Source of the DNA: Paenalcaligenes niemegkensis
GTDB taxonomy: Bacteria; Pseudomonadota; Gammaproteobacteria; Burkholderiales; Burkholderiaceae_B
Reading direction: 5' to 3'
Length of the DNA stretch: 64,000 nt
Assembly: GCF_022230885.1 (NCBI RefSeq)
Contig: NZ_JAKGCT010000004.1
Location: 806,001-870,000, forward strand
Shown: positions 1 through 64,000 of the stretch, one piece after another
Layout: every line of letters begins with the position of its first letter
Position numbering within the stretch: position 1 is the stretch's first letter
Position numbers and translations under genes: made by a program
The notes under the pieces: model-generated
The model's input: only the letters and a program-made list of their open reading frames with translations
Told to the model about the DNA's origin: nothing
The model's database searches: none

Positions 1-193
1 CTGCGGGTGACGACGACATGCTTCCTGTAGCGGCAGCATTTGCAATGGGGTTGGCCGAGGACTGGTTGATGGCAGCCTGGGCACTGGACAGTGCCGACGT
101 ACCGCTTTCGGATGAAGAGCCAATTAACCAGCCGGCACCGGCGATTACGCCCGCGCCGATTACAACCGCTAAGTGAATTCGACTTAACTTCAT
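1..193 (-). CDS. Truncated gene, N-terminus of a membrane-anchored or exported protein
   Basis: An open frame runs from an ATG at 193 leftwards out of the window, so only about 64 residues are visible. It begins MKLSRIHLAVVIGAGVIAGA, a short basic start and a hydrophobic segment typical of a signal anchor or uncleaved signal peptide, followed by a Ser/Ala/Asn-rich linker. It lies 15 bp downstream of the YbjN gene in the same direction and is probably the next gene of the secretion/TonB cluster. In the related Pseudomonas cluster a PpiC-type prolyl isomerase occurs further along, so an exported folding factor is possible, but nothing visible here proves that. No function is assigned. Confidence 0.6.
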   Translation of the reverse strand, partial: MKLSRIHLAVVIGAGVIAGAGWLIGSSSESGTSALSSAQAAINQSSANPIANAAATGSMSSSPA

Positions 194-208
194 AGCTTTT
201 ACTCGCCT

Positions 209-745
209 TTACGCAGCCTGCGCTGCAGAGTCGTCTTGATCTGCTTTTTGATCATTGTCGGGTGCATTGCCGTCGTCTTGCTCGTCTGTTGCGACAGCAG
301 CGTCAGCTGCCGTGGGTTGAGCGGCAAAAGTGCGCAAGAACAGCAAGAACTGTTGCAACAAATGATCCCAAAGCTCGGTGGTTGAACGCAGATAGGCGTC
401 GGTTACGCCGCCGGCCACGATGACGTCCATTTCAAGAACCAGGAAATCGCCCTGGCGTGCCAGGCGGGCAAAGCGTTTGGTGATGTTCCATTGTGAAATG
501 AGGTCGTCAGGCAGTTCGCCTTGTACACGCAATGCGCAGCTTAGGGTGTAATCCAGATACTGGCCGGCCTCGGCGGAAGGATTGCCAAAACGCAGTGCAA
601 AACCGATGCCTTGGGTGGCGCTTAATAATTGAGTCTGGCCGTTTTGCTCAGAAGAGGTGACGCGGTACCCCGCTGCTTGCAGAAGCTCGGTAAGAAGCTC
701 GGCGCTAATGGACTGGACTAATTCTGTTTTATCGATGGTGGCCAT
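209..745 (-). CDS. YbjN domain-containing protein
   Basis: A 178-residue protein whose first ~140 residues match the YbjN fold (a type III secretion chaperone-like alpha/beta domain), with the pattern of an N-terminal helix, a G(Y/F)xxxxxxxxG strand region, RFARLARQGDFLVLEMDV and a final helix. The C-terminal ~35 residues are an Asp/Ala/Gln-rich, probably disordered tail. There is no signal peptide, so it should be cytoplasmic. The ATG at 745 has a good AGGA site 8 bases upstream. YbjN proteins are often called sensory transduction regulators, but the biochemical role is unknown. Its position in the ExbB/ExbD/TonB/porin cluster suggests a chaperone or regulatory accessory role there (inference). 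Confidence 0.8.
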   Translation of the reverse strand: MATIDKTELVQSISAELLTELLQAAGYRVTSSEQNGQTQLLSATQGIGFALRFGNPSAEAGQYLDYTLSCALRVQGELPDDLISQWNITKRFARLARQGDFLVLEMDVIVAGGVTDAYLRSTTELWDHLLQQFLLFLRTFAAQPTAADAAVATDEQDDGNAPDNDQKADQDDSAAQAA

Positions 746-843
746 GATGGTTTCCTGGATTTATAGAGAAATAAGGTCATTCGGGTACGAGGGCAAGAAA
801 ACCTGCCGCATGTAAATGAGCGGCGTCTGCGCCTTGGTGCCGC

Positions 844-1620
844 CTAGGAATCAGCTTCCGGTGATGCTGTGGCTGGCGCGGGTGCGGACTCGACCTGTCG
901 CGGATCAAATTGACCGCTATAAAGGTTGTCGCCATATACTTGCGCCTGTTCTTCGAACTTGACGCGAGCACCGCCCGCAAAAGGCTGACGAATTTTCAGC
1001 ATGTCGCCTGTACTGAAGCTTTCATAAGCCGCCAGGATTTCTTTGCCAGCCTGGTACAGCTCTTGGTTTTTGGCCGTACACATGGACAGTTCGGCATCAC
1101 GCTGCCCAAGAGATGCCGTGAGGGTGGTACGTTCGGCTTCAGCAGCCCGAGCCATAGTCAGCAGCTCGTTATAGGCATCTTTGAACTGATCGCGCTGGGC
1201 TGCACTGGCAGCAACCTGGGCACGGGCGCCCTGCTCTATCGCGCTTTGCTGCTCGGCCAGTTTTGTAGCCTGACCCTTTACTTCGCCCAGCTGCGCCCGC
1301 AGTCGCTCGATTTCGTGCTGGGCGGCATCGCGCTGTGCCTCGGCAGCCACTTTGGCGGCATTAACCTGTGCCTGCTGGCTTTGCAACGACTGTAGCTGCT
1401 GCGTGGTGCTGCGCAATTGAGTGCGCAGGCGCTCTTCCATGCTTTGGTTTTGTGCCTGTGCCAGGCCTGGCGCGGCCAGCGCAAACGTGACACCCATTGC
1501 ACTCAGCCTAACAAGAGAAAATAATTTTGTTTGTTGTGGATTGACCCAGCGCGCGAAGCGGCGCGCGGTATAGCGAAGAATAAAGGTCGATTTGGCTTTG
1601 ACTATATTGCTGGTGACCAC
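844..1620 (-). CDS. Periplasmic coiled-coil protein of the TPS/TonB cluster
   Basis: A 258-residue protein. After a basic N-terminal stretch there is a signal-like hydrophobic segment ending in APGLAQAQ (about residues 40-57). Residues ~60-170 are a long heptad-rich coiled coil full of Gln, Ala, Arg and Glu, followed by a short globular C-terminus (about 190-245) with a YxxAGKEILAAYESFS stretch. The likely start is GTG 1620, preceded by AGGA; an internal ATG is possible but would shorten the leader. It resembles the tail-length-determinant-like coiled-coil proteins that accompany DUF2341/ExbB/TonB clusters. It probably acts in the periplasm next to the TonB-type complex. Exact function unknown. 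Confidence 0.7.
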   Translation of the reverse strand: MVTSNIVKAKSTFILRYTARRFARWVNPQQTKLFSLVRLSAMGVTFALAAPGLAQAQNQSMEERLRTQLRSTTQQLQSLQSQQAQVNAAKVAAEAQRDAAQHEIERLRAQLGEVKGQATKLAEQQSAIEQGARAQVAASAAQRDQFKDAYNELLTMARAAEAERTTLTASLGQRDAELSMCTAKNQELYQAGKEILAAYESFSTGDMLKIRQPFAGGARVKFEEQAQVYGDNLYSGQFDPRQVESAPAPATASPEADS

Positions 1621-1710
1621 GGTATTGCTTCCTTTGTTCGGATAAACAATGACAACGGCCCGCCGCTGTCTATTATCCTATAGACGTATATGACGAGCCA
1701 GTAGTGCCCG

Positions 1711-1728
1711 ATGTCATAAAACCTTCAT
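1711..1728 (+). promoter_or_regulatory. PhoB-box-like direct repeat
   Basis: ATGTCAT-AAAA-CCTTCAT: two 7-base repeats separated by a 4-base A-run, the exact 7-4-7 layout of a Pho box (consensus CTGTCAT-N4-CTGTCAT). It lies in the 230-bp gap between the porin gene and the coiled-coil gene. The repeats read on the plus strand whereas both flanking genes are on the minus strand, so its action is uncertain, but the near-identical motif recurs at 8730 and 8876. Confidence 0.5.
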
Positions 1729-1841
1729 ACTATCGAGACGTTTTCCTGACTGACCTGACAAGGCCGGATCAAAGCGCATAACGCCTGCAACCCGGCCTGT
1801 CTGCTACCCTTTACAGATACACTTCACATTCATACTGATGC

Positions 1842-3575
1842 CTAGAAGCGTGCATTGACCTCAAGCTGCACAATGTCGATAGACAACGGTGGACCATAGA
1901 TCTCTTTGGAACTGCTCCAGCGCAAGGCACCATACACATTCTTCTCGAAAGCGTAACTACCGCCCAGGTAGTAACCCCGGGCATTCGTGCCGCCCAAGTG
2001 GAAAGTGGAATCGTTGTAGGCATCGGGCATGGCATCAGGCTGTATGTACTTGTAGCCTGCGAAGACCTGCCAATCGCCTTTGTTGCTAAGGTCGAAACCG
2101 TTGCCCAGTGCCGCGTGAACCATGTAGGCATTACCACCGCTTTGGATAGGATCGTTGTATCCAGTGCCTTCCCGTGTGTTCCAGATATTGGTCAAGCCAC
2201 CTGCACGCCTGATCATTTCGTCTTTGTCGTAAGCCAGGTTGCGAACATAGTTACCACTAAGACGTAGACCCATACCGTTCATGACACGCGTATCCCAGCG
2301 CATGTTCATATCAAGCAAGTTGAACTTGGATGCCAAGCCAACATACTGAGGCGCAAAGGTATTGAGAGAGTTGGGATCGATTAAGTCAGGCTGAAGGTTG
2401 CGCAAGGCAAACACTGTATTACCTTTTTGCATAAACGCCGGACGTGACCAGTCGGTATCACAACCTTCATTTGTGTAGAAATACGTATCGTAATCACATG
2501 CGCTGGAACGCTGTCCTGTGATGTTATCGAAATGGTAATAGGCCAGCGAACCCCGCAAGGTGTTTTGGGTATCAAGTTTCCACTCGGCGCCTACCTGACC
2601 GCCCAATAGCCATTTATTCTCGCTGCCACCTTCGGAATAAGTGTCGGATCCCCATGGATTATTAGCGTACTCAAGCGCAAAGCCACCCAAGGTACCGAAT
2701 ACAGTGACCGGCTTACCAGACAGGGGCTTGTTAAAAACGGCTGCAATACCATCGAAATTCAGATCATTCGAGTACAGCATGTCGGTAGACTCGAAGGGGT
2801 TGCCGAAGCGACCTGCAGTTATGCCCACCCAGTCAGTAGGACGAAAATTAAGATAGGCTTGATCTAGCCAGATATCTTTTTTCTCCATGCCACCGCCCAA
2901 TGTTTGGGTAGTAGATACCGGGCTGTTATCACTACCCGTAGCCAGACGTATACCCGCCATCCACTGGTCGGACATCTGAGCTTTGATACCCAGACGCGCA
3001 CGTACCCGTGCCAGGTTGCGGCGGTCGCGCTTTGTATTTAGCACAGGAGCACGGTCACCGTATTGCGCCGCATTCCATGGTCCGTCCTCGTTCAATCTAG
3101 CGAAATCAGTGATGACATCAGCATTACTATCGCTAAACCCACGCGACTCGCCGCGAACCCGCACATCGCCTTCCACTGTTATACGTGATACCCAGTCGGG
3201 AAAGGTGTTAGGCTGAGCCCAGTTCTCGGCCTTGGCCTTGGCCTGGGCCATGACGTCGGCGCGGACTTCATCGCGGATCTGGTCACGTACGGTTTCGGGA
3301 ATGTACGGCACACGCACATCGCCCGGCTCGGCCAGTGCCGCGCCGCCAGCAGTCTTGACCTGCGCAGCTTCGGCAGCCGCCTGGTTGACCAGCGCATCAG
3401 CCTGATCTTGCTTGAGTACGCCCTGCTCAACCAGCAGGCGTATCAGATTGATAGTGGCATTATCCGTAGGCGCCGTTGTCTGCGCAGCGACCGGTATGGC
3501 CGTTAACGCCGCCGCCAGCGCCAGAGCGACGGTGAGCCGGCTGGGACGGAACGTCAATGTAGATTGGTAATTCAT
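1842..3575 (-). CDS. Putative outer-membrane porin (Porin_5-like)
   Basis: A 577-residue protein from the ATG at 3575; an in-frame start at 3599 would add 8 residues. There is a signal peptide (RLTVALALAAALTAIPVAAQ). A helical N-terminal region follows (NLIRLLVEQGVLKQDQADAL, typical of the putative-porin family where it probably forms a periplasmic coiled coil), then from about residue 130 a series of alternating amphipathic strands ending in VQLEVNARF with the terminal aromatic residue expected of a beta-barrel. It should form a passive pore in the outer membrane. It sits directly after tonB in the secretion/TonB cluster, and related clusters carry the same porin family. Substrate unknown; phosphate or organophosphate uptake is an inference from the Pho-box context. 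Confidence 0.8.
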   Translation of the reverse strand: MNYQSTLTFRPSRLTVALALAAALTAIPVAAQTTAPTDNATINLIRLLVEQGVLKQDQADALVNQAAAEAAQVKTAGGAALAEPGDVRVPYIPETVRDQIRDEVRADVMAQAKAKAENWAQPNTFPDWVSRITVEGDVRVRGESRGFSDSNADVITDFARLNEDGPWNAAQYGDRAPVLNTKRDRRNLARVRARLGIKAQMSDQWMAGIRLATGSDNSPVSTTQTLGGGMEKKDIWLDQAYLNFRPTDWVGITAGRFGNPFESTDMLYSNDLNFDGIAAVFNKPLSGKPVTVFGTLGGFALEYANNPWGSDTYSEGGSENKWLLGGQVGAEWKLDTQNTLRGSLAYYHFDNITGQRSSACDYDTYFYTNEGCDTDWSRPAFMQKGNTVFALRNLQPDLIDPNSLNTFAPQYVGLASKFNLLDMNMRWDTRVMNGMGLRLSGNYVRNLAYDKDEMIRRAGGLTNIWNTREGTGYNDPIQSGGNAYMVHAALGNGFDLSNKGDWQVFAGYKYIQPDAMPDAYNDSTFHLGGTNARGYYLGGSYAFEKNVYGALRWSSSKEIYGPPLSIDIVQLEVNARF

Positions 3576-3623
3576 GAATGAAACTGCTCCTGCTAGCAAA
3601 AGATGTCGGGAATCTGTCTACGG

Positions 3624-4430
3624 TTAATTAGGGCGGCGGCCTTGAAAGGCCACTCGGACGGGCATCGTCAGCGACGCAGGAGGACGTTCGTCAAGCTGAC
3701 CTACCGCCCGTACCGCTGCGATGACCAATTCGTCGATTTCCTGATCGCCACTGGACTTGGTGAGCTTGACCTGCGTTATTTTTCCGGCATCGGTGAGCCA
3801 TACTTCAGCATTCAGGCGGAACACCAGATTGCGGGTACGGTCGTCATCACGCAAAATTCGCTGGAACATATAAGCCAGATACTGGCTGTAGGTCGCGTTG
3901 CCTGCCCGGCCTCCGCCACCACCGGACATGCCCCCACCTGAGCCTGCACCAATATTGAAAGCGTCGGATCCGGCCTGTGCTTCGCCATCGATTTGCATCG
4001 GATCGGCCAGATCGTCGGAAGGCGAAGGCGGTGCCTCGTCCTCAGGTTGTGGCTCGTCGATTGGCGTAGGTTCGGGCTCAGGCTCGGGCTCAACCACTTC
4101 CTCTTCCTTCGGCTCTTCGGGCTCGGGCTCTTTTTCAGGCTCGGGCGGCGGAGGTGGCGGAGGCGGCAGCGGGATGATAGTAGTTAGCTTGGGCGCCTCG
4201 CGCTTGACACCAGCCATATCGTTGGCCCACTGGTAAACGAACCAGCCCAGCACGGCCACAATCACCAGACCGACAATCCATTTGAACGATTGCGTCAGCG
4301 TAGGTTTTTTACGGGTTTTGGGATCCGCCAACCAGACATTTTGCGTCTGGCCGGCAGGCTGCTCGGTCTGGCCATGCTCAGTGCGCGGCCCTTTATCGGC
4401 CTCTGGTGGTTGTGGAGTGTTAGACGACAT
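3624..4430 (-). CDS. tonB: Energy transducer TonB family protein
   Basis: A 268-residue inner-membrane protein. A cytoplasmic N-terminus of ~45 residues precedes one transmembrane segment (WIVGLVIVAVLGWFVYQWA). Next is a proline-rich periplasmic spacer (eight consecutive prolines, then repeated EPE/EPEPE, about residues 85-140), a Gly-rich linker, and the C-terminal TonB domain (about 180-268) with the typical VWLTDAGKITQVKLTKSSGD pattern. TonB carries the proton-motive energy of ExbB/ExbD to outer-membrane receptors or barrels. It lies 23 bp after exbD and just before the porin gene, so the three energy-transducing parts are complete here. No TonB-dependent receptor is encoded in the cluster, which raises the question of what it energises. 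Confidence 0.88.
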   Translation of the reverse strand: MSSNTPQPPEADKGPRTEHGQTEQPAGQTQNVWLADPKTRKKPTLTQSFKWIVGLVIVAVLGWFVYQWANDMAGVKREAPKLTTIIPLPPPPPPPPEPEKEPEPEEPKEEEVVEPEPEPEPTPIDEPQPEDEAPPSPSDDLADPMQIDGEAQAGSDAFNIGAGSGGGMSGGGGGRAGNATYSQYLAYMFQRILRDDDRTRNLVFRLNAEVWLTDAGKITQVKLTKSSGDQEIDELVIAAVRAVGQLDERPPASLTMPVRVAFQGRRPN

Positions 4431-4453
4431 GGGGTCTCTTTAACGTCATGAGA

Positions 4454-4870
4454 TTAATTCGGCTTGCCAGTGACCAGGCCAACCTGAGATAGCTCGAGTC
4501 GGCGCATCAGATCCAGCACTTCTACGACCTTCTGATATTGCACAGTGGCGTCGCCACGCACGATCACAGGAAAGTCGGGGCTAAGCGCCTTCTCGGTGCG
4601 CAAGCGATCTTCGAGTTCGGGCAGGGTTACCGGATAGGCATCCAGAAAGATCTGTCCTACATCATTGATCGAAATTGCCTTGGTCTTGGGTTGCGTCAGG
4701 GATACGGTGGAGCTGGCCTTGGGCAGGTTCACCTGTATGCCTGATACCTGAGCGGTAGCGGTCAGTATGAACATGACCAGTACCACCATCAGTACATCGA
4801 CGAGCGGCGTAATATTGATGCCGTCGACCGGTGCGTCGTCGTCATCGTCCATTGAGGATGCTGAAGCCAT
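4454..4870 (-). CDS. exbD: Biopolymer transport protein ExbD
   Basis: A 138-residue ExbD/TolR family protein. Residues ~17-40 form the single transmembrane helix, preceded by INITPLVDVLMVVLVMF, in which the Asp of PLVDV is the proton-carrying residue of the family. The periplasmic C-terminal domain includes VIVRGDATVQYQKVVEVLDL, the usual ExbD signature. It pairs with the ExbB domain encoded 9 bp upstream and with TonB downstream to form the proton-driven energy-transducing complex in the inner membrane. Length and motifs are typical; no defects seen. Confidence 0.92.
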   Translation of the reverse strand: MASASSMDDDDDAPVDGINITPLVDVLMVVLVMFILTATAQVSGIQVNLPKASSTVSLTQPKTKAISINDVGQIFLDAYPVTLPELEDRLRTEKALSPDFPVIVRGDATVQYQKVVEVLDLMRRLELSQVGLVTGKPN

Positions 4871-4879
4871 TGTTGTCTC

Positions 4880-6857
4880 CTATGCGTTGCCGGCCGGGGT
4901 AACCGTAGCCAGGCTGCTGTCGGCGGAAACCGATAACGCCTTCTTGGTCAATGGTCTACCCGGACGTGCAGCGCTATTACTGTGATCGCCTTCCGTGCCA
5001 TGGTTTTGTCCATGGGCCTCGGCCAGACGGGTTACAAACTCGTCAACAAACATTCGCATGTCGGCACTGACTTCTTTGTTGCGCGTTACCAGGCGGTTGT
5101 ATCCAAACAGGGCCGGAATCGCTACGAACAAACCAGCTGCCGTTGCCATCAGGGCTGCTGCCATACCGGGAGCAATGGCGTTGATGTTGACATCACCCGC
5201 CATGGCTGTGCCCAGGAACACGACCATAATCCCAAGCACCGTACCCAGCAGACCAATGTAGGGCCCCCGCAATGGCGTTGGACAAGATGCCCAGTTTGGC
5301 GCCAAGTTTCTGATTTTCTTTGGTACGTACGGCGTCCATTGAGGCGCGGATGGATTCGATGGTGGCGCCAGAGATTGAATCTACGTCAACCCCTTGGCTA
5401 CGACGTATGCGAATCTCGTTAATGGCCACCTGATACAGGCGCCACAGAGCAGAGTCAGCCAGACGGGTTTGCAGGTTGCTGTCATCAGCCAAGGCTTCCA
5501 GGTGTTGTCCGACTTTGGAGAAAGCCTCGCGAAACTGTCCGTTTGCCGCGCTGACACGTGCCACGTTACGGTTTTTGGTGTACATGATGACCCAGGACTG
5601 GACCATCATGGCTGCCAATATGGCGAGAATGATCCAGGCGTCGAGGGGGATCGCATTGATCAGAAATCCGAGGCCACCAAAACCAAAGCCCGACTGTTTC
5701 TCGTCGACGCCATAAACAACCAGGCGTGATTCAGAACCTTGCGCTGTGGCGTCAGCCAAAATCAAGGCAGCCGGACGCGCAACTTTAGAGATACGCAGTT
5801 CGTCGATTGCACCGGTGAATGGTGTAAAGGTGGATGCTGCGGGAACTGCTGCCGTGTCAAGCGCAATAAGTTGTTCTTCAGTAGCTGGTGTGGCTTCATC
5901 AGAAGCAAGCGCTGAGTCTGCTCCGGCCGTCGCTGCTGCTGGAATAAAGCCAGGCACATCGCCACCAATGGCCGTTACTGTACTTAGAGGAGGCAAGCTG
6001 ACCGCCAATGTTGCCGCGGCACGTCCATTTACATACAGAATGGTTTGTGTGCCGTCGGAGCTAAGGGCCAAGTGCTGCCAGGTAGCAGGTGAAACAGGCT
6101 GTCCGGGCTGGCTGCGTTCGCCGTTGACTTCGACAAACGGAACGCTTTGGTCGAGACCGATAAGCAGGGAGTTGCCCGCGTCACGACGCGCATAGATGAG
6201 CTGTTCGCCTGCAGGCTGATCGGCACGAACCCAGGCACTGAATGTAAAGGCACTTGCTGCGGGCAAGGCCAGCGAGGGGCTGGCTGGCAGCATCAATGGC
6301 GCTTCACCGGTGAACTGCGCGGCACGGCCAATAACGCCATCAACGGAACCCGTTACCGGAGTTTGTGCATGATTGCTGTAGGCTGTGGTATCACGCGGTG
6401 GCGCACCTGCAGCACCATCGAAGTGGTAGGTCAGGATGTAGTTGGGATCGAAGGTTAGCTGACCGTTGCCTGTGGCAGGTGCAGCCTCGTTACCGTAATA
6501 CATCCAGATATCCTGACGCTGGTCAGCCGCGATATCAGTCACATCTACCCAGATCAGCGCCATACCCATCAAGGGATCAAAGGATTCGATCTGGTGATTA
6601 AGCACCGTTGTGTCGTCGCCAGTAACAAAGCGGATGTCAGAACCGTTTTCGTTCACGCCATCGAATGCGAAATTACCCGTATGCAAGCGCACCAGCATGG
6701 GTGTACGCCCGATATTCTCGGCAATGGCAGCACCTTCGGTCGTGGTGTCGATAGAGATCTGTTTGCGATAATTCCAGTCGGGCTGCCACCAGGCGTGTGC
6801 CGCCGCTGGCAGCAAGCCCGCCAGTACGGCAAGCATTAATATCAAAAAGCGTTGCAT
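4880..6857 (-). CDS. exbB: DUF2341-LamG-ExbB fusion protein (frame broken by +1 base)
   Basis: When one G is removed from the G5 run at 5264-5268 the gene encodes about 658 residues. As written, the frame ends early and the last 141 residues are in another frame. Order of parts: signal peptide (1-22), DUF2341 domain with WWQPDWNYRKQISIDT (about 25-130), a concanavalin/LamG-like lectin fold (about 160-370), a transmembrane helix (IPLDAWIILAILAAMMVQSW), and a MotA/TolQ/ExbB proton-channel domain rejoined as SNAIAGPYIGLLGTVLGIMV and AAALMATAAGLFVAIPALFG. The protein is therefore an ExbB with a large periplasmic sensor or binding head. It is followed by exbD and tonB. The family architecture is the one seen beside TpsB genes. 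The break is probably a sequence error, though phase variation cannot be excluded. Confidence 0.85.
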
Positions 6858-6899
6858 GGTCGAAATACTCCGAGGTCTTTCCAGAAGATGGATAAAAAG

Positions 6900-8543
6900 T
6901 TAGAAACTGGCGCGGACGTTGAAATTCACGCGCGGATCGTGTTTGGTGGTATTGGCCCCGTCTTTAAGCGGGTAACCCCAGTCAACACTGGCGCTAAGCC
7001 AGTCGAGCACTTGCAGGCGGGTACCAAAACCAACACTGCCCAGGTTAAAACGTGACTGCTGTTCGGGCAGAGGATCCTGCAAACGCAAGTGGGCATATTC
7101 AGCAAAGGTGTAGAAACGCCATTCGTTCACGTGCGGACCAAGCCAGCGCGCCACGGACGGTGTGCGCCATTCCAGCGAGGCCAGGGCACCGTGGTCACCA
7201 GTGCGTTCGGCGGCAAGATAGCCGCGAATGCTGGTTGCGCCCCCTGCGGCGAACTGCTCGTTGGAGACGAGCGGGCCAGAAGCAAGCTGGAATGAGCCGC
7301 GCAATGCTAATTGCCAGTCGCCAAAAAGGCTGTGGGTGTGGCTGCCATCGCCCTTGAGCAGGGCAAAACTTGGATTGGCGCGGTAACGTTTGTAATCGAA
7401 CTCTTCAGCGCTGCTGTTCAGGCCGAAGAAGGAGTCGCTGGCTGCCACGACACTTAAGCCAAAGCTGCTTTGCGCCGCTTCGGTGAAGCGATAGCCGCTA
7501 TAGGACACGGTAAGTGGCACATACTTGAGAGGAACGTCGTCGGTATCTGCGCCAAACACCAGGGATTCGTCGAACTTTTTGTAATCGAGGCCCAGGGAAA
7601 GTGAGTTGTACCAGTTACCGGATGGTTTCATTGAGTAGATCGCCGACATGCCGAACGAGTAACCTTTACCCAGGACATTGGTGCCTCCGATGGTGGCCAC
7701 GTTACTGTCAGAGTGGAAACCCGAAAACTGCAGGTTCCAGCGGTCGGAAAGGCGCCGTGTATAAGATCCGGACCAGACCTTGGCATTATCGGGCTCTTCA
7801 GGGGCGGTAAAAAATGTCAGCGAAAACGCATCACCGCGCTGCCACAGGTTATCGTGGCCAATGGTCGCCATAGAGCGCAGTTTGGTTGTATCTGCGCTGT
7901 AGTCATTGTTAAGCCCGATGCTGGCATGCCAGGGGGTGGTATCTTCTACCCTGAGATCTACGTCCATGGTGCCGGGCAGCGCTCCCTCTTTTACCAGAGG
8001 TATGACCTGCCGGCTGGCCCCGCGATTCAGTTCGCTAAGTTCTACCTGCGCCTGATTGAAGTCGGGCACTGTGCCTTCAGTCAGGGCGGTGACATCGGAA
8101 CGGATAGCCAGGGGTGAATAATGCTTGGCGCCTACCACCCGCACACGACCGATCTTGGTTTCGGAGACCTGAAGAAAGACGATGCCGCCGGCAACCTGCT
8201 GCTCGGGCAAATCGACGAAAACAGACTGGTAGCCACGCTCGTGATAAACCGCCTGCAAAGCGTCGCGCGCGGCTTCAATGTCGGTAAGGGTGCGCTGCGG
8301 CCCCAAATAGGGATAAACCGCTTTCTCGATGTCGCGTGCCTGAAGCACTGTATTGCCGCGCACAATGTATTCATTGATATTGACGCCTGTGCCCTGCTCT
8401 GTTGCTGGGCTGTCTGCAGCAGGCTCGGCCTCTTGTGCGGACACAGTGCCAGCCCACAACGCCATGGCGCCTGCTACGGACAACACGGAGATACGCGCTG
8501 CGCAAGTCGTTACTACTTTGCTTTTTTTGTCTACGTCAAACAT
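6900..8543 (-). CDS. TpsB-type outer-membrane transporter (ShlB/FhaC/HecB family)
   Basis: A 547-residue protein from ATG 8543 (frame open to 8585). Signal peptide ISVLSVAGAMALWAGTVSAQ. Two POTRA domains follow (about 55-210), with the family pattern NEYIVRGNTVLQARDIEKAV and YQSVFVDLPEQQVAGGIVFL. A 16-stranded beta-barrel then ends in DPRVNFNVRASF. The barrel contains the TpsB hallmark SIRGY (in GGATSIRGYLAAERTG), which corresponds to the conserved (V)RGY loop-6 motif. Such proteins secrete a large TpsA exoprotein across the outer membrane. No TpsA gene is in the window, so its partner is probably encoded beyond the left edge. It heads the minus-strand cluster that contains exbB, exbD, tonB and porin, as PdtB does in P. 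aeruginosa. Confidence 0.87.
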   Translation of the reverse strand: MFDVDKKSKVVTTCAARISVLSVAGAMALWAGTVSAQEAEPAADSPATEQGTGVNINEYIVRGNTVLQARDIEKAVYPYLGPQRTLTDIEAARDALQAVYHERGYQSVFVDLPEQQVAGGIVFLQVSETKIGRVRVVGAKHYSPLAIRSDVTALTEGTVPDFNQAQVELSELNRGASRQVIPLVKEGALPGTMDVDLRVEDTTPWHASIGLNNDYSADTTKLRSMATIGHDNLWQRGDAFSLTFFTAPEEPDNAKVWSGSYTRRLSDRWNLQFSGFHSDSNVATIGGTNVLGKGYSFGMSAIYSMKPSGNWYNSLSLGLDYKKFDESLVFGADTDDVPLKYVPLTVSYSGYRFTEAAQSSFGLSVVAASDSFFGLNSSAEEFDYKRYRANPSFALLKGDGSHTHSLFGDWQLALRGSFQLASGPLVSNEQFAAGGATSIRGYLAAERTGDHGALASLEWRTPSVARWLGPHVNEWRFYTFAEYAHLRLQDPLPEQQSRFNLGSVGFGTRLQVLDWLSASVDWGYPLKDGANTTKHDPRVNFNVRASF

Positions 8544-8729
8544 GTGTATGGACTCTGTCCGCAATAGGAATACTAAAAAAACCACCTGTTTTACCGAAAA
8601 GTCCAGGATGAACAGACGGCTACGACATAACAGCGCGGCATACCGGATGCATCGCCAAGCGAAACAAGGGCACCTTGCCTATACTGACCTTCTCTTAGTA
8701 AGACGGATGGACGAACCAAAGACTGCCGA

Positions 8730-8747
8730 ATGTCATAAAAACTTCAT
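8730..8747 (+). promoter_or_regulatory. Pho box (PhoB-binding direct repeat)
   Basis: ATGTCAT-AAAA-ACTTCAT, a 7-4-7 direct repeat matching the Pho box. Weaker units follow at 11-bp steps (AATCTTA at 8752, AACTTTA at 8763), as in extended PhoB sites. It lies about 190 bp upstream of tpsB but reads in the plus direction, towards the small secreted protein; control of tpsB is plausible by position but not by orientation. Confidence 0.6.
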
Positions 8748-8875
8748 AAGTAATCTTAATGAAACTTTATGTAACCTCCGATGCGCGGCTTGTTTCCTGT
8801 TCAAGACCGAAAATAAAGGTACCTGAGTTCCGTCTTAATACACTTAAGACTGAACCACGAGCACAAAACGACGCA

Positions 8876-8893
8876 TTGTCATAAAAGTTTCAT
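8876..8893 (+). promoter_or_regulatory. Pho box upstream of small secreted protein
   Basis: TTGTCAT-AAAA-GTTTCAT, again 7-4-7, on the same strand as the gene that starts at 9069. A possible -10 element (TAGGAT) lies at about 8922, roughly 28 bp after the box, leaving a leader of about 140 nt. Phosphate-starvation induction of the downstream gene is predicted. Confidence 0.6.
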
Positions 8894-9068
8894 GTTGATT
8901 CTTCAAAACGGCTTCGCTGTCTTAGGATCGTAGTCATGGCTTATGACCTCACGATGACAACCCACTGCCAGGCTCAAAGGCCAAGAGTGGGCTGCGTCAT
9001 AGACATGTCACAATAAAGTGGGGGCCGCTCACCTATACTGGCTGGAACTTAAGAAATCAGGAGGCGAC

Positions 9069-9431
9069 ATGCGTACGTCAATAGTGATTGCAATGCTCGC
9101 GGCTTTTTCACTACCGAATTCCGTGCTGGCTGCCGATGCCAAAGCCCCTTCGCTGCACCCTGCCGCTCCCGGCGCTTGTGTCGATGTGGAAGTCGGTGGC
9201 TATCGTGCACTGTCTTACGACTGCCTAAGCCAGCAAATGGCGCCCGATAAACAGCAGCCCGTCCCCGGAAACCCCGCGCTGGCCTCTGAGGAAATCGCCC
9301 GTCAAGCCCCTAATCGGCTGGGACTATTCAATCAGGCCGCTACTTCTAACCGCATGGGTAACCAATTCGGAAAATCAGCCTTTCCCCAACGGCCGTCAGC
9401 GTTTCCTGGGCGTGCGCCTACCGCGCCGTAG
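9069..9431 (+). CDS. Small secreted protein of unknown function, Pho-box controlled
   Basis: A 120-residue protein from ATG 9069, chosen because AGGAGG lies 5 bases upstream and a signal peptide (MRTSIVIAMLAAFSLPNSVLA) starts exactly there. The mature part has two cysteines in GACVDVEVGG and LSYDCLSQQM, which could form a disulfide. A Pro/Ala/Arg-rich, low-complexity C-terminus contains GNQFGKSAFPQRPSAFPGRA. It is transcribed divergently from the TPS/TonB cluster and preceded by a Pho-type repeat. A bidirectional terminator follows at 9453. I do not recognise the family; co-regulation suggests it is part of the same phosphate-starvation secretion programme. Confidence 0.72.
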   Translation: MRTSIVIAMLAAFSLPNSVLAADAKAPSLHPAAPGACVDVEVGGYRALSYDCLSQQMAPDKQQPVPGNPALASEEIARQAPNRLGLFNQAATSNRMGNQFGKSAFPQRPSAFPGRAPTAP

Positions 9432-9452
9432 TAACAGGTAATAATCTGATAT

Positions 9453-9481
9453 AAAAAAAGGCGCCGTGCAGGCGCCTTTCA
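9453..9481. terminator. Bidirectional rho-independent terminator
   Basis: GGCGCC-gtgca-GGCGCC stem flanked by an A7 run on the left and a T-run on the right. In the minus direction it gives stem plus T7, serving the oxidoreductase gene ending at 9506; in the plus direction it can end the small secreted protein gene. Confidence 0.75.
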
Positions 9482-9505
9482 GGTTCAGAAAATATCTACC
9501 CTTGC

Positions 9506-10479
9506 TTAGATACTCAGTATCACCGCCCCCTTTCTTGATCTGGACTCTATTTCCCGATGCGCTTGCGCTGCTTCAGCAAGCGCAAAGGTAGCAATATGTC
9601 CGGGGCGTAAAACATCATCATTGAGCGCTTTGAATAACGTGGCTGCGGCATTACGCAGCTTTTCGGGGGTTTGCAGGTGCTGGAACACGTTAGGCCGCGA
9701 CAGCGAGTTTGATTTGGGAAACAGCATAGAGACTTCAAACGGCGGCACCGGGCCCGAGGCTTGTCCGTAATTGGCCAAATGCCCGCAGGGTGCCAGACTC
9801 GCCAGCGACCCTGAGAAGGTGTCCTTGCCAACCGCGTCATAAACCACCTGCACACCCGCACCGCCGGTAATCTCTTCCACTCGCGCAACAAAGTCTTCGT
9901 CTCTATACTGGATTACGTGACGGCATCCTGAACGCTGTGCCTCTTCTACTTTAGCTTCTGACCCCACAGTGCCAATAACGTGTGCGCCCAAATGACTGGC
10001 CCACTGACTGAGCAATGACCCCACGCCTCCGGCAGCAGCGTGCACAAGCACCCGGTCGCCGGGTTTGACGGAGTAGATCTCGTTCACCAGAACCTGTGCT
10101 GTAAGCCCTTTGAGCAAAATGGCAGCCACCATGTGGTCACCAAGGTCAGGGGTAAGGGAACAGCCGCTTTAGCAGGCAGGATACGTTCGTCGGAATAGGC
10201 GCCGTAGCCCAAATGGATATAAGCCACACGATCGCCCACCTTCAAATCGCGCACCTCGCTTCCGAGTTCGGTAACGACGCCTACGCCTTCTATTCCAGGT
10301 ATTCCCGGCAGCGCAAGTGTCTGATACAGACCGGAGCGAACGTAGGTATCGTGAAAATTGACACCAACCGCAGTATGTCTGAGCCGAATTTCGGCTGGAC
10401 CCGGCTCTTGAACCGTGACAGACTCGAATTTGAGATTTTCCGGAGGGCCAGGCTGATGCAGAACAATGGCTGAAGGCAT
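9506..10479 (-). CDS. qor: Quinone oxidoreductase, zinc-independent MDR family (frame broken)
   Basis: Adding one base to the CC pair at 10140-10141 joins two frames into a 324-residue protein, the normal length of NADPH:quinone reductases. The N-terminal GroES-like part (1-120) includes GVNFHDTYVRSGLY and the LPGIPGIEGVGVV signature. The Rossmann part has VLVHAAAGGVGSLLSQWA (NADPH-binding GxGxxG variant) and VVYDAVGKDTF. The zinc-ligand cysteines of alcohol dehydrogenases are absent, as expected for quinone reductases. It would reduce quinones or enones using NADPH in the cytoplasm. Monocistronic, with a terminator downstream. The break restores PLPLTLGDHMVAAILLKGL, exactly the family sequence, so a sequence error is likely. 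Confidence 0.88.
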
Positions 10480-10709
10480 AAAAGTTTAATCCGTGATGAA
10501 GGAGCAGTTATTGGATGGCTTCGTTGTCGCAACCCAGATAATCAGTGTAGCTCACTAGCCTTGCAGCATAAACGGTACTGCATGAGTTCGCTCAGGGGGC
10601 TGCCAACGCTTCTGCAAAGGAATTTATGGAGTCCAAGCGCAAGAAACGGATTTCTTATGGTTTCCTTTGAATCTATGCTTAAGCCATCATTCAACTGAGT
10701 AGAAATGCC

Positions 10710-11596
10710 ATGAACTCATCTGCTAATTTTGACTCGAATACGAAAAGTCCGGATGTCACTACGGCTCATCAGCGCCGCATCGCGGCCTTGGTGGAGCAGG
10801 CGTGCCGTTTAATCGAAAGCGCTGAAATGCCTCCAAGCCTGGACGAGCTGGCGGCTCAGGCTGGCATGAGCCCTTTTCACTTTCATCGGGTTTTCAAAGC
10901 CGAAACGGGCCTGACCCCCAAGGTCTATGCCAGTGCCTGGCGTGCATCTAAATTACGCCAGAAGTTAAATGCTGCTGATACGATCACCGATGCCATCTAC
11001 GAAGCGGGGTTCAGTTCCTCCAGCCGCTTTTACGAAACAGCCGAGGCAAGGCTGGGGATGCGCCCAAAAGATTACCGTAGCGGAGGCCAAAACTCCCGGA
11101 TTCATTTTGCCGTAGGACAATGTTCATTAGGCGCCATTCTGGTGGCACAAAGCGAACGCGGTATCTGCGCCATTTTTATGGGTGATGATCCCGATATGCT
11201 CACACAGGCGCTGCAAGATCAATTTCCCAAGGCGCATTTTATTGGCGCTGATAGCGACTTTGAGCAGCTTGTGGCGCAGGTCGTGGGCTTTATTGAAATG
11301 CCGGCCCTGGGATTGAACCTTCCCTGGATGTCCAAGGCACTGCATTTCAGGAGCGGGTCTGGCAAGCCTTGCGCGAGATTCCGCCAGGCACCACAATCAG
11401 CTATAGCCAACTGGCCGAAAAGCTGGGCTCCCCCACGGCCGTGCGCGCTGTGGCCAGTGCCTGCGCAGCCAACCGTCTTGCTGTCGCTATTCCCTGCCAT
11501 CGCGTCGTGCGTCGTGATGGCAATCTTTCGGGGTATCGCTGGGGCGTGGACCGCAAGCGCGAATTACTGCAGCGCGAAGCGCTAAGTAAGCCCTAA
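10710..11596 (+). CDS. ada: Ada-like AraC regulator fused to O6-methylguanine methyltransferase (frame broken)
   Basis: With one C added to the CCC at 11322-11324 the gene encodes about 295 residues. Residues ~20-115 are an AraC helix-turn-helix (LDELAAQAGMSPFHFHRVFK and ITDAIYEAGFSSSSRFYE). Residues ~125-200 are the methyltransferase ribonuclease-like domain, and the C-terminal domain carries the active site IPCHRVVRRDG, where Cys accepts the methyl group. It lacks the N-terminal zinc-cysteine methylphosphotriester domain of E. coli Ada, so it should repair O6-methylguanine but cannot be activated by the usual Cys38 methylation. It stands alone upstream of a convergent AraC gene. Start ATG 10710. 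Confidence 0.88.
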
Positions 11597-11622
11597 ACAA
11601 ATACCAGGTTGCTGCCGAATAC

Positions 11623-12527
11623 CTATTTCCCGTCACGCCAGACCGAAGGGGTCAGCCCCATCACTCGCTTGAAGGCGTTACTGAAGGTGGGCGCGGACGC
11701 ATAACCCATACGCTCAGCGACTTGTTCAACACTAAGACCTTCTGTCAGCAGTGCCTTCGACAGCTGCACACGTATATTAAGCAGCAATTGGGCTGGGGCA
11801 AGACCTGATAGCAAGGTGAATCGGCGATGAAAGCTGGCTCTGGAGGTATGCAGAAAATCGGCCATGTCATCCACGCTCCACGCCAGTGCGGGCTCTCTCA
11901 CAATCGCCGAGAGCAGAGGGCCATAGGCATTATCTTTAGCCAGCTCAAGCACCCCGTAAGGCAAGGCGTAGTTGGCATGACCATGCTCAGCGTAATAACG
12001 CAAAGTGTAAAACAGCAGCAACTCAACCAGACGCTCAATAACAAGCGGGTTCACCTCTTGCTCAGCCCTCATCTCGCTCATAATCAAATCGAAAACAGTA
12101 CGCGTCTCAGAGGCCAAAAGATCTGGCCCCGCCAACAGCAAGGTATCAGGTAGCGCAGCAAGTAACAGATCCGTTAATCCTGGCTGAAACGATAAAAACC
12201 CACATAACAGCCCGGTAGAACTGGTGGCATCTTCAGACAGGGGCTGCATCAACTGATGGTTTAAGGGATGAGAAAAATCAGGTTTATCGGCGCTGGGCGA
12301 AAGCACATGCGCCACATCACGCAAGAAAAAACCGCCTCGCCTGGCTGCAGGCAAATGGACGGCAGCTCTGGAAAATGCACCCAGCACGGACCATGCAGTA
12401 CCAGATGGAATCCGGCTCGTGAATGCAGGCTAAGGCTGGCCTCCCACCGGTCGCAATACTGACCAAAGTGAAAAATACTGGCTTTCACTTCAAGGCCGGA
12501 CAGTAGGAAGTTCTCTGCGTTTCGCAT
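11623..12527 (-). CDS. AraC family regulator with cupin_6-type sensor domain (frame broken)
   Basis: A single A missing from the run at 12326-12331 splits the gene; restored, it encodes about 301 residues from ATG 12527 (an upstream in-frame start at 12542 is possible). The N-terminal half is the AraC cupin_6 sensor (WEASLSLHSRAGFHLVLHG and LQPGEAVFFLRDVAHVLSPS after repair). The C-terminal ~100 residues are a double helix-turn-helix (WSVDDMADFLHTSRASFHRR and VEQVAERMGYASAPTFSNAF). It is transcribed away from the operon starting at 12676 with only ~150 bp between, so it is the likely local activator of that operon. Effector unknown. Confidence 0.85.
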
Positions 12528-12675
12528 GGATAAAAGCAACACTATAGACGGTTATTGAATAAGCAAATTTCAGAAAGTTGATATTAACAGTATGGAATGA
12601 GCGACTAATGAGCATTGTCGCGAACACGGTGAGAAAGCACAATTTAAGTATATTTTTTCTTATAGGCAGCCTCTC

Positions 12676-13236
12676 ATGACACGTCTTACTCTACACACCG
12701 TTGACTCTGCTCCCGAGTCTGTTCAAGAGCGCTTAAACACAGCGGTCCGGGGCAGTGGCTTCTTGCCTAATCTGCTAGGTATTTTAGCGAATGCCCCGGT
12801 TGCACTGCAGGCCTATCAAGACTTATCTGCGTTAAATGCCACCGCCAGCCTGAGCCTCGCTGAACGGGAAGTTGTACAGCTTGTGGCTGGCACCAATAAT
12901 GGCTGCACATTTTGCGTAGCGGGCCATACGGCCATTGCTACCAAGAAAGCCAAACTTGATCCTGCAATCATTGCAGCTTTGCGCAGTAAAGGCATACCCG
13001 ATATTGCCGATGATCGATTGCAGGCGATTGCTGTGTTCACCCAAACCGTAATCAATAAACACGCAAAACTGGATGATGGCGAACTTAATGCCTTCTTTGA
13101 GGCCGGTTTTACCCAACAGCAAGCCCTGGAAGTTATTGTTGGAGTCGGCCTGGCTACTATCTGCAATTTTGCGAACAATCTGGCCCATACCCCGCTTAAT
13201 GAACAACTTCAGGAGTTCGCATGGGAAGCTCAATAA
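12676..13236 (+). CDS. Carboxymuconolactone decarboxylase/AhpD-like protein
   Basis: A 186-residue protein of the AhpD/CMD family. The CTFC motif with the downstream His (NGCTFCVAGHTAIATKKAKL, about residues 75-95) is the redox-active Cys-x-x-Cys-x3-His of alkylhydroperoxidase-type members; the second half (VIVGVGLATICNFANNLAHT) is the usual helical bundle. The likely activity is thiol-dependent peroxide reduction, or protection of the oxidation reaction catalysed by its neighbour. It is the first gene of a five-gene operon: the next start overlaps its end by 16 bp. A divergent AraC regulator sits upstream. Confidence 0.87.
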   Translation: MTRLTLHTVDSAPESVQERLNTAVRGSGFLPNLLGILANAPVALQAYQDLSALNATASLSLAEREVVQLVAGTNNGCTFCVAGHTAIATKKAKLDPAIIAALRSKGIPDIADDRLQAIAVFTQTVINKHAKLDDGELNAFFEAGFTQQQALEVIVGVGLATICNFANNLAHTPLNEQLQEFAWEAQ

Positions 13237-14327
13237 ACGCCGCAGCAGCATTCGCTCCCGTTGCTCCGCCGCCAGCGCTACTTAGCCATGAGCTTCGTCT
13301 CTGGCTGAATGAACACGCCCTGGCTCTGGACACTGGTACTGAACTCGCCTCAGAGCTGCTGCCCAAGCTCGCTGCATCCTCGCTGTTTGGCCTGGGTGTA
13401 CCGCAGCAGTTAGGGGGCAGGCCAGGCAGTTCATTTGCCGACGCCCTTGACGCCGTCAGCGATGTGGCCGAACTGTCATTAACCGCTGCTTTCGTTCTTT
13501 GGGGGCAGCGCAGTTTCATCGAGTACCTGTTGCAAACCGAAAATGCTGAGTTACGAAGCTGCTATTTGCCAGACTTGCTAGATGGAAAAATAGCCGGGGC
13601 CACAGGCTTGTCAAATGCGATCAAGTTTCTCGGCGGCATAGAGGGGCTGCAGGTTAGTGCTACTGAACAAACGGACGGCTCGTGGAGCCTGTCAGGACGC
13701 CTGCCGTGGGTCACGAATCTGCGCCCTGACAACTACGTTGTAGCAGTGGCTGTCTCCACACCCAATGCCAGCCCTGCTATCGTGGCCATTCATCATGATG
13801 ACAGCGGGCAAGAACGCAGTAACGACCTGCCGCTCATTGGCTTGCAGGCCAGTAACACAGCAGCCTTGAGCTTTAATCAGCTACAGCTTTCCGCTAATCG
13901 GGTACTGCATGACAATGCCGCTCTCTACATCAATCAGATTCGCCCTGAGTTCTTAGGTTTGCAATGCGCTCTTACCATCGGACTGGTTCGCAAATGTGTG
14001 AAGCAAGTTCTGGAACACACTAGGAAAGTGCGCATATTGACTGAAGCAGCTACAAGTATTCTCAATGAACTTGAGCAGCTACGTTTAACGCTGCTGAAGG
14101 GTGTGGATTCGGGGTTATATAGAATCAATCCACGCAAACTTTTTGAAGTGCGCATTGCCCTGGCTGATCTGGCGGCTCAAGCAGTTGCCCTGGAGAGCGC
14201 GAGCGAAGGCGGCGTTTGCTACTTGGCTGGTGGGCGTGAACACACGCTGAGACGTCATCGTGAGGCCATGTTTGTGCCCTTGGTTTCGCCCACCGTGGTA
14301 CAGCTTAAAAGTGCATTACAAGGTTAG
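13221..14327 (+). CDS. Acyl-CoA dehydrogenase-like flavoprotein
   Basis: A 368-residue protein related to acyl-CoA dehydrogenases and SfnB/DszC-type monooxygenases. The N-terminal helical domain has FGLGVPQQLGGRPGSSFADA, the usual (I)GVPxxxGG loop. A middle beta domain includes GATGLSNAIKF and LSGRLPWVTNLRPDNYVVAV, resembling the flavin-contacting WxTN segment. The C-terminal helical domain is somewhat degenerate and short. Coupled with an AhpD-like protein and a sulfonate/nitrate-type importer, it may oxidise or desulfurise the imported compound (inference). A true CoA-ester dehydrogenase is less likely because no thioesterase or hydratase is nearby. Start ATG overlaps the upstream gene. Confidence 0.75.
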   Translation: MGSSINAAAAFAPVAPPPALLSHELRLWLNEHALALDTGTELASELLPKLAASSLFGLGVPQQLGGRPGSSFADALDAVSDVAELSLTAAFVLWGQRSFIEYLLQTENAELRSCYLPDLLDGKIAGATGLSNAIKFLGGIEGLQVSATEQTDGSWSLSGRLPWVTNLRPDNYVVAVAVSTPNASPAIVAIHHDDSGQERSNDLPLIGLQASNTAALSFNQLQLSANRVLHDNAALYINQIRPEFLGLQCALTIGLVRKCVKQVLEHTRKVRILTEAATSILNELEQLRLTLLKGVDSGLYRINPRKLFEVRIALADLAAQAVALESASEGGVCYLAGGREHTLRRHREAMFVPLVSPTVVQLKSALQG

Positions 14328-14331
14328 CATC

Positions 14332-15135
14332 GTGACAATACCCTGCCCTGACATTGCAACGGCTCCACTGCTCGAAGCACGAGACGTAGGCTTAAACTTC
14401 AACCCGCGCCATATACTGAGCAATTTGACCCTCTCTGTTTATCAGGGCGAGACAGTGGTGCTGCTAGGCCCCAGCGGGGTAGGAAAGTCCACGCTTTTAC
14501 GCTGTCTGGCGGGGCTGGCCGTTCCAACCCAAGGTCTGATTCGCTTCCAGGGCGCTCGCTTGCAGGCCGTTCATCATCGCCTGGCGATGGCCTTTCAGGA
14601 CCCTGCCTTGTTACCGTGGTTAAGCGTGGAGGCCAATGTGGGTTTCGGCCTTAATTTTAAGCACCAGCCCATATTAAGCGCAGATGCACGACAAGAGCGA
14701 GTACAGCGAGCCATGCGGGAAGTGGGCTTAGCGCAGCATGCTGCCCTTCGCCCCAATGAGCTGTCGGGTGGCATGGCGCAGCGTGTTGCATTAGCCCGTT
14801 GCCTGGCACGGCAGCCAGAAGTGCTATTGATGGACGAGCCTTTTGGAGCACTCGATGCCGTGACACGTCGTGAAATGCAAAACCTGCTATTGCGCGTGAA
14901 GCAGGATTTTTCATGCACGATCGTTCTGATTACCCACGATATAGACGAAGCCTTGGTGCTGGCCGACCGTATCGCACTGATTGCAGGGGCACCGGCCAAC
15001 ATCGTTCAAGAGTGGGAACTCTCTCGGGAGCAGCCTCGTGACTTAGCACATCCAGAAGTCTTCGCTCTTAAACGTGAGGTGCTTCAGCAACTTGAACAGC
15101 ACTCCGCCCCTGCCACCAACCCCCTCTTTGCGTAA
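14332..15135 (+). CDS. ABC transporter ATP-binding protein (nitrate/sulfonate/taurine type)
   Basis: 267 residues from GTG 14332, 4 bp after the preceding stop; an upstream in-frame ATG would overlap that gene. It has Walker A LLGPSGVGKSTLL, Q-loop FQDPALLPWLSV, signature LSGGMAQRVALARCLARQ, Walker B VLLMDEPFGALD and the H-loop ITHDIDEAL. The PxLLPW Q-loop and DEPFGALD are typical of SsuB/TauB/NrtD proteins. It energises import by the permease and binding protein encoded downstream. Cytoplasmic face of the inner membrane. Confidence 0.92.
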   Translation: MTIPCPDIATAPLLEARDVGLNFNPRHILSNLTLSVYQGETVVLLGPSGVGKSTLLRCLAGLAVPTQGLIRFQGARLQAVHHRLAMAFQDPALLPWLSVEANVGFGLNFKHQPILSADARQERVQRAMREVGLAQHAALRPNELSGGMAQRVALARCLARQPEVLLMDEPFGALDAVTRREMQNLLLRVKQDFSCTIVLITHDIDEALVLADRIALIAGAPANIVQEWELSREQPRDLAHPEVFALKREVLQQLEQHSAPATNPLFA

Positions 15136-15142
15136 ACACACC

Positions 15143-16336
15143 ATGAACACATCGACCAGTATCAGCCGACGCGAGTTAATGAAACTCGCCGCTCTTTTTA
15201 CGGCGGCAGGGGCCTTGCCTTTGCTGTCGGCGCTAAGCCGCCGCGCCCATGCCGAGCCAAACGCCCCGCTACGGATCGGCTATTTGCCTATTACCGATGC
15301 GTCGGCCCTGCTGATTGCTCATCAGAATGGTTACTTTGAAGAGGCTGGCATTGTCGTAGAAAAACCCGTACTGGTGCGAAGCTGGGCGCAGCTTATTGAG
15401 GCTTTTATCTCGGGCCAGGTAAACCTGGTCCATTTGCTCACTCCCATGACCATTTGGGGACGTTATGGCAGTAAAGTGCCTGCAAAGGTGGTGGCGTGGA
15501 ATCACATGAGCGGCTCAGGGCTGACCGTTAGCCCCGCCATCAATAAGGTCAGCGATTTAGGTGGCACGACAGTCGCCATTCCTTTTTGGTATTCCATACA
15601 CAATGTGGTGTTGCAGCACTTGCTGCGCAGCAACGGTCTTACGCCGGTAAGTCGAAAGCGCGGCAAAACCGCCACGAACGAGGTCAATTTAGTAGTAATG
15701 GCTCCTGCCGATATGCCTCCTGCCTTGATCAGCAACCGTATCGCAGGCTACACAGTGGCCGAGCCTTTTAATGCGCTGGGGGAAAGCAGCGGAGCAGGAA
15801 AAATCCTGAGATTCACGGGAGATGTATGGCGAGATCACGCCTGCTGCGTCGTATTCATGCACGAACATGACCTGAACAACCGCCCTGAGTGGTCGCAAGG
15901 CGTTGTGGATGGCATCGTGAAAGCCCAGCTATGGATGCGCGAAAATCGCCAGGAAACGGCAAGACTATTGTCTAAAGATGGTCCAAACCGCTATACGCCG
16001 CACAGTATCGAAAACCTCAGCAAGGTGCTGGTTCCCAACGCCACTGATCGCGAACACTACATACAGACTGGAGCCATTCAAAATCCTTCATGGGCTGAAA
16101 AGCGTATCGATTTTCAGCCCTATCCATTTCCTAGCTACACTCAGGAACTGGTCTCCATGCTGAAGAAAACGCTGATCGAGGCCGATAGCGGATTTTTAGA
16201 GTCTCTGGACCCATCTGTTGTTGCCTCTGACCTGGTCGACGACCGCTTTGTAAAACGCGCCATAGAAAAAGCAGGCGGTTTAGAAAAATTCGGCCTGCCC
16301 AATCGCTATACACGCGAGGAGACCCTCAGCATATGA
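15143..16336 (+). CDS. ABC transporter substrate-binding protein (NrtA/SsuA-like)
   Basis: 397 residues from ATG 15143. The N-terminus carries a twin-arginine-like leader (SRRELMKLAALFTAAGALPL), cleaved near HAEP. The mature part is an NMT1/NitT-like binding fold: LRIGYLPITDASALLIAHQN, then GYFEEAGIVVEKP, AFISGQVNLVHL and GTTVAIPFWYSIHNVVLQHL. The Tat leader suggests export of a folded protein. The ligand cannot be read from sequence; the family binds nitrate, bicarbonate, sulfonates, taurine or thiamine precursors. It shares an operon with the ATPase upstream and the permease whose ATG overlaps its stop. Confidence 0.88.
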   Translation: MNTSTSISRRELMKLAALFTAAGALPLLSALSRRAHAEPNAPLRIGYLPITDASALLIAHQNGYFEEAGIVVEKPVLVRSWAQLIEAFISGQVNLVHLLTPMTIWGRYGSKVPAKVVAWNHMSGSGLTVSPAINKVSDLGGTTVAIPFWYSIHNVVLQHLLRSNGLTPVSRKRGKTATNEVNLVVMAPADMPPALISNRIAGYTVAEPFNALGESSGAGKILRFTGDVWRDHACCVVFMHEHDLNNRPEWSQGVVDGIVKAQLWMRENRQETARLLSKDGPNRYTPHSIENLSKVLVPNATDREHYIQTGAIQNPSWAEKRIDFQPYPFPSYTQELVSMLKKTLIEADSGFLESLDPSVVASDLVDDRFVKRAIEKAGGLEKFGLPNRYTREETLSI

Positions 16337-17145
16337 GCAAACAGTGCGTGCAAAAGCAGACGGCATTTTCACCTGAAAGGCCTTCACTCTTCCTCACTCG
16401 AAGCCTGAGCTCGCACCCCACTGTATTAGGTGTACTGGGGCTGCTGTTGCTGCTCGCAATATGGTGGCTGGGCATATACTGGTTCGGCGGTACGCTGGCC
16501 AAACAGTTCGCACCCGAACAGGCAGTGACGACAACATTCAGGCTATTGGGCGACGGTGATATCTGGCTTCATATACTACTTAGCCTGAAACGCGTGGCTA
16601 TAGGCTTGGCAATAGCACTGCTTCTCGGTATTCCCACAGGCTTGCTCGTCGGCTTTTCTACGAGCATAAGTGCCCTGCTTAGCCCCGCTTTTCAGTTTTT
16701 AAGAATGGTTTCACCCTTGTCGTGGATGCCCATTGCCGTCATGGCTTTCGGCATCGGCGACGCGCCCATCTACTTCCTGCTTAGCTTTGCAGCCGTCTGG
16801 CCAATCATTATCAATACTGCCGCCGGTGTTCAGGCGTTAAACACGAAGTGGTTAGCCTTGGGATTAAGTCTGTCAGCCACGCGTTTCGAAACCTTGACGC
16901 ACATTGTTGCACCAGGCATTTTTAGCCACGTGCTAACTGGAACACGCTTGGCTATTGGTATTGTATGGATCGTGTTGGTACCCAGTGAAATGTTGGGCGT
17001 GGATGCAGGCCTGGGCTATTTTGTACTCGACACACGAGACCGTATGGCTTATTCAGAACTTATGGCTGTCATTCTTATTATTGGCATGCTGGGCTTCGCC
17101 CTGGATAGCCTCATGCGCTGGGCGTTTAAAAAGTGGCAGTATTAA
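16333..17145 (+). CDS. ABC transporter permease (SsuC/TauC-like)
   Basis: 270 residues with about six membrane segments. The cytoplasmic EAA-type loop appears as LALGLSLSATRFETLTHIVA followed by PGIFSHVLTGTRLAIGIVWI, typical of binding-protein-dependent permeases of the nitrate/sulfonate group. Its ATG overlaps the preceding stop codon (ATGA), showing translational coupling with the binding-protein gene. Last gene of the operon; a strong terminator follows at 17168. Confidence 0.9.
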   Translation: MSKQCVQKQTAFSPERPSLFLTRSLSSHPTVLGVLGLLLLLAIWWLGIYWFGGTLAKQFAPEQAVTTTFRLLGDGDIWLHILLSLKRVAIGLAIALLLGIPTGLLVGFSTSISALLSPAFQFLRMVSPLSWMPIAVMAFGIGDAPIYFLLSFAAVWPIIINTAAGVQALNTKWLALGLSLSATRFETLTHIVAPGIFSHVLTGTRLAIGIVWIVLVPSEMLGVDAGLGYFVLDTRDRMAYSELMAVILIIGMLGFALDSLMRWAFKKWQY

Positions 17146-17167
17146 AACATCTTGATAAGAAAACCTG

Positions 17168-17214
17168 AGCAACACCCCAAAAGCCGAAACTCAATAAAGG
17201 CTTTGGGGTGTTTT
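17168..17214 (+). terminator. Rho-independent terminator of the ABC operon
   Basis: A long stem, AACACCCC-AAAAGCC ... GGCTTTGGGGTGTTTT, begins about 22 bp after the permease stop and ends in a T-run. It can also act on the minus-strand DJ-1 gene ending at 17260 because of its symmetric A/T flanks. Confidence 0.8.
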
Positions 17215-17259
17215 CCCTGCCTTGGCGAGAGCAGTTAAAAACGCCAGGGCAAGTACACA

Positions 17260-17838
17260 TTAAAGGGTAATTTTAGTACCTAGCACGGCCAGAAACTGTG
17301 TCATCCATGCTGGATGCGCAGGCCATGCAGGTGCGGTCACCAAATTACCGTCAGTATGCGCTTCGGTCACGGCAATATCGGCAAAGGTGCCGCCTGCCAG
17401 CTCCACATCAGGCTGGCAGGCCGGATAGGCCGAGCAAGTCCGCCCTTCCAGCACGTTGGCTGCGGCAAGCAGCTGCGCACCATGGCACACGGCTGCGACG
17501 GGCTTATCTGCATCAAAAAAGTGACGTACCATCTCAAGCACCTTGGAGTTCAGCCTCAGATACTCAGGGCCACGGCCACCGGGAATTACCAAGGCATCGT
17601 AGTCTTCAGCCCGAATGTCATCGAACGTGGCATTCAATGCAAAATTATGCCCGCGTTTTTCAGAATAGGTTTGTTCCCCTTCAAAATCATGGATGGCCGT
17701 TGCGATCGTGTCGCCCTTTTTCTTGTCGGGACACACCGCATCAACGTGATGCCCTACCGCCAGCAAGGTTTGAAATGGCACCATTGTTTCGTAATCTTCA
17801 CAATAGTCGCCACAAATCATCAGAATCTTTTTAGCCAT
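17260..17838 (-). CDS. DJ-1/PfpI family protein
   Basis: 192 residues. It has the glutamine-amidotransferase-like fold of DJ-1/PfpI/YhbO proteins: [20 protein letters not shown] at the start, the acidic helix [16 protein letters not shown], and the nucleophile elbow [14 protein letters not shown] with Cys-His (about residues 114-115). The Glu near the N-terminus (CEDYE) is the usual partner of the cysteine. Members act as deglycases, hydratases or chaperones against carbonyl stress; which applies here cannot be told. Monocistronic, ATG 17838 with a GGA-type site upstream. Confidence 0.88.
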
Positions 17839-17961
17839 GTTTCATCCTTAACGTTTAAGTAAGCACACCAGTTGTACATATCCAAAGGTCCAAGACCTTG
17901 TTTTACCCGTTTAAGGAAGTCTTAACAATACGGTTTTTAGCGAAGAATGACGAGGCCAAGA

Positions 17962-18459
17962 TTATTGCAAGCCGCCCCACCTCGTCACCGCTGGCTCTGA
18001 AGTGGCCCAGCGCCAGTGCCCACCATACTGCTGGCAAATGTTCGTTAGGTACGCCGGGCTACTTTCTTTTATTTCCACGGTGAAAAGCACTTCACGGCAA
18101 GCTGCCAATGGATTAGCAATATCACGTACCACTTGCATAGTGCCTCGCTCATTACCCACAGGGATAGACTTCTTTATCTCCCATGCAATGACCTCTCCGA
18201 TTTGCGCTCCGCCAATTTTATTGGCCATCAGATTCTGCTGATCATTCTTCCATTCTCGCAACACATATTTAATGCTCGCGTCTACCGCAGCCTGAGTGCC
18301 TATTCCTACCGCATAGCCAATAGCCGGATTCGCTGTGAATGCCCCCGAACCAACGCCTGCAACCGCACCGGCTGAACTGCCTATAGAGGAATAGCCACAG
18401 CCACTGAGGCCTATCGCCACCCCCAATGCGGATAAGACAAACAGATAGCGTATGCTCAC
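17962..18459 (-). CDS. Lipoprotein, second of a tandem paralogous pair
   Basis: About 165 residues from GTG 18459, which overlaps the stop of the upstream paralogue by the classic GTGA arrangement once that gene's frame is repaired. The leader ALGVAIGLSGC is a lipobox with the acylated Cys. A Gly/Ala-rich stretch follows (SIGSSAGAVAGVGSGA), then a glycine-zipper-like AIGYAVGIGTQAAVDASIKY, and a C-terminus with NICQQYGGHWRWATSEPAVT ending RWGGLQ. The last part is clearly related to the upstream gene (WHWATAEPATARWG). It probably sits in the outer or inner membrane envelope; function unknown. Confidence 0.75.
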   Translation of the reverse strand: MSIRYLFVLSALGVAIGLSGCGYSSIGSSAGAVAGVGSGAFTANPAIGYAVGIGTQAAVDASIKYVLREWKNDQQNLMANKIGGAQIGEVIAWEIKKSIPVGNERGTMQVVRDIANPLAACREVLFTVEIKESSPAYLTNICQQYGGHWRWATSEPAVTRWGGLQ

Positions 18460-19018
18460 TGCAAGGCCCCCATCGGGCCGTAGCAGGCTCAGCCGTCGCC
18501 CAATGCCACCCGTCGGGGTTCTTACAGATAATGGCGACGAAGAACTCGCTGTCCAGAAGGGGATTGACGGCGGACATGGGAGCATGGGAAAACACAATCT
18601 CTTTGCAGGCCAGGCCGACGCCTCCGATCAGCCGGCTGACGGTCACCTTGCCCTGCGAGTCAGGCTCCAGAGGGAGCGGATGTATAACGGCCCATTCGCC
18701 CACTTCGCCTTCGTTTAATGAGGCTGCTGCCCGCACAATGGCGTCATGCTCCTCACCCCGCGTCTTACGCTGTGCATACTGTAAGCCGGCGTTGGCAACG
18801 GCTTGCACGCCCAGACCTATCCCCGTCGCCACCGCCGCATTATCCGTCATCCGGTCCGCGATGGTCACCCCTGCAATCCCAGCCCCTGCGCTGGTTCCTT
18901 CGGCTAGAAACGAACTGCAGCCCGACAATGCCACTGCCAAAACCAGCCCCAGACTGCCAAAAAAGTAACGCGAAAATACCGCGCCGGTTGCTTTGTCATT
19001 GTTATAAGTTAAGGTCAT
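18456..19018 (-). CDS. Lipoprotein, first of a tandem paralogous pair (frame broken near the stop)
   Basis: About 187 residues from ATG 19018, with lipobox LVLAVALSGCSS. A Gly/Ala-rich glycine-zipper region (GTSAGAGIAGVTIADRMTDN and AVATGIGLGVQAVANAGLQY) precedes a conserved domain ending in WHWATAEPATARWG. As written the frame runs on past the expected end; adding one base to the C5 run at 18467-18471 (plus strand) gives RWGALQ-stop, matching RWGGLQ-stop of the paralogue, and makes the stop overlap the next start. That match is strong evidence for a sequence error. Function unknown. Confidence 0.75.
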
Positions 19019-19220
19019 CAATGGTTGAGATCCGACTTGAGTGTAAAAGATCACCACGTGGTCAGGGGTCAACAAATGTTAATGCCCGATTTTTCACATG
19101 TCTTTATTAGTCAGCGCAAAATAACTGACGGTTATTCCTGCTATTCGCTTCCCCTTTTTACTTGAGTTAGGGCTAGAGTGGGATCTCCATTAATTTATTC
19201 TTTATCGAGCTCCGGCTTTC

Positions 19221-20396
19221 ATGCAAAATAAAACTCGTTGGGTTTCAGTTGTGGTGCTTATTTTCTGTGGCATTGTCGCTGCTATGCAAATGGGCAAAGT
19301 CGCCATCGGCGCTCCGCTTTTACAGCATCAGCTAGGTTTCAGTTTTAGGCATATAGGCTGGTTAACGGCGCTATTCTCCGTCCTGGGTATGGTGGGCGGC
19401 ATACCATTAGGCACGCTGGTCATGCGTTATGGTCAGCGCCGGGCAGTAATTTTGGGCCTCTGTCTTTTAGCCGTAGCGTCAGTAGCATCCACATGGGGGG
19501 AGAGCCTGCGTTGGCTGCTCAGCTGGCGAGCTGTCGAGGGCCTGGGTTTTATTATGGTCACTATCTCGTGTCCAGCTCTGGTCGATAACGCCACTGCAGC
19601 CCGCCATAAGGACACCGCTATGTCGATGTGGAGCTGCTTTATGCCACTGGGCATGGCGACGTCCATGTTGATTGGTGGCTGGTTCAGCGACTGGAAGCTT
19701 TTATGGTGGGTGTGCGCTTCACTTCCGTTAGTTGCATTAGGACTCGTCTTATGGCTAAGCTCTGCACCGCCCTCTGACCGTACCATTCTTCAATTCAAAG
19801 AAATCGGACTGCAGCTCAAACAACTCTTAGCCGCGAAGATAGCGCCTGCCTTTGCCAGCATTTTCGCTTTTTATGCTGTTATGTACTTCGCACTATTTAG
19901 CTTTTTACCCTTGCTGCTGGTCGAGCAAATGGGACTTAGCGTAAGAGAGGCTGGCTCCTTTACTGCTATTGCAACGCTGGCTAACGTAATCGGCAATCTG
20001 GGCGCAGGTCAGTTAGTCTCACGAGGTGTGTCGCGCGGCACCTTGTTATCAACGGCTTGTATCATCATGATGTTTTGTGGGGCCAGCCTGTTTTTCGCCA
20101 ATCCTGCGCCACTGGCGAGCTTACTTCTGTGTCTGGTATTTTCAGGCGTAGGCGGACTGGTTCCCGCAACCATCGTTTCGGCCGTACCACGCATAGCCCC
20201 AAGTGTGGCAGCGGTCCCTGTCACCATCGGTTTGACCATGCAGGGCAGCAACCTGGGCCAGGTAATGGGCCCTGCACTTGTGGGTTCAAGCGTGGACAGC
20301 TTTGGCTGGCCATCAGCCGGTATCGTTATCGTAGTCAGCGGATTACTTGCCTGCATCCTTATCAAGCGCTATGTGTTCACGAGCAAGACGGTTTAA
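19221..20396 (+). CDS. MFS transporter
   Basis: 391 residues with about 12 hydrophobic segments and the MFS loop 2-3 motif as GGIPLGTLVMRYGQRRAVIL. The second half starts after a central cytoplasmic loop (about residues 190-205). The pattern resembles CynX/NimT-type carriers. Substrate unknown. The gene stands alone, with a leader rich in T upstream and a long gene-free AT-rich stretch after it. Confidence 0.85.
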   Translation: MQNKTRWVSVVVLIFCGIVAAMQMGKVAIGAPLLQHQLGFSFRHIGWLTALFSVLGMVGGIPLGTLVMRYGQRRAVILGLCLLAVASVASTWGESLRWLLSWRAVEGLGFIMVTISCPALVDNATAARHKDTAMSMWSCFMPLGMATSMLIGGWFSDWKLLWWVCASLPLVALGLVLWLSSAPPSDRTILQFKEIGLQLKQLLAAKIAPAFASIFAFYAVMYFALFSFLPLLLVEQMGLSVREAGSFTAIATLANVIGNLGAGQLVSRGVSRGTLLSTACIIMMFCGASLFFANPAPLASLLLCLVFSGVGGLVPATIVSAVPRIAPSVAAVPVTIGLTMQGSNLGQVMGPALVGSSVDSFGWPSAGIVIVVSGLLACILIKRYVFTSKTV

Positions 20397-20689
20397 CAGG
20401 GGGCTTACAGCAGGAAATGATGTACGCTGACCGACATTCTGTTTTTAATTGTTATTTTTTATGTCGTTTGACACTTATTTCTTAAAATTATTTTATAGTT
20501 GTATAAAGCATTAATAAATTGACATCTTTCAGTGTAAGGTGTGATAACAGAATAAAAACTTATCCGTTTTTGCAGAAACCACAACAACGAGGTTTTTAAA
20601 TTTTTTATAGAAACGTTAAATATAGCTTAATTATATAAATTTTTAATAGTATTTTTTATAACTGGTTATTCTATTATTTGCTGCGTTTT

Positions 20690-20836
20690 TTTTCGTACCG
20701 ATTAAGTCATAAAAAACTAGTTTTTTATTAAAACATGAAGATAAAAAAACATTTTTTATGTCTACCTGAAATGTATCAATATTCCTGATTTCTGTAGTAG
20801 TCTCCTCCTTTAACCAGCCTCAGGGCTGGTTTTTTT
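20690..20836 (+). ncRNA. Possible small RNA with anti-Shine-Dalgarno segment
   Basis: A good rho-independent terminator (20812-20836) ends an apparently non-coding stretch. Just before it is the segment CTCCTCCTT (about 20802-20810), complementary to Shine-Dalgarno sequences, exposed directly 5' of the terminator stem as in several known regulatory small RNAs. The 5' end is a guess: the AT-rich sequence before it offers several weak promoter candidates. No conserved family is recognised. Confidence 0.3.
20812..20836 (+). terminator. Rho-independent terminator without an upstream gene
   Basis: Stem ACCAGCC-tcag-GGCTGGT followed by a T7 run. The nearest plus-strand gene ends 416 bp upstream, so it more likely ends an independent short transcript. 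Confidence 0.75.
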
Positions 20837-21001
20837 ATCTTTCCCCACTCTCCTGATCAGCGCTGAAAGCAGACTCTCTGATCGCTAATACATTGATGTA
20901 CAGGTTCTTTCTGACACAAAGGCACACAAAATAAGCTCTCATAGCAATCACAACTGAGAGATTATGAACATAGACAAACTATGTTTGCAGGAGTTATGCC
21001 C

Positions 21002-21436
21002 ATGAACAACAAATACGACGATGACAAGCCCTGGCCTGAAGACACAGACGACACCGGCATGGGACCCTCTGACTCATCTGACAGCCCTAGCGACCTGCCT
21101 TCGGCCGAACGCTTAACCAGCAGCGACCGTTCGCAAACGGGGAATCGTGTTGATGTGGACACCGATACCCCCGATAACACAGCAGAAGAGCTCAGCCCCG
21201 CCAATGTGGTCTCCGCCGAAGATGCCGGACTGGGTATCGACACACCAGAGCTAGATCAAGGAGAGGCCATCAACGATATGGACGATAGCAGTTTGGACGA
21301 AATAACCTCGAGCACGACTAAAAATCTCGATGAGATGCCACCTGACACCCTGCGCTTTTTAGATGATCGATACGATCCAGAACGCGTTTCAGATAATCCG
21401 GGAGAAGATGAGGATCTAGACACCAAGCAGCGTTGA
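21002..21436 (+). CDS. Acidic, Ser/Asp-rich hypothetical protein
   Basis: 144 residues from ATG 21002, chosen because AGGAG lies 8 bases upstream; earlier in-frame ATGs are too close to it. The protein is highly acidic and hydrophilic with no membrane segment: repeated DSS/DDT/SDS stretches (GPSDSSDSPSDLPS), then VDVDTDTPDNT, SAEDAGLGIDTPELDQGEAI and a C-terminal DTLRFLDDRYDPERVSDNPG. It is probably cytoplasmic and intrinsically disordered. Similar acidic hypothetical proteins occur in Alcaligenaceae, as far as I recall, but no function is known. Confidence 0.65.
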   Translation: MNNKYDDDKPWPEDTDDTGMGPSDSSDSPSDLPSAERLTSSDRSQTGNRVDVDTDTPDNTAEELSPANVVSAEDAGLGIDTPELDQGEAINDMDDSSLDEITSSTTKNLDEMPPDTLRFLDDRYDPERVSDNPGEDEDLDTKQR

Positions 21437-21474
21437 ACAATCTCTTCAGAGCGGCTTCAGGCCAGTTTTGCCAC

Positions 21475-21510
21475 TTACCCACATAAATTGTGCAAAACCA
21501 TGTTGGTAAG
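21475..21510 (+). repeat. 36-bp dispersed repeat, copy A
   Basis: TTACCCACA-taaat-TGTGCA-aaacca-TGTTGGTAAG. Aligns without gaps to copies B-E; its left arm is one mismatch from a DnaA box (TTATCCACA). Confidence 0.6.
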
Positions 21511-21603
21511 TTCATAACAAGGTCTGCTGAGCCGCATGTTGTGTGGCTTAACGGACCTTGAGTGATTTTCATCCATCGTCTGAAATACCTGCATACCCGC
21601 TAT

Positions 21604-21639
21604 TTATCCCCAAATAATGTGCACAACGATGGGGATAGC
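21604..21639 (+). repeat. 36-bp dispersed repeat, copy B
   Basis: TTATCCCCA-aataa-TGTGCA-caacga-TGGGGATAGC. The two arms are inverted (TTATCCCCA / TGGGGATA), around a central TGTGCACA palindrome. Confidence 0.65.
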
Positions 21640-21858
21640 TTTGTAATAAATCACCGGAAGCCGCATTCAGCCTGGCGCTCCAGAGGGGTGGATAGCTTTC
21701 GCTCATAGCAGCAATAAAGGGCTAAACCGGCGTTTGCAGTGGAGATTTCTAAGCCGCGGATACGATTTCGACACTTTCAACCACGTGTTTTTACTTTATT
21801 CGCCTTCTGCGTGTTAGGTCGAGACCGGCTCCCAGAGTGTTTTATGCTCATCGCAGAC

Positions 21859-21894
21859 TTACGCACAGTAAATGTGCAAAAGCTTGTTAGCAAC
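21859..21894 (+). repeat. 36-bp dispersed repeat, copy C
   Basis: TTACGCACA-gtaaa-TGTGCA-aaagct-TGTTAGCAAC. Most divergent arms, but the TGTGCA core, the following AA and the spacing are kept. Confidence 0.55.
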
Positions 21895-21998
21895 CCCACA
21901 ACAACCTATCAAGACCCTTGTTAACATTAGCTCTTAGCGAGATGGTCACATTTTACCCATCGGCTAGCAGATGAGCAAAAACGGTCATTTCACAAAGT

Positions 21999-22034
21999 TA
22001 TACGCAGATTATGTGCACAAGCATGGGGACAACC
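21999..22034 (+). repeat. 36-bp dispersed repeat, copy D
   Basis: TTATACGCA-gatta-TGTGCA-caagca-TGGGGACAAC, same length and core as the other copies. Confidence 0.6.
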
Positions 22035-22307
22035 CGCGCTTAAACCTCCCAAGAGCGCCGCATGCGTCACTTTGGCTTAGGCTGTGTGGTTTTTGACCAG
22101 CTTGGAACCGCGATTATCTTCCCGTACAAAAATAACGCTACAATCACTGCAGAGCCTAAGCATTTCTCCCATGCGTTTTTTGGTGTCGGGCCTTGGCGGC
22201 TTCGCCCTATTCCGACCAACTTGCCACACAGCCGGGCTCCTTTCCGTGGCGCAATTTCCCTCTTTGTCGTGAAATCTCTTACTCATGTAGATACCGTTGC
22301 TGATCGC

Positions 22308-22763
22308 GTGTCAGCGGGTGAACTACTTCAATATCAGCGTAGTTTAAAAGAACGTATTTTCCATGCCTTGCTATTTGAAGGTCTAGGTATTCTGTTTGCC
22401 ACTCCGCTTGCCATGTGGATCACCGGCAAGTCAGCTGTCTCGATGGCTGCCCTTTCGGCCGTCATCTCGGCAATTGCCATGCTTTGGAATATGCTCTTTA
22501 ACTGGCTGTTTGATCGTCTGCAATTACGCTATGGTTTTAGGCGTGGTTTCTGGATGAGAATACTTCACACCTGCGCATTCGAAATAGGTCTGATTCTAAT
22601 CGTTGTTCCGCTTGTAGCGTGGTGGGTAGATACCACTTTGTGGCATGCTCTGGTTCTTGATATCGGGCTGGTGCTGTTTTTTATGCCCTACGCTTTCTTT
22701 TATAATCTGGGTTACGATCATATTCGCGCACGCATGGTGCGAGCTCGTGAATTAAAAGGCTGA
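22308..22763 (+). CDS. PACE family efflux protein (two BTP domains)
   Basis: About 151 residues if translation starts at GTG 22308; GTG 22269 is an alternative and neither has a clear ribosome site. Four membrane helices form two tandem BTP repeats. The first begins with the family signature RSLKERIFHALLFEGLGILF (Arg, His-Ala, Phe-Glu), the second with FWMRILHTCAFEIGLILIVV (His, Phe-Glu); the conserved membrane Glu of AceI-type transporters is in each. The PACE family exports chlorhexidine, short polyamines or similar cations in exchange for protons across the inner membrane. Upstream sequence is the repeat-rich spacer. Confidence 0.85.
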   Translation: MSAGELLQYQRSLKERIFHALLFEGLGILFATPLAMWITGKSAVSMAALSAVISAIAMLWNMLFNWLFDRLQLRYGFRRGFWMRILHTCAFEIGLILIVVPLVAWWVDTTLWHALVLDIGLVLFFMPYAFFYNLGYDHIRARMVRARELKG

Positions 22764-22811
22764 TTTCTACCTTAGTTGCTGTCTTCTCTCTATTCTCAAG
22801 GAAAGAGTTCA

Positions 22812-23348
22812 ATGAGACCTATTACTATGGCCGAACTGGACGAGGTTCGCGAATCGTGCAGAAAACTGGTGAGCCGACGCGCTTTGCTGTCGGCGGCGGC
22901 GGCCGTCGTTCCTATCCCTGGTGTTGATCTCAGTACTGACGTAGCCATTTTGCTGCAGATACTTCCAAGAATTAATGAAAAATTTGGGCTAAGCGCTGAG
23001 CAAGTAGAAAAACTTTCTCCCGAACTGCAAAAACTGATCGTCGTCGGAGGCGCTAGCTTTAGCGTTGGCTTACTGGGTAAAGTCATCACTCCCAGCCGGG
23101 TGATATCACTGTTGAAGTCGCTAGGCGCCAAACGTCTCGCCGGAAAGTACGCCACCAAGTATGTACCCGTGATCGGCGCTGTCGTGGCATCAACCATTAG
23201 TTATGTTGTGCTGAAGCGAGTCGGTAATAAACATATTGACGAGTGTTACCACATTGCCGCACGTCTGATCTCAACTTCCGCAGGTGACAATTCCGCAGTG
23301 TCCGACGGTCGCGGCCATCACTCGAGGCCGCAGAGCCTGACACCTTAA
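22812..23348 (+). CDS. DUF697-like small membrane-associated protein
   Basis: 178 residues from ATG 22812 (AAGGAAAGAG upstream). Near the start RRALLSAAAAVVPIPGVDLS followed by DVAILLQILPRINEKFGLS resembles the DUF697/YcjF-type helical hairpin often fused to GTPases, here standing alone. A second hydrophobic segment (YVPVIGAVVASTISYVVLKR) follows, then a short His/Ser-rich tail. It probably associates with the inner membrane. No GTPase partner is encoded nearby. Family assignment moderate; function unknown. Confidence 0.65.
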   Translation: MRPITMAELDEVRESCRKLVSRRALLSAAAAVVPIPGVDLSTDVAILLQILPRINEKFGLSAEQVEKLSPELQKLIVVGGASFSVGLLGKVITPSRVISLLKSLGAKRLAGKYATKYVPVIGAVVASTISYVVLKRVGNKHIDECYHIAARLISTSAGDNSAVSDGRGHHSRPQSLTP

Positions 23349-23367
23349 GGCAACAGGCCATTTAAAG

Positions 23368-23413
23368 ATGAACAGCCTCGTTGTGTAACAAACTACGAGG
23401 CGTTTTTTTTAAT
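23368..23413 (+). terminator. Rho-independent terminator
   Basis: Stem GCCTCGT ... ACGAGGC with a T8 run, 20 bp after the DUF697-like gene. Confidence 0.75.
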
Positions 23414-23968
23414 GATGCTCGACTAAAAGCTGATTTTTTACCCTTGACATTTATTTTGCGCTTTCGGTGGATATCTTCAGGTTCTGAAGCTCCACATCCC
23501 AGGCCGATCCTTTGTTTATGAATCTTAAAAGTCAAGTCTTGGTTACCTGATTTTTGACAGAATACTGAAAGAAATCACTCAGCAGCTAATGCTAAGCATC
23601 AAATATATATTATAAGTAGTTGTTTTTACTTATATATTTATGGAATCAAATTTTAAAAACAAATAAAAGCATTGCTTTTACTCTTCTGATCCTTAGCCCC
23701 TTCGCTTTGTAATCATGGACTAAAAGTCAAGGACAAAGTTATCCCCATTTTCTGTGCATAACTTTGGGGATAAGTACAAATAAAAATGCCGTAGGTCGCA
23801 TAAAGTGGGAAAACGAGGTTCTTTGGATACTTATTGGCATTTAATCCTAACAGCCAAACGTTACATATTTATTTTTGCCTATACCAGGCTGTTTATCAGC
23901 CGTGTCTGTTCCAGGCCCCTTCACCAAGGCCTGTTCTTGCTCGCCAAACGAAGCGGCGCTCCTCCATG
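23414..23968. other. AT-rich gene-free spacer
   Basis: About 550 bp, AT-rich in 23560-23700, containing the fifth copy of the 36-bp repeat at 23739. It holds a TTGACA at 23454, but no good -10 at the right distance. No gene seen. Confidence 0.5.
23739..23774 (+). repeat. 36-bp dispersed repeat, copy E
   Basis: TTATCCCCA-ttttc-TGTGCA-taactt-TGGGGATAAG. The best copy: perfect inverted arms TTATCCCCA / TGGGGATAA, each one mismatch from a DnaA box. Confidence 0.7.
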
Positions 23969-24310
23969 CTAAAGCGGGCCTTTGAATATAAAAAAAGCGC
24001 CTGCAATGATCAGGCCGAAGCCCACAACATGGTTGATGCTGAAGCTTTCTTTTAAATACAGTACGGAAAACAGCGCAAACACCACTAAGGTGATGATCTC
24101 TTGCATGGTTTTTAGCTCGGCTGCGCTATAAACACCATGTCCGATCCGATTCGCAGGCACAGCAAGGCAGTACTCGAAAAGAGCAATGGCCCAGCTGATC
24201 AGCACCACCTTCACCAAGGGGCTATGCGGAAACTTAAGGTGTCCGTACCAAGCGAAGGTCATGAACACATTAGAGACCACCAACAAGGCAATGGGTAAAA
24301 ATTTAATCAT
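23969..24310 (-). CDS. DMT family protein (DUF486)
   Basis: 113 residues with four membrane helices, matching DUF486: SNVFMTFAWYGHLKF near the start, the middle WAIALFEYCLAVPANRIGHG and the end GLIIAGAFFIFKGPL. Small drug/metabolite-transporter-like inner-membrane protein. Substrate unknown. It follows the lipocalin gene in the same direction but is separated from it by a terminator. Confidence 0.88.
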   Translation of the reverse strand: MIKFLPIALLVVSNVFMTFAWYGHLKFPHSPLVKVVLISWAIALFEYCLAVPANRIGHGVYSAAELKTMQEIITLVVFALFSVLYLKESFSINHVVGFGLIIAGAFFIFKGPL

Positions 24311-24324
24311 GGATTTTCAGGGTG

Positions 24325-24355
24325 ACAAGTAGAAAAAGCCCGCTATCTAAAAGCG
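24325..24355 (-). terminator. Rho-independent terminator of the lipocalin gene
   Basis: On the minus strand: stem GCCCGCT-tttagat-AGCGGGC followed by T5. Located about 50 bp after the lipocalin stop. Confidence 0.75.
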
Positions 24356-24400
24356 GGCAAACCTTTTGCTAAGCCAAGCGCATTACTAAGTATTGCTCTA

Positions 24401-24955
24401 TTACATGGGCGTACGAATAATTTCTTCCAGGCTAAAGCCAAGTTCCTGGGCGTAGTTGAGCAAATCATTCACCACGGCTTCATCCGGACTTGTGGTTCTT
24501 GAGAGCAGCCATAGGTATTCAAGGTCCGGTGAGCCTACTAATGAGTATTCGTAATCGCCCTCAACTTTCAGGATCCAGTAATCACCCCATACCATAGGTA
24601 ACCAGGATAGCCAGCCTGGCGCAAAACGCACTTCGAGCTTTGAAGGATCACTCCCTTCTCCGACTGCGGCCAAGCGGCCTTCCCCTTCAGCTGAATTGAT
24701 CGAGCCGTCTGCAATTTGGCATTGGTTAAGGACCTTTAGGCTGCCATCTTCATTAAGGACGTAGGTGGCACGCACGTCGGCTGTGCATTCGTCTTCGTAC
24801 TTGAGTGGCAAGCGTGCAACTTCATGCCATTCGCCTGCGTACTTATTGAGATCCACACCGGCCTGAGTGGGCAGGTCAGCGGCGTGTGTGCCCAAGGATA
24901 GGCTTAGCAAAAAAGCACCTGTTACTAGCAGGGGAGTAAATCGCAGAAGTTTCAT
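24401..24955 (-). CDS. Lipocalin family protein (Blc-like)
   Basis: 184 residues. Signal peptide LLVTGAFLLSLSLGTHAADL without a lipobox Cys, so the protein should be periplasmic rather than a lipoprotein like E. coli Blc. The first lipocalin signature is DLNKYAGEWHEVARLPLKYE (G-x-W). Later WGDYWILKVEGDYEYSLVGS and the C-terminal YLWLLSRTTS give the remaining conserved blocks (Arg in LSR). It likely binds a hydrophobic ligand such as lysophospholipid during envelope stress. Confidence 0.9.
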   Translation of the reverse strand: MKLLRFTPLLVTGAFLLSLSLGTHAADLPTQAGVDLNKYAGEWHEVARLPLKYEDECTADVRATYVLNEDGSLKVLNQCQIADGSINSAEGEGRLAAVGEGSDPSKLEVRFAPGWLSWLPMVWGDYWILKVEGDYEYSLVGSPDLEYLWLLSRTTSPDEAVVNDLLNYAQELGFSLEEIIRTPM

Positions 24956-25067
24956 TGTTGCCTCGTTTTGGTGAGTAGCGTGCCGTCATGATCATTTTAG
25001 GCCTTGAGTGTCTAAGCTGATAATAGCACCGCAGGTTTGCATTCCAGGGGGCGGAGTCTTTGCTTTC

Positions 25068-25213
25068 GTCGCAGTGTCTCAAAGATGCGGTCTCCTTATC
25101 CTTGCCCGCCCTCGCTTAGCATTGAGCGGTGCTGAGTTTGCGGTTCGTCGCTGCGTCTCAACGATGTCGTCTCCTTATCCTTGCCCGCCCTCGCTTAGCG
25201 TTGAGCGGTGCTG
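25068..25213. repeat. 67-bp direct duplication
   Basis: Copy 1 (25068-25134) and copy 2 (25147-25213) are ~90% identical over about 67 bp, each containing TCTCCTTATCCTTGCCCGCC and CTCGCTTAGC(A/G)TTGAGCGGT. The gap between copies is about 12 bp. Confidence 0.7.
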
Positions 25214-25352
25214 CGCACTTCCCGTGAACGGCAAGTAAAGCAGGCGTTCGCGAACTTGCGCTGCGCGCTTCGAACAGCGCTCACTTCTTTCCTGCTTTAC
25301 TCGCCGTTCGCGGCGCTCTCCGATGCGCTCGTACGGGCAAGGACAAGGAGAC
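25169..25352. repeat. Large interrupted inverted repeat
   Basis: Outer arms GTCTCCTTATCCTTGCCC (25169-25186) and GGGCAAGGACAAGGAGAC (25335-25352), one mismatch. Inner arms GTGAACGGCAAGTAAAGCAG (about 25224-25243) and CTGCTTTACTCGCCGTTCGC (about 25290-25309), two mismatches. Nested order allows a cruciform or RNA hairpin about 180 bp long. Confidence 0.65.
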
Positions 25353-25567
25353 TAAGGCTAAGGCTGAATATGAAGGCTCAGGCAAAGGTGAAGGTGGTGG
25401 CAGGGGGTACTGACGCTAAGGGCAATGAGTTGTTTTTCTGTGATTTTGTGGGTCACGTAAACCCTTAGGAACGTCTGGTGAGCTAAACGGCCATTGGCGC
25501 GTATAGTGGAGTCTGCGATATATAGGCTCAACACCGGACAACACATCAACCCCTTTTGGAGTTCACT

Positions 25568-25788
25568 ATGATCAGTCCATCGACAATAGCCGGCTACCCG
25601 CAATCCACTCAACAATTTCTTATACGCTCCGACAGTTACGTTAACGCTTCTTCTGTGCCCTTTCTTTCATCTGAAATTCATATCGGTGAAATGAAATTCA
25701 GCATTTTGGCGGGAGATCCGCGTTCTCGCCCTAAAAAAAGGCGCCTAAGAAAGCTCCTGCAGAGCCGACAGAAAAACCAAGAAAATAA
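25568..25788 (+). CDS. Small hypothetical protein with basic Ala/Pro/Lys tail (probable frame error)
   Basis: From ATG 25568, with GGAG 6 bases upstream. As written the frame continues to 25822 (84 residues). Adding one A to the A7 run at 25733-25739 changes the end to RPKKKAPKKAPAEPTEKPRK-stop at 25788 (73 residues), a more natural Lys/Ala/Pro-rich tail. The N-terminal half (IAGYPQSTQQFLIRSDSYVN and IHIGEMKFSILAGDP) has no recognised domain. Function unknown. Confidence 0.5.
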
Positions 25789-25988
25789 GTTGCAGTCTAA
25801 AACCAGCTATACCGTTGCTTGAGCTAACCGGCCTGGCCGACTGAAATCGCATTACGGCGGTATGCTCAAACTATGGATTACCCCTATTCCTGTGCCTTCC
25901 GGTTTTGGGCTATTAATGCAATTTACATTGCATAATAAAAACCAGGTTTTAGTCTGTTACCTCAGACTAGCCCCCAGAGGAGAAACTC

Positions 25989-27661
25989 GTGAGCGCCATC
26001 GTATTGCTGGTCTTAGGTTTGGGGGAATGGCCGGAGGCTACTTCCTGTATTCTCGTTTTATAGCGCAAAAGATATTCCAGCTGGATGATAACTTCCAGAC
26101 GCCTGCCCATGAGTTTGAGGACGGCGTGGATTTTGTCCCAACCAATAAGTTTATTCTGTGGGGGCATCACTTTACCTCGGTGGCCGGGGCGGCTCCCATC
26201 GTCGGGCCAGCTATTGCCGTTATTTGGGGGTGGCTTCCCGCCTTTCTGTGGGTTACTTTTGGCACGATATTCTTTGCCGGTGTTCATGATATGGGCGCCG
26301 TTTGGGCCAGTGTACGTAATAAGGCCAAGTCAGTTGGTGCGTTAACCGGGGATGTGGTCGGGAAACGCGCCCGCGCGCTTTTCATGATCGTGATCTTTCT
26401 TGTGCTGCTAATGGTCAATGCTGTATTTGGGGTGGTTATTGCTCAGCTTCTGATTAATAACCCTGGGTCGGTTGTGCCCGTGTGGGGCGCCATCGTTGTT
26501 GCTTTCATCATTGGCCAGGCGATTTACCGTTTTAAATGGAATCTTGCCCTGGTGTCCCTGGTTGGGGTTATCGTGCTGTACGCCCTCATCTACATTGGAC
26601 CCAGCGTGCCTGTTACTCTTCCAGAGAACGTGATGGGCTTATCTGCCAACGCCTCTTGGATACTCCTGTTATTTGCCTACGCGGCTATCGCATCCTTACT
26701 ACCGGTCTGGATGCTGCTGCAGCCACGCGACTACATCAATGGCCTTCAATTGTTCGTGGGTCTGATACTGGTATATGTGGCCGTGCTCCTGTCGAACCCG
26801 ACTGTTGTTGCGCCAATGATCAACTCTGATGTGCCTGCCGGTACCCCGTCATTGATCCCGCTGCTGTTCGTAACTATTGCTTGCGGGGCTATCTCAGGCT
26901 TTCACGGCCTGGTCGCTTCAGGAACCACATCCAAACAACTTAATAAAGAAAGCGATGCCCGTTTTGTAGGCTACTTCGGTGCTGTCGGCGAGGGCGGACT
27001 GGCTCTGGCTGCCATTATCGCAGCCTCGGCAGGTTTTGCGACATTTGATGAATGGAAGTCGGTTTATCATGCTTTCGGTGAAGGCGGTATCAAGGCCTTC
27101 GTAGAAGGTGGTGCCACCATACTACATGCAGGTACCGGCATTAGCCCCGACGTTTCTGCCACCATGCTGACGGTTATGGCCGCGTTGTTTGCAGGTACCA
27201 CCATGGACACTGGCTTGCGTCTGCAACGCTATATCTTCCAGGAATGGGGAGAGATCTACAGTATAAAATGGATGGGCAAACCTTTCCCTGCCACTGCGCT
27301 TGCCGTGATTACCTGCCTGATTCTGGCATTTGGTGCCGGTGGAGCAAGCGGTTCGGGCGGCCTTCTTATTTGGCCTCTGTTTGGTACAACCAACCAGTTG
27401 CTCGCCGGCCTGACGCTTCTGGTCATCTCCGTCATGCTGGTGCGCCGCAAAACACCGACCATCTATATCACCATTCCACTGGTATTTATACTGACCATGA
27501 CCCTGGCTGCCCTGCTACTGCAACTGCAGACTTTCTATAAGGATCAGAACTGGTTTCTGTTAATACTTGATATTATCGTTCTGATCGCCGCTATTCTGGT
27601 CACGCTGGAATGCGTATCAGCCCTGCGCAGCGAAAAACGCAAAATGGCCATGACAGGCTAA
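25989..27661 (+). CDS. cstA: Carbon starvation protein CstA family transporter (frame broken at N-terminus)
   Basis: Translation most likely starts at GTG 25989 behind GAGGAG; one G missing from the G5 run at 26021-26025 breaks the frame after ~12 residues. Repaired, it reads VSAIVLLVLGLGGMAGGYFL and is 557 residues. About 14-16 membrane helices. CstA landmarks: GVDFVPTNKFILWGHHFTSV, AGAAPIVGPAIAVIWGWLPA, the central ACGAISGFHGLVASGTTSKQ, and the late GLLIWPLFGTTNQLLAGLTL. CstA proteins import peptides or pyruvate during carbon limitation; this shorter form is the type linked to cory-CC-star and arsA genes, which follow directly. Confidence 0.88.
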
Positions 27662-27664
27662 GCG

Positions 27665-27942
27665 ATGAAAGGCTCCTTTATCCGTCTAAGGCACTGGTGC
27701 CAAAAAGCCAACGAAGTGGGGGTGACGTATTACAACGCCCCCTTTCGTTCCGCCATTGCCAGAGCGAAACGCGAGGAAGATGATCTTTTCATGCTCTTGG
27801 TGTTTTCCGAAATGATGGGTGTGCCTAATCCTGCCTCTTGGTATACCCTCGAGCTGCAACCACTGCTGCTGGAACGTTTCCACGACTGGCATACACGCAT
27901 GGGTATGGAGCGATCCCCCTGGATCACTTTCGGTGCTGCTGA
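27665..27942 (+). CDS. Cory-CC-star protein (frame broken near the end)
   Basis: Starts 3 bp after cstA. With one C added to the C5 run at 27915-27919 it encodes 92 residues ending DHFRCC-stop, exactly the two-cysteine terminus that names the cory-CC-star family; as written the frame overruns. The visible core is YYNAPFRSAIARAKREEDDL, LMLLVFSEMMGVPNPASWYT and HDWHTRMGMERSPLDHFRCC. Its restored TGA overlaps the ATG of the ATPase gene (TGATG). The family is small and cytosolic, role unknown; the terminal cysteines suggest metal or thiol chemistry linked to the ArsA-type ATPase. Confidence 0.82.
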
Positions 27943-28957
27943 TGCCCTTGAATATTTCTGCGCTGATTCAACACCGGCGGCTACTTCTGGTTGGTGGCAA
28001 GGGTGGGGTCGGGAAAACGACAGTTTCTGCTGCCCTAGCAGTACATGCCGCCGAACGGGGCCGCAACGTCCTACTGGCTTCCACCGATCCAGCTCATAGC
28101 CTGAGCGACGCTTTTGGCCGCACGATCGGATCGAAACCTACCGTGCTGGCAGCCGGGCTAACTGCCTTGGAAATGGATCCCGACACTGAGGTAGACGCCT
28201 ATCTGGATCGCGTTCTCGCGCAAATGCGCCGCTATGCCGGCCCGGACCAGATTAACGAGCTTCAACGCCATCTGGGTTTGTCACGCCAATCGCCCGGCGC
28301 ACAAGAAGCCGCCCTTCTAGAGCGCCTGTCGCGACTTATGGAAGAAAGCCAGACCGACTACGATTTACTTATTCTGGACACTGCACCTACCGGCCATACT
28401 TTGCGTTTGCTGAGTTTGCCCGAAGTGATGGCCGCATGGACTGAAGGTTTACTACGGCACAACAAACGCTCACAACATCTAGGTTCAGTGCTATCTCACC
28501 TGACTCCCGGGCGAAGCATCGATAATCCTATTTCTGATCCCAAAGAGAACCCCCTTGAAGAACTGGACACCAAAGGCAAGGCGCTCGCCGAAACACTGCT
28601 ACAACGGCAGCGCCTGTTTCATCGCACCCGACGATTGCTATCCGATAGCGAGCGTACTGCCTTTTATTTGTCCTGACCCCAGAGCGTCTGCCCATGCTTG
28701 AAACCGAACGGGCTATCCATTCTTTACGGGAAAGCAAGGTCCCAGTGGCCGGAGCTATTATCAATCGTATCCTGCCCAATGATACAGAGAGTCCGTTCTG
28801 GGCCGCACGACACGAGCGGCAACAGCGTCAACTAGCAGAAATCCAGCAGCGGTTGGGTACCCTGCCAATGCAGCTAGTGAGTTTGCAAAAAGACGACATA
28901 CAAGGGCTCGACGCGCTGTCTGCCTTCGGCAGACAACTTATACAGCCTTGGCCATAA
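27942..28957 (+). CDS. ArsA/GET3-family ATPase (frame broken)
   Basis: From ATG 27942; a single T missing from the TTT at 28667-28669 introduces a premature TGA. Repaired, it encodes 338 residues. It has the deviant Walker A VGGKGGVGKTTVSAALA, switch I STDPAHSLSDAFG, and switch II LLILDTAPTGHTLRLLSLPE, all hallmarks of ArsA/Get3. Late AGAIINRILPND is the adenine-binding segment. It is a single-domain member that would dimerise. Arsenite export is unlikely as no arsB/arsR is present; linkage to CstA and cory-CC-star suggests a transporter-assembly or regulatory role. Confidence 0.88.
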
Positions 28958-29009
28958 GGTCCAGGCCCTAAGACTAGCCCTGGTCTAATAAATGGGTAGA
29001 AACCGGCAA

Positions 29010-29045
29010 AGAAAAAAGGCCTTCGATTTCTCGAAAGCCTTAAAT
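29010..29045 (-). terminator. Terminator downstream of tRNA-Ile2
   Basis: On the minus strand: AAGGCTTTCG-agaaat-CGAAGGCCTT followed by a T6 run, immediately after the tRNA 3' end. Confidence 0.7.
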
Positions 29046-29049
29046 TCGT

Positions 29050-29126
<77 letters not shown>

Positions 29127-29475
29127 TTTTTATTGCTTTGGCAGTGCCGTGAAAGTAGAAATGGCTTCCCACATTCATTGCACGCCACTTGTTAGCCTCT
29201 AACTGTAAAACAGATAAGCCTCAAAGAACCAAGCAATCAAAGACGATGATTATTACATATTTTTGATAGGACTGGCTAGTTATAAACATTGTTAAATACA
29301 CAACGGTGCAGATAATATCCAGTGCCAGATGAGCTTCGCGCTGAATGGATGGCTGTTAAGCAGTCAGACTCGATATAAATTAAAGTTGCTGTCCCACCTC
29401 TGTATGGCCTTTTCTGTATCTATTTCATGGTAAAAATACACTGTACGTAAACACAGTTATCTTTAAGAGATCATC
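29127..29475. other. Gene-free spacer upstream of tRNA-Ile2
   Basis: About 350 bp between the tRNA and the next plus-strand gene; holds the presumed tRNA promoter on the minus strand. No gene or clear repeat is seen. Confidence 0.4.
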
Positions 29476-29769
29476 ATGTCATACACAATCACCCTTCAAG
29501 ACGCCCCTTCCGATATCTCCGAACGTGCCAAAAAAGACGCTGAGTATCGTTTTCAACGAACATTGCAGCGCTCCTTAGGCGAGCCAGACGAAGTTGTGGC
29601 CTCGTACATGGCCTGGCAGAATGCAGAAGAAACAGCAGAGTCCGAGCTCTCTCCGGAAGAAATCACGCTGGCTAAACGCTGGATCGCCGCAGCTACCAAG
29701 GCACAACAAGATGGCTTCAGAGAGCTTGGCGAGTCAGAGGCTTATTTTGAAATTCGGGTTGAGAGATAA
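29476..29769 (+). CDS. Hypothetical protein, helical and acidic
   Basis: 97 residues from ATG 29476. No signal peptide or membrane segment; long charged helices are predicted (ISERAKKDAEYRFQRTLQRS, then SPEEITLAKRWIAAATKAQQ). No recognised domain. It lies about 200 bp before the helicase-PLD gene in the same direction but with an intervening leader, so a shared transcript is possible though not shown. Confidence 0.6.
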   Translation: MSYTITLQDAPSDISERAKKDAEYRFQRTLQRSLGEPDEVVASYMAWQNAEETAESELSPEEITLAKRWIAAATKAQQDGFRELGESEAYFEIRVER

Positions 29770-29974
29770 AGATTTGTTGGGCTAGCACAGTGGCTGCCGC
29801 AGCGTAAGCACACCCAGTGACTCTAAAGCCGATCGGCACGTAACTGATCATCAAACCGACTTCCTCTTGTCTTGGGCTGCCCCTGGCTGCTCGTCAGACT
29901 TCGATGGTGTTAGTATCGTTAGCTTGATTCATTGGCAAGCTCTCGGGATAGCTCAGTTTTGCTCAGAAACGCCC

Positions 29975-32900
29975 ATGTTGCCGCTTACCGTTGTTAAAGA
30001 TTTAGCAAGCATGCCTCAACTCTCCACATCCCTTTCCTGTCGCCGTTTTGCCTCTTATTACCGCGTCTCTTGCCTTGACGGCCAAACCTATCAAAGTCAG
30101 CCAATTAAGGATTCAATTGCGGTATCGCTGGATGGTATTAAAAATGGATACATCCCTGACGAAGCAAAGCTTAAGTGCGACAGATTGCGCCACCAGGCTA
30201 AGCAAAAAGGTTTAATAGAGAGTGAAAACGACGCAATAAGCGTCGTTATACAGTGTGCAACGTACGTTAAAAGCAAAGACAGAGGGTTTCTGACGAGCAG
30301 CAACTATCCGAATGAAATCTGCGCGATCGTAACAACAGCGATGCTCACACCCGATGGACAAATCATTCCATCGTCCACTCATCCAATGGTGCCGCGCGAA
30401 CTACTTGGGCCGTCTGAGAATCTGAGCTTAGCTCTCGTGAATGAGTTTGACGGGTATCTGGCTAAAAATGAGTCGCAGTTTGAAGAGGCTCCGGCATGGT
30501 CGAAATTTATCGACAGGATCGGTTCGATGCAATCGGCCATGTTTGGTAGCCGACCTCTGGCTGAAGGGTATGAGTCAGTCGACAATATCTATATTTCACT
30601 GCAGCTAAAGCTCAGTGGAATGATTGATACCGTCGTACGAGCCTATGATCGGCTGGAACGCCTGGACAAAGCAAAAAAGACGCCATTATTCGATATGCTC
30701 GTTGGGGCTTGTAAAGCCCGACACGCCTTGCCTCCATCACAGCTGGCAACGATCTCATTGCGAACTGGACAAATGAAGGCTGAGTTCTCTCTTGCCTCCG
30801 CTCAGCGCGATACGCTTGGTGCAGCGCTTAACTTGCAAGATGGTGAAATACTCGCCTTGAACGGCCCTCCCGGCACTGGTAAAACCACATTACTGCAAAG
30901 CGTGGTGGCAAGCCTTTTTACACGTGCTGCCTTGTTGGATCTGCCTGCGCCGCTGATCGTGGGTGCTTCAGCCAATAATCAGGCTGTCACGAACATTATA
31001 GAAAGTTTTAGTGCCGAAGCTGAGACCCCGACTAGCGAGGATCTACTCGCCCAAGAAGGGTTTATGACTCGATGGCTGCCTCGCGCAGGCGAAGGTCTGG
31101 GCTTTGGTTTGTATATGGCGTCAAAATCCAAAGCCGCGAACACGCCGTATCTTACGCCAGATAAGTTCGACAGCATCTTGCACGGCCCCGGTGCTGCCGA
31201 CACAGAGCGCCATTATGTGCAGTCAGCTCAACGTGCGCTAAACGGTCTGGGCAAAGGCGCTACGCTGCAGTCAACAATAGAACACCTGAAGAAGGAACTG
31301 CAGCTCACGGCGGATCAGCTCAACCTCGTGCAGCAACTCGCTACTGAGCTGATCAATATCGACCCCAAGTGCCTGGACAGTATAGAGGGGATGGACGAGT
31401 TGCTTGCTCAAGAGCAGCAATTAAAAAGCGAGCGCCACAGCCTGGAGCAAATGCTTCATGAATGGATGGGAGTTATCGCAGATGAAGGATGGGTGCAGAC
31501 CCTGTTAGCCTCCTTTGGCCCTTTTAAGCGAAAGCGCCAGGCACAGCTGCATCACTTCCTCTCACGTCACCAAGCCACACTTCAGGTTGACCAGGCTGAG
31601 TGGAGCACGCTAAGTGCACAAATAGAACACGTATTGGCGGGGGTAACTGCGCGGTATCAGGAAGGCCGACAAAAAGTAGCCACGTATCAGCGCTGGGTCA
31701 ATGAGACCAGACTCTACTGTAAAGACGCCACCCCCTTATCAATCAGACAGATTGATGAGCGCCTGGATGTGAGCTTGCGCGCTTATGCATTTTGGTTAGC
31801 CGTGCATATCTTTGAGGGCCGCTGGATCCAGGAGATGAAAGAAACATTTTGGAGTGGCAAATCAGGCCCCTGGGAACGAAGCGGCCAGGGAGTGCTCACA
31901 CGCCTAAGACTTAAGGCGATGTTAACGCCATGCCTGGTCAGTACCTTTCACAGCCTTCCCCAAAGCTTCAAATATATACAAGGCAAGGATAAGGAAGGTA
32001 ACTGGATCGAGTCCTCATTTTTTAACGAAATTGATCTCCTGATCGTCGATGAAGCAGGACAGATCTCACCTGAAATCGCAGCAGGCAGCTTCGCACTGGC
32101 CAAAAAGGCGTTGATTGTCGGCGATACCCTGCAGATTGAACCGGTTTGGTCGGTACCGGATCTTGTTGATAAGTCCAACTGGGTACGGTTTATTGGCGGA
32201 CCTGAGCCCGATGCCTCTGCCTTTGAAGCATTTAAGGAAAGGGGTGCCGCATCAAGCAACGGCAGCCTGATGCGCATGGCTCAAGAGGCAACGGCGTTTT
32301 CATTAGATCAGGGGCTGCCTGCAGGGATGTATCTATTCGAGCATCGTCGCTGCGTTGAGCCGATTATCGAATACTGCAATGATCTCTGCTATCAAGGCAT
32401 GCTAAGCCCTCAACGCGCGGAAAGCTCCGTTAACCGCAAAGAATTGGGTTTGCCGGCAATGGGCTGGGCCTATGTGCAGGGTGCAAGCCAGACTAACGGA
32501 TCAAGCCGGTCCAATCCAGAAGAAGCGAAAGTGATTGCCGTCTGGGTGGCAGAGAACCTCGCGCGCCTTAAATGTTTTTACGGTAAGCCGATAGAAGAGA
32601 TTCTTGCTGTGGTGACACCCTTCAAGGCGCAAATGAGTGAAGTAAGAGCAGCCTTTCGCGCTCTGAACTTACCAGAAAAAATCACCATCGGGACTGTCCA
32701 CGCCCTGCAAGGGGCGGAGCGCGATATAGTGCTCTTTAGCACCGTCTACACCTTACGTGACGGTCGGAACTATTTCTTTGATCAGAGCCCCAATATGCTC
32801 AATGTGGCGGTGTCCCGCGCCAAAGACAGTTTCTTGGTGTTCGGTGATACACAGATTCTGGATGAGCGAACCAGCAAACCCAGTGGCGTGCTGGCGAAGC

Positions 32901-33463
32901 ATTTGTTTTCGAACCAAGGCAATGAGATCATTATTGATCCGAGCTGGTCAGCACGACAAGAGTTTCAAAGCAAGGCCGGAGACTACACTGTGATTCGTAC
33001 GCTCGAAGGCCACCGCCAAGCTCTAAAAAAGGCCCTAGGCGATGCGCAGGAAGATATCATTATTGTCTCCCCCTGGATTACCCACAACGCGCTGGAACAA
33101 GACGGCATCCTTAATTTGCTGGAAGCAGCGTCCAAACGAAATGTGCGTTGTACGATTTTTTACGACAAAGCCCTTAATGAAAAAACCGAACAACGTCAGG
33201 CACTGGCGCAGAGCCAGTCTGAACAGCTTGTTAAACAGCTGAAACAGGCTGGTGCCCATGTTCATGCACTGCATAACCTGCATGCCAAAGAGATCTTCGT
33301 GGACGACTGCTACCTGCTCATGGGATCTTTTAACTGGCTTAGCTCGCCACGCGGGGGCCCATGGGTACGCCACGAGGTGTCTACCCGCTATCAGGGCCCA
33401 TTAGTCGGTAGCGAGAAAAAGGCAGAGCTCGACGCGCTGATGTCTCTGAAGATCAAGCAATAA
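29975..33463 (+). CDS. mkoC: SF1 (Upf1-like) helicase fused to a PLD nuclease, Mokosh type II-like
   Basis: 1162 residues from ATG 29975 (an in-frame TTG at 29867 and ATG at 30011 are alternatives; none has a strong ribosome site). Numbering from 29975: Walker A GPPGTGKT at 297-304, a long helical insertion (about 400-620), Walker B variant VDEAGQ at 691-696, then VGDTLQIEPVW, motif V GTVHALQGAERDIVLFSTVY and motif VI NVAVSRAK. Together these make a COG1112/Upf1-type helicase. The C-terminal ~170 residues form a phospholipase D fold with one complete HKD motif (H1103, K1105, D1110, GSFN 1117-1120), so a dimer would make the active site. Helicase plus PLD in one chain is the architecture described for anti-phage Mokosh type II. 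Function inferred, not shown. Confidence 0.8.
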   Translation: MLPLTVVKDLASMPQLSTSLSCRRFASYYRVSCLDGQTYQSQPIKDSIAVSLDGIKNGYIPDEAKLKCDRLRHQAKQKGLIESENDAISVVIQCATYVKSKDRGFLTSSNYPNEICAIVTTAMLTPDGQIIPSSTHPMVPRELLGPSENLSLALVNEFDGYLAKNESQFEEAPAWSKFIDRIGSMQSAMFGSRPLAEGYESVDNIYISLQLKLSGMIDTVVRAYDRLERLDKAKKTPLFDMLVGACKARHALPPSQLATISLRTGQMKAEFSLASAQRDTLGAALNLQDGEILALNGPPGTGKTTLLQSVVASLFTRAALLDLPAPLIVGASANNQAVTNIIESFSAEAETPTSEDLLAQEGFMTRWLPRAGEGLGFGLYMASKSKAANTPYLTPDKFDSILHGPGAADTERHYVQSAQRALNGLGKGATLQSTIEHLKKELQLTADQLNLVQQLATELINIDPKCLDSIEGMDELLAQEQQLKSERHSLEQMLHEWMGVIADEGWVQTLLASFGPFKRKRQAQLHHFLSRHQATLQVDQAEWSTLSAQIEHVLAGVTARYQEGRQKVATYQRWVNETRLYCKDATPLSIRQIDERLDVSLRAYAFWLAVHIFEGRWIQEMKETFWSGKSGPWERSGQGVLTRLRLKAMLTPCLVSTFHSLPQSFKYIQGKDKEGNWIESSFFNEIDLLIVDEAGQISPEIAAGSFALAKKALIVGDTLQIEPVWSVPDLVDKSNWVRFIGGPEPDASAFEAFKERGAASSNGSLMRMAQEATAFSLDQGLPAGMYLFEHRRCVEPIIEYCNDLCYQGMLSPQRAESSVNRKELGLPAMGWAYVQGASQTNGSSRSNPEEAKVIAVWVAENLARLKCFYGKPIEEILAVVTPFKAQMSEVRAAFRALNLPEKITIGTVHALQGAERDIVLFSTVYTLRDGRNYFFDQSPNMLNVAVSRAKDSFLVFGDTQILDERTSKPSGVLAKHLFSNQGNEIIIDPSWSARQEFQSKAGDYTVIRTLEGHRQALKKALGDAQEDIIIVSPWITHNALEQDGILNLLEAASKRNVRCTIFYDKALNEKTEQRQALAQSQSEQLVKQLKQAGAHVHALHNLHAKEIFVDDCYLLMGSFNWLSSPRGGPWVRHEVSTRYQGPLVGSEKKAELDALMSLKIKQ

Positions 33464-33497
33464 CAAGCCTGGCAACATCTATATCACCTGGATAAAT

Positions 33498-34303
33498 ATG
33501 GAAATCATCATTATTTTAACTGTAGTGAGCGTCATTGCTGCTTACCTCATTTTTTCAAAGAAAAAAGCCGTGCGGCCCTCGTTAAAAAAAATGAGCCAAG
33601 AACAAAAAGAAAAAACCTGGCTACGGAAAATGCCGAAAAAATCGATAAGGCCATGCGCCAGGAAGCGATGAATGTGCGCAAATCTGCGCTAGCTAGCCTT
33701 AGTTCAAAAGAAGTCCAGTGTCTGGAACAAGCGCGAGCACTTCTTTACACGCTATCACCCGCTGAAGATGCGCTCGGCAGGCGTACCCGGGAAAAACACA
33801 TTACGGATTTGTTTTTTCAAACCAGGGCCATAGTCGAAGTACGCTATGGCGATGAGGTCTGCCGCACAAACTATGGTGATGAGCTAAGCGCTGACGCTAA
33901 GTTTCTGAAATCCAGACTAGCAGACGGATTAAGCATTGAGGACATACGTAGCTATTGGAATCAGCCGCTGCTTATGGCGCTACTTATTCCCGAGATTCAT
34001 CTACTGGCCAAGACACTGTATAAAGAATCGCTAAGCAAAGATCAAAAAATCGGCACCATCGACGCCGAACGCATGTTCAGAAAGTCGAATGTGTTTTACG
34101 GAAACCCTGTCCAGGATGTTAAGCAGACGCTTAAGATCAGGGGTTACGCCGAGAATGACGCTGCTCTTTTTATAGAGTTTTATACACGTATAAACCAGTG
34201 GCAGCTTACGCTGGATCCACTCTCGAAGCCTAAGGTTTTTAGTCACTCCGAGGCTTCCCTAAACGCGGTCATAAGGAATTTAATTGCCGCTGGCCAGATA
34301 TGA
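33498..34303 (+). CDS. Membrane-anchored protein next to the helicase-PLD gene (frame broken)
   Basis: Begins 34 bp after the helicase-PLD stop with ATG 33498. One A missing from the A6 run at 33610-33615 breaks the frame; repaired it encodes 268 residues. A single N-terminal membrane helix (EIIIILTVVSVIAAYLIFSK) is followed by a Lys/Glu-rich stalk and a soluble helical domain (about 70-268) containing DEVCRTNYGDELSADAKFLK and LMALLIPEIHLLAKTLYKES. No known domain recognised. The close spacing suggests co-transcription with the helicase-PLD gene, which would make it a candidate second component or a membrane anchor. Confidence 0.6.
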
Positions 34304-34482
34304 AAGGCACTGAAAACGTCATCGCTACAATACAGGTATTAATGACTTATCGCTTCTCTTTCGACACCCTGAAACTCTAGCTATTTCCCCCGAATTGAGA
34401 TGGTCAGGCATGGTATTTGCTCATCCTTAACGAGCCGCCCGACTTGAACGGGCCAAATACCTATCCAAGCAAGGAGAAACGC

Positions 34483-35051
34483 ATGGCGACAACTCAACAA
34501 TCCCCACTGACGGAAGGGTGGCCCGAAGAAGCGCGTGAGGCTGCACAACTTGTTATCGATCAATACGGAGAGCCGGACGAGTCCACCGCTACTCAATTGA
34601 CATGGCTAAAGCCAGGCCCCTGGAAGCGTATTATCGCCTCTAAAGCCTTTTATTCACACAATTTTCCAGCCCCTCACTTCGACTCTGTAGAGTCGGTCAT
34701 CGACTACCGTGTCCCCGCTGATAAATTCACGGCCTTGGCGCAGTTCGACGGCAGCGTGATCGTCGAGCGCACAGCCGGTGAAGTGTCGGCCCGCTGCCAC
34801 GATGAGCAAGCTAATTTCCTGGCATTGAATCTGATGCACGACATTGTCACCAATGCCAAATCGGTAGAGGAAGCCCGTGCCTACTACTCCAAGGAATTTG
34901 CCGACTACAGGCGCAAAAAGCCCACGCCTTATATGGAAAAGCTACATTTCAGTCCTGGCCAGAGTGACACGGCCGACCCCGATACCCGCACACTGACAGA
35001 TGAAGACCTGGAACGCGCCGTGCGAGAGGGAAAAACGCAGCCAGTTCTTAG
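34483..35051 (+). CDS. Conserved hypothetical protein (probable frame error near the end)
   Basis: From ATG 34483 (AAGGAG upstream). As written the frame runs to 35184 and overlaps the convergent dehydratase gene. Adding one A at 35031-35035 gives a stop at 35051 and a 189-residue protein ending REGKNAASS. The conserved part is DESTATQLTWLKPGPWKRII, HNFPAPHFDSVESVIDYRVP, FDGSVIVERTAGEVSARCHD and EQANFLALNLMHDIVTNAKS; a soluble protein of a betaproteobacterial hypothetical family. Function unknown. Confidence 0.65.
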
Positions 35052-35154
35052 TAAATGCAGCACACCGAGCTCTGGAGCTGTTTTTATAGCCGTATCAAGC
35101 GAGGAGTCTGTTCTGTCGCCGCTTGTTCTGCTCGCAGCTGACCAGAACTTGGGC

Positions 35155-36074
35155 CTACTGCAATGCTGCTTGCCATTGACGTAGCAGATCAACGCTGGCG
35201 GTGACGCCGCCGCAGACAATCACCATTACGTTATCAAAACCCTGCAGCGCGCTAACCTGCGCATAGGCCAGGGCAAGACTGGCGCCACAAGCAGGCTCTA
35301 CCAGTATTCGGTGATCATCTAGAAAGCGTTCGCATGCCTGCACCGCTGCCTGGTCGCTAACTACCTCCGGGTACACAACATGCTGCCGCGCCAAGTCGAA
35401 TGCCTGCTCGCAGACTTGCTGTGCGCCCAACGACGTGGCGATGCTGGTAATGGCATCCAGCGCAATGCGTTCACCTGCTGCAATGGAGCGTGCCAGTGCG
35501 TCAGCGCCGGCCGTTTCCGCCGTGATAACAGGGATGCCGTGCCAACCGTTGCGCCGCAAGCCTTCAACCACACCACAGAACAGGCCTCCCCGCCCACCGA
35601 AAGCACCACTGCGTCAGGCTTGATACCCGATGCTGCCACCTCATCGATCAATGTTGCATGACCTTGCCAAAGCAGCGGATCATCGAAGGGATGCAGAAAA
35701 GCATCGGCCTCACCTAGCATGGACTGCGCCAGCGTATTGGCTTCATGCCAAGCAGCGCCATGCACGATCAGCTCAGCACCTTGCTGACGGATCAGTGAGC
35801 GGGCACGTTCAGTGGTGGTTTCCGGCACCACCACCACGACGGGAATGGAAAGGCGGCGACCCGCAAAGGCCACGGCGATCCCGGCATTACCGCCAGAAGA
35901 GGAGATAAAGCGCCGCTTGCCATTTTGTACGTAAGTCTCGCAAGCGGCCCCGATGCCCCGTATTTTGAACGAGCCTGAAGGTTGCAGCGCGTCGAGTTTA
36001 AGCCAGATGTGGCGGCCAGCCGCTTCGCTCAAGGTGTCAGACTCGATCAGCGGAGTTTCGATATGCAAGGACAT
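35155..36074 (-). CDS. Serine/threonine dehydratase-like PLP enzyme (frame broken)
   Basis: One base missing from the C4 run at 35588-35591 splits the gene; repaired it encodes 306 residues. Fold type II PLP enzyme: the Schiff-base lysine is in SGSFKIRGIGA, the substrate-binding loop is SSSGGNAGIAVA, and the restored glycine-rich phosphate cradle reads SVGGGGLFCGVVEGL. The C-terminal CGGVTASVDLL completes it. Length and motifs fit catabolic serine dehydratases, which convert L-serine or L-threonine to pyruvate or 2-oxobutanoate and ammonia. No ACT domain, so no isoleucine feedback is expected. Confidence 0.87.
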
Positions 36075-36226
36075 GTAGGGTAATGAGCCTTAAAAACGTA
36101 CTGTTAAAAAAAGATTATAGTGAGCAAAATAGGTAGCCACTCGCCACTCCCTGAGCTACTCAGGTGTAACACATTCGAATGCCTGTGGTCGCGCCCTTAA
36201 GTAACCGTCAAGCTTCGTGAGAAAAA

Positions 36227-37418
36227 ATGAGCATCGAACCGAAGGTGGGGATTGTCGTTAGATTAGGGGTGGCTCAAACACTGGCTTGGGCATCATCTTA
36301 TTACCTCCCTGCCATGCTGGCGACCTCTATGGCACGCGACCTGGGCATTTCTACTCCTACCGTTTTTGCAGCTTTTAGCGCGGCACTGATAGTCTCTGCC
36401 TTGGTCGGGCCTCCGGCAGGCCGCCTCATCGATCGCTTGGGAGGGAGACAGGTGCTGGTTTGGACCAGTATCATCTTTGCCGTGGGGCTCGGCGCCCTGG
36501 GCTTTGCTCGCAGTCCCACTGAGCTATTCCTGGCCTGGTTGATCATCGGCATCGGGATGGGCAGCGGCCTGTATGAAGCAGCCTTTTCAGCTTTGGTTGT
36601 TCTTTACGGAGACCGCTCCCGCAGTGCCATCACCGGCATTACATTGATTGCAGGATTCGCCAGTACGGTGGGCTGGCCACTGTCCACTTTTCTGGAAGCA
36701 CATATAGGCTGGCGCGGAGCCTGCTTTAGCTGGGCAGTCCTTCATTTAACCCTTGGTCTCGCCCTGAACTTAAGCCTTCCCAGGCAATCGGCGGCTTATA
36801 CCGACGAAGTCACAACGGTGGCGTCAAACAAAGAGACGGACAGCCCTCTCCCCGCTGACATCACCACCCGCCGTTGGGCATCCTTTGCACTGGCTTTCGT
36901 ATTTGCTGCCACCTGGTTTACCAGCACTGCTATGGCCACTCATCTTCCAAGGCTACTTCAGGCGGGGGTACGTCACTAACTACTGCCGTGATGGTCGGCG
37001 CCCTTCTCGGCCCAGCCCAAGTAGCCGCCCGGCTGCTGGAATTTGGATTGCTGCGCAAAGTCCATCCCCTTCTGTCAGCGCGTATCGCTGCTTCGCTTCA
37101 TCCGATCGGCGCATTGGTGTTTGGCATCATAGGCGCGCCTGCCGCCGCCGCATTCGGGATTCTGCACGGCGCTGGAAATGGTATTCTGACCATTGCCAAA
37201 GGGACACTCCCCTGGTGGTGTTCGGACCCGCTGGCTATGGGCACCGCCAAGGAGTCCTGATGATTCCCGCGCGCATCGCCCAGGCCCTGGCTCCGTGGCT
37301 GTTCGGAATCTGCCTTGATATGTTCGGTATAAAAGCATTGTGGCTATCCTCAACGATAGGCCTTGGAGCCACGCTGGTACTGTTCACTATTCCGCTCGTG
37401 ACCAATAGACAACGTTGA
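36227..37418 (+). CDS. MFS transporter (two frame breaks)
   Basis: Two single-base losses, in the G5 run at 36964-36968 and the C4 run at 37209-37212, split this gene into three frames. Repaired it encodes about 397 residues with 12 membrane helices. The MFS loop motif is GPPAGRLIDRLGGRQVLVWT, and the rejoined stretches read LLQAGGTSLTTAVMVGALLG and GTLPLVVFGPAGYGHRQGVL. Substrate unknown; no operon partner. Confidence 0.82.
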
Positions 37419-37455
37419 TGAGCTAAAGCCCCTCGAATATGGCACTATATCCGCT

Positions 37456-38292
37456 ATGCGAATTCAGCTGCTTTCTGACCTTCACCTGGAAGTCGATCCC
37501 GGCTATGTGCCTCAAGCTGCACCCGATGTTGACGTGCTGGTATTGGCAGGCGACATCGGCTCGCATTCCCCTCACTCCGCGCTAGAGGGTGCCGACTTCG
37601 GATTGAGTCGCTTTTCACCGCTGCTCACCAATGCAAAATGGCCGCGGGTTTTATATATCCCCGGCAACCATGAGTTTGATTGGCTGGATTATGACGCCAC
37701 GTATGTAAGGCTGCGAAAGCTATGCGATCAACTCGGCATTGAGTGGCTGGACAGAGAAATAATCACCATCGGTTCGGTGCGCTTCATAGGGACCACTCTC
37801 TGGAGTGACTTTGAGGCTCTGGCCCTCTTAAAGGGAGGCATGACAGAGCAGATGCGCGAACTGGAGAAAGCCTATAGAGCCGCTGACTTTTACCTGCGCA
37901 AGAACACAACAGCGCGAAATGGAAAGCCCTTGCTTGCTGAGCAAATACGGGAGCTGGCCAAAGAATGTCAGTCGTGGCTATATGATGCGCTATTGACTCC
38001 GTTTGAAGGCACCACGGTTACCGTCACCCATTTCGCACCTACCCTGGAAAGTGCTGATCCGCGCTATGGTCTTACACCCGGAACCGCCGGTTTTTGCAAC
38101 TCCATGGAAGAATTCCTGCCATTCACACAGCTATGGATGCACGGACATTTGCATTGCAGAAACGATTTTATCGCAACCGGTTCTGTTAACGGCGAAGCAT
38201 ACCGATGCCGTATCGTAGCGAACCCTCGAGGCTACGAGGACAAAGACGAGCAAAAAGACTTTCAAGAGAAATTCTGCATTGAGTTGCCTTGA
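37456..38292 (+). CDS. Calcineurin-like metallophosphoesterase
   Basis: 278 residues from ATG 37456. All metal-binding motifs are present: SDLHLEV (D-x-H), LVLAGDIGSH (GD), YIPGNHEFDW (GNHE), VTHFAPTLES, and MHGHLHCRND (GHxH). It is therefore a two-metal phosphoesterase, probably cytoplasmic. Substrate unknown. It starts 37 bp after the MFS gene in the same direction. Confidence 0.9.
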   Translation: MRIQLLSDLHLEVDPGYVPQAAPDVDVLVLAGDIGSHSPHSALEGADFGLSRFSPLLTNAKWPRVLYIPGNHEFDWLDYDATYVRLRKLCDQLGIEWLDREIITIGSVRFIGTTLWSDFEALALLKGGMTEQMRELEKAYRAADFYLRKNTTARNGKPLLAEQIRELAKECQSWLYDALLTPFEGTTVTVTHFAPTLESADPRYGLTPGTAGFCNSMEEFLPFTQLWMHGHLHCRNDFIATGSVNGEAYRCRIVANPRGYEDKDEQKDFQEKFCIELP

Positions 38293-38439
38293 AGGAGACT
38301 AATAACATCCCATCACTCTGTTGACTGCAACCGAAAGGAAAACAGACAAACCAGCACCTCTACATCAATCAACCTATCATTGGCATCCGTCAGCAAAAAC
38401 GGCCATGCCAAACAAGACTGGGGAACCCGACAGCCGAAA

Positions 38440-38482
38440 AAAAACCGAACCCAATGTCTCAAAGGGTCCGGCTTTTCTTACT
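38440..38482 (-). terminator. Terminator of first cold-shock gene
   Basis: Minus strand: GCCGGACCC-tttgagacatt-GGGTTCGG followed by a T9 run; nearly the same as the terminator at 44488. Confidence 0.7.
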
Positions 38483-38525
38483 TGATTATTCTCTTAGCTT
38501 GGCTATTCAGCCAAGCATTGAGCCA

Positions 38526-38735
38526 TCAGATGACTTGGATCATTGAGGCTTGTGGGCCTTTCTGTCCTTCACCTGCTACGAACGAGACGCGCTGATTCTC
38601 TTGAAGAGATTTATGACCGTCGCCCTGGATCTCGCTGTAGTGTGCGAAAAGGTCTTTGCCACCGGATTCAGGCGTAATAAAGCCGAATCCTTTGTCGTCG
38701 TTAAACCATTTCACAATACCAATTTCTGTTTTCAA
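38526..38735 (-). CDS. Cold-shock protein CspA family, copy 1
   Basis: 69 residues. The start appears to be TTG 38735, because [20 protein letters not shown] must begin there and no ATG is in frame; AGGAC sits 6 bases upstream. RNP1 (KGFGFI) and RNP2 (LFAHYS) nucleic-acid-binding motifs are intact. It binds single-stranded RNA/DNA as a chaperone. The gene with its leader and terminator is duplicated at 44572, and a leader conserved between the two copies suggests 5'-UTR regulation. Confidence 0.92.
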
Positions 38736-38892
38736 TATAAGTCCTAACTAAGTAAAAAGGGAAAATTATCCCTACAGCCACTATGGGCTGCCAAGAGGCA
38801 TTGCACAACCTCTGTTTCCACTTAATACAATTGCCGGAACGCCGAAAAAACCATCTCTTCCCGTGCCCTTCATTGAAGGGGATACCAGCGTA

Positions 38893-39522
38893 TTAATAGA
38901 GGGTCTTTTTCAGACGCTCTGGCAATTCAGAGTCGTATTTCGAACCATCAATTCCTGCTTGGCTTAAAGTTTGAAGGATGGTTCCAGTGCTTGGCAGTGA
39001 AGAACGTTTTATATGAAGTTCTGAATCCCATAACCCTGCCCTCACAACCGCTCTCGAGCACTGAAAAAATACATTTTCCACACTAACGACAAGCACTGAC
39101 AAAGGAAGTTTGCCAGCTATGGAGAATTGCTCCAGCAAGAGTGGGTCAGTGGTAATTGTGGCCCTGCCATTTATTCTTAATGTTTCCCCCACTCCCGGGA
39201 TCAAGAAGAACAGAGCTACCCGCGGATCATGAAGAATATTTCGCAAGCTGTCTATTCTGTTGTTTCCTCGCCGATCAGGAAGCAGCAACGTCTTCTCGTC
39301 ATGCACATGTACAAAACCGGCAGGATCTCCTCTAGGTGAAGCATCAAGGCCTTGCGGTCCCGACGTAGCAAGCACCACAAAAGAAGCAGCTTCGACCATT
39401 TTTTGATAATGAGGATGAATATAGCTCACCTCTTTTTTGATGGAAGCTGTTGAAGGCGAGCCATAAATGGCTTCAAGATCTTCAAGATCAGCGATACGAT
39501 GTGCTTTGGTTAGTTCATTCAC
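38893..39522 (-). CDS. Pyridoxamine 5'-phosphate oxidase-like FMN protein (MSMEG_1061 type)
   Basis: 209 residues. The split-barrel flavin-binding fold is indicated by ASFVVLATSGPQGLDASPRG, PAGFVHVHDEKTLLLPDRRG and NNRIDSLRNILHDPRVALFF. Such proteins bind FMN or F420 and reduce diverse compounds; this subfamily is not the vitamin B6 enzyme PdxH. Monocistronic. Confidence 0.87.
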   Translation of the reverse strand: MNELTKAHRIADLEDLEAIYGSPSTASIKKEVSYIHPHYQKMVEAASFVVLATSGPQGLDASPRGDPAGFVHVHDEKTLLLPDRRGNNRIDSLRNILHDPRVALFFLIPGVGETLRINGRATITTDPLLLEQFSIAGKLPLSVLVVSVENVFFQCSRAVVRAGLWDSELHIKRSSLPSTGTILQTLSQAGIDGSKYDSELPERLKKTLY

Positions 39523-39609
39523 GTCCGGGATCCGTATTGAGACACCTAAAGCTTTGCTTAAGCTGTCGTCATGCCCTGACAGTGTAAGCGTTCAAGGCCT
39601 CTAAAGAGA

Positions 39610-39699
39610 TTAATGCCTGGCTGTCATTAATAGCGCAACTATCACGATGCAGCCAAAGGCAATGAGAATGCAGGATGCAATGAACCACCCTTCAATCAT
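39610..39699 (-). CDS. Possible 29-residue single-pass membrane peptide
   Basis: MIEGWFIASCILIAFGCIVI followed by VALLMTARH: one hydrophobic helix with a short basic end. A G5 run lies about 12-16 bases upstream, too far for an ideal ribosome site. No family recognised; could be chance. Confidence 0.3.
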   Translation of the reverse strand: MIEGWFIASCILIAFGCIVIVALLMTARH

Positions 39700-39864
39700 T
39701 ATCACGAGAACCCCCTTCACTCGATGCTATTTGTGTCTCTATACTACAGTAACTTGCAAAAAGCATTCCACCTAGGAGCTTCCCTAGGACAGGCATGATG
39801 CGGTGAATTCTTTTAGCCTCACGTAAATCCTTCTAGGAAATCGCGAAGCTAACAATGCTTGATG

Positions 39865-39898
39865 CCTGTTGGCATTCATGACCTGTTGGCATTCATGA
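39865..39898 (+). repeat. Perfect 17-bp tandem repeat
   Basis: Two adjacent copies of CCTGTTGGCATTCATGA, just upstream of the Fur-like box. Confidence 0.8.
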
Positions 39899-39911
39899 AT
39901 AAATTACTTAC

Positions 39912-39934
39912 AATGAGAACGATTTTTATTCGCA
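39912..39934 (+). promoter_or_regulatory. Fur-like box
   Basis: AATGAGAACGATTTTTATTC resembles a Fur box (GATAATGATAATCATTATC) over its AATGAGAA-n-ATTTTTATT core. It is 38 bp before the start of the binding-protein gene, overlapping the likely promoter. Confidence 0.45.
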
Positions 39935-39971
39935 TGAGCAGATAAAAAACCCACTAACTTCCTGCCTCTTT

Positions 39972-41172
39972 ATGACCACTTCATTTTTTGCTTCACGCCG
40001 ACGTCTGCTGGCCGCCACAGCGGCCTTACCGCTTGTCATGAATGCGCCGCTTGTTCTGGCAAATGGCCGTCCGCTGAAGATCGCCTTGCTTACGTCCCTG
40101 TCAGGTCCATTCACGTCGCTGGGCGAAAGCATGCGCGCGGGTCTACAGCTGTTTCTTGAGCAAAACAATTATGAAATGGGTGGCCGAAAGGTTGAACTTC
40201 TGATCGAGGACGATCATGGCAAACCCGACGAAGCCCTGCGTAAAGTACATAAACTGATTTCCAGGGATCGTATCGATGTCTTGTGCGGAGTCATCAGCGC
40301 CAACATTGCGTTGGCCATACGTGATGTGGTCGCCGACGCCCAACTGCTCACGTTTATCTCCAATGCCGCGGCCAACGATTTAGCACGTGATGCCGCCAGC
40401 CCGTATATTTTCAGACCCACCAAGACCAGTTGGATGCTGGGCCATACCGGTGCATTGTGGACCTACGAAAATATTGACACTTCGGGGGCTCACATTAGCG
40501 TCCGACTATGCTGCCGGCCGCGAATATATTGAAGATTTTAAGCATACCTTTGAAGAGCAAGGCGGCAGTTTAGGTCAATCGATCTGGACGCCCCTGGGTA
40601 CAAGCGATTTTGCACCCATCATCATGAATATGGCAGCTGCACAGCCACGCTTCATCTACAGCTTTCTTGCCGGGGCAGATGCCGTCCGTTTTCTTCAGCA
40701 GATGAAAGACTACAAGATGCACGGCAGAGTTCCGGTCGTAGGGCCTGGGGCTCTCTTTGACCAGGAAGATGTCATTCCAGCTACCGGTGATGCCAGTCTG
40801 GGAGGCATCAGCACTTTCCATCAGTCGCCCGGCGCGCCGGCTGCCGCTGATTTTGTTCGCGCTTACCAGGCTTCACGTGGCCGTCTTCCTGGTGAGGCCA
40901 GCACAGCAGGCTACGCCACTGGCCAGGTCATCAAGGCAGGTGTTGATGCAGTAGAGGGCGACGTCAGCAACAAGGATGCCTTCAAAGACTACTTATTGGG
41001 CAATCGTGTCAACACCGCCTTTGGCCCCATGCACTTTGATCCGCGCAACAATCAGGCTATTCTTGATATTTATGTCAACGAAGTTCGCCAAGATGCCGAG
41101 GGCAAGCCGTTCAATACCGTCATTCACACATACGAGCACATTCAGGATCCCGGCCCCAAAGCGCAAGCCTAA
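39972..41172 (+). CDS. Branched-chain-amino-acid-type ABC substrate-binding protein (frame broken)
   Basis: One extra G in the G5 run at 40484-40488 splits it; repaired it encodes 399 residues. A Tat-like leader SRRRLLAATAALPLVMNAPL is followed by LKIALLTSLSGPFTSLGESM, the Peripla_BP_6 signature, then VELLIEDDHGKPDEALRKVH and the rejoined YENIDTSGLTLASDYAAGRE. HAAT-family proteins bind amino acids, urea, amides or aromatic acids. First of a five-gene importer operon (binding protein, two permeases, two ATPases). The Fur-like box upstream would make it iron-responsive. Confidence 0.87.
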
Positions 41173-41175
41173 CCC

Positions 41176-42044
41176 ATGTCTTACTATTTGCTGCAAGCGC
41201 TGAATGCGTTGTCGTTTTCGGTATTGCTCCTGCTTACCGGTCTTGGCCTTACTCTGGTCCTGAGCCTGATGAATTTCATCAATCTGGCTCACGGCTCATT
41301 TTTCCTGCTCGGCGGCTACATCGCCACCCAATGGCTTGCCTCCGGCGCTCCATGGTGGTTGGCCTTTCCCGCCGCCTTCATTCTTACCGGCGCAGTCGGG
41401 CTGCTGCTTGACCGTTTCCCTTTTGGACAGTTTTATGGGCGCACGCACTTAATGCAAGTGCTGCTTACCTACGGCATCGCCATTATTTTTGCCGACCTAA
41501 TGCGCTGGGGGTTCAGTGCCGATACTTTAAGCCCCAATCTTCCCGAGATATTGCGCGGTGGCGTCTGGATTGCCGGTCTGCCTTTCCCTGTATACCGGCT
41601 TTTTATTATTGCGGCAGGCGTCGTCATCGCGCTGATCCTGTGGGCACTGCTCGACTACACACCATGGGGTGCGGCCCTGCGCGCCTGCGTCAGCGATCGC
41701 GCCATCGCAGAGTCATTAGGCCTGAACGCCAGACGTATCTTTACTATCGGCATGGTGGTTGCAGCAGGTCTTAGCGGATTGGGGGAGCCTTGGGCGCCGG
41801 AGTGTTATCTGTGCACCCGGGGCTGGACGAAAACGTCTTGCTGCTTGCGCTGCTGGTGGTCGTCATCGGCGGCCTTGGCAGTGTAAAAAGTGTGGTGCTC
41901 AGCGCCCTTATCCTGGGCTTTGTCGAAACCTTCTCCAGAGTGTGGTTTCCCTCATTTTCCAGTGCGGTCACTTTAGGTGTCATGCTGCTGATTCTCGTCG
42001 TACGGCCTAATGGCTTATTGCAGGCAAGGACGCGCTTCGCATGA
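41176..42044 (+). CDS. LivH-type branched-chain ABC permease (frame broken)
   Basis: Starts 3 bp after the binding-protein gene. One G missing from the G5 run at 41781-41785; repaired it encodes 289 residues. It has 8 or so membrane helices, SLMNFINLAHGSFFLLGGYI near the start (the typical NLAHG motif), RACVSDRAIAESLGLNARRI as the cytoplasmic EAA-like loop, and VIGGLGSVKSVVLSALILGF after the break. The restored stop overlaps the next ATG. Confidence 0.88.
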
Positions 42045-42976
42045 ACCCTACACCTTCAGTCTCCCAGAAGCTGGCGCTCTTCCTGACCGCTGTCGCTCTC
42101 CTCGCCTTTGGCGGACTTGCTGATCCTTACCTGCTGCGTCTGGCCACCGAAATTCTGCTCATTGGTACCGCAGTCATGAGCCTGAACCTCGTCACAGGCC
42201 AGGGAGGCCTGGTATCACTATGCCACGGCGCACTGTTTGGCGGTGCAGCCTACGCTGCCGCTTTAGTGTCTCAGCACACCGGCGTAAACCTGCCCGCCAC
42301 GCTGGCAGTGGGCATTGCTACAGGCGGCTTGCTCGCCTTGCTCGTTGCTCTTGTCAGTCTGCGCTCAAACGGGCTGTTTTTTCTGGTCGTTACATTGATC
42401 GCCGGACAACTGCTCTGGGAAGTCGTCTTTCATTGGCGTGAAGTTACCGGAGGCGCCGACGGCTTACGCGGCTTCACCGCCTCTTCAGGCCGGGCATGGT
42501 GGACAGAGCCTGTCTGGCTCTATACTTTGGCAGCAGTGTGGGCCTCGACAGGCTTTCTTTTGCTGCGCCGCTTCCTGTACCAGCCTGCGGGCATTGCATT
42601 GCAGGGCCTGCGCGACCAGCCCCTGCGTATGCAAGCGCTTGGCTACAGCGCGCACCGTATCCGCATCAAAGCTTTTGTGGCCTCAGGGCTGATTGCCGGC
42701 GGAGCCGGGGCCCTATATCCCTTCATCAACCTTTACCTCAGTCCCGAGGTCGTCCATTGGAGCTTCTCTGCATCGCTGCTGATCATGGGCGTCATCGGAG
42801 GAATCAAAACCTTGCACGGCGCCTTTGCCGGAGCGGCGATCTATCTTCTGATTCAAACCTATGTCAGCTCGTACACAGATAGATGGCAACTATTGATCGG
42901 ATTGCTCTTTGTGGTCACGGTATTGTTCATGCCCAATGGCGTTACCCAAGGTCTGCGTCAACGGAGGCGCTCATGA
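42041..42976 (+). CDS. LivM-type branched-chain ABC permease
   Basis: 311 residues, intact. The conserved LNLVTGQGGLVSLCHGALFG near the N-terminus, LRDQPLRMQALGYSAHRIRI in the cytoplasmic loop and VIGGIKTLHGAFAGAAIYLL are typical of LivM. It pairs with the LivH-type permease and overlaps it by 4 bases. Confidence 0.92.
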   Translation: MNPTPSVSQKLALFLTAVALLAFGGLADPYLLRLATEILLIGTAVMSLNLVTGQGGLVSLCHGALFGGAAYAAALVSQHTGVNLPATLAVGIATGGLLALLVALVSLRSNGLFFLVVTLIAGQLLWEVVFHWREVTGGADGLRGFTASSGRAWWTEPVWLYTLAAVWASTGFLLLRRFLYQPAGIALQGLRDQPLRMQALGYSAHRIRIKAFVASGLIAGGAGALYPFINLYLSPEVVHWSFSASLLIMGVIGGIKTLHGAFAGAAIYLLIQTYVSSYTDRWQLLIGLLFVVTVLFMPNGVTQGLRQRRRS

Positions 42977-43722
42977 GCACCACATTGCTGCAACTACATG
43001 AGATTTCCCAACGCTTTGGGAAACTCCATGTGCTCGATCAATTGACACTATCCGTGCACGCTGGTGAAACCCTTGGACTCATAGGCCCCAACGGTGCCGG
43101 CAAAACCAGTTTGCTGAATATTGCGAGCGGTTTCAGCAAGCCTTATGCGGGTAAGGTACTGTTCAAGAATCAGGACATCACCCGCCTGGACCCAGCGCAG
43201 CGTGCGCGACTGGGTTTGATGCGAAGTTTCCAGTCCAGCCAGATATTTCCTCAGCACACGATACAGCACAATCTGGCCCTGGCCCTGCGAGCATGCACCT
43301 CAAAAGCTTACACGTGGCTCGGCCGCCCTGGCCCTCTGCGTGACAGCCTCGAGCAGGCTGACGATATTGTCGCTAGCAGCCTGTTCGGTGGGCGTAACGA
43401 TGTGGTCGCAGGCACACTTTCCTACGGAGAACAGCGATTGCTAGACTTGCTGATCAGCGTAGCGCAGCACCCCCAGATGCTGTTGCTGGACGAACCCACT
43501 GCGGGCTTGTCCAAGCAAGAGGCTGCCGACGCCATGGCCCTGCTGGCGGGCCTTCATCACCAAAGCACGGTGGTACTGGTGTCTCATGACCTTGATCTGG
43601 TGTTTGAGCATTGCGACCGGATTGCGGTGCTGAATCTGGGCAGGCTCACTGCCGTCGACACTCCGGAAGCAATACGCCGCCACGAAGGGGCGCAGACAGC
43701 CTATCTAGGAGGAGCTGAATGA
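42973..43722 (+). CDS. LivG-type ABC ATP-binding protein
   Basis: 249 residues from ATG 42973, which overlaps the preceding stop (ATGA). Walker A LIGPNGAGKTSLLN, signature LSYGEQRLLDLLIS, Walker B LLLDEPTAGLS, and H-loop VSHDLDLVF. LSYGEQ instead of LSGGQ is usual for LivG. An upstream in-frame ATG at 42883 would overlap livM and is rejected. Confidence 0.93.
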   Translation: MSTTLLQLHEISQRFGKLHVLDQLTLSVHAGETLGLIGPNGAGKTSLLNIASGFSKPYAGKVLFKNQDITRLDPAQRARLGLMRSFQSSQIFPQHTIQHNLALALRACTSKAYTWLGRPGPLRDSLEQADDIVASSLFGGRNDVVAGTLSYGEQRLLDLLISVAQHPQMLLLDEPTAGLSKQEAADAMALLAGLHHQSTVVLVSHDLDLVFEHCDRIAVLNLGRLTAVDTPEAIRRHEGAQTAYLGGAE

Positions 43723-44435
43723 CACCTGTCCTGGACATCAACGGCCTGGGTAATGGCTATGGTGGCGCCGACGTTATCTCGGGGATCAGCTTTGCTATTA
43801 CTGAAGGCGAAAGCGTTGCAATACTCGGACGTAATGGCGCAGGAAAGACCACTCTGCTACACAGTATTTTCAATATCGGACCGCCCTGCACTGGTCAGGT
43901 GCTGCTTAACGGTCATCCTATTGCCAGGCTGCCAACCTATAGAATCGCCCGCATGGGGGTAGCGCTGGTACCGCAGGGGCGAGATGGATTCCCCGAATTA
44001 CGGGTGCGTGAAAGCCTGAGGCTCGCGACACTGACAGCGCGCGTCGCTAGTTCGCATCCTTGCACTATGGAAACTATCTATCAGCAATTTCCCCGTCTGT
44101 ACGAAAGGCGTAATACCTTATGCGCCAACCTGAGTGGCGGTGAACGTCAGATGCTGGCGCTAGCACGCGCCCTCCTGACACAGGCAAGCCTGATTGTGCT
44201 TGATGAACCGAGTGAGGGTCTTGCCCCCATGGCCATACGAGACATGCTGCAGCCCGAACTGCTGAAACTGCGCAATCAGGGCTACACCGTACTACTCGCC
44301 GAACAAAACATCGCCCTGGCCTTAGCCGTTGCTACTCGTGTCATCATTTTGTCTGACCGAAAAATTATCTTTGACGACAGCACGCAAGAATTCAGAAAAA
44401 ATCCTGATATTCAACGTATGCATCTGGGGCTGTAA
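43719..44435 (+). CDS. LivF-type ABC ATP-binding protein
   Basis: 238 residues overlapping livG by 4 bases. Walker A ILGRNGAGKTTLL, signature LSGGERQMLALARALL, Walker B IVLDEPSEGLAP, and LLAEQNIALALAVATRVIIL at the end are LivF hallmarks. Last gene of the importer operon. Confidence 0.93.
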   Translation: MTPVLDINGLGNGYGGADVISGISFAITEGESVAILGRNGAGKTTLLHSIFNIGPPCTGQVLLNGHPIARLPTYRIARMGVALVPQGRDGFPELRVRESLRLATLTARVASSHPCTMETIYQQFPRLYERRNTLCANLSGGERQMLALARALLTQASLIVLDEPSEGLAPMAIRDMLQPELLKLRNQGYTVLLAEQNIALALAVATRVIILSDRKIIFDDSTQEFRKNPDIQRMHLGL

Positions 44436-44487
44436 GCACGCTCGCTACTGCAGCTCTGTTCTTTATAGACATGCCAGGCCATTAAAC

Positions 44488-44530
44488 AAAAAGCCGAACC
44501 CAATGTTAAGAGGGTTCGGCTTTTTGCTTG
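44488..44530 (-). terminator. Terminator of second cold-shock gene
   Basis: Minus strand: AAAGCCGAACCC-tcttaacatt-GGGTTCGGCTTTTT, symmetric, so it may also end the plus-strand livF transcript. Confidence 0.75.
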
Positions 44531-44571
44531 ATTGTTCTGTTCACCTGGCTACCAAGCCAAGTGTAGCGCCA

Positions 44572-44781
44572 TCAAATAACTTGGATCATTGTGGCTTGTG
44601 GGCCTTTTTGACCTTGACCTGCGACGAACGAGACACGCTGGTTCTCTTCAAGAGATTTATGGCCGTCGCCCTGGATGTCGCTGTAGTGTGCAAATAGGTC
44701 TTTGCCGCCGGATTCAGGCATGATGAAGCCAAACCCTTTGTCATTGTTAAACCATTTCACGATACCAATTTCTGTTTTCAA
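44572..44781 (-). CDS. Cold-shock protein CspA family, copy 2
   Basis: 69 residues beginning at TTG 44781, the position matching copy 1; AGGAAT is upstream. It differs from copy 1 at only a handful of residues (for example NND for NDD, IMP for [13 protein letters not shown] for [10 protein letters not shown]). RNP1 KGFGFI and RNP2 LFAHYS intact. Leader sequences shared with copy 1 include a CCACTATGGG stretch and the segment around the TTG. Clearly a recent duplicate about 6 kb away. Confidence 0.92.
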
Positions 44782-44904
44782 TATAATTCCTAAGTAAAAG
44801 AGGGAAATCATCCCTAAACCACTATGGGTGGCCACACTTTATAAGGCAAGCCCTGTTTCCAATTGATGCAACTCAGGCAAGGGGAAACGGGGAAAACAAT
44901 ATTC

Positions 44905-45099
44905 TCAACCGCGCTGCCCCAATGCCCTCGCGATCTTTTGGTCTGTTTTGTATTGACTTAGCGCGTACACTGCCCAGATAGCTGCAGGTATCCATCCGAT
45001 TAAGGTGATCTGCAATATCAGGCAGAAGATACCGGCAAAAGGTCGCCCAATCGTAAAAAATGTGAGCCAGGGAAGCAATAACGCAATTATTAGACGCAT
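44905..45099 (-). CDS. YqaE/Pmp3 family membrane protein
   Basis: 64 residues from ATG 45099 (ATG 45111 is also in frame; neither has a strong ribosome site). Two membrane helices with MRLIIALLLPWLTFFTIGRP and FCLILQITLIGWIPAAIWAV, typical of the Pmp3/YqaE stress-induced family. Inner membrane; role in ion homeostasis under stress. Confidence 0.87.
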   Translation of the reverse strand: MRLIIALLLPWLTFFTIGRPFAGIFCLILQITLIGWIPAAIWAVYALSQYKTDQKIARALGQRG

Positions 45100-45247
45100 G
45101 ATAAATGCCAAGTAGTTAAAACAGAGTTATTTTACCCGACATACCCATCGATTGAAGTGCTTGCAATAGCTACACACGTATTCCCGCCTTTCGGGCATGA
45201 TTGCCCTTGAGCACACGTGTGACTCCCGCTATTTCGCCAGTTTTTAA

Positions 45248-45613
45248 TTACTTGATAACTCGCAGAGATTCGACTTCGATTTCAGGCGGATGTATACGGC
45301 TGGTATCAACTTCTCCGATCAGCTCCACCTTCATTTTTTCGTCGACTTTCTGACCAGCAAAATGCTTATCTTTGATCTCAGCAATTATTTCACCCGTACC
45401 GTCAGAAAAAACATATTTATCGTGCCCGGTGCGCCGTAAAAGATTTCCCTCCAGCCGTACATCCTGGTCGTCAACGGGATTTTCAAGAATAGCCGCAACG
45501 CTTGATCCGCCAATAGCTGAAGGACCTGAGTATTGCGCATGTACCGGCAAAGAAAAGATACTTGTCACCACGACGGAGGCCAGCACGTATCGAAGCTTTA
45601 AGGTTTTAGACAT
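45248..45613 (-). CDS. YgiW/YdeI family stress protein (BOF OB-fold)
   Basis: 121 residues from ATG 45613 with GGAG 6 bases upstream. Signal peptide VLASVVVTSIFSLPVHAQ, then the OB-fold domain: DDQDVRLEGNLLRRTGHDKY, YVFSDGTGEIIAEI and KVELIGEVDTSRIHPPEIEV. A periplasmic protein of the type linked to peroxide, acid and cation stress in enterobacteria. Confidence 0.9.
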   Translation of the reverse strand: MSKTLKLRYVLASVVVTSIFSLPVHAQYSGPSAIGGSSVAAILENPVDDQDVRLEGNLLRRTGHDKYVFSDGTGEIIAEIKDKHFAGQKVDEKMKVELIGEVDTSRIHPPEIEVESLRVIK

Positions 45614-45705
45614 GGGTACTCCCAAAGTTCGCCAGAAAAGTAAACAGTAACAGCAAACGAGCCATGAAGGAATGGGCTTCGTTCGGCAAAACCAGAGTTT
45701 CGGAG

Positions 45706-45742
45706 TAAAAAAACCATCCAGGCTCTTTGGATGGCGTTTTTC
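45706..45742 (-). terminator. Rho-independent terminator of the small Lys-rich gene
   Basis: Minus strand: CCATCC-aaagagcct-GGATGG followed by T7, 16 bp after the stop of the 50-residue gene. Confidence 0.7.
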
Positions 45743-45757
45743 AGAACGACTCAGGAC

Positions 45758-45910
45758 TTAACGACCACGTGCAGAGCCACGCCCTATAGTCTTGCGGTCT
45801 ACAAAACGTTCGCGGGCTGAAAAGCCTTTTTGCGGCGCAGGCCAGCTTACCCCGGTAGGAGGCGTAGAGGCTGCCGGTTTCTTCTTGGCAGGCTTGCTTT
45901 TCTTGGTCAT
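45758..45910 (-). CDS. Small basic protein of unknown function
   Basis: 50 residues: MTKKSKPAKKKPAASTPPTG, then VSWPAPQKGFSARERFVDRK and TIGRGSARGR. GGAGA lies 6 bases before the ATG and a good terminator follows, so this short gene is credible. Lys/Pro-rich N-terminus and an Arg-rich end suggest nucleic-acid binding (inference). No family recognised. Confidence 0.6.
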   Translation of the reverse strand: MTKKSKPAKKKPAASTPPTGVSWPAPQKGFSARERFVDRKTIGRGSARGR

Positions 45911-45998
45911 ACTATTCTCCGAATGGCGTCGCACTAGAGCAAACTACTTTCGTGAAGCCATCAGTCAGCATACCCCTTATCAAGGCGGATATCCAACT

Positions 45999-46415
45999 AT
46001 GAATGAACCTCAGCAACGCATTCGTGCGAGTTTTGATTCTCAGCGATTAATGTCCACCCTTGGAGCAGAACTGATCTCCGTGACTGACGGCGAGGTACAG
46101 ATACTACTGAATTTCTCTGATTCCTTGTCACAGCAGCATGGCTATATGCATGCTGGCGCAATTACCAGTATTGTTGACAGCGCCTGCGGCTACGCTGCCC
46201 TAAGCAAGGCACCGCCCGGATTCGATGTGGTTACCGCCGAGTTCAAGGTTAATTTCATGCGCCCCGCCATAGGTGAACATTTTTTAGCGGTGGGTACAGT
46301 CAAAAGCACCGGCAAGCTTCTAAGCGTCTGCCACGGTGAAGTCTATGCAGTGACTGAAAATAGTAAAAAACTGATTGCCCTGATGCAGGCTACCATTGTT
46401 TTCGTTGATGCCTGA
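45999..46415 (+). CDS. PaaI family thioesterase (hotdog fold)
   Basis: 138 residues from ATG 45999 (AAGGCGG about 10 bases upstream). Motifs HGYMHAGAITSIVDSACGYA (the HGG-like core with the catalytic acidic Asp in the helix) and VTAEFKVNFMRPAIGEHFLA place it in the PaaI/YiiD hotdog family that hydrolyses acyl- or aryl-CoA thioesters. Monocistronic. Confidence 0.9.
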   Translation: MNEPQQRIRASFDSQRLMSTLGAELISVTDGEVQILLNFSDSLSQQHGYMHAGAITSIVDSACGYAALSKAPPGFDVVTAEFKVNFMRPAIGEHFLAVGTVKSTGKLLSVCHGEVYAVTENSKKLIALMQATIVFVDA

Positions 46416-46574
46416 AAGCGTAAACGGCATGTGGCCATGCGTGCCCCAAACCCTTTATTACACTCGTAACACCTTGATTTGTATAGAGCCAGTTATTCTT
46501 AACTTTAGGTCTAACTGAACCAGACCTGTCTGTTGCAGCAGCATCTGCAATTTACGACCATGTGGAGATACGCC

Positions 46575-46790
46575 ATGACTCAAGACAATCCCACTCACCC
46601 GCTGTCACCTGAACAGTCTCCCGTACCGCCACCGGTGCATCCAGATGGGGATCCAACCCATCGCGAACCGCCCGTCCCGGGGCCTGCCCCCATAGAAGAC
46701 CCAGACAATCCGGACCGTGACCCTAATGGTCCTGAACCTATTGATGAGCCAGGAGAGCCGATTCCTGGACAACGCGAACCGCTGATCTGA
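46575..46790 (+). CDS. Small proline-rich acidic protein
   Basis: 71 residues from ATG 46575 (GGAG upstream). More than a third proline with many Asp/Glu: HPLSPEQSPVPPPVHPDGDP and NPDRDPNGPEPIDEPGEPIP. No membrane segment or signal peptide; probably disordered and cytoplasmic. Function unknown. Confidence 0.55.
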   Translation: MTQDNPTHPLSPEQSPVPPPVHPDGDPTHREPPVPGPAPIEDPDNPDRDPNGPEPIDEPGEPIPGQREPLI

Positions 46791-46865
46791 AAGCTGTTTC
46801 AGCAAGGACCGCCACATCGCTGATCGTTGATCAGTGATGTGGCACGAGATATTTATTCGTTATTT

Positions 46866-48055
46866 TCACGTCACCATCGAACCTGCACGGCCTGCTTTAG
46901 CACCTACAATCATCATGACAAGGGTGAGGACTACGCCGGCACTGAGTGGCATCGTCCAGCTGTGCAGCTGCTGGTGGACCAGCCCCGCTAGCGAAGGGCC
47001 TGTAGCTGCCAGTAAATAGCCCACTGATTGGGCCATTCCCGACAGTGCTGCTGTCTGGTGACTGTTATTTGCACGCAGGCTCATAAATACAAAAGACAAG
47101 ATTATGACGCTGCATGAGCCCAAACCAAACATAAACACCCAAACAATAGCGAACTGGGGTGACCACATCAGGCCCAAAATAGCGATAGTCATTAACGCCG
47201 TCGTACCCACGGCAATAAGGCGCTGATCTTTCAAACGACTAATAATGGGCCCCAAAAACAGTCCTGGCAGCGCTGTTGCCAATTGCATCATTCCGTGCAG
47301 CGACCCCGCCTCTGCCGCTGAATAGCCACTTGAGGTAAGAATAGATGGCAGCCAGCTGATCAGCACATAATACAGCAGCGAGTTCGACCCCATGAACACG
47401 GTGATTTGCCACGCCAGGGGGATCGCCACACTCCGGTACTTACGGGTGTTTTTCTTAACTCGGCAGGAACAGGCTTGAGCGTGCGTAAACGAGCCATCCA
47501 AACGAGCAGGGGAAGCACAGCAAAGACCAGGTTTGCACTCAAAGCCGCTCGCCACCCGATAGCACTGGCCATCGGCACGATGCTGACTGACACAAGGGCC
47601 GCCACCAGTCCCATGGTTACCGTACTCATGCCGGTAACGGTAGGGACACGGCCGGGAAAATCACGCTTGATTAAGCTGGGCAACAGCACATTGCCAATAG
47701 CAATGCCAATGCCTATGCAAACAGTTCCCGTATACAAGCCCCAGAGCGGAGCCAGCGAGCGCAGTAAAATTCCCGCTATCACGAATGTGATCGCGCCTAC
47801 CAAAGTACGCTCGACGCCAAAGCGTCGGGAAATTGTTGCCGCAAAAGGTGAAACAACCGCAAAAGCCATGAGGGGCAAGGTCGTCAACAAGCCCACCGAA
47901 GCGGCGGATAAATTATAGCTAAGCTGAATTAAGTCCTGCACAGGCGCTACACCTGTGAAAGGCGCCCTTAAATTTGCAGCGACCAGCATCAAACCTACGA
48001 ACAACATCCATGAAAACGTGATTTGAGAACCACCTTTATCGCTCTGAGCTTTCAT
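46866..48055 (-). CDS. CynX/NimT-type MFS transporter (frame broken)
   Basis: One base missing from the T5 run at 47449-47453 (plus strand) splits it. Repaired it encodes 396 residues with 12 helices. ANLRAPFTGVAPVQDLIQLS near the N-terminus is typical of the CynX/NimT group (cyanate or 2-nitroimidazole exporters). Rejoined segment: ELRKNTRKYRSVAIPLAWQI. Substrate unknown. Confidence 0.86.
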
Positions 48056-48208
48056 TATGCGCTATCTATCCATTCAGAAAATAGTGAGCGCATAAGCCTA
48101 ACAGGCTTGGGGGCAGTAGGCTGCCCTCTGTTTGTTACGCAGTCGTTTAATACAGACAAAAACAAATAAGAGCCAAACTTTCCAGAAATACTGCGCTCAC
48201 GACCTTGC

Positions 48209-48970
48209 TCAACACGCCGTAGCCATGGCAGGCTGACAGGCTTGCGCGGGCAAGAGCGAGGCGGCGGCTTCATCAACAATAATCAGAGGCCTGGGATGCT
48301 GCTTCAAAATCGAAGCAGGCATGCTTTCTGACACAGGGCTATACCAGTAATCAGCCATCACCTGGGCCTTATGCTCGCCAGTTGCCACCAAAATAACTTC
48401 TTTGGCCTCCATGATATCGAGAATACCCATAGTGATGGCCTGAGTGGGCACTTCGTCCTTGTTCTCGAAGAAACGGCCATTATCAATGCGCGTACGCTCA
48501 GACAAGCCAACAACATGAGTACGACTGTCAAATGACGTATTCGGCTCATTAAAACCTATGTGACCGTTTGATCCTACACCAAGCAGCTGTATATCCAGTC
48601 CGCCGGCCAGTCTGATATGTTGAGAATAACGTTCACACTGTTCCTGTATATCTGCACATTTCCCATCGGGCAGAAAAAGCCGCTGCTCGTCAAAGCCGAC
48701 CAGATCAAACAAATGCTGGTGCATATAGTAGTTGTAGCTTTGAGGATGGTCAGCCGCCAAGCCGACGTATTCGTCCAGGTTGAAGGTAGTGACTTGTGAT
48801 AAATCCAGGCTTTGCTCTCTGGCCTGCTGAGCGAAGCGCGCGTAGATAGGCTCCATGGTGCTACCCGTCGCCAAACCAAACACGGAATTCGGTTTGGCTT
48901 GAATTTTCGCAATGAACAAAGCGCTTAAATGATTAGCAATGGCTTGTGGGTCGGGAAAGACTAAGAACAT
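48209..48970 (-). CDS. nagB: Glucosamine-6-phosphate deaminase
   Basis: 253 residues. NagB landmarks: VFGLATGSTMEPIYARF (phosphate-binding), TTFNLDEYVGLAADHPQSYN (catalytic Asp), LLGVGSNGHIGFNEPNTSFD (active-site Asn-Gly-His and Glu) and AITMGILDIMEAKEVILVAT. It converts glucosamine-6-phosphate to fructose-6-phosphate and ammonia. The C-terminus is slightly short (E. coli has 266 residues) and lacks part of the allosteric tail. No nagA or nagE is adjacent, so amino-sugar uptake must be encoded elsewhere. Confidence 0.92.
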   Translation of the reverse strand: MFLVFPDPQAIANHLSALFIAKIQAKPNSVFGLATGSTMEPIYARFAQQAREQSLDLSQVTTFNLDEYVGLAADHPQSYNYYMHQHLFDLVGFDEQRLFLPDGKCADIQEQCERYSQHIRLAGGLDIQLLGVGSNGHIGFNEPNTSFDSRTHVVGLSERTRIDNGRFFENKDEVPTQAITMGILDIMEAKEVILVATGEHKAQVMADYWYSPVSESMPASILKQHPRPLIIVDEAAASLLPAQACQPAMATAC

Positions 48971-49349
48971 AATTAATTTTATTCATGGTTGTCGCTGCAT
49001 TAAAAAACCCATCATCCGTCGATGCATGAGAAAATCCTACAGCTTCTACAATAGACAGTATTTCTCAGGATGCCAGCTACAAAACCGTTCTGAGGTTTAC
49101 AAATGTAAGTGCTGCAACACTAGCAGCAACCCTTGATAAGTTCGTCTGCCAAAGAACCCCAGTTAGAATATAACGAGGAAGCCGGGTTATTTGACCACAG
49201 CGGCCTCAATCCGTGTTGCAAACCAAGGCGCATAAACCTATAAAATAGTTATTAAATTGTGGCTTTTGTCACACTTTAGCCGCTCATCCGCCTATTCCTT
49301 GCCCAAAAACCGGCATTTTTATTTTCTTGTCGCTCAAAGCACTTTCACC
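48971..49349. other. Gene-free spacer
   Basis: About 380 bp upstream of nagB (minus) and the YchJ gene (plus), presumably both promoters. No gene, repeat or recognised operator is seen. Confidence 0.4.
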
Positions 49350-49763
49350 ATGACTGTATTGCCCTGCTCATTAGCTACTCGACATTGCCCTTGTGGCTTA
49401 CCCCTGCCTTATCTTCGTTGTTGCGGGCAATGGCATCAGGGCACCAAACACTTGCAGGCGCCCGATGCAGCAACGCTCATGCGTTCACGATACAGCGCCT
49501 TTGTACTTGATAATGCCTCTTATTTGCTAGCGACGTGGCATCCGAGCACCCGACCGGAAAAAATAGAGCCCAACCCCGACGGCATCAAATGGCTTGGCTT
49601 AGAGCTGCGTGCCCATACGGTCAATTCTGATACCCGGGCAGAAGTCGAGTTTATTGCGCGCCACCGCTTGCATGGGCGGGCCACACGGCTACACGAGCAC
49701 AGTCGGTTTTTACGGGAACAGGGACAATGGTTTTACGTAGATGGAGTGTTTCCAGCTGGGTAA
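49350..49763 (+). CDS. YchJ family protein with SEC-C-type metal-binding motif
   Basis: 137 residues from ATG 49350. N-terminal CPCGLPLPYLRCCGQWHQGT is the zinc-binding Cys cluster; then AATLMRSRYSAFVLDNASYL (the YchJ core) and a nuclear-transport-factor-2-like domain ending WFYVDGVF. Conserved bacterial family of unknown function. Confidence 0.88.
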   Translation: MTVLPCSLATRHCPCGLPLPYLRCCGQWHQGTKHLQAPDAATLMRSRYSAFVLDNASYLLATWHPSTRPEKIEPNPDGIKWLGLELRAHTVNSDTRAEVEFIARHRLHGRATRLHEHSRFLREQGQWFYVDGVFPAG

Positions 49764-50042
49764 CTATCTTTAACAATGCAATATTTGGCAATGAATGTGG
49801 CTGTCTGCACATGTTTCGCCTTAATTGAACAGCAATGGCAACACACTCCATAAAAGCAGGTAAGCAAGTATGGCTTACCGCTTGAAAAACCAGACACTAT
49901 TGTTCATATGTAGTTGAAATTACATATTTTTTACAATGAAAGCCACTAAAACACCTTATTAGCTTCTAGAATAAAACTGTGCTCAAAAATTGCTAGGCTG
50001 AGCACACATGCTGTTGTCATTATTTTCTTCTGGAGAATACAA

Positions 50043-50177
50043 ATGAACCAACAAAATCAGGATCAGAAAAAAACGGGTGGTGTCGGAACGAACAAACCCG
50101 ATGATCATAAAAAAGAAGAGCACAAAAACGACCCTAGCAAAACCGCCAACAAACCTCAGAATCAAGATAAACGCTAG
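50043..50177 (+). CDS. Small hydrophilic protein
   Basis: 44 residues: MNQQNQDQKKTGGVGTNKPD, DHKKEEHKNDPSKTANKPQN and QDKR. TGGAG lies 7 bases upstream of the ATG and a terminator follows, so it is likely expressed. Rich in Lys, Asn, Gln and Asp; probably a disordered stress-type protein. No function known. Confidence 0.55.
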   Translation: MNQQNQDQKKTGGVGTNKPDDHKKEEHKNDPSKTANKPQNQDKR

Positions 50178-50220
50178 GGCAAAGTATAGCTTTTGATATG
50201 ATCGAAGCAGCGTAAATTAA

Positions 50221-50257
50221 GGCCGCCACGCGATAAAGACGTGGCGGCTTTTTATTG
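50221..50257 (+). terminator. Rho-independent terminator
   Basis: Stem GCCGCCACG-cgataaaga-CGTGGCGGC followed by T5, 44 bp after the small hydrophilic gene. Confidence 0.8.
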
Positions 50258-50326
50258 ACGGAACCACTAAGCTGATTTAGCCTGAACTGACTGTTGTATG
50301 GGTAATGAATCGAATTGGAGGCGACT

Positions 50327-50593
50327 ATGTTTTCCAGAACGTTATTCAATATTTTAGATGCCTACATCATTAGTATCGGCGATATGCACAACGACCGCGA
50401 GCGACTGCAGCGCGCATTAGCTGATACCGAGGCCATCACCGATTTTGCCTTGTTTAAAATAGACGCAGCACTGGACGACTCGCAGGCCAGGCAGATCAGC
50501 CAGGTAGGCTTGACATGGCTAGATCAGGTTCATCAACACGATGGCTTAGAGCACACCTATCGTGAAGCGGCGAGAAGCGCTCTGGACGACTGA
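50327..50593 (+). CDS. Hypothetical protein, helical
   Basis: 88 residues from ATG 50327 with GGAGG 6 bases upstream. No signal peptide; predicted mostly helical (LFNILDAYIISIGDMHNDRE, LQRALADTEAITDFALFKID). No domain recognised. Function unknown. Confidence 0.6.
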   Translation: MFSRTLFNILDAYIISIGDMHNDRERLQRALADTEAITDFALFKIDAALDDSQARQISQVGLTWLDQVHQHDGLEHTYREAARSALDD

Positions 50594-50598
50594 GGACG

Positions 50599-50943
50599 CT
50601 ACCCCGCCTTGCTCATCGACCCCACAACGATGACAGCCATGCCGCTTAGTGTCAGCGCGCCCCCCAGCCAATCCCACTGACTTAGGCGGGCGCCATCAAT
50701 CCAGCGCAGCCAAAATAACGCCGTGATGACATAGACGCCACCATAAGCGGCGTACACCCGGCCCGAAGCCGTTGGATGCAAGGTTAGTAGCCAGACGAAG
50801 GCGGCAAGCGAAATCACCGTCGGAAGCAATAGCCAGGCTGACTTTCCTTCTTTTAACCACAGGTACGGCAAGTAACAACCTACGATTTCTGCGATAGCCG
50901 TAAGCAAAAACAATAAAAACGCTTTAACAACCACATTTACCAC
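50599..50943 (-). CDS. YnfA family membrane protein (UPF0060)
   Basis: 114 residues with four membrane helices. [40 protein letters not shown] and [16 protein letters not shown] are the YnfA blocks. A small SMR-like inner-membrane protein, sometimes linked to dye or drug efflux. Convergent with the preceding gene. Confidence 0.92.
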
Positions 50944-51171
50944 CCTGAAAAATCCTGTCTGCCATATAGACAGCTATGAGCTGAAAAGCATGAAGTAGCC
51001 TATGCCCGAGTAAAACGGTCATTGCGCTGAGCCTGCGAATTCCTCGTCTGGAGCGAAGGCACGCAAACACACACTCACTCCGGCCAGCTTTCATTACGAA
51101 AAGCTCACCCCTGCCGTTATTGCAGCCTAAGGGAGAACATCCGTTAGCACTGGACAAAAGGCCCTATGTAC

Positions 51172-53235
51172 TCAGGTACCGACCACCCCACCGTCTTCAC
51201 GCCAGATTACGACCGTTGCAGGCCGTGGACGGGTTGCCTCTTTACCATCGGGCCACGTTGATACCGCGGTTGGATCCGACTGGGAATTGGCAATGTCAGG
51301 ACCTTCACCCGGATGCTGGATATTAATAAAAGCATAGCGCTGATCAGGCGTCCAGGTGATGCCTGTAACCTCACAGCCCTTGGGTCCTACCAGAAAACGG
51401 CGTATTTCTTTGCTAACGGGATCAGCGATCAGCATGGAGTTATTGCCCTGCCCTTCGTAGACCCCACTGTTCGAGTAATTGCCGTCGGTCTGTATCCATA
51501 GACGCCCCGCAGCATCAAAAGCCAGACCATCAGGGCTATTAAAGGTGTTCCCTTTGTTGATATTATCGGAACCACGACGAGGATCGCTGTCATTGTACAG
51601 ATTCGGGTTACCTGCCAACACGAAGATATCCCAGTCAAAGGTCAAGGCGGCAGGGTCTCCCTTGGCCTCGCGCCAACGCACGATTTGACCATAATGATTC
51701 TCCACTCGGGGGTTCGCCCCATCGACACCCGGATGTGTCAGGCCGCCTGGCCAGCGCTCTTTGTCTCTCCCCCGATCGCTGTTATTGGTCAGCGTAACGT
51801 ACGCTTCCCGAGTCACAGGGTGGACAGCGACCCATTCAGGCCTGTCCATGGGCGTAGCGCCAACGGCATCAGCCGCCTGGCGTGTCTTAATAAGCAGCTC
51901 ACCCATACTCTCGAACAAATCACCCAGCTTTTTACCCTCGACGGTGGGCGTATCGAGGACAAGTGGAATCCATTTTCCCACCCCATCGGCATCTTCGGCA
52001 CTGGCCTGCGAGCTGAATTGCGCTACATAGAGTGTTCCTTCGTCTAGCAACAAGCGGTTCTCGGCGGGGGTATCGACATTGAACTGGCGCTTTGAAACAA
52101 ACTTATAAATGTATTCGCTGCGCTGGTCATCCCCCATATAGACCACGACACGATTGTCGTCGGCCAGGGTCATGGCGGCATTTTCGTGCTTGAAGCGTCC
52201 CAGGGCGGTGAGTTTTTTAGGTGCAGAGTGAGGGTCGAAAGGATCGATTTCGATAATCCAGCCAAAACGATTCGCCTCGTTGGGCTCTTGCGTCCAGTCA
52301 AAGCGCGTATCGTGAGTGTCCCAGCGATAACTATCGTCGGCTGCCTTACTGCTGCCTTTGTAGCGCTGCTGATGGGCTTGATGATCTTCGTCTATAAATT
52401 CGGCCTTTGCGGGATCTGCTTCACCGACACCAAAATAGTCAGTGAAATTCTCTTCACAGCTAAGGTAGGTATTCCAGAGGGTATATCCGTTTCCACAGTT
52501 ACCAAAGGTGCCGAGTACGAGTTTCCCGCTAAGATCCGCTTTGGTTCGCATCAAGGCATGTCCTGCCGCCGGCCCGACTACAGCCATAGGTGTGTTGGCG
52601 TTGATGCTACGATTAAACAGCGAATCCAGAACCGGCTCCCACTGTTTTTGAGCATTCAGACGCATGTGTACCACAGAAGCACCTTGTGCATGCTGGGATT
52701 TTCTTACCCAGTCTTCATTCCAGTTGCTTTGACCCGGCACCACATCTTTAGGAAAAAAGTAATGCGGTGTGATGTACTCGTGATTAGTTACCATTAAGCC
52801 TTCAGTGCTGCTGCCCGCCTTGCCCTTAACCCCATCAATGGGGAAAAAGTGCATGCCGTCGTGGTTGTATCCCACTTGCATGGCCTGGGCCTCACCACCA
52901 TCGGTGGCATCACCCTTAAAAGCAGGCGAGTAACTGAATAAAGGATCGCCCCAGCGGTTAATAACCTGAGACCTGTAACCCGAAGGAAGCGTAATGGCGT
53001 CTTCGGTATTGGGGGCCACGGCTTCAAAGGCGAGACTGATTTGCTTTGCGACTCTCGACGGCTCGTCTGGAGCAGCAAAGGCTTTAGTTGCACCCAGTCC
53101 TAAGAATCCTAATGCACCAACGCCTGCGCCTGTTTTCAAAAAACGGCGTCTGGAGCTGACGTGGTCGACGACCTCGTTAAATCTGATGGCCGTTGATGGG
53201 TTGGCTGAAACATCATCCAGATCGAATTTAGTCAC
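51172..53235 (-). CDS. phoX: PhoX family alkaline phosphatase
   Basis: 687 residues, intact. Tat leader VSSRRRFLKTGAGVGALGFL (twin-Arg), mature start after KAFAAPDE. PhoX blocks: YNHDGMHFFPI, GLMVTNHEYITPHYFF, NCGNGYTLWNTYLSCEENFT (the conserved Cys and Glu), GRFKHENAAM, VVVYMGDDQRSEYIYKFV and NSPDGLAFDAAGRLWIQTDG. These bind the Fe/Ca cofactor that hydrolyses phosphate esters. Last gene of the glpR-ugp-like group, separated from the permease by ~105 bp with a hairpin. Together with the importer and the upstream Pho box this makes a phosphate-scavenging operon. Confidence 0.93.
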   Translation of the reverse strand: MTKFDLDDVSANPSTAIRFNEVVDHVSSRRRFLKTGAGVGALGFLGLGATKAFAAPDEPSRVAKQISLAFEAVAPNTEDAITLPSGYRSQVINRWGDPLFSYSPAFKGDATDGGEAQAMQVGYNHDGMHFFPIDGVKGKAGSSTEGLMVTNHEYITPHYFFPKDVVPGQSNWNEDWVRKSQHAQGASVVHMRLNAQKQWEPVLDSLFNRSINANTPMAVVGPAAGHALMRTKADLSGKLVLGTFGNCGNGYTLWNTYLSCEENFTDYFGVGEADPAKAEFIDEDHQAHQQRYKGSSKAADDSYRWDTHDTRFDWTQEPNEANRFGWIIEIDPFDPHSAPKKLTALGRFKHENAAMTLADDNRVVVYMGDDQRSEYIYKFVSKRQFNVDTPAENRLLLDEGTLYVAQFSSQASAEDADGVGKWIPLVLDTPTVEGKKLGDLFESMGELLIKTRQAADAVGATPMDRPEWVAVHPVTREAYVTLTNNSDRGRDKERWPGGLTHPGVDGANPRVENHYGQIVRWREAKGDPAALTFDWDIFVLAGNPNLYNDSDPRRGSDNINKGNTFNSPDGLAFDAAGRLWIQTDGNYSNSGVYEGQGNNSMLIADPVSKEIRRFLVGPKGCEVTGITWTPDQRYAFINIQHPGEGPDIANSQSDPTAVSTWPDGKEATRPRPATVVIWREDGGVVGT

Positions 53236-53254
53236 GGTATACCTTTGGCTAAAG

Positions 53255-53288
53255 AAAAAACATGCAATAGCTTTGGCGCTATTGCCCT
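53255..53288 (-). terminator. Hairpin between ugpE-like gene and phoX
   Basis: Minus strand: GCAATAGC-gccaaa-GCTATTGC, then ATG and T6. A terminator- or attenuator-like element upstream of phoX that may reduce read-through from the importer genes. Confidence 0.5.
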
Positions 53289-53341
53289 ACATCACTAAGC
53301 ATGAGCAAGGCATATTGCAGGCTCATGACAACAACTGCTGG

Positions 53342-54187
53342 CTAACGTAAGCCAGAGCGCAAAAAGGCTTGCATAAACTGACGCTGAAACAGCAAGAAGC
53401 CCAGTAACAAAGGCAGCATGGTCAGCAAAGTAGCCGCACTGATCAGGGAAATACTGACCCCACTTTCCGGTGCGCCAAACAACGAGAGTCCGACTGTCAA
53501 AGGTCGGGTGCTGACTGAACTGCTGATCACCAGCGGCCATAAAAAATTGTTCCAGTGAGTCGAAACCGAAACCAAGGCATAAGCCAAGTACACGGGTTTG
53601 GCCAAAGGGACATACACGCGCCACAGCACCGCCAGCCGTCCACAGCCTTCAATGCGTGCCGCATCCTCAAGCTCGGTAGGCACCTGTTTAAAAGCTTGTC
53701 GCAATAAAAATACGCCAAAGGCACTTGCCATATAAGGCACCCCCATGCCCCAGACCGAATCGCTCCATCCCAAACGTGACACCATCGAGTAGTTCTCGAC
53801 AATCAGCACTTCGGGCAAAATAAACAATTGCAGCAACACGAGGGAAAACAGCAGCCCCTTGCCCCTGAAACTGAAACGCGCAAAAGCGTAGGCCGCCAAG
53901 GTACAAAGTACAAACTGTCCAATGAGAATACTTCCCACTAAAAACATCGTGTTTCGTATGTAGATAAGCCACGGCGCCCCGCCCCATGCCTGGGCAAGAT
54001 TGTTGAGCGTCCAGCCACTGCTCAGGTCGAGATTAAAAACAGCAGCTGGCTCACGAAAAGCTGTCCAGGCTGCATATAACAGAGGAGCCACCCAAAGCAA
54101 TGCCAACAAGTAGGCGCCTAATACATCAAGGTTTAACGGAGCTGGCCTGCGGGAAATTGATCCGGCACGAGCAAATAAAAAACGCAT
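53342..54187 (-). CDS. UgpE-like ABC permease
   Basis: 281 residues, six membrane helices. The EAA loop is ELEDAARIEGCGRLAVLWRV followed by YVPLAKPVYLA, typical of MalG/UgpE permeases. It partners the UgpA-like permease encoded 9 bp upstream. Sugar or glycerol-phosphate-type importer. Confidence 0.9.
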   Translation of the reverse strand: MRFLFARAGSISRRPAPLNLDVLGAYLLALLWVAPLLYAAWTAFREPAAVFNLDLSSGWTLNNLAQAWGGAPWLIYIRNTMFLVGSILIGQFVLCTLAAYAFARFSFRGKGLLFSLVLLQLFILPEVLIVENYSMVSRLGWSDSVWGMGVPYMASAFGVFLLRQAFKQVPTELEDAARIEGCGRLAVLWRVYVPLAKPVYLAYALVSVSTHWNNFLWPLVISSSVSTRPLTVGLSLFGAPESGVSISLISAATLLTMLPLLLGFLLFQRQFMQAFLRSGLR

Positions 54188-54196
54188 AATTAAAAC

Positions 54197-55087
54197 TTAT
54201 TGGTAATGCACCCGCTTTTCAGCGTAGCTAAACTTAAATACCGCAACGGCGCCAAGAGCGAATAACAACATCACTGTCAGAACGGCCGCACTGGGTGTAT
54301 CCATATAGGCGAAAGCATTTTCCCAAATCCAGTACAGCAGCAATTTTGAAGAGTTATTCGGGCCGCCCTTGGTAAGAATAAAAAGATGATCAATCAGCTT
54401 TACCGAGTTGATCAGGGCGTTGATCAGAATAAACAGCGTGGTAGGCGCCAATAAGGGCAACAGCACGCGTTTGCCGTATTGCCAGCGACTAGCGCCTTCC
54501 AGTCTCGCCGCATCACGTAGTTCGGGTGACACCGTCTGCAGCGCAGCAAGGTAGAAAATCATAAAAAAGCCGGCTTCTTTCCAGATGGTCACCACAACGA
54601 CCGCAGCTAAAGCCGTTTGCGGCTGACCCAGCCAGTTCGTTGATGCTGCCCCGAACAGGCCGAATATCTGATCCAGCAGGCCCAGTTCAGGCGTATAAAA
54701 AAACAGCCATAAATTAGCCGCTGCAATCATGGGCAGCATGGTAGGCGTGAAGTAAGCACAGCGCACCCACGCCCTCATGCTCATCGCCTGGTTTGCCCAC
54801 AGGGCCATGAGCAAGGCCAGCAGTATGGAAGCCGGAATGGTGATCACCGCATACCACAAATTATTTTTGAGAATCAGCCAAAAAGTGGGATCGGCCATCA
54901 CCGCACTGTAGTTATCCAGTCCCACAAATTGCGATGGACGTCTGACGGTGCCTTTACTGAACAAGCTCGACCACACCGTTTGCACCGTGGGAATAAACGC
55001 AAACAAACTGAGCAAGACAAATAAGGGCGTCAGCAGCAAGTAGGCATGTGCAGAGTCACGGTTGAACATACGGCGAGCTAGAAGCAT
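54197..55087 (-). CDS. UgpA-like ABC permease
   Basis: 296 residues, six membrane helices. Loop: ELRDAARLEGASRWQYGKRV then LLPLLAPTTLFILI, typical of MalF/UgpA. NSVKLIDHLFILTKGGPNNS is a common UgpA segment. Lies between the binding-protein and UgpE-like genes. Confidence 0.91.
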   Translation of the reverse strand: MLLARRMFNRDSAHAYLLLTPLFVLLSLFAFIPTVQTVWSSLFSKGTVRRPSQFVGLDNYSAVMADPTFWLILKNNLWYAVITIPASILLALLMALWANQAMSMRAWVRCAYFTPTMLPMIAAANLWLFFYTPELGLLDQIFGLFGAASTNWLGQPQTALAAVVVVTIWKEAGFFMIFYLAALQTVSPELRDAARLEGASRWQYGKRVLLPLLAPTTLFILINALINSVKLIDHLFILTKGGPNNSSKLLLYWIWENAFAYMDTPSAAVLTVMLLFALGAVAVFKFSYAEKRVHYQ

Positions 55088-55099
55088 GGAGTGTTCCGG

Positions 55100-56355
55100 T
55101 TACTTAAAAGGACGCAGCAAACGCTCAGCAGCCTGCTGGGCATCGTCCAGCGCTTTTTGTGGCGTAGCGGCATCAGTCAGCACAGACTGCACAGCGTTGG
55201 AGACCAGCTCACGTACGCGTGCTGTCTCGTAGGTAGCGAACTCAGGCGAAGCCACGGCTAATTGATCACGTGCAACCAGAGCCTGCGGGAACTCTTTAGC
55301 ATAAGAAACCAGTGTCTCGGTTTCATAAGCAGCGGGGCTGGTTCCCACATAGCCGGTGGCTTTGGACCAGTCCGCGGCGCGCTCAGGTGCTGTCATCCAT
55401 TTCACAAAGCTCACGGCGGCTTGCTTTTGCTCGTCGCTGGCGCCTTTAAAGAGATAGAAGTTTCCGCCCCCGTTGGAGAGGCCGGGGTTGTGTTTGCAGG
55501 CAGCATGGCGACGCCAAAGTCGAATTTAGCTTCTTCCTTAACGGCACTGAGGTTACCCGTGGTGTGCCACATCATGGCAGTCTGTCCTTGCACGAAAGCC
55601 TGGCGCAGTGTGCCCCATTCGATGGTGCCTTTAGGACTGACCTTGTGCTTCTCAGCCAGGTCGCGAAAGAAGGTCAGGGCCTCTACTGCAGCGGGTGTAT
55701 TCAGGTAGGCTTCGGTGCCTTCTGGGTTCATCAGTTGCTGACCATTTTGCAAAGCCAGAGCCTGAAACATCCAGTAGGGATATCCGGTGGATGGGATCAT
55801 CAGGCCATGCTGATTATCTGTAGTCAGCTTTTGGGCCGTCTCTACCATCTCATCCCATGTTTTAGGTGCCTGCTCTGGATTCAGGCCGGCTGCCTTGAAT
55901 AGCTCTTTGTTGTAAAACATGACGATGGTAGAGCGCTGAAATGGAATCCCCCAGACCTTTCCCTCAAGCGTCCCGTTTGCCATTAACGCGGGATAGAAAC
56001 CTTCAAGCCACTGACGATTTTCATCCGAAATGGCCAGATCGCTAAACGACTCAACCAGGCCCTGCTCAACCAGATCGTGCGTATCCAGCGCACCCAGCAC
56101 TGACAGCTGCACAGATTCGCCCGCCCGCAGGGCTGACAGGGCGCGCACTCGTGTTTCGTCGTAGTTGCCGGAATACACTGCTTTCACCTTGATGTCCGGA
56201 TGCTCAGATTCAAATTCGCTGATATAGCCGTCAACCACCTCCGTCAATGGCCCACCCACCGCAATCGGGTAATACATGGTTAATTCAGTATTTGCATAGG
56301 TGCCAGCACTAAAAGCCAGGCCTAATGACGTGGCCAACAGAAGTTTCTTAAACAT
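55100..56355 (-). CDS. UgpB-like ABC substrate-binding protein (frame broken)
   Basis: One base missing at TT 55488-55489 (plus strand) splits it; repaired it encodes 418 residues from ATG 56355. Signal peptide KKLLLATSLGLAFSAGTYAN, then ELTMYYPIAVGGPLTEVVDG, which is the UgpB signature (YPVAVGGPxTxxVD). Further on GIPFQRSTIVMFYNKELFKA and the rejoined ANTNPGLSNGGGNFYLFKGA, also a UgpB hallmark. It most likely binds sn-glycerol-3-phosphate or glycerophosphodiesters, which fits a Pho-regulated operon with PhoX. Confidence 0.88.
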
Positions 56356-56368
56356 GGAAAAATGCCTT

Positions 56369-57469
56369 TTAAATCGTGAGTGATTCGTGAAGTGAAGCAA
56401 TGGCATCCACCGGATAGGTGGGTTCGCGAAGACGCGCGCCAGTACGTAGATCAAAGTTGTAGGCATGCTCAGGTGCCCACGTTAATCCGTAGCGCTGCCC
56501 GGCGATGAAGTTGTGTGCGGCTACCGTACGGACAATCAGTTTTTGCTGGTTGCGCAGTCGCACATAAACATAGGATTCAGCGCCCTGGAACTCTTGGTGC
56601 TCAACGACTACCGATACGGCGTTTCCGGAGTCGCCTTGCAGACGCAGGTTTTCAGGGCGGATACCGATGCTAACTGTGTGCGGCTGGTCAAAAGCTGTCC
56701 GATCCAGCCATAACGCCTTTGGCACCACGTCACTATGGATAAGCATCATGGGAGGACTGCCAATGAATTCGGCGCTGAATATACAACTGGGCTGCTCATA
56801 AAGATCTTGGGCCGTACCCTGTTGCGCTACCGTACCTTCACGCAGCAACACCACGTGATCGGCCATGCCCATGGCTTCGGTTTGATCATGCGTCACATAG
56901 ACAACGGTTAAACCCAGGCGCTGCTGCAGATCTCTGATTTCATGCCGTACCGAATGGCGCAGCTTGGCATCAAGGTTGGAAAGCGGCTCGTCCATCAGGC
57001 AGATGTCATGGCCCGAGACGATGCTGCGGGCCAAGGCGACTCGCTGTCGCTGGCCTCCGGATAGCTGCCCTGGCTTACGGTCGGCCAGTGTCTCCAGGTT
57101 GGTCAGCCGCAGCGCTTCGGCGAGCTTGCTCTTTTGCTCAGCCTTCGGTCGGCGACGGACCTGAAGACCGAAAAGAATATTGTCGCGTACCGACAGATGA
57201 GGGAATAAGGCATAGGATTGAAACACCATCGACAGCTGCCGCTTGGCTGGCTCGGCGCTGCTGACATCCTGGCCATTGATGAAGACCTGTCCGGAATCGG
57301 GACGCTCCAAGCCGGCGATCATGCGCAACAATGTGGATTTCCCACAGCCGGAAGGACCCAGCAGAGCAGTAAACCGGCCCTTTTGAATGCTTAAGCTAAT
57401 GTCCTTGATTACTTGCTGGTCGCCCCACGATTTACGCAGGTCACGAAGTTCGATTGCCACTGAAGTCAT
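56369..57469 (-). CDS. UgpC-like ABC ATP-binding protein
   Basis: 366 residues. Walker A LLGPSGCGKSTLLRMIAGL, signature LSGGQRQRVALARSIV, Walker B ICLMDEPLSNLDAKLR, H-loop YVTHDQTEAMGMADHVVLL, then a C-terminal OB-type regulatory domain (IGIRPENLRLQ). MalK/UgpC family. Its ATG overlaps the glpR stop by 4 bases. Confidence 0.92.
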   Translation of the reverse strand: MTSVAIELRDLRKSWGDQQVIKDISLSIQKGRFTALLGPSGCGKSTLLRMIAGLERPDSGQVFINGQDVSSAEPAKRQLSMVFQSYALFPHLSVRDNILFGLQVRRRPKAEQKSKLAEALRLTNLETLADRKPGQLSGGQRQRVALARSIVSGHDICLMDEPLSNLDAKLRHSVRHEIRDLQQRLGLTVVYVTHDQTEAMGMADHVVLLREGTVAQQGTAQDLYEQPSCIFSAEFIGSPPMMLIHSDVVPKALWLDRTAFDQPHTVSIGIRPENLRLQGDSGNAVSVVVEHQEFQGAESYVYVRLRNQQKLIVRTVAAHNFIAGQRYGLTWAPEHAYNFDLRTGARLREPTYPVDAIASLHESLTI

Positions 57470-58248
57470 GACGTAGCAGCCTCGGAAGCAATCACTATCT
57501 GTATACGGTCCGGAATAACGGCTTGGTACGCTGCTGGCAATACTTTTTCGCTGACGAGAATATCAACATCAGCGAGAGAGCCGCTACGTACAGGCGCCAG
57601 GCGGCCAAACTTGGAGTGATCAAGCACCAGAATACGTTGCCTGCAATTGCTACGCAGGGCACGATGGCAGTTTGCCTCATCCATGTCGAAATCAAGCAAA
57701 GCACCATCAGTGTCAAAGCCACCCTCACCCGAGATACCAAAGTCCGCCTTGAAATCAGAGAAGAGCTGCTCTGCTTCAGGCCCCAGTATTTCAGGGTTAG
57801 GCTGACGCAGCTGTCCGCCTGGTAACACGACCTTGTTACTGACATTTTGAGTCAGCGCCAATGCAGCACACAAATTATTGGTGACGACTGTTAAATCAGT
57901 GTGATCGGCCAGCGCCAAAGCCACTTGCTCTGGTGTAGTCCCAAAGCCAATCAGCAGGCTGGATCCTGACGGTATCAAGCTGGCAACCGCTGCACCAATT
58001 TGCGCCTTCGCATGCAAGTGAGAAATTCGCCGCGCATGGAAAGGTTCATTTAAATGGCGAATAACAGGCTCGGCCCCGCCGTGACGCCGCTTCAGCAGGT
58101 TCGCTTCGTACAAAAAATTCAGGTCACGGCGTATGGTTTGGGGAGTCACGCCGAAATGGAGTGCCAGGCTATCGACCGACACCATGCCGTTGACATTCAA
58201 CAACGAGACAATCCCGCCTTGTCGAGCGGATAAGTTCATTTCATTCAC
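57466..58248 (-). CDS. DeoR family regulator (GlpR-like)
   Basis: 260 residues. N-terminal helix-turn-helix MVSVDSLALHFGVTPQTIRR followed by DLNFLYEANLLKRRHGGAEP, the DeoR signature. C-terminal sugar-phosphate-binding domain has SGSSLLIGFGTTPEQVALAL, LTVVTNNLCAALAL and ISGEGGFDTDGALLDFDMDE. GlpR-like repressors respond to glycerol-3-phosphate. First gene of the operon with the importer and phoX; it may autoregulate and adjust the response to imported glycerol phosphate. Confidence 0.9.
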   Translation of the reverse strand: MNEMNLSARQGGIVSLLNVNGMVSVDSLALHFGVTPQTIRRDLNFLYEANLLKRRHGGAEPVIRHLNEPFHARRISHLHAKAQIGAAVASLIPSGSSLLIGFGTTPEQVALALADHTDLTVVTNNLCAALALTQNVSNKVVLPGGQLRQPNPEILGPEAEQLFSDFKADFGISGEGGFDTDGALLDFDMDEANCHRALRSNCRQRILVLDHSKFGRLAPVRSGSLADVDILVSEKVLPAAYQAVIPDRIQIVIASEAATS

Positions 58249-58312
58249 TCTTAATATTCATTCGAACAGTCAAGAGTGTAGAAAGAAGGGATTACATCGG
58301 CATGAAGCGCAT

Positions 58313-58330
58313 ATGAAAGTTAAATGACAG
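58313..58330 (-). promoter_or_regulatory. Pho box upstream of glpR-ugp-phoX operon
   Basis: On the minus strand CTGTCAT-TTAA-CTTTCAT: 7-4-7, one unit identical to the consensus CTGTCAT. It is correctly oriented, about 65 bp upstream of the glpR start. Strong prediction of PhoB activation of the whole operon. Confidence 0.75.
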
Positions 58331-58365
58331 AACATGCGAGCACAAATGCATAGCTATATTCAAGG

Positions 58366-58397
58366 CACAAAAAAACCCGCTACGCAGTAGCGGGTTA
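58366..58397 (-). terminator. Terminator of the DUF4168 gene
   Basis: Minus strand: AACCCGCTA-ctgcg-TAGCGGGTT followed by T5. Confidence 0.75.
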
Positions 58398-58488
58398 GAA
58401 ATGGCGCTTCCAGGGAAGGAGGCATCATGAAAATAAGCAGTAATCCAGACCAAGCCAATTGCCTTAGGCCAGACTGCAGAAAAAACTT

Positions 58489-58866
58489 CTACATCGATCC
58501 GACCATATCCTCGACTTGTTTGCGCAACTGAGGATCTTGCTGAACGGCCACACTGATGCCGTTATACTCTTGCACGCTCATGCCCGAACTTTCAACTTCG
58601 CTGACCATTTTCGAATCAGCTTCGGTGAGTATCTGCTGACGCGTGGCGTCATCCTGAGCTCCTTCAAGCTTAGGCTGGTATTCGGCAACGACGGTAGAGA
58701 CGCGTTTAGCGGCTTTAGCGTAATTATTCAGTTGCGCTGAATCAGGCTGGATCGCTTGTGGCGCAGGAGCCGGGGCTGCCGGGGCTGTCTGAGCCATTGC
58801 GATAGGGGCGCTTAAGCCTAAAGAAATAACGGCTGTGGCTAAAAACGCTTTGACAGATGAATTCAT
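58489..58866 (-). CDS. DUF4168 domain-containing exported protein
   Basis: 125 residues. Signal peptide FLATAVISLGLSAPIAMAQ, an Ala/Pro-rich linker (TAPAAPAPAPQAIQ), then the helical DUF4168 domain with LNNYAKAAKRVSTVVAEYQP and VQEYNGISVAVQQDPQLRKQ. Periplasmic protein of unknown function. Confidence 0.88.
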   Translation of the reverse strand: MNSSVKAFLATAVISLGLSAPIAMAQTAPAAPAPAPQAIQPDSAQLNNYAKAAKRVSTVVAEYQPKLEGAQDDATRQQILTEADSKMVSEVESSGMSVQEYNGISVAVQQDPQLRKQVEDMVGSM

Positions 58867-59110
58867 AAGCTAACTCTCCTAATCGTGATCGGTGATAGCT
58901 TCATCATGCGGGGAAGCGCCGCGGCCTTCAAGTTTCATTGTGTGAGTTCCTGTGTCTAGCTGCCACCCTTACACCCCCGCTTCACTAAAGACAAAGTATC
59001 ATTAGCTGTGCGCCTAGCGCCGTCCCGGGCATCGGTCCTGGCACCTGGCCCCTCTTTTTATTTTGTATCAGGCATTTACCATTACCCCCTCTTTTACTGA
59101 TTTATCACTC

Positions 59111-59332
59111 ATGAAAGCCTCTGACCTGGAACGTCTCGTAGAGTTAAAGATGCCTTTTGGCAAATACGAGGATCGACTGATTGCCGATCTTCCCGGCCAT
59201 TACCTGGCCTGGTTTGCCCGCAATGGGTTTCCTAAAGGTGAGATAGGTACCCTGCTTGCCCTGATGTACGAGCTGGATCATAACGATTTACGCGCCCTGC
59301 TTGACCCGTTACGGCGCTTCCCGCCTGACTAG
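59111..59332 (+). CDS. DUF3820 family protein
   Basis: 73 residues from ATG 59111 (upstream in-frame ATG at 59063 less likely). LKMPFGKYEDRLIADLPGHY followed by LAWFARNGFPKGEIGTLLAL is the DUF3820 core (MPFGKYxGxxLxDLPxxYLxWF). The family is labelled putative quorum-sensing-regulated virulence factor, with little direct evidence. Confidence 0.88.
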   Translation: MKASDLERLVELKMPFGKYEDRLIADLPGHYLAWFARNGFPKGEIGTLLALMYELDHNDLRALLDPLRRFPPD

Positions 59333-59420
59333 TCCATTATGGGCTATCGTAGCGATCAGACGGTTACTCGTGCCCATGACAAGCTGAATATAACTCTATT
59401 ATTTAACGCGCCTTCTATAC

Positions 59421-60631
59421 ATGACTCACCCTTCGCCCTCCCCGTCTCCTGCTGCGCCGCCCACAGCCTCATGGTTTCAGCTTTCCCATCTCAGCTCCGG
59501 ATTCATTGCCGTGCTGGTGGGCTATAGCAGTTCGGTGGCCATCATTTTTCAAGCAGCCCATGCCGCCGGCGCCACACCTGAACAGCTAAACTCGTGGATG
59601 TGGGCGCTAGGTATAGGGATGGGCTTGAGCTGTATCATACCGTCACTTATTTTCCGCGCACCGATCTTGACCGCGTGGTCAACGCCCGGCGCCGCCTTGT
59701 TGGCGACCAGCTTGCAAGGCTTAAGTATGGAACAAGCTATAGGCATCTTTGTTTTTAGCTCAGCACTCATTGCCCTGACTGGCATTACAGGCTGGTTTCA
59801 GAAGATTATGCAAGTCGTGCCCCGGCATATTGCTTCAGCTATGCTGGCAGGCGTTTTGTTGCATTTTGGCCTGGGTCTTTTTAGCTCGATGCAGAGCCAG
59901 TGGGCCATGAGCCTGAGTATGCTGGCAGCTTTTCTGCTCAGCCGCCTGCTTATGCCCCGCTACGCCGTATTATTGGCGCTTGCTGTGGGTATCAGTTATG
60001 CGTTTTTCAGCAATCAACTGCACCTCGAATTGCTTAACTGGACACCTGCCGTTCCTGTCTTCATGTCTCCCGAATTCAAGCTGGAGGCACTGCTAGGGGT
60101 AGGCATTCCCCTGTTCATGGTCACTATGACCTCGCAAAACATCCCGGGTCTGGCCGTTTTACGGGCTAATGGCTATCAAACTCCGGCCAATCCCCTGATC
60201 GCAGGTACCGGCGTTTTAGGCGTCATCTTAGCTCCTTTGGGGGATTCTCCTTTAATCTGGCTGCCATAACAGCCGCTCTTTGCATGACACCCGATGCAGA
60301 CCCAGATCCGGCACAGCGCTTTAAAGCAGGCGTATGGGCAGGTATTTTTTATTTGCTGACGGGCTTTTTTGGGGCCACCGTCGTGGGCTTGTTTAGCGCC
60401 TTTCCTGTAGAACTGGTTGCCAGCATTGCGGGCATTGCCTTGTTAGGCACAATTGCTACTTCCCTGCATACTGCCCTTGATGAATCCGCCGGACGCGAGG
60501 CCGCCCTGATTACCTTTTTGTGTACAGCCTCCGGGCTGGCACTCTTTAATATCGGCAGTGCGTTCTGGGGGCTATTACTTGGAATGCTGCTGCACCACTT
60601 TGGGCACTGGCAGCAGAAGCGGCATAGCTAG
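59421..60631 (+). CDS. benE: BenE family benzoate/H+ symporter-like transporter (frame broken)
   Basis: One G missing from the G5 run at 60239-60243; repaired it encodes 403 residues with about 12 helices. GFIAVLVGYSSSVAIIFQAA at the start, APILTAWSTPGAALL, and TMTSQNIPGLAVLRANGYQT match BenE; the rejoined ILAPLGGFSFNLAAITAALC is a BenE hallmark. It may import benzoate or a related aromatic acid, but no benzoate-degradation genes are nearby. Confidence 0.87.
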
Positions 60632-60730
60632 AGAGCGGTGACAGGCTACCCTTATACACGCATTGATACGCAATGTAGGCAGCGCCTTATGCCAAGCTAG
60701 AGATTCTTCATCATTCACAGGAGTCACACT

Positions 60731-60913
60731 ATGCCTGCCGAATCTAAAGCCCAGCAAAAAGCAGCTGGAATGGCGCTCGCAGCCAAACGTAAAGAAATCA
60801 AAGTAGGCGAACTGCAGGGTGCTGCCAAGGACATGTATGAGTCTATGACCGCAAAGGAACTCGAGGACTTTGCCGCAACCTCACATGACCACCTGCCCGA
60901 ACACAAAGATTAA
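60731..60913 (+). CDS. DUF3008 family protein
   Basis: 60 residues: SKAQQKAAGMALAAKRKEIK, VGELQGAAKDMYESMTAKEL and EDFAATSHDHLPEHKD. Full-length match to the small basic DUF3008 family, function unknown; the Lys-rich N-terminus and acidic end are typical. ATG 60731 has AGGAG upstream. Confidence 0.9.
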   Translation: MPAESKAQQKAAGMALAAKRKEIKVGELQGAAKDMYESMTAKELEDFAATSHDHLPEHKD

Positions 60914-60917
60914 CCGA

Positions 60918-61679
60918 CTACAGAAATGCCCGTAACGTGACGCCTTTTTTCTCAAGGGCGTCACGAATTGCGGCAGCAAAGGCGGGTGCATTCGGGTTGT
61001 CTCCGTGAATGCACAAGGTGTCGGCATGTATAGGTATTTGATCGCCGTGAAGCGTGTTGACGGTAGACTCAGTTACCATGCGCAGCACTTGTGCAATAGC
61101 TGCCTCGATATCTACGATCAAGGCGCCGGGCTGATTGCGCGGGGTAAGCGTGCCGTCTCGTTGATAACTGCGATCAGCAAACACTTCTTCAGCCACCCGC
61201 AGGCCCATATTACGGCCAGCCTTAAGCTGCTGGCTTCCAGCAAGTGCATATAAAATCAGACTTGAATCGATATCGTGCACAGCCTGGGCTACCGCTTGGG
61301 CATACTGTGATTCGTGTGATGCCATATGATAAAGTGCACCGTGCGCCTTGACATGATGAATCCTGGCCCCCTGCGACGCTGCCACCGCCTGTAGCGCTCC
61401 GACTTGCACGACTACGATGTCATAGACCTGCTCGGCAGTTAAGGCCATTTCACGTCGACCAAAGCCCATCAGGTCGGGCAACGACGGATGCGCTCCCAGC
61501 GCCACACCATGACGAATAGCCGACGCCACAGTACGGCGCATGACGCCCGGATCGCCAGCGTGGTAGCCACAAGCAATATTTGCCGAGGTTATCAGGGGCA
61601 ATACAGCCTCATCATTGCCCATAGTCCAGGCCCCGTAACTTTCGCCCAGATCGCAATTAAGATCTAAAAATAAGCTCAT
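60918..61679 (-). CDS. pxpA: 5-oxoprolinase subunit A (PxpA, LamB/YcsF family)
   Basis: 253 residues from ATG 61679 (in-frame start at 61715 would add 12). DLNCDLGESYGAWTMGNDEA at the N-terminus, SANIACGYHAGDPGVMRRTV, and VKAHGALYHMASHESQYAQA are PxpA hallmarks with metal-binding Asp and His. It works with PxpB and PxpC to hydrolyse 5-oxoproline to glutamate; those partners are not in the window. It follows the NCS2 permease gene by about 70 bp in the same direction. Confidence 0.92.
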   Translation of the reverse strand: MSLFLDLNCDLGESYGAWTMGNDEAVLPLITSANIACGYHAGDPGVMRRTVASAIRHGVALGAHPSLPDLMGFGRREMALTAEQVYDIVVVQVGALQAVAASQGARIHHVKAHGALYHMASHESQYAQAVAQAVHDIDSSLILYALAGSQQLKAGRNMGLRVAEEVFADRSYQRDGTLTPRNQPGALIVDIEAAIAQVLRMVTESTVNTLHGDQIPIHADTLCIHGDNPNAPAFAAAIRDALEKKGVTLRAFL

Positions 61680-61749
61680 CGATTCGCCCTGCCTTAGCTT
61701 GATCAGTAAAACCAACAGATGAGCCCAGTGTACCGTTAAACACCACCAG

Positions 61750-63123
61750 CTAAATAGCCCAACCGCCTATATAGAACACTGCCAAAGACAGAGCAATGGC
61801 GACCGTACCAAAATTCAGTTTCCGGCTTTCGCCTGCCACCACCCGACCGATCACCAATGTGCAAAAGCCGATCATAATGCCGGTGACAATGTTGCAAGTC
61901 AGCACGATAAACACGGCACACACCATGCCCGACAAGGCATCAACTTTGTCGTTAAGATCTAGCTGCGTCACATTGCTGAGCATAAGCAGGCCCACATACA
62001 TCAAGGCAGGAGCTGTAGCATAGCTGGGTACCAAGGCTGCCAGCGGTGATAAAAACACCATCACTAAAAAGAGCGATCCGACTACCACAGTCGACAACCC
62101 GGTTCGCGCTCCCGCTGCCACGCCTGCTGCCGACTCTATATAGGCCGCAGCAGGTGAACCTCCTAGTCCTGAGGCGACTATGGACATGGCCGAGTCGGTG
62201 GTCAAGGCGCGATCGCCGTTGATAATCTGGCCTTCGGAGTCCAGCTGTTTTGCTTGCGCAGCAACGGCACGTATGGTGCCAGTCGCGTCAAATACGGCGG
62301 TCATTACCAGCGCCAGAACACTGGGAAGCACCAATAAATTCAGTGCACCCATGATGTCTATATGATGTACGCCCCCGGTAATCTTTGCCAGGGACGGCAT
62401 GGCCATCACACCGCCATATTGCACTTGCGGATCGAAGATTACGCCAAACACCGACAACGCTACGATGACCAGCAGAATACCACCAGGCACTCCGCGACGT
62501 TCAAGTCCAAAAATAACCGCCAGTCCAAGCAAGCTTAGCAAAGACGGCAATGCTGTGATGTCGCCCAACGTCACCGGTAAGCCAGGAGCCGGATTCTTGA
62601 TCACCAGGCCAATGCTGTTCACCGCAATTAAGAACAAGAACAGCCCAATGCCTATACCCGTACCCTGAGCCACCCCCGCAGGCAAATTGCGTAAAATCCA
62701 GCGACGTACACCAGTGGCTGAGATCAGGGTAAAGATCACCCCCATCAAGAAGATGGCACCCAGGGCTACACCAGTGCTCAACCCTTTGCCCAGCACCAGA
62801 TCAAAAGCGGTAAAAGCCGTAAGCGAGATGGCACAGCCGACCGCAATGGGCAACTTGGCCCAGAAGCCCATAATCAGCGAGCCAATGGCGCTGGTGAAAC
62901 AGACCGCTAAAAATACCGTACCGGTATCAAAACCAGCCTGGCCCAGCATATTCGGCACAACGAAAACCGAATACACCATCGCTAAAAAGGTAGTGACGCC
63001 CCCTATTACCTCTTGGCGCACTGAGCTGCCGTTTTCCTGTAGCTTAAAATAATTCTGCATCCATGAGCTGTTCGAACGCGGCTCGGCCAAAGAGGGGGAT
63101 GCCTTCACATGGGCTTGGGTCAT
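61750..63123 (-). CDS. NCS2 family purine permease (AzgA-like)
   Basis: 457 residues from ATG 63123 (GGAGA 7 bases upstream; in-frame start at 63153 less likely). [20 protein letters not shown] is the AzgA-type start, and [20 protein letters not shown] is the NCS2 substrate-binding segment. About 13-14 helices. Transports guanine/hypoxanthine/adenine or a related compound; linkage with pxpA could suggest another ring amide (inference). Confidence 0.9.
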
Positions 63124-63458
63124 TTTGCTGTCTCCGTGGATGCGTTTCGTCAACCTAAGCGCTGTGCAAGACGGCCTAAATAACGGAGTGCCATTTTTAC
63201 CAGGATTCGAAACGCCTATTTCGTGTTATGAATAATTAGTGCTGCTTCATTGTAAAAATGGAGACTGGATTGACCTGGATCACTTCATGATGAGCGTTAT
63301 CAAATGTGTGTGATGTGCCGGATACAAAAAAGGCACTACTCTTTTAACTGAATAGTGCCAACCTATTGTTTTATCTGCTATTTACTTGAATTAAAAAAAT
63401 TAAAAACCAGTCATTTACCCGACATTCAACAGCTTGCCATACTACCTAGGATTTATAC
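63124..63458. other. Spacer between NCS2 permease and LysR gene
   Basis: 335 bp that presumably hold the permease promoter and the terminator of the LysR gene. No gene is seen. Confidence 0.4.
63324..63354 (-). terminator. Terminator of the LysR gene
   Basis: Minus strand: GGCACTA-ttcagttaaaagag-TAGTGCC followed by T6. Confidence 0.7.
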
Positions 63459-64000
63459 TTAGTCAGTGCTGGATTCCTCTTCCTCAGGCGCAGTACGCTT
63501 CAGCAACGCATTAGCAACCTCGGCAATGCGGCGACGCAGCCAAATGACATCCAAAGCCTTATGCGAACGGCGGTGCCACAGCTGATAAAAGCGCATCGGA
63601 GGAAACTCAAAAGGCGACGGCAAGACGGTAATGGGCAAATAATTGGCATAGTGCTGAGCGAATTGACGGCCGGTCGTAAAAACCATATCGGTACGCATCA
63701 GCACATAAGGCACCAAACCAAAATAAGGTACCGCCATCTGTACTTTACGGCGTAACCCCTGCTCAGCCAGACAGCCATCAATAAAATTTTTACGCTGTGC
63801 TATATAAGGCGTGGGAGCCAGGTGGGGCAACTCGAGAAAATGCTTCAAACTGATCCCGCGCTCGGCCAGGGGATGATGCGAACCCAGCATACAGACTACT
63901 TCGTCATCGAACAGCCGCGACATATGCAATTGCTGAGGCGGTTCAAGCCAGTTAGCGATGACCACGTCCAAGGTGCCCTCTTCAAGCAAGGCTGCATAAT
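63459..64000 (-). CDS. LysR family regulator, C-terminal part (cut by window end)
   Basis: The frame is open to the right edge; 180 residues of the effector-binding domain are visible (LEEGTLDVVIANWLEPPQQL, HPLAERGISLKHFLELPHLA, VLMRTDMVFTTGRQFAQHYA). This matches the substrate-binding fold of LysR regulators of the NodD/LeuO-like group (MRFYQLWHRRSHKALDVIWL near the end). The DNA-binding helix-turn-helix lies beyond the window. It may regulate the NCS2/pxpA genes next door (position only). Confidence 0.87.
   Translation of the reverse strand, partial: YAALLEEGTLDVVIANWLEPPQQLHMSRLFDDEVVCMLGSHHPLAERGISLKHFLELPHLAPTPYIAQRKNFIDGCLAEQGLRRKVQMAVPYFGLVPYVLMRTDMVFTTGRQFAQHYANYLPITVLPSPFEFPPMRFYQLWHRRSHKALDVIWLRRRIAEVANALLKRTAPEEEESSTD

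Follow-up and report, generated by a model that had tools for sequence, protein, structure and literature searches.

The locus analysed here raises the question of whether a large gene for a helicase fused to a nuclease is a member of the Mokosh type II family of anti-phage systems and, if so, whether the gene lying directly behind it belongs to the same system. Both genes are found in a 64,000-nucleotide stretch of the Paenalcaligenes niemegkensis genome (the window, to which all coordinates refer). The large gene, mkoC (29975..33463, forward strand), reads without interruption from an ATG at 29975 to a stop at 33463 and would encode 1162 aa, or 1150 aa from a start at 30011, which is the start used in the protein database entry for the same product (P0003) and lies, in the alignment, within about one residue of the start of its nearest relative (P0004). 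Motif reading of this frame located Walker A (GPPGTGKT, residues 297-304, 30863..30886), motif II (DEAG, residues 692-695, 32048..32059) and a PLD catalytic site (HAK-x4-D-x6-GSFN, residues 1103-1120, 33281..33334), all on the forward strand and all intact. The helicase motifs are invariant across an alignment of 12 MkoC rows, motif II as DEAGQ, and 11 of the 12 retain the PLD residues, the exception being P0005, which is without the PLD part. The H1103-x-K-x4-D-x6-G-S-x-N spacing did not come up once when the protein sequence was shuffled 20,000 times. The sequence-only reading of this DNA had proposed a 1162-residue protein with an Upf1/COG1112-type SF1 helicase and an HxK-x4-D-x6-GSxN motif, and it is confirmed on both points by the frame, the motifs and the helicase fold of the predicted structure.

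The same reading had assigned this architecture to Mokosh type II and its protein MkoC, which a profile check bears out. Scanned as the frame opened from a TTG at 29867, the mkoC product matched the PADLOC MkoC model with an E value of 4.1e-295 and 980 bits, over profile positions 7-1127 of 1136, against 125 bits for the runner-up family, MkoA, and 71 bits for MkoB. The Pfam families AAA_11 and AAA_12, followed by PLDc_2, were each found above their own cut-off, with the helicase at the N-terminus and the nuclease at the C-terminus. The large gene is thus a member of Mokosh type II on all testable sequence features, with a predicted role in defence. That it is instead a housekeeping RNA or DNA helicase is very improbable: such a role would fit with a fold common to Upf1, Sen1, SMUBP2 and Dna2, and with a window in which no other defence system was recognised, but the specific match to MkoC, the presence of a C-terminal PLD nuclease, the existence of plasmid-borne relatives and the absence of the gene from other genomes of the genus all argue against it. 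A match to a housekeeping helicase profile, put forward at the outset as a finding that would speak against a defence gene, was not obtained, as the NCBIfam model of the IGHMBP2 family scored 70 bits where its cut-off is 348.9, and none of the best 25 of the 56 matching NCBIfam models reached its own cut-off with the mkoC product.

The distribution of mkoC is patchy, as is the case with accessory rather than housekeeping genes. At E 1e-60 it was detected in 12 of 200 genomes of the family (its own included) and in none of the 10 other genomes of the genus; at E 1e-150, the only one of 399 genomes of the order to carry it was its own, and 8 of 398 genomes of the phylum did so, again counting its own. 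Relatives are also borne on plasmids (37 plasmid records at E 1e-90), and a scan of viral contigs gave 20 mkoC-like loci. A protein database search, with 120 relatives listed, returned P0004 as the nearest, at 57% identity. In a tree of 27 rows chosen from those 120, the window protein forms a group with P0004, P0005, P0006 and P0007 (SH-aLRT 99-100), and it is placed on a deep branch of the family as a divergent member. Proteins resembling MkoC that consist of the helicase only seem to exist, since the products of two loci (L006 and L019) end at profile positions 981 and 963, and P0005 has 995 aa and no PLDc_2. A separate observation concerns L018 and L043 (G902), where a 109-aa frame similar to the C-terminal PLD portion of MkoC lies about 320 bp upstream of a full mkoC and looks like what is left of a tandem copy.

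The AlphaFold2 model of the mkoC product (mean pLDDT 88.4) resembles, by fold comparison, a helicase of the Upf1/SMUBP2/Senataxin type (SF1) followed by a NucT-like PLD nuclease. Among accounts of Mokosh (PMC10952713, PMC11291487, PMC12278908, PMC11672841, PMC10013915, PMC12135933) there is disagreement on whether its mechanism is known. In the mechanism that we propose, the Upf1-like motor of MkoC would likely grip and unwind phage RNA, and the C-terminal PLD nuclease would cut it, working as a dimer. RNA is the presumed substrate on the strength of the family literature and of the likeness to Upf1, SMUBP2 and Senataxin, but Dna2, an enzyme acting on DNA, matches the model about as well; dimerisation is suggested by the single HKD half-site carried by each chain.

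The left neighbour of mkoC is a tRNA-Met (cat) on the reverse strand (29050..29126, ARAGORN), and between the two lies a 97-aa ORF on the forward strand (29476..29769) which occurs in 6 of the 11 genomes of the genus, its own included. Five congener stretches read around relatives of this ORF held no mkoC, and it is probably not part of the system. The ORF has other neighbours in congeners, and in one of them (L036) it adjoins a lipocalin gene, a relative of which is found in the window at a distance of about 4.5 kb. A 255-aa ORF downstream was found in none of the 10 other genomes of the genus. Left of the tRNA, a CstA-YbdD-ArsA block is preserved in all six congener stretches read. ArsA was matched in seven congeners, and the stretches are from all of these but one, which was set aside for its short contig end. 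Because none of the window genes to the right of this block, tRNA-Met included, lies behind it in those six stretches, there is no definable empty site; the flanks of the region hold only short, chance-like repeats. A lack of association with other defence genes had also been named as evidence that would count against the proposal, and this was found in part, in that a PADLOC scan of the 52 further ORFs of the window at E 1e-10 recognised no other defence system and matched only mad3 (four ORFs), mad8 (one) and AriA (one), which are likely generic ABC-type ATPases.

The second question is more difficult, starting with the state of the gene itself. An ATG at 33498, exactly 34 bp past the mkoC stop and on the same strand, opens a first piece (33498..33671) of 57 codons followed by a stop, with one predicted membrane helix (best 19-residue hydropathy 2.59) and a lysine-rich linker. 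A second piece on the same strand (33653..34303, 216 aa from its first ATG at 33653) holds a predicted cytoplasmic domain in a different frame, which is open from 33464 to 34303; this location is suggested by the topology, given that the lysines come after the membrane helix. From the stop positions of both frames and a list of homopolymers, the change of frame can be placed within an A-rich stretch at 33498..33668 (no strand assigned). As assembled, the second gene is therefore broken, with its helix and its soluble part in different frames. The sequence-only reading, which saw a gene 34 bp on with one helix and a soluble domain, was right as to the gap, the helix and the soluble part, but these parts do not make up one open frame. 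We infer that mkoC and the second gene are co-transcribed.

Breaks of this kind are not peculiar to the second gene. In four of five split genes tested nearby, a single Pfam family (Peripla_BP_6, BPD_transp_2, PALP or ArsA_ATPase) is cut across two frames; in the fifth, an MFS gene, the family match falls on the first piece only. Given those four, the break in the second gene is likely an assembly error. The metabolic genes concerned, an ArsA ATPase, a PALP enzyme, Peripla_BP_6 and BPD_transp_2, are split in two frames at 27819-28957, 35155-36074, 39972-41172 and 41176-42044, and such splits point to many small assembly errors across the genome. They also bear on the idea of a programmed frameshift, by which the second gene would yield a short membrane peptide alongside a fused protein: the A-rich setting of the frame change would suit it, but ordinary metabolic genes are split likewise and an intact relative reads through in a single frame, so that we find this explanation scarcely credible.

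In that intact relative, P0002 (270 aa), a single frame runs through helix, linker and soluble domain; the protein is 51-52% identical to the soluble piece of the window and shares long identical stretches with it. Together with the window's own protein it makes up all members of the second-gene family listed by two protein database searches, which addressed a set of 5.8 billion proteins and scored only candidates sharing short exact words. No relative of the second gene was found in a plasmid search with P0002 or in a scan of viral contigs for this gene, a viral-contig scan with P0004 likewise returned no relative, and among 369 genomes of the class only its own matched (0 of the 368 others). 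The 267 other genomes of the family (268 with its own) gave two weak matches, L023 (E 3e-4) and L024 (E 5e-3, to the helix and linker). A tblastn search over the fetched loci, partial ones included, added to its own loci just L023 (E 4e-4), L059 (0.10) and L051 (0.47). We take the L023 match to be due to chance: it falls inside a 666-aa frame with the look of a foldase, presumably of the PpiD/SurA type. Neither Pfam nor NCBIfam has a family for the second gene, nor PADLOC one for its soluble piece; PHROG gave nothing better than E 0.16 and solved structures nothing better than E 0.38. An AlphaFold2 model of the second protein, built from two sequences, has a mean pLDDT of 43.

In a survey of 15 other mkoC loci, none was accompanied by a relative of the second gene; 13 offered at least 1.4 kb of downstream sequence, and L046 and L048 about 0.3 kb. 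The survey included 3 of the 20 viral-contig loci and 3 of the 37 plasmid records (E 1e-90), with the broken or partial L020 and L021 kept outside the 15; two of the surveyed loci, L006 and L019, are without the PLD part. The gene that follows mkoC varies from locus to locus, the sole repeat being L042 and L044, which are of one genus. Mokosh type II, as these loci show, does not generally include the second gene. Their MkoC proteins are only 31-36% identical to that of the window, so they probably lie outside its sub-branch, and they do not settle the relevance of the second gene in the window's own branch. In one of the loci examined, L066 on the Agrobacterium plasmid pAt, the frame at 9291-9614 overlaps mkoC by 4 bp and encodes 107 aa that begin with a signal-like hydrophobic segment; its product has no detectable similarity to the window's second gene, which makes this a further mkoC closely coupled to a small neighbour.

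The second gene could be an unrelated or decaying orphan that lies behind mkoC by chance, a reading to which we give close to an even chance. It agrees with the broken frame, with the single relative found among those billions of proteins by the word-based search and with the turnover of genes behind mkoC at other loci, apart from the two of one genus. However, the soluble part has stayed open for 216 codons and is alike with P0002 over long stretches, which suggests selection on the protein, and other genes of the window are split in the same manner. Alternatively, the second protein could be an obligate partner of MkoC in this deep lineage, tethering or gating it at the inner membrane, with the break as an assembly error. 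We regard this as possible but on the unlikely side. In its favour are the common strand and the 34-bp gap, the four nearby genes whose families are also cut across two frames, and the similar divergence of the nearest relatives (57% for P0004, 51% for P0002). Also on this side, the P0002 and P0004 clusters each have three members on two contigs and the same source, 'lgn', and such numbers occur in only two of the 120 listed MkoC rows (P0004 and P0088); this agreement hints at co-occurrence and proves nothing. Against the partner reading, the longest contigs of P0002 and P0004 (2425 and 4037 bases) could not accommodate both genes, and the 15 surveyed loci have no relative of the second gene, even if they are probably not from the relevant sub-branch. 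In the available parts of the literature, no membrane partner of Mokosh type II was found. The proposal for this locus of a variant system whose second component is located in the membrane is thus no more than a possibility: the adjacent gene is frame-broken, has one relative found and has none beside the 15 other mkoC loci surveyed.

Taken together, we consider it probable that MkoC is a defence protein which would cut phage RNA and that the second gene is a likely lineage-specific accessory, not a core component, encoding a predicted single-pass inner-membrane protein. If the second protein does cooperate with MkoC, its most natural role would be that of an anchor for MkoC at the inner membrane, the site where the phage genome enters. 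The stronger proposal of a membrane-anchored, two-gene Mokosh, in which a single-pass protein of a so-far two-member family keeps MkoC at the inner membrane to cut incoming phage transcripts at entry, is a speculation that we hold to be rather doubtful. Should this lineage indeed add a membrane partner, the cellular site of Mokosh action would become apparent, and a defence that is poorly understood could be approached from a second side; should the second gene prove irrelevant, the locus would be a further Mokosh type II of a rather divergent kind.

Among known systems, Mokosh type II is the closest, sharing with the window a single protein with the SF1 COG1112-type helicase first and the PLD nuclease last, and a profile match over the full length; this order of domains is given for MkoC in the available parts of PMC11672841 and PMC10013915. 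As to differences, the window protein scores 980 bits with the MkoC model, compared with 1272-1538 for seven full-length matches from other genomes. MkoC is described, in the available text, as a stand-alone protein, whereas the window locus has a gene 34 bp downstream, of which the parts of PMC11672841 and PMC10013915 at hand make no mention. Mokosh type I (MkoA and MkoB) has helicase and PLD domains related to those of the window protein, as seen in the lower scores with these two models, but there the two activities reside on separate proteins, together with a kinase domain (PMC11672841, available parts). The window locus does not fit type I: its helicase and PLD domains sit on one chain, and no model of PADLOC matches the soluble piece of the second gene. 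The SF1 helicases Upf1, SMUBP2, Senataxin and Dna2 have a common fold with MkoC and merely 17-20% identity to it, and to our knowledge none of them carries a PLD nuclease. Conversely, NucT and DrmC of DISARM are short PLD proteins without a helicase (a chain of 159 residues for NucT, models of 153-269 positions for DrmC). Finally, the animal piRNA pathway, with its membrane-bound PLD nuclease and its Upf1-type helicase, would be a parallel to the membrane-anchored Mokosh proposed here.
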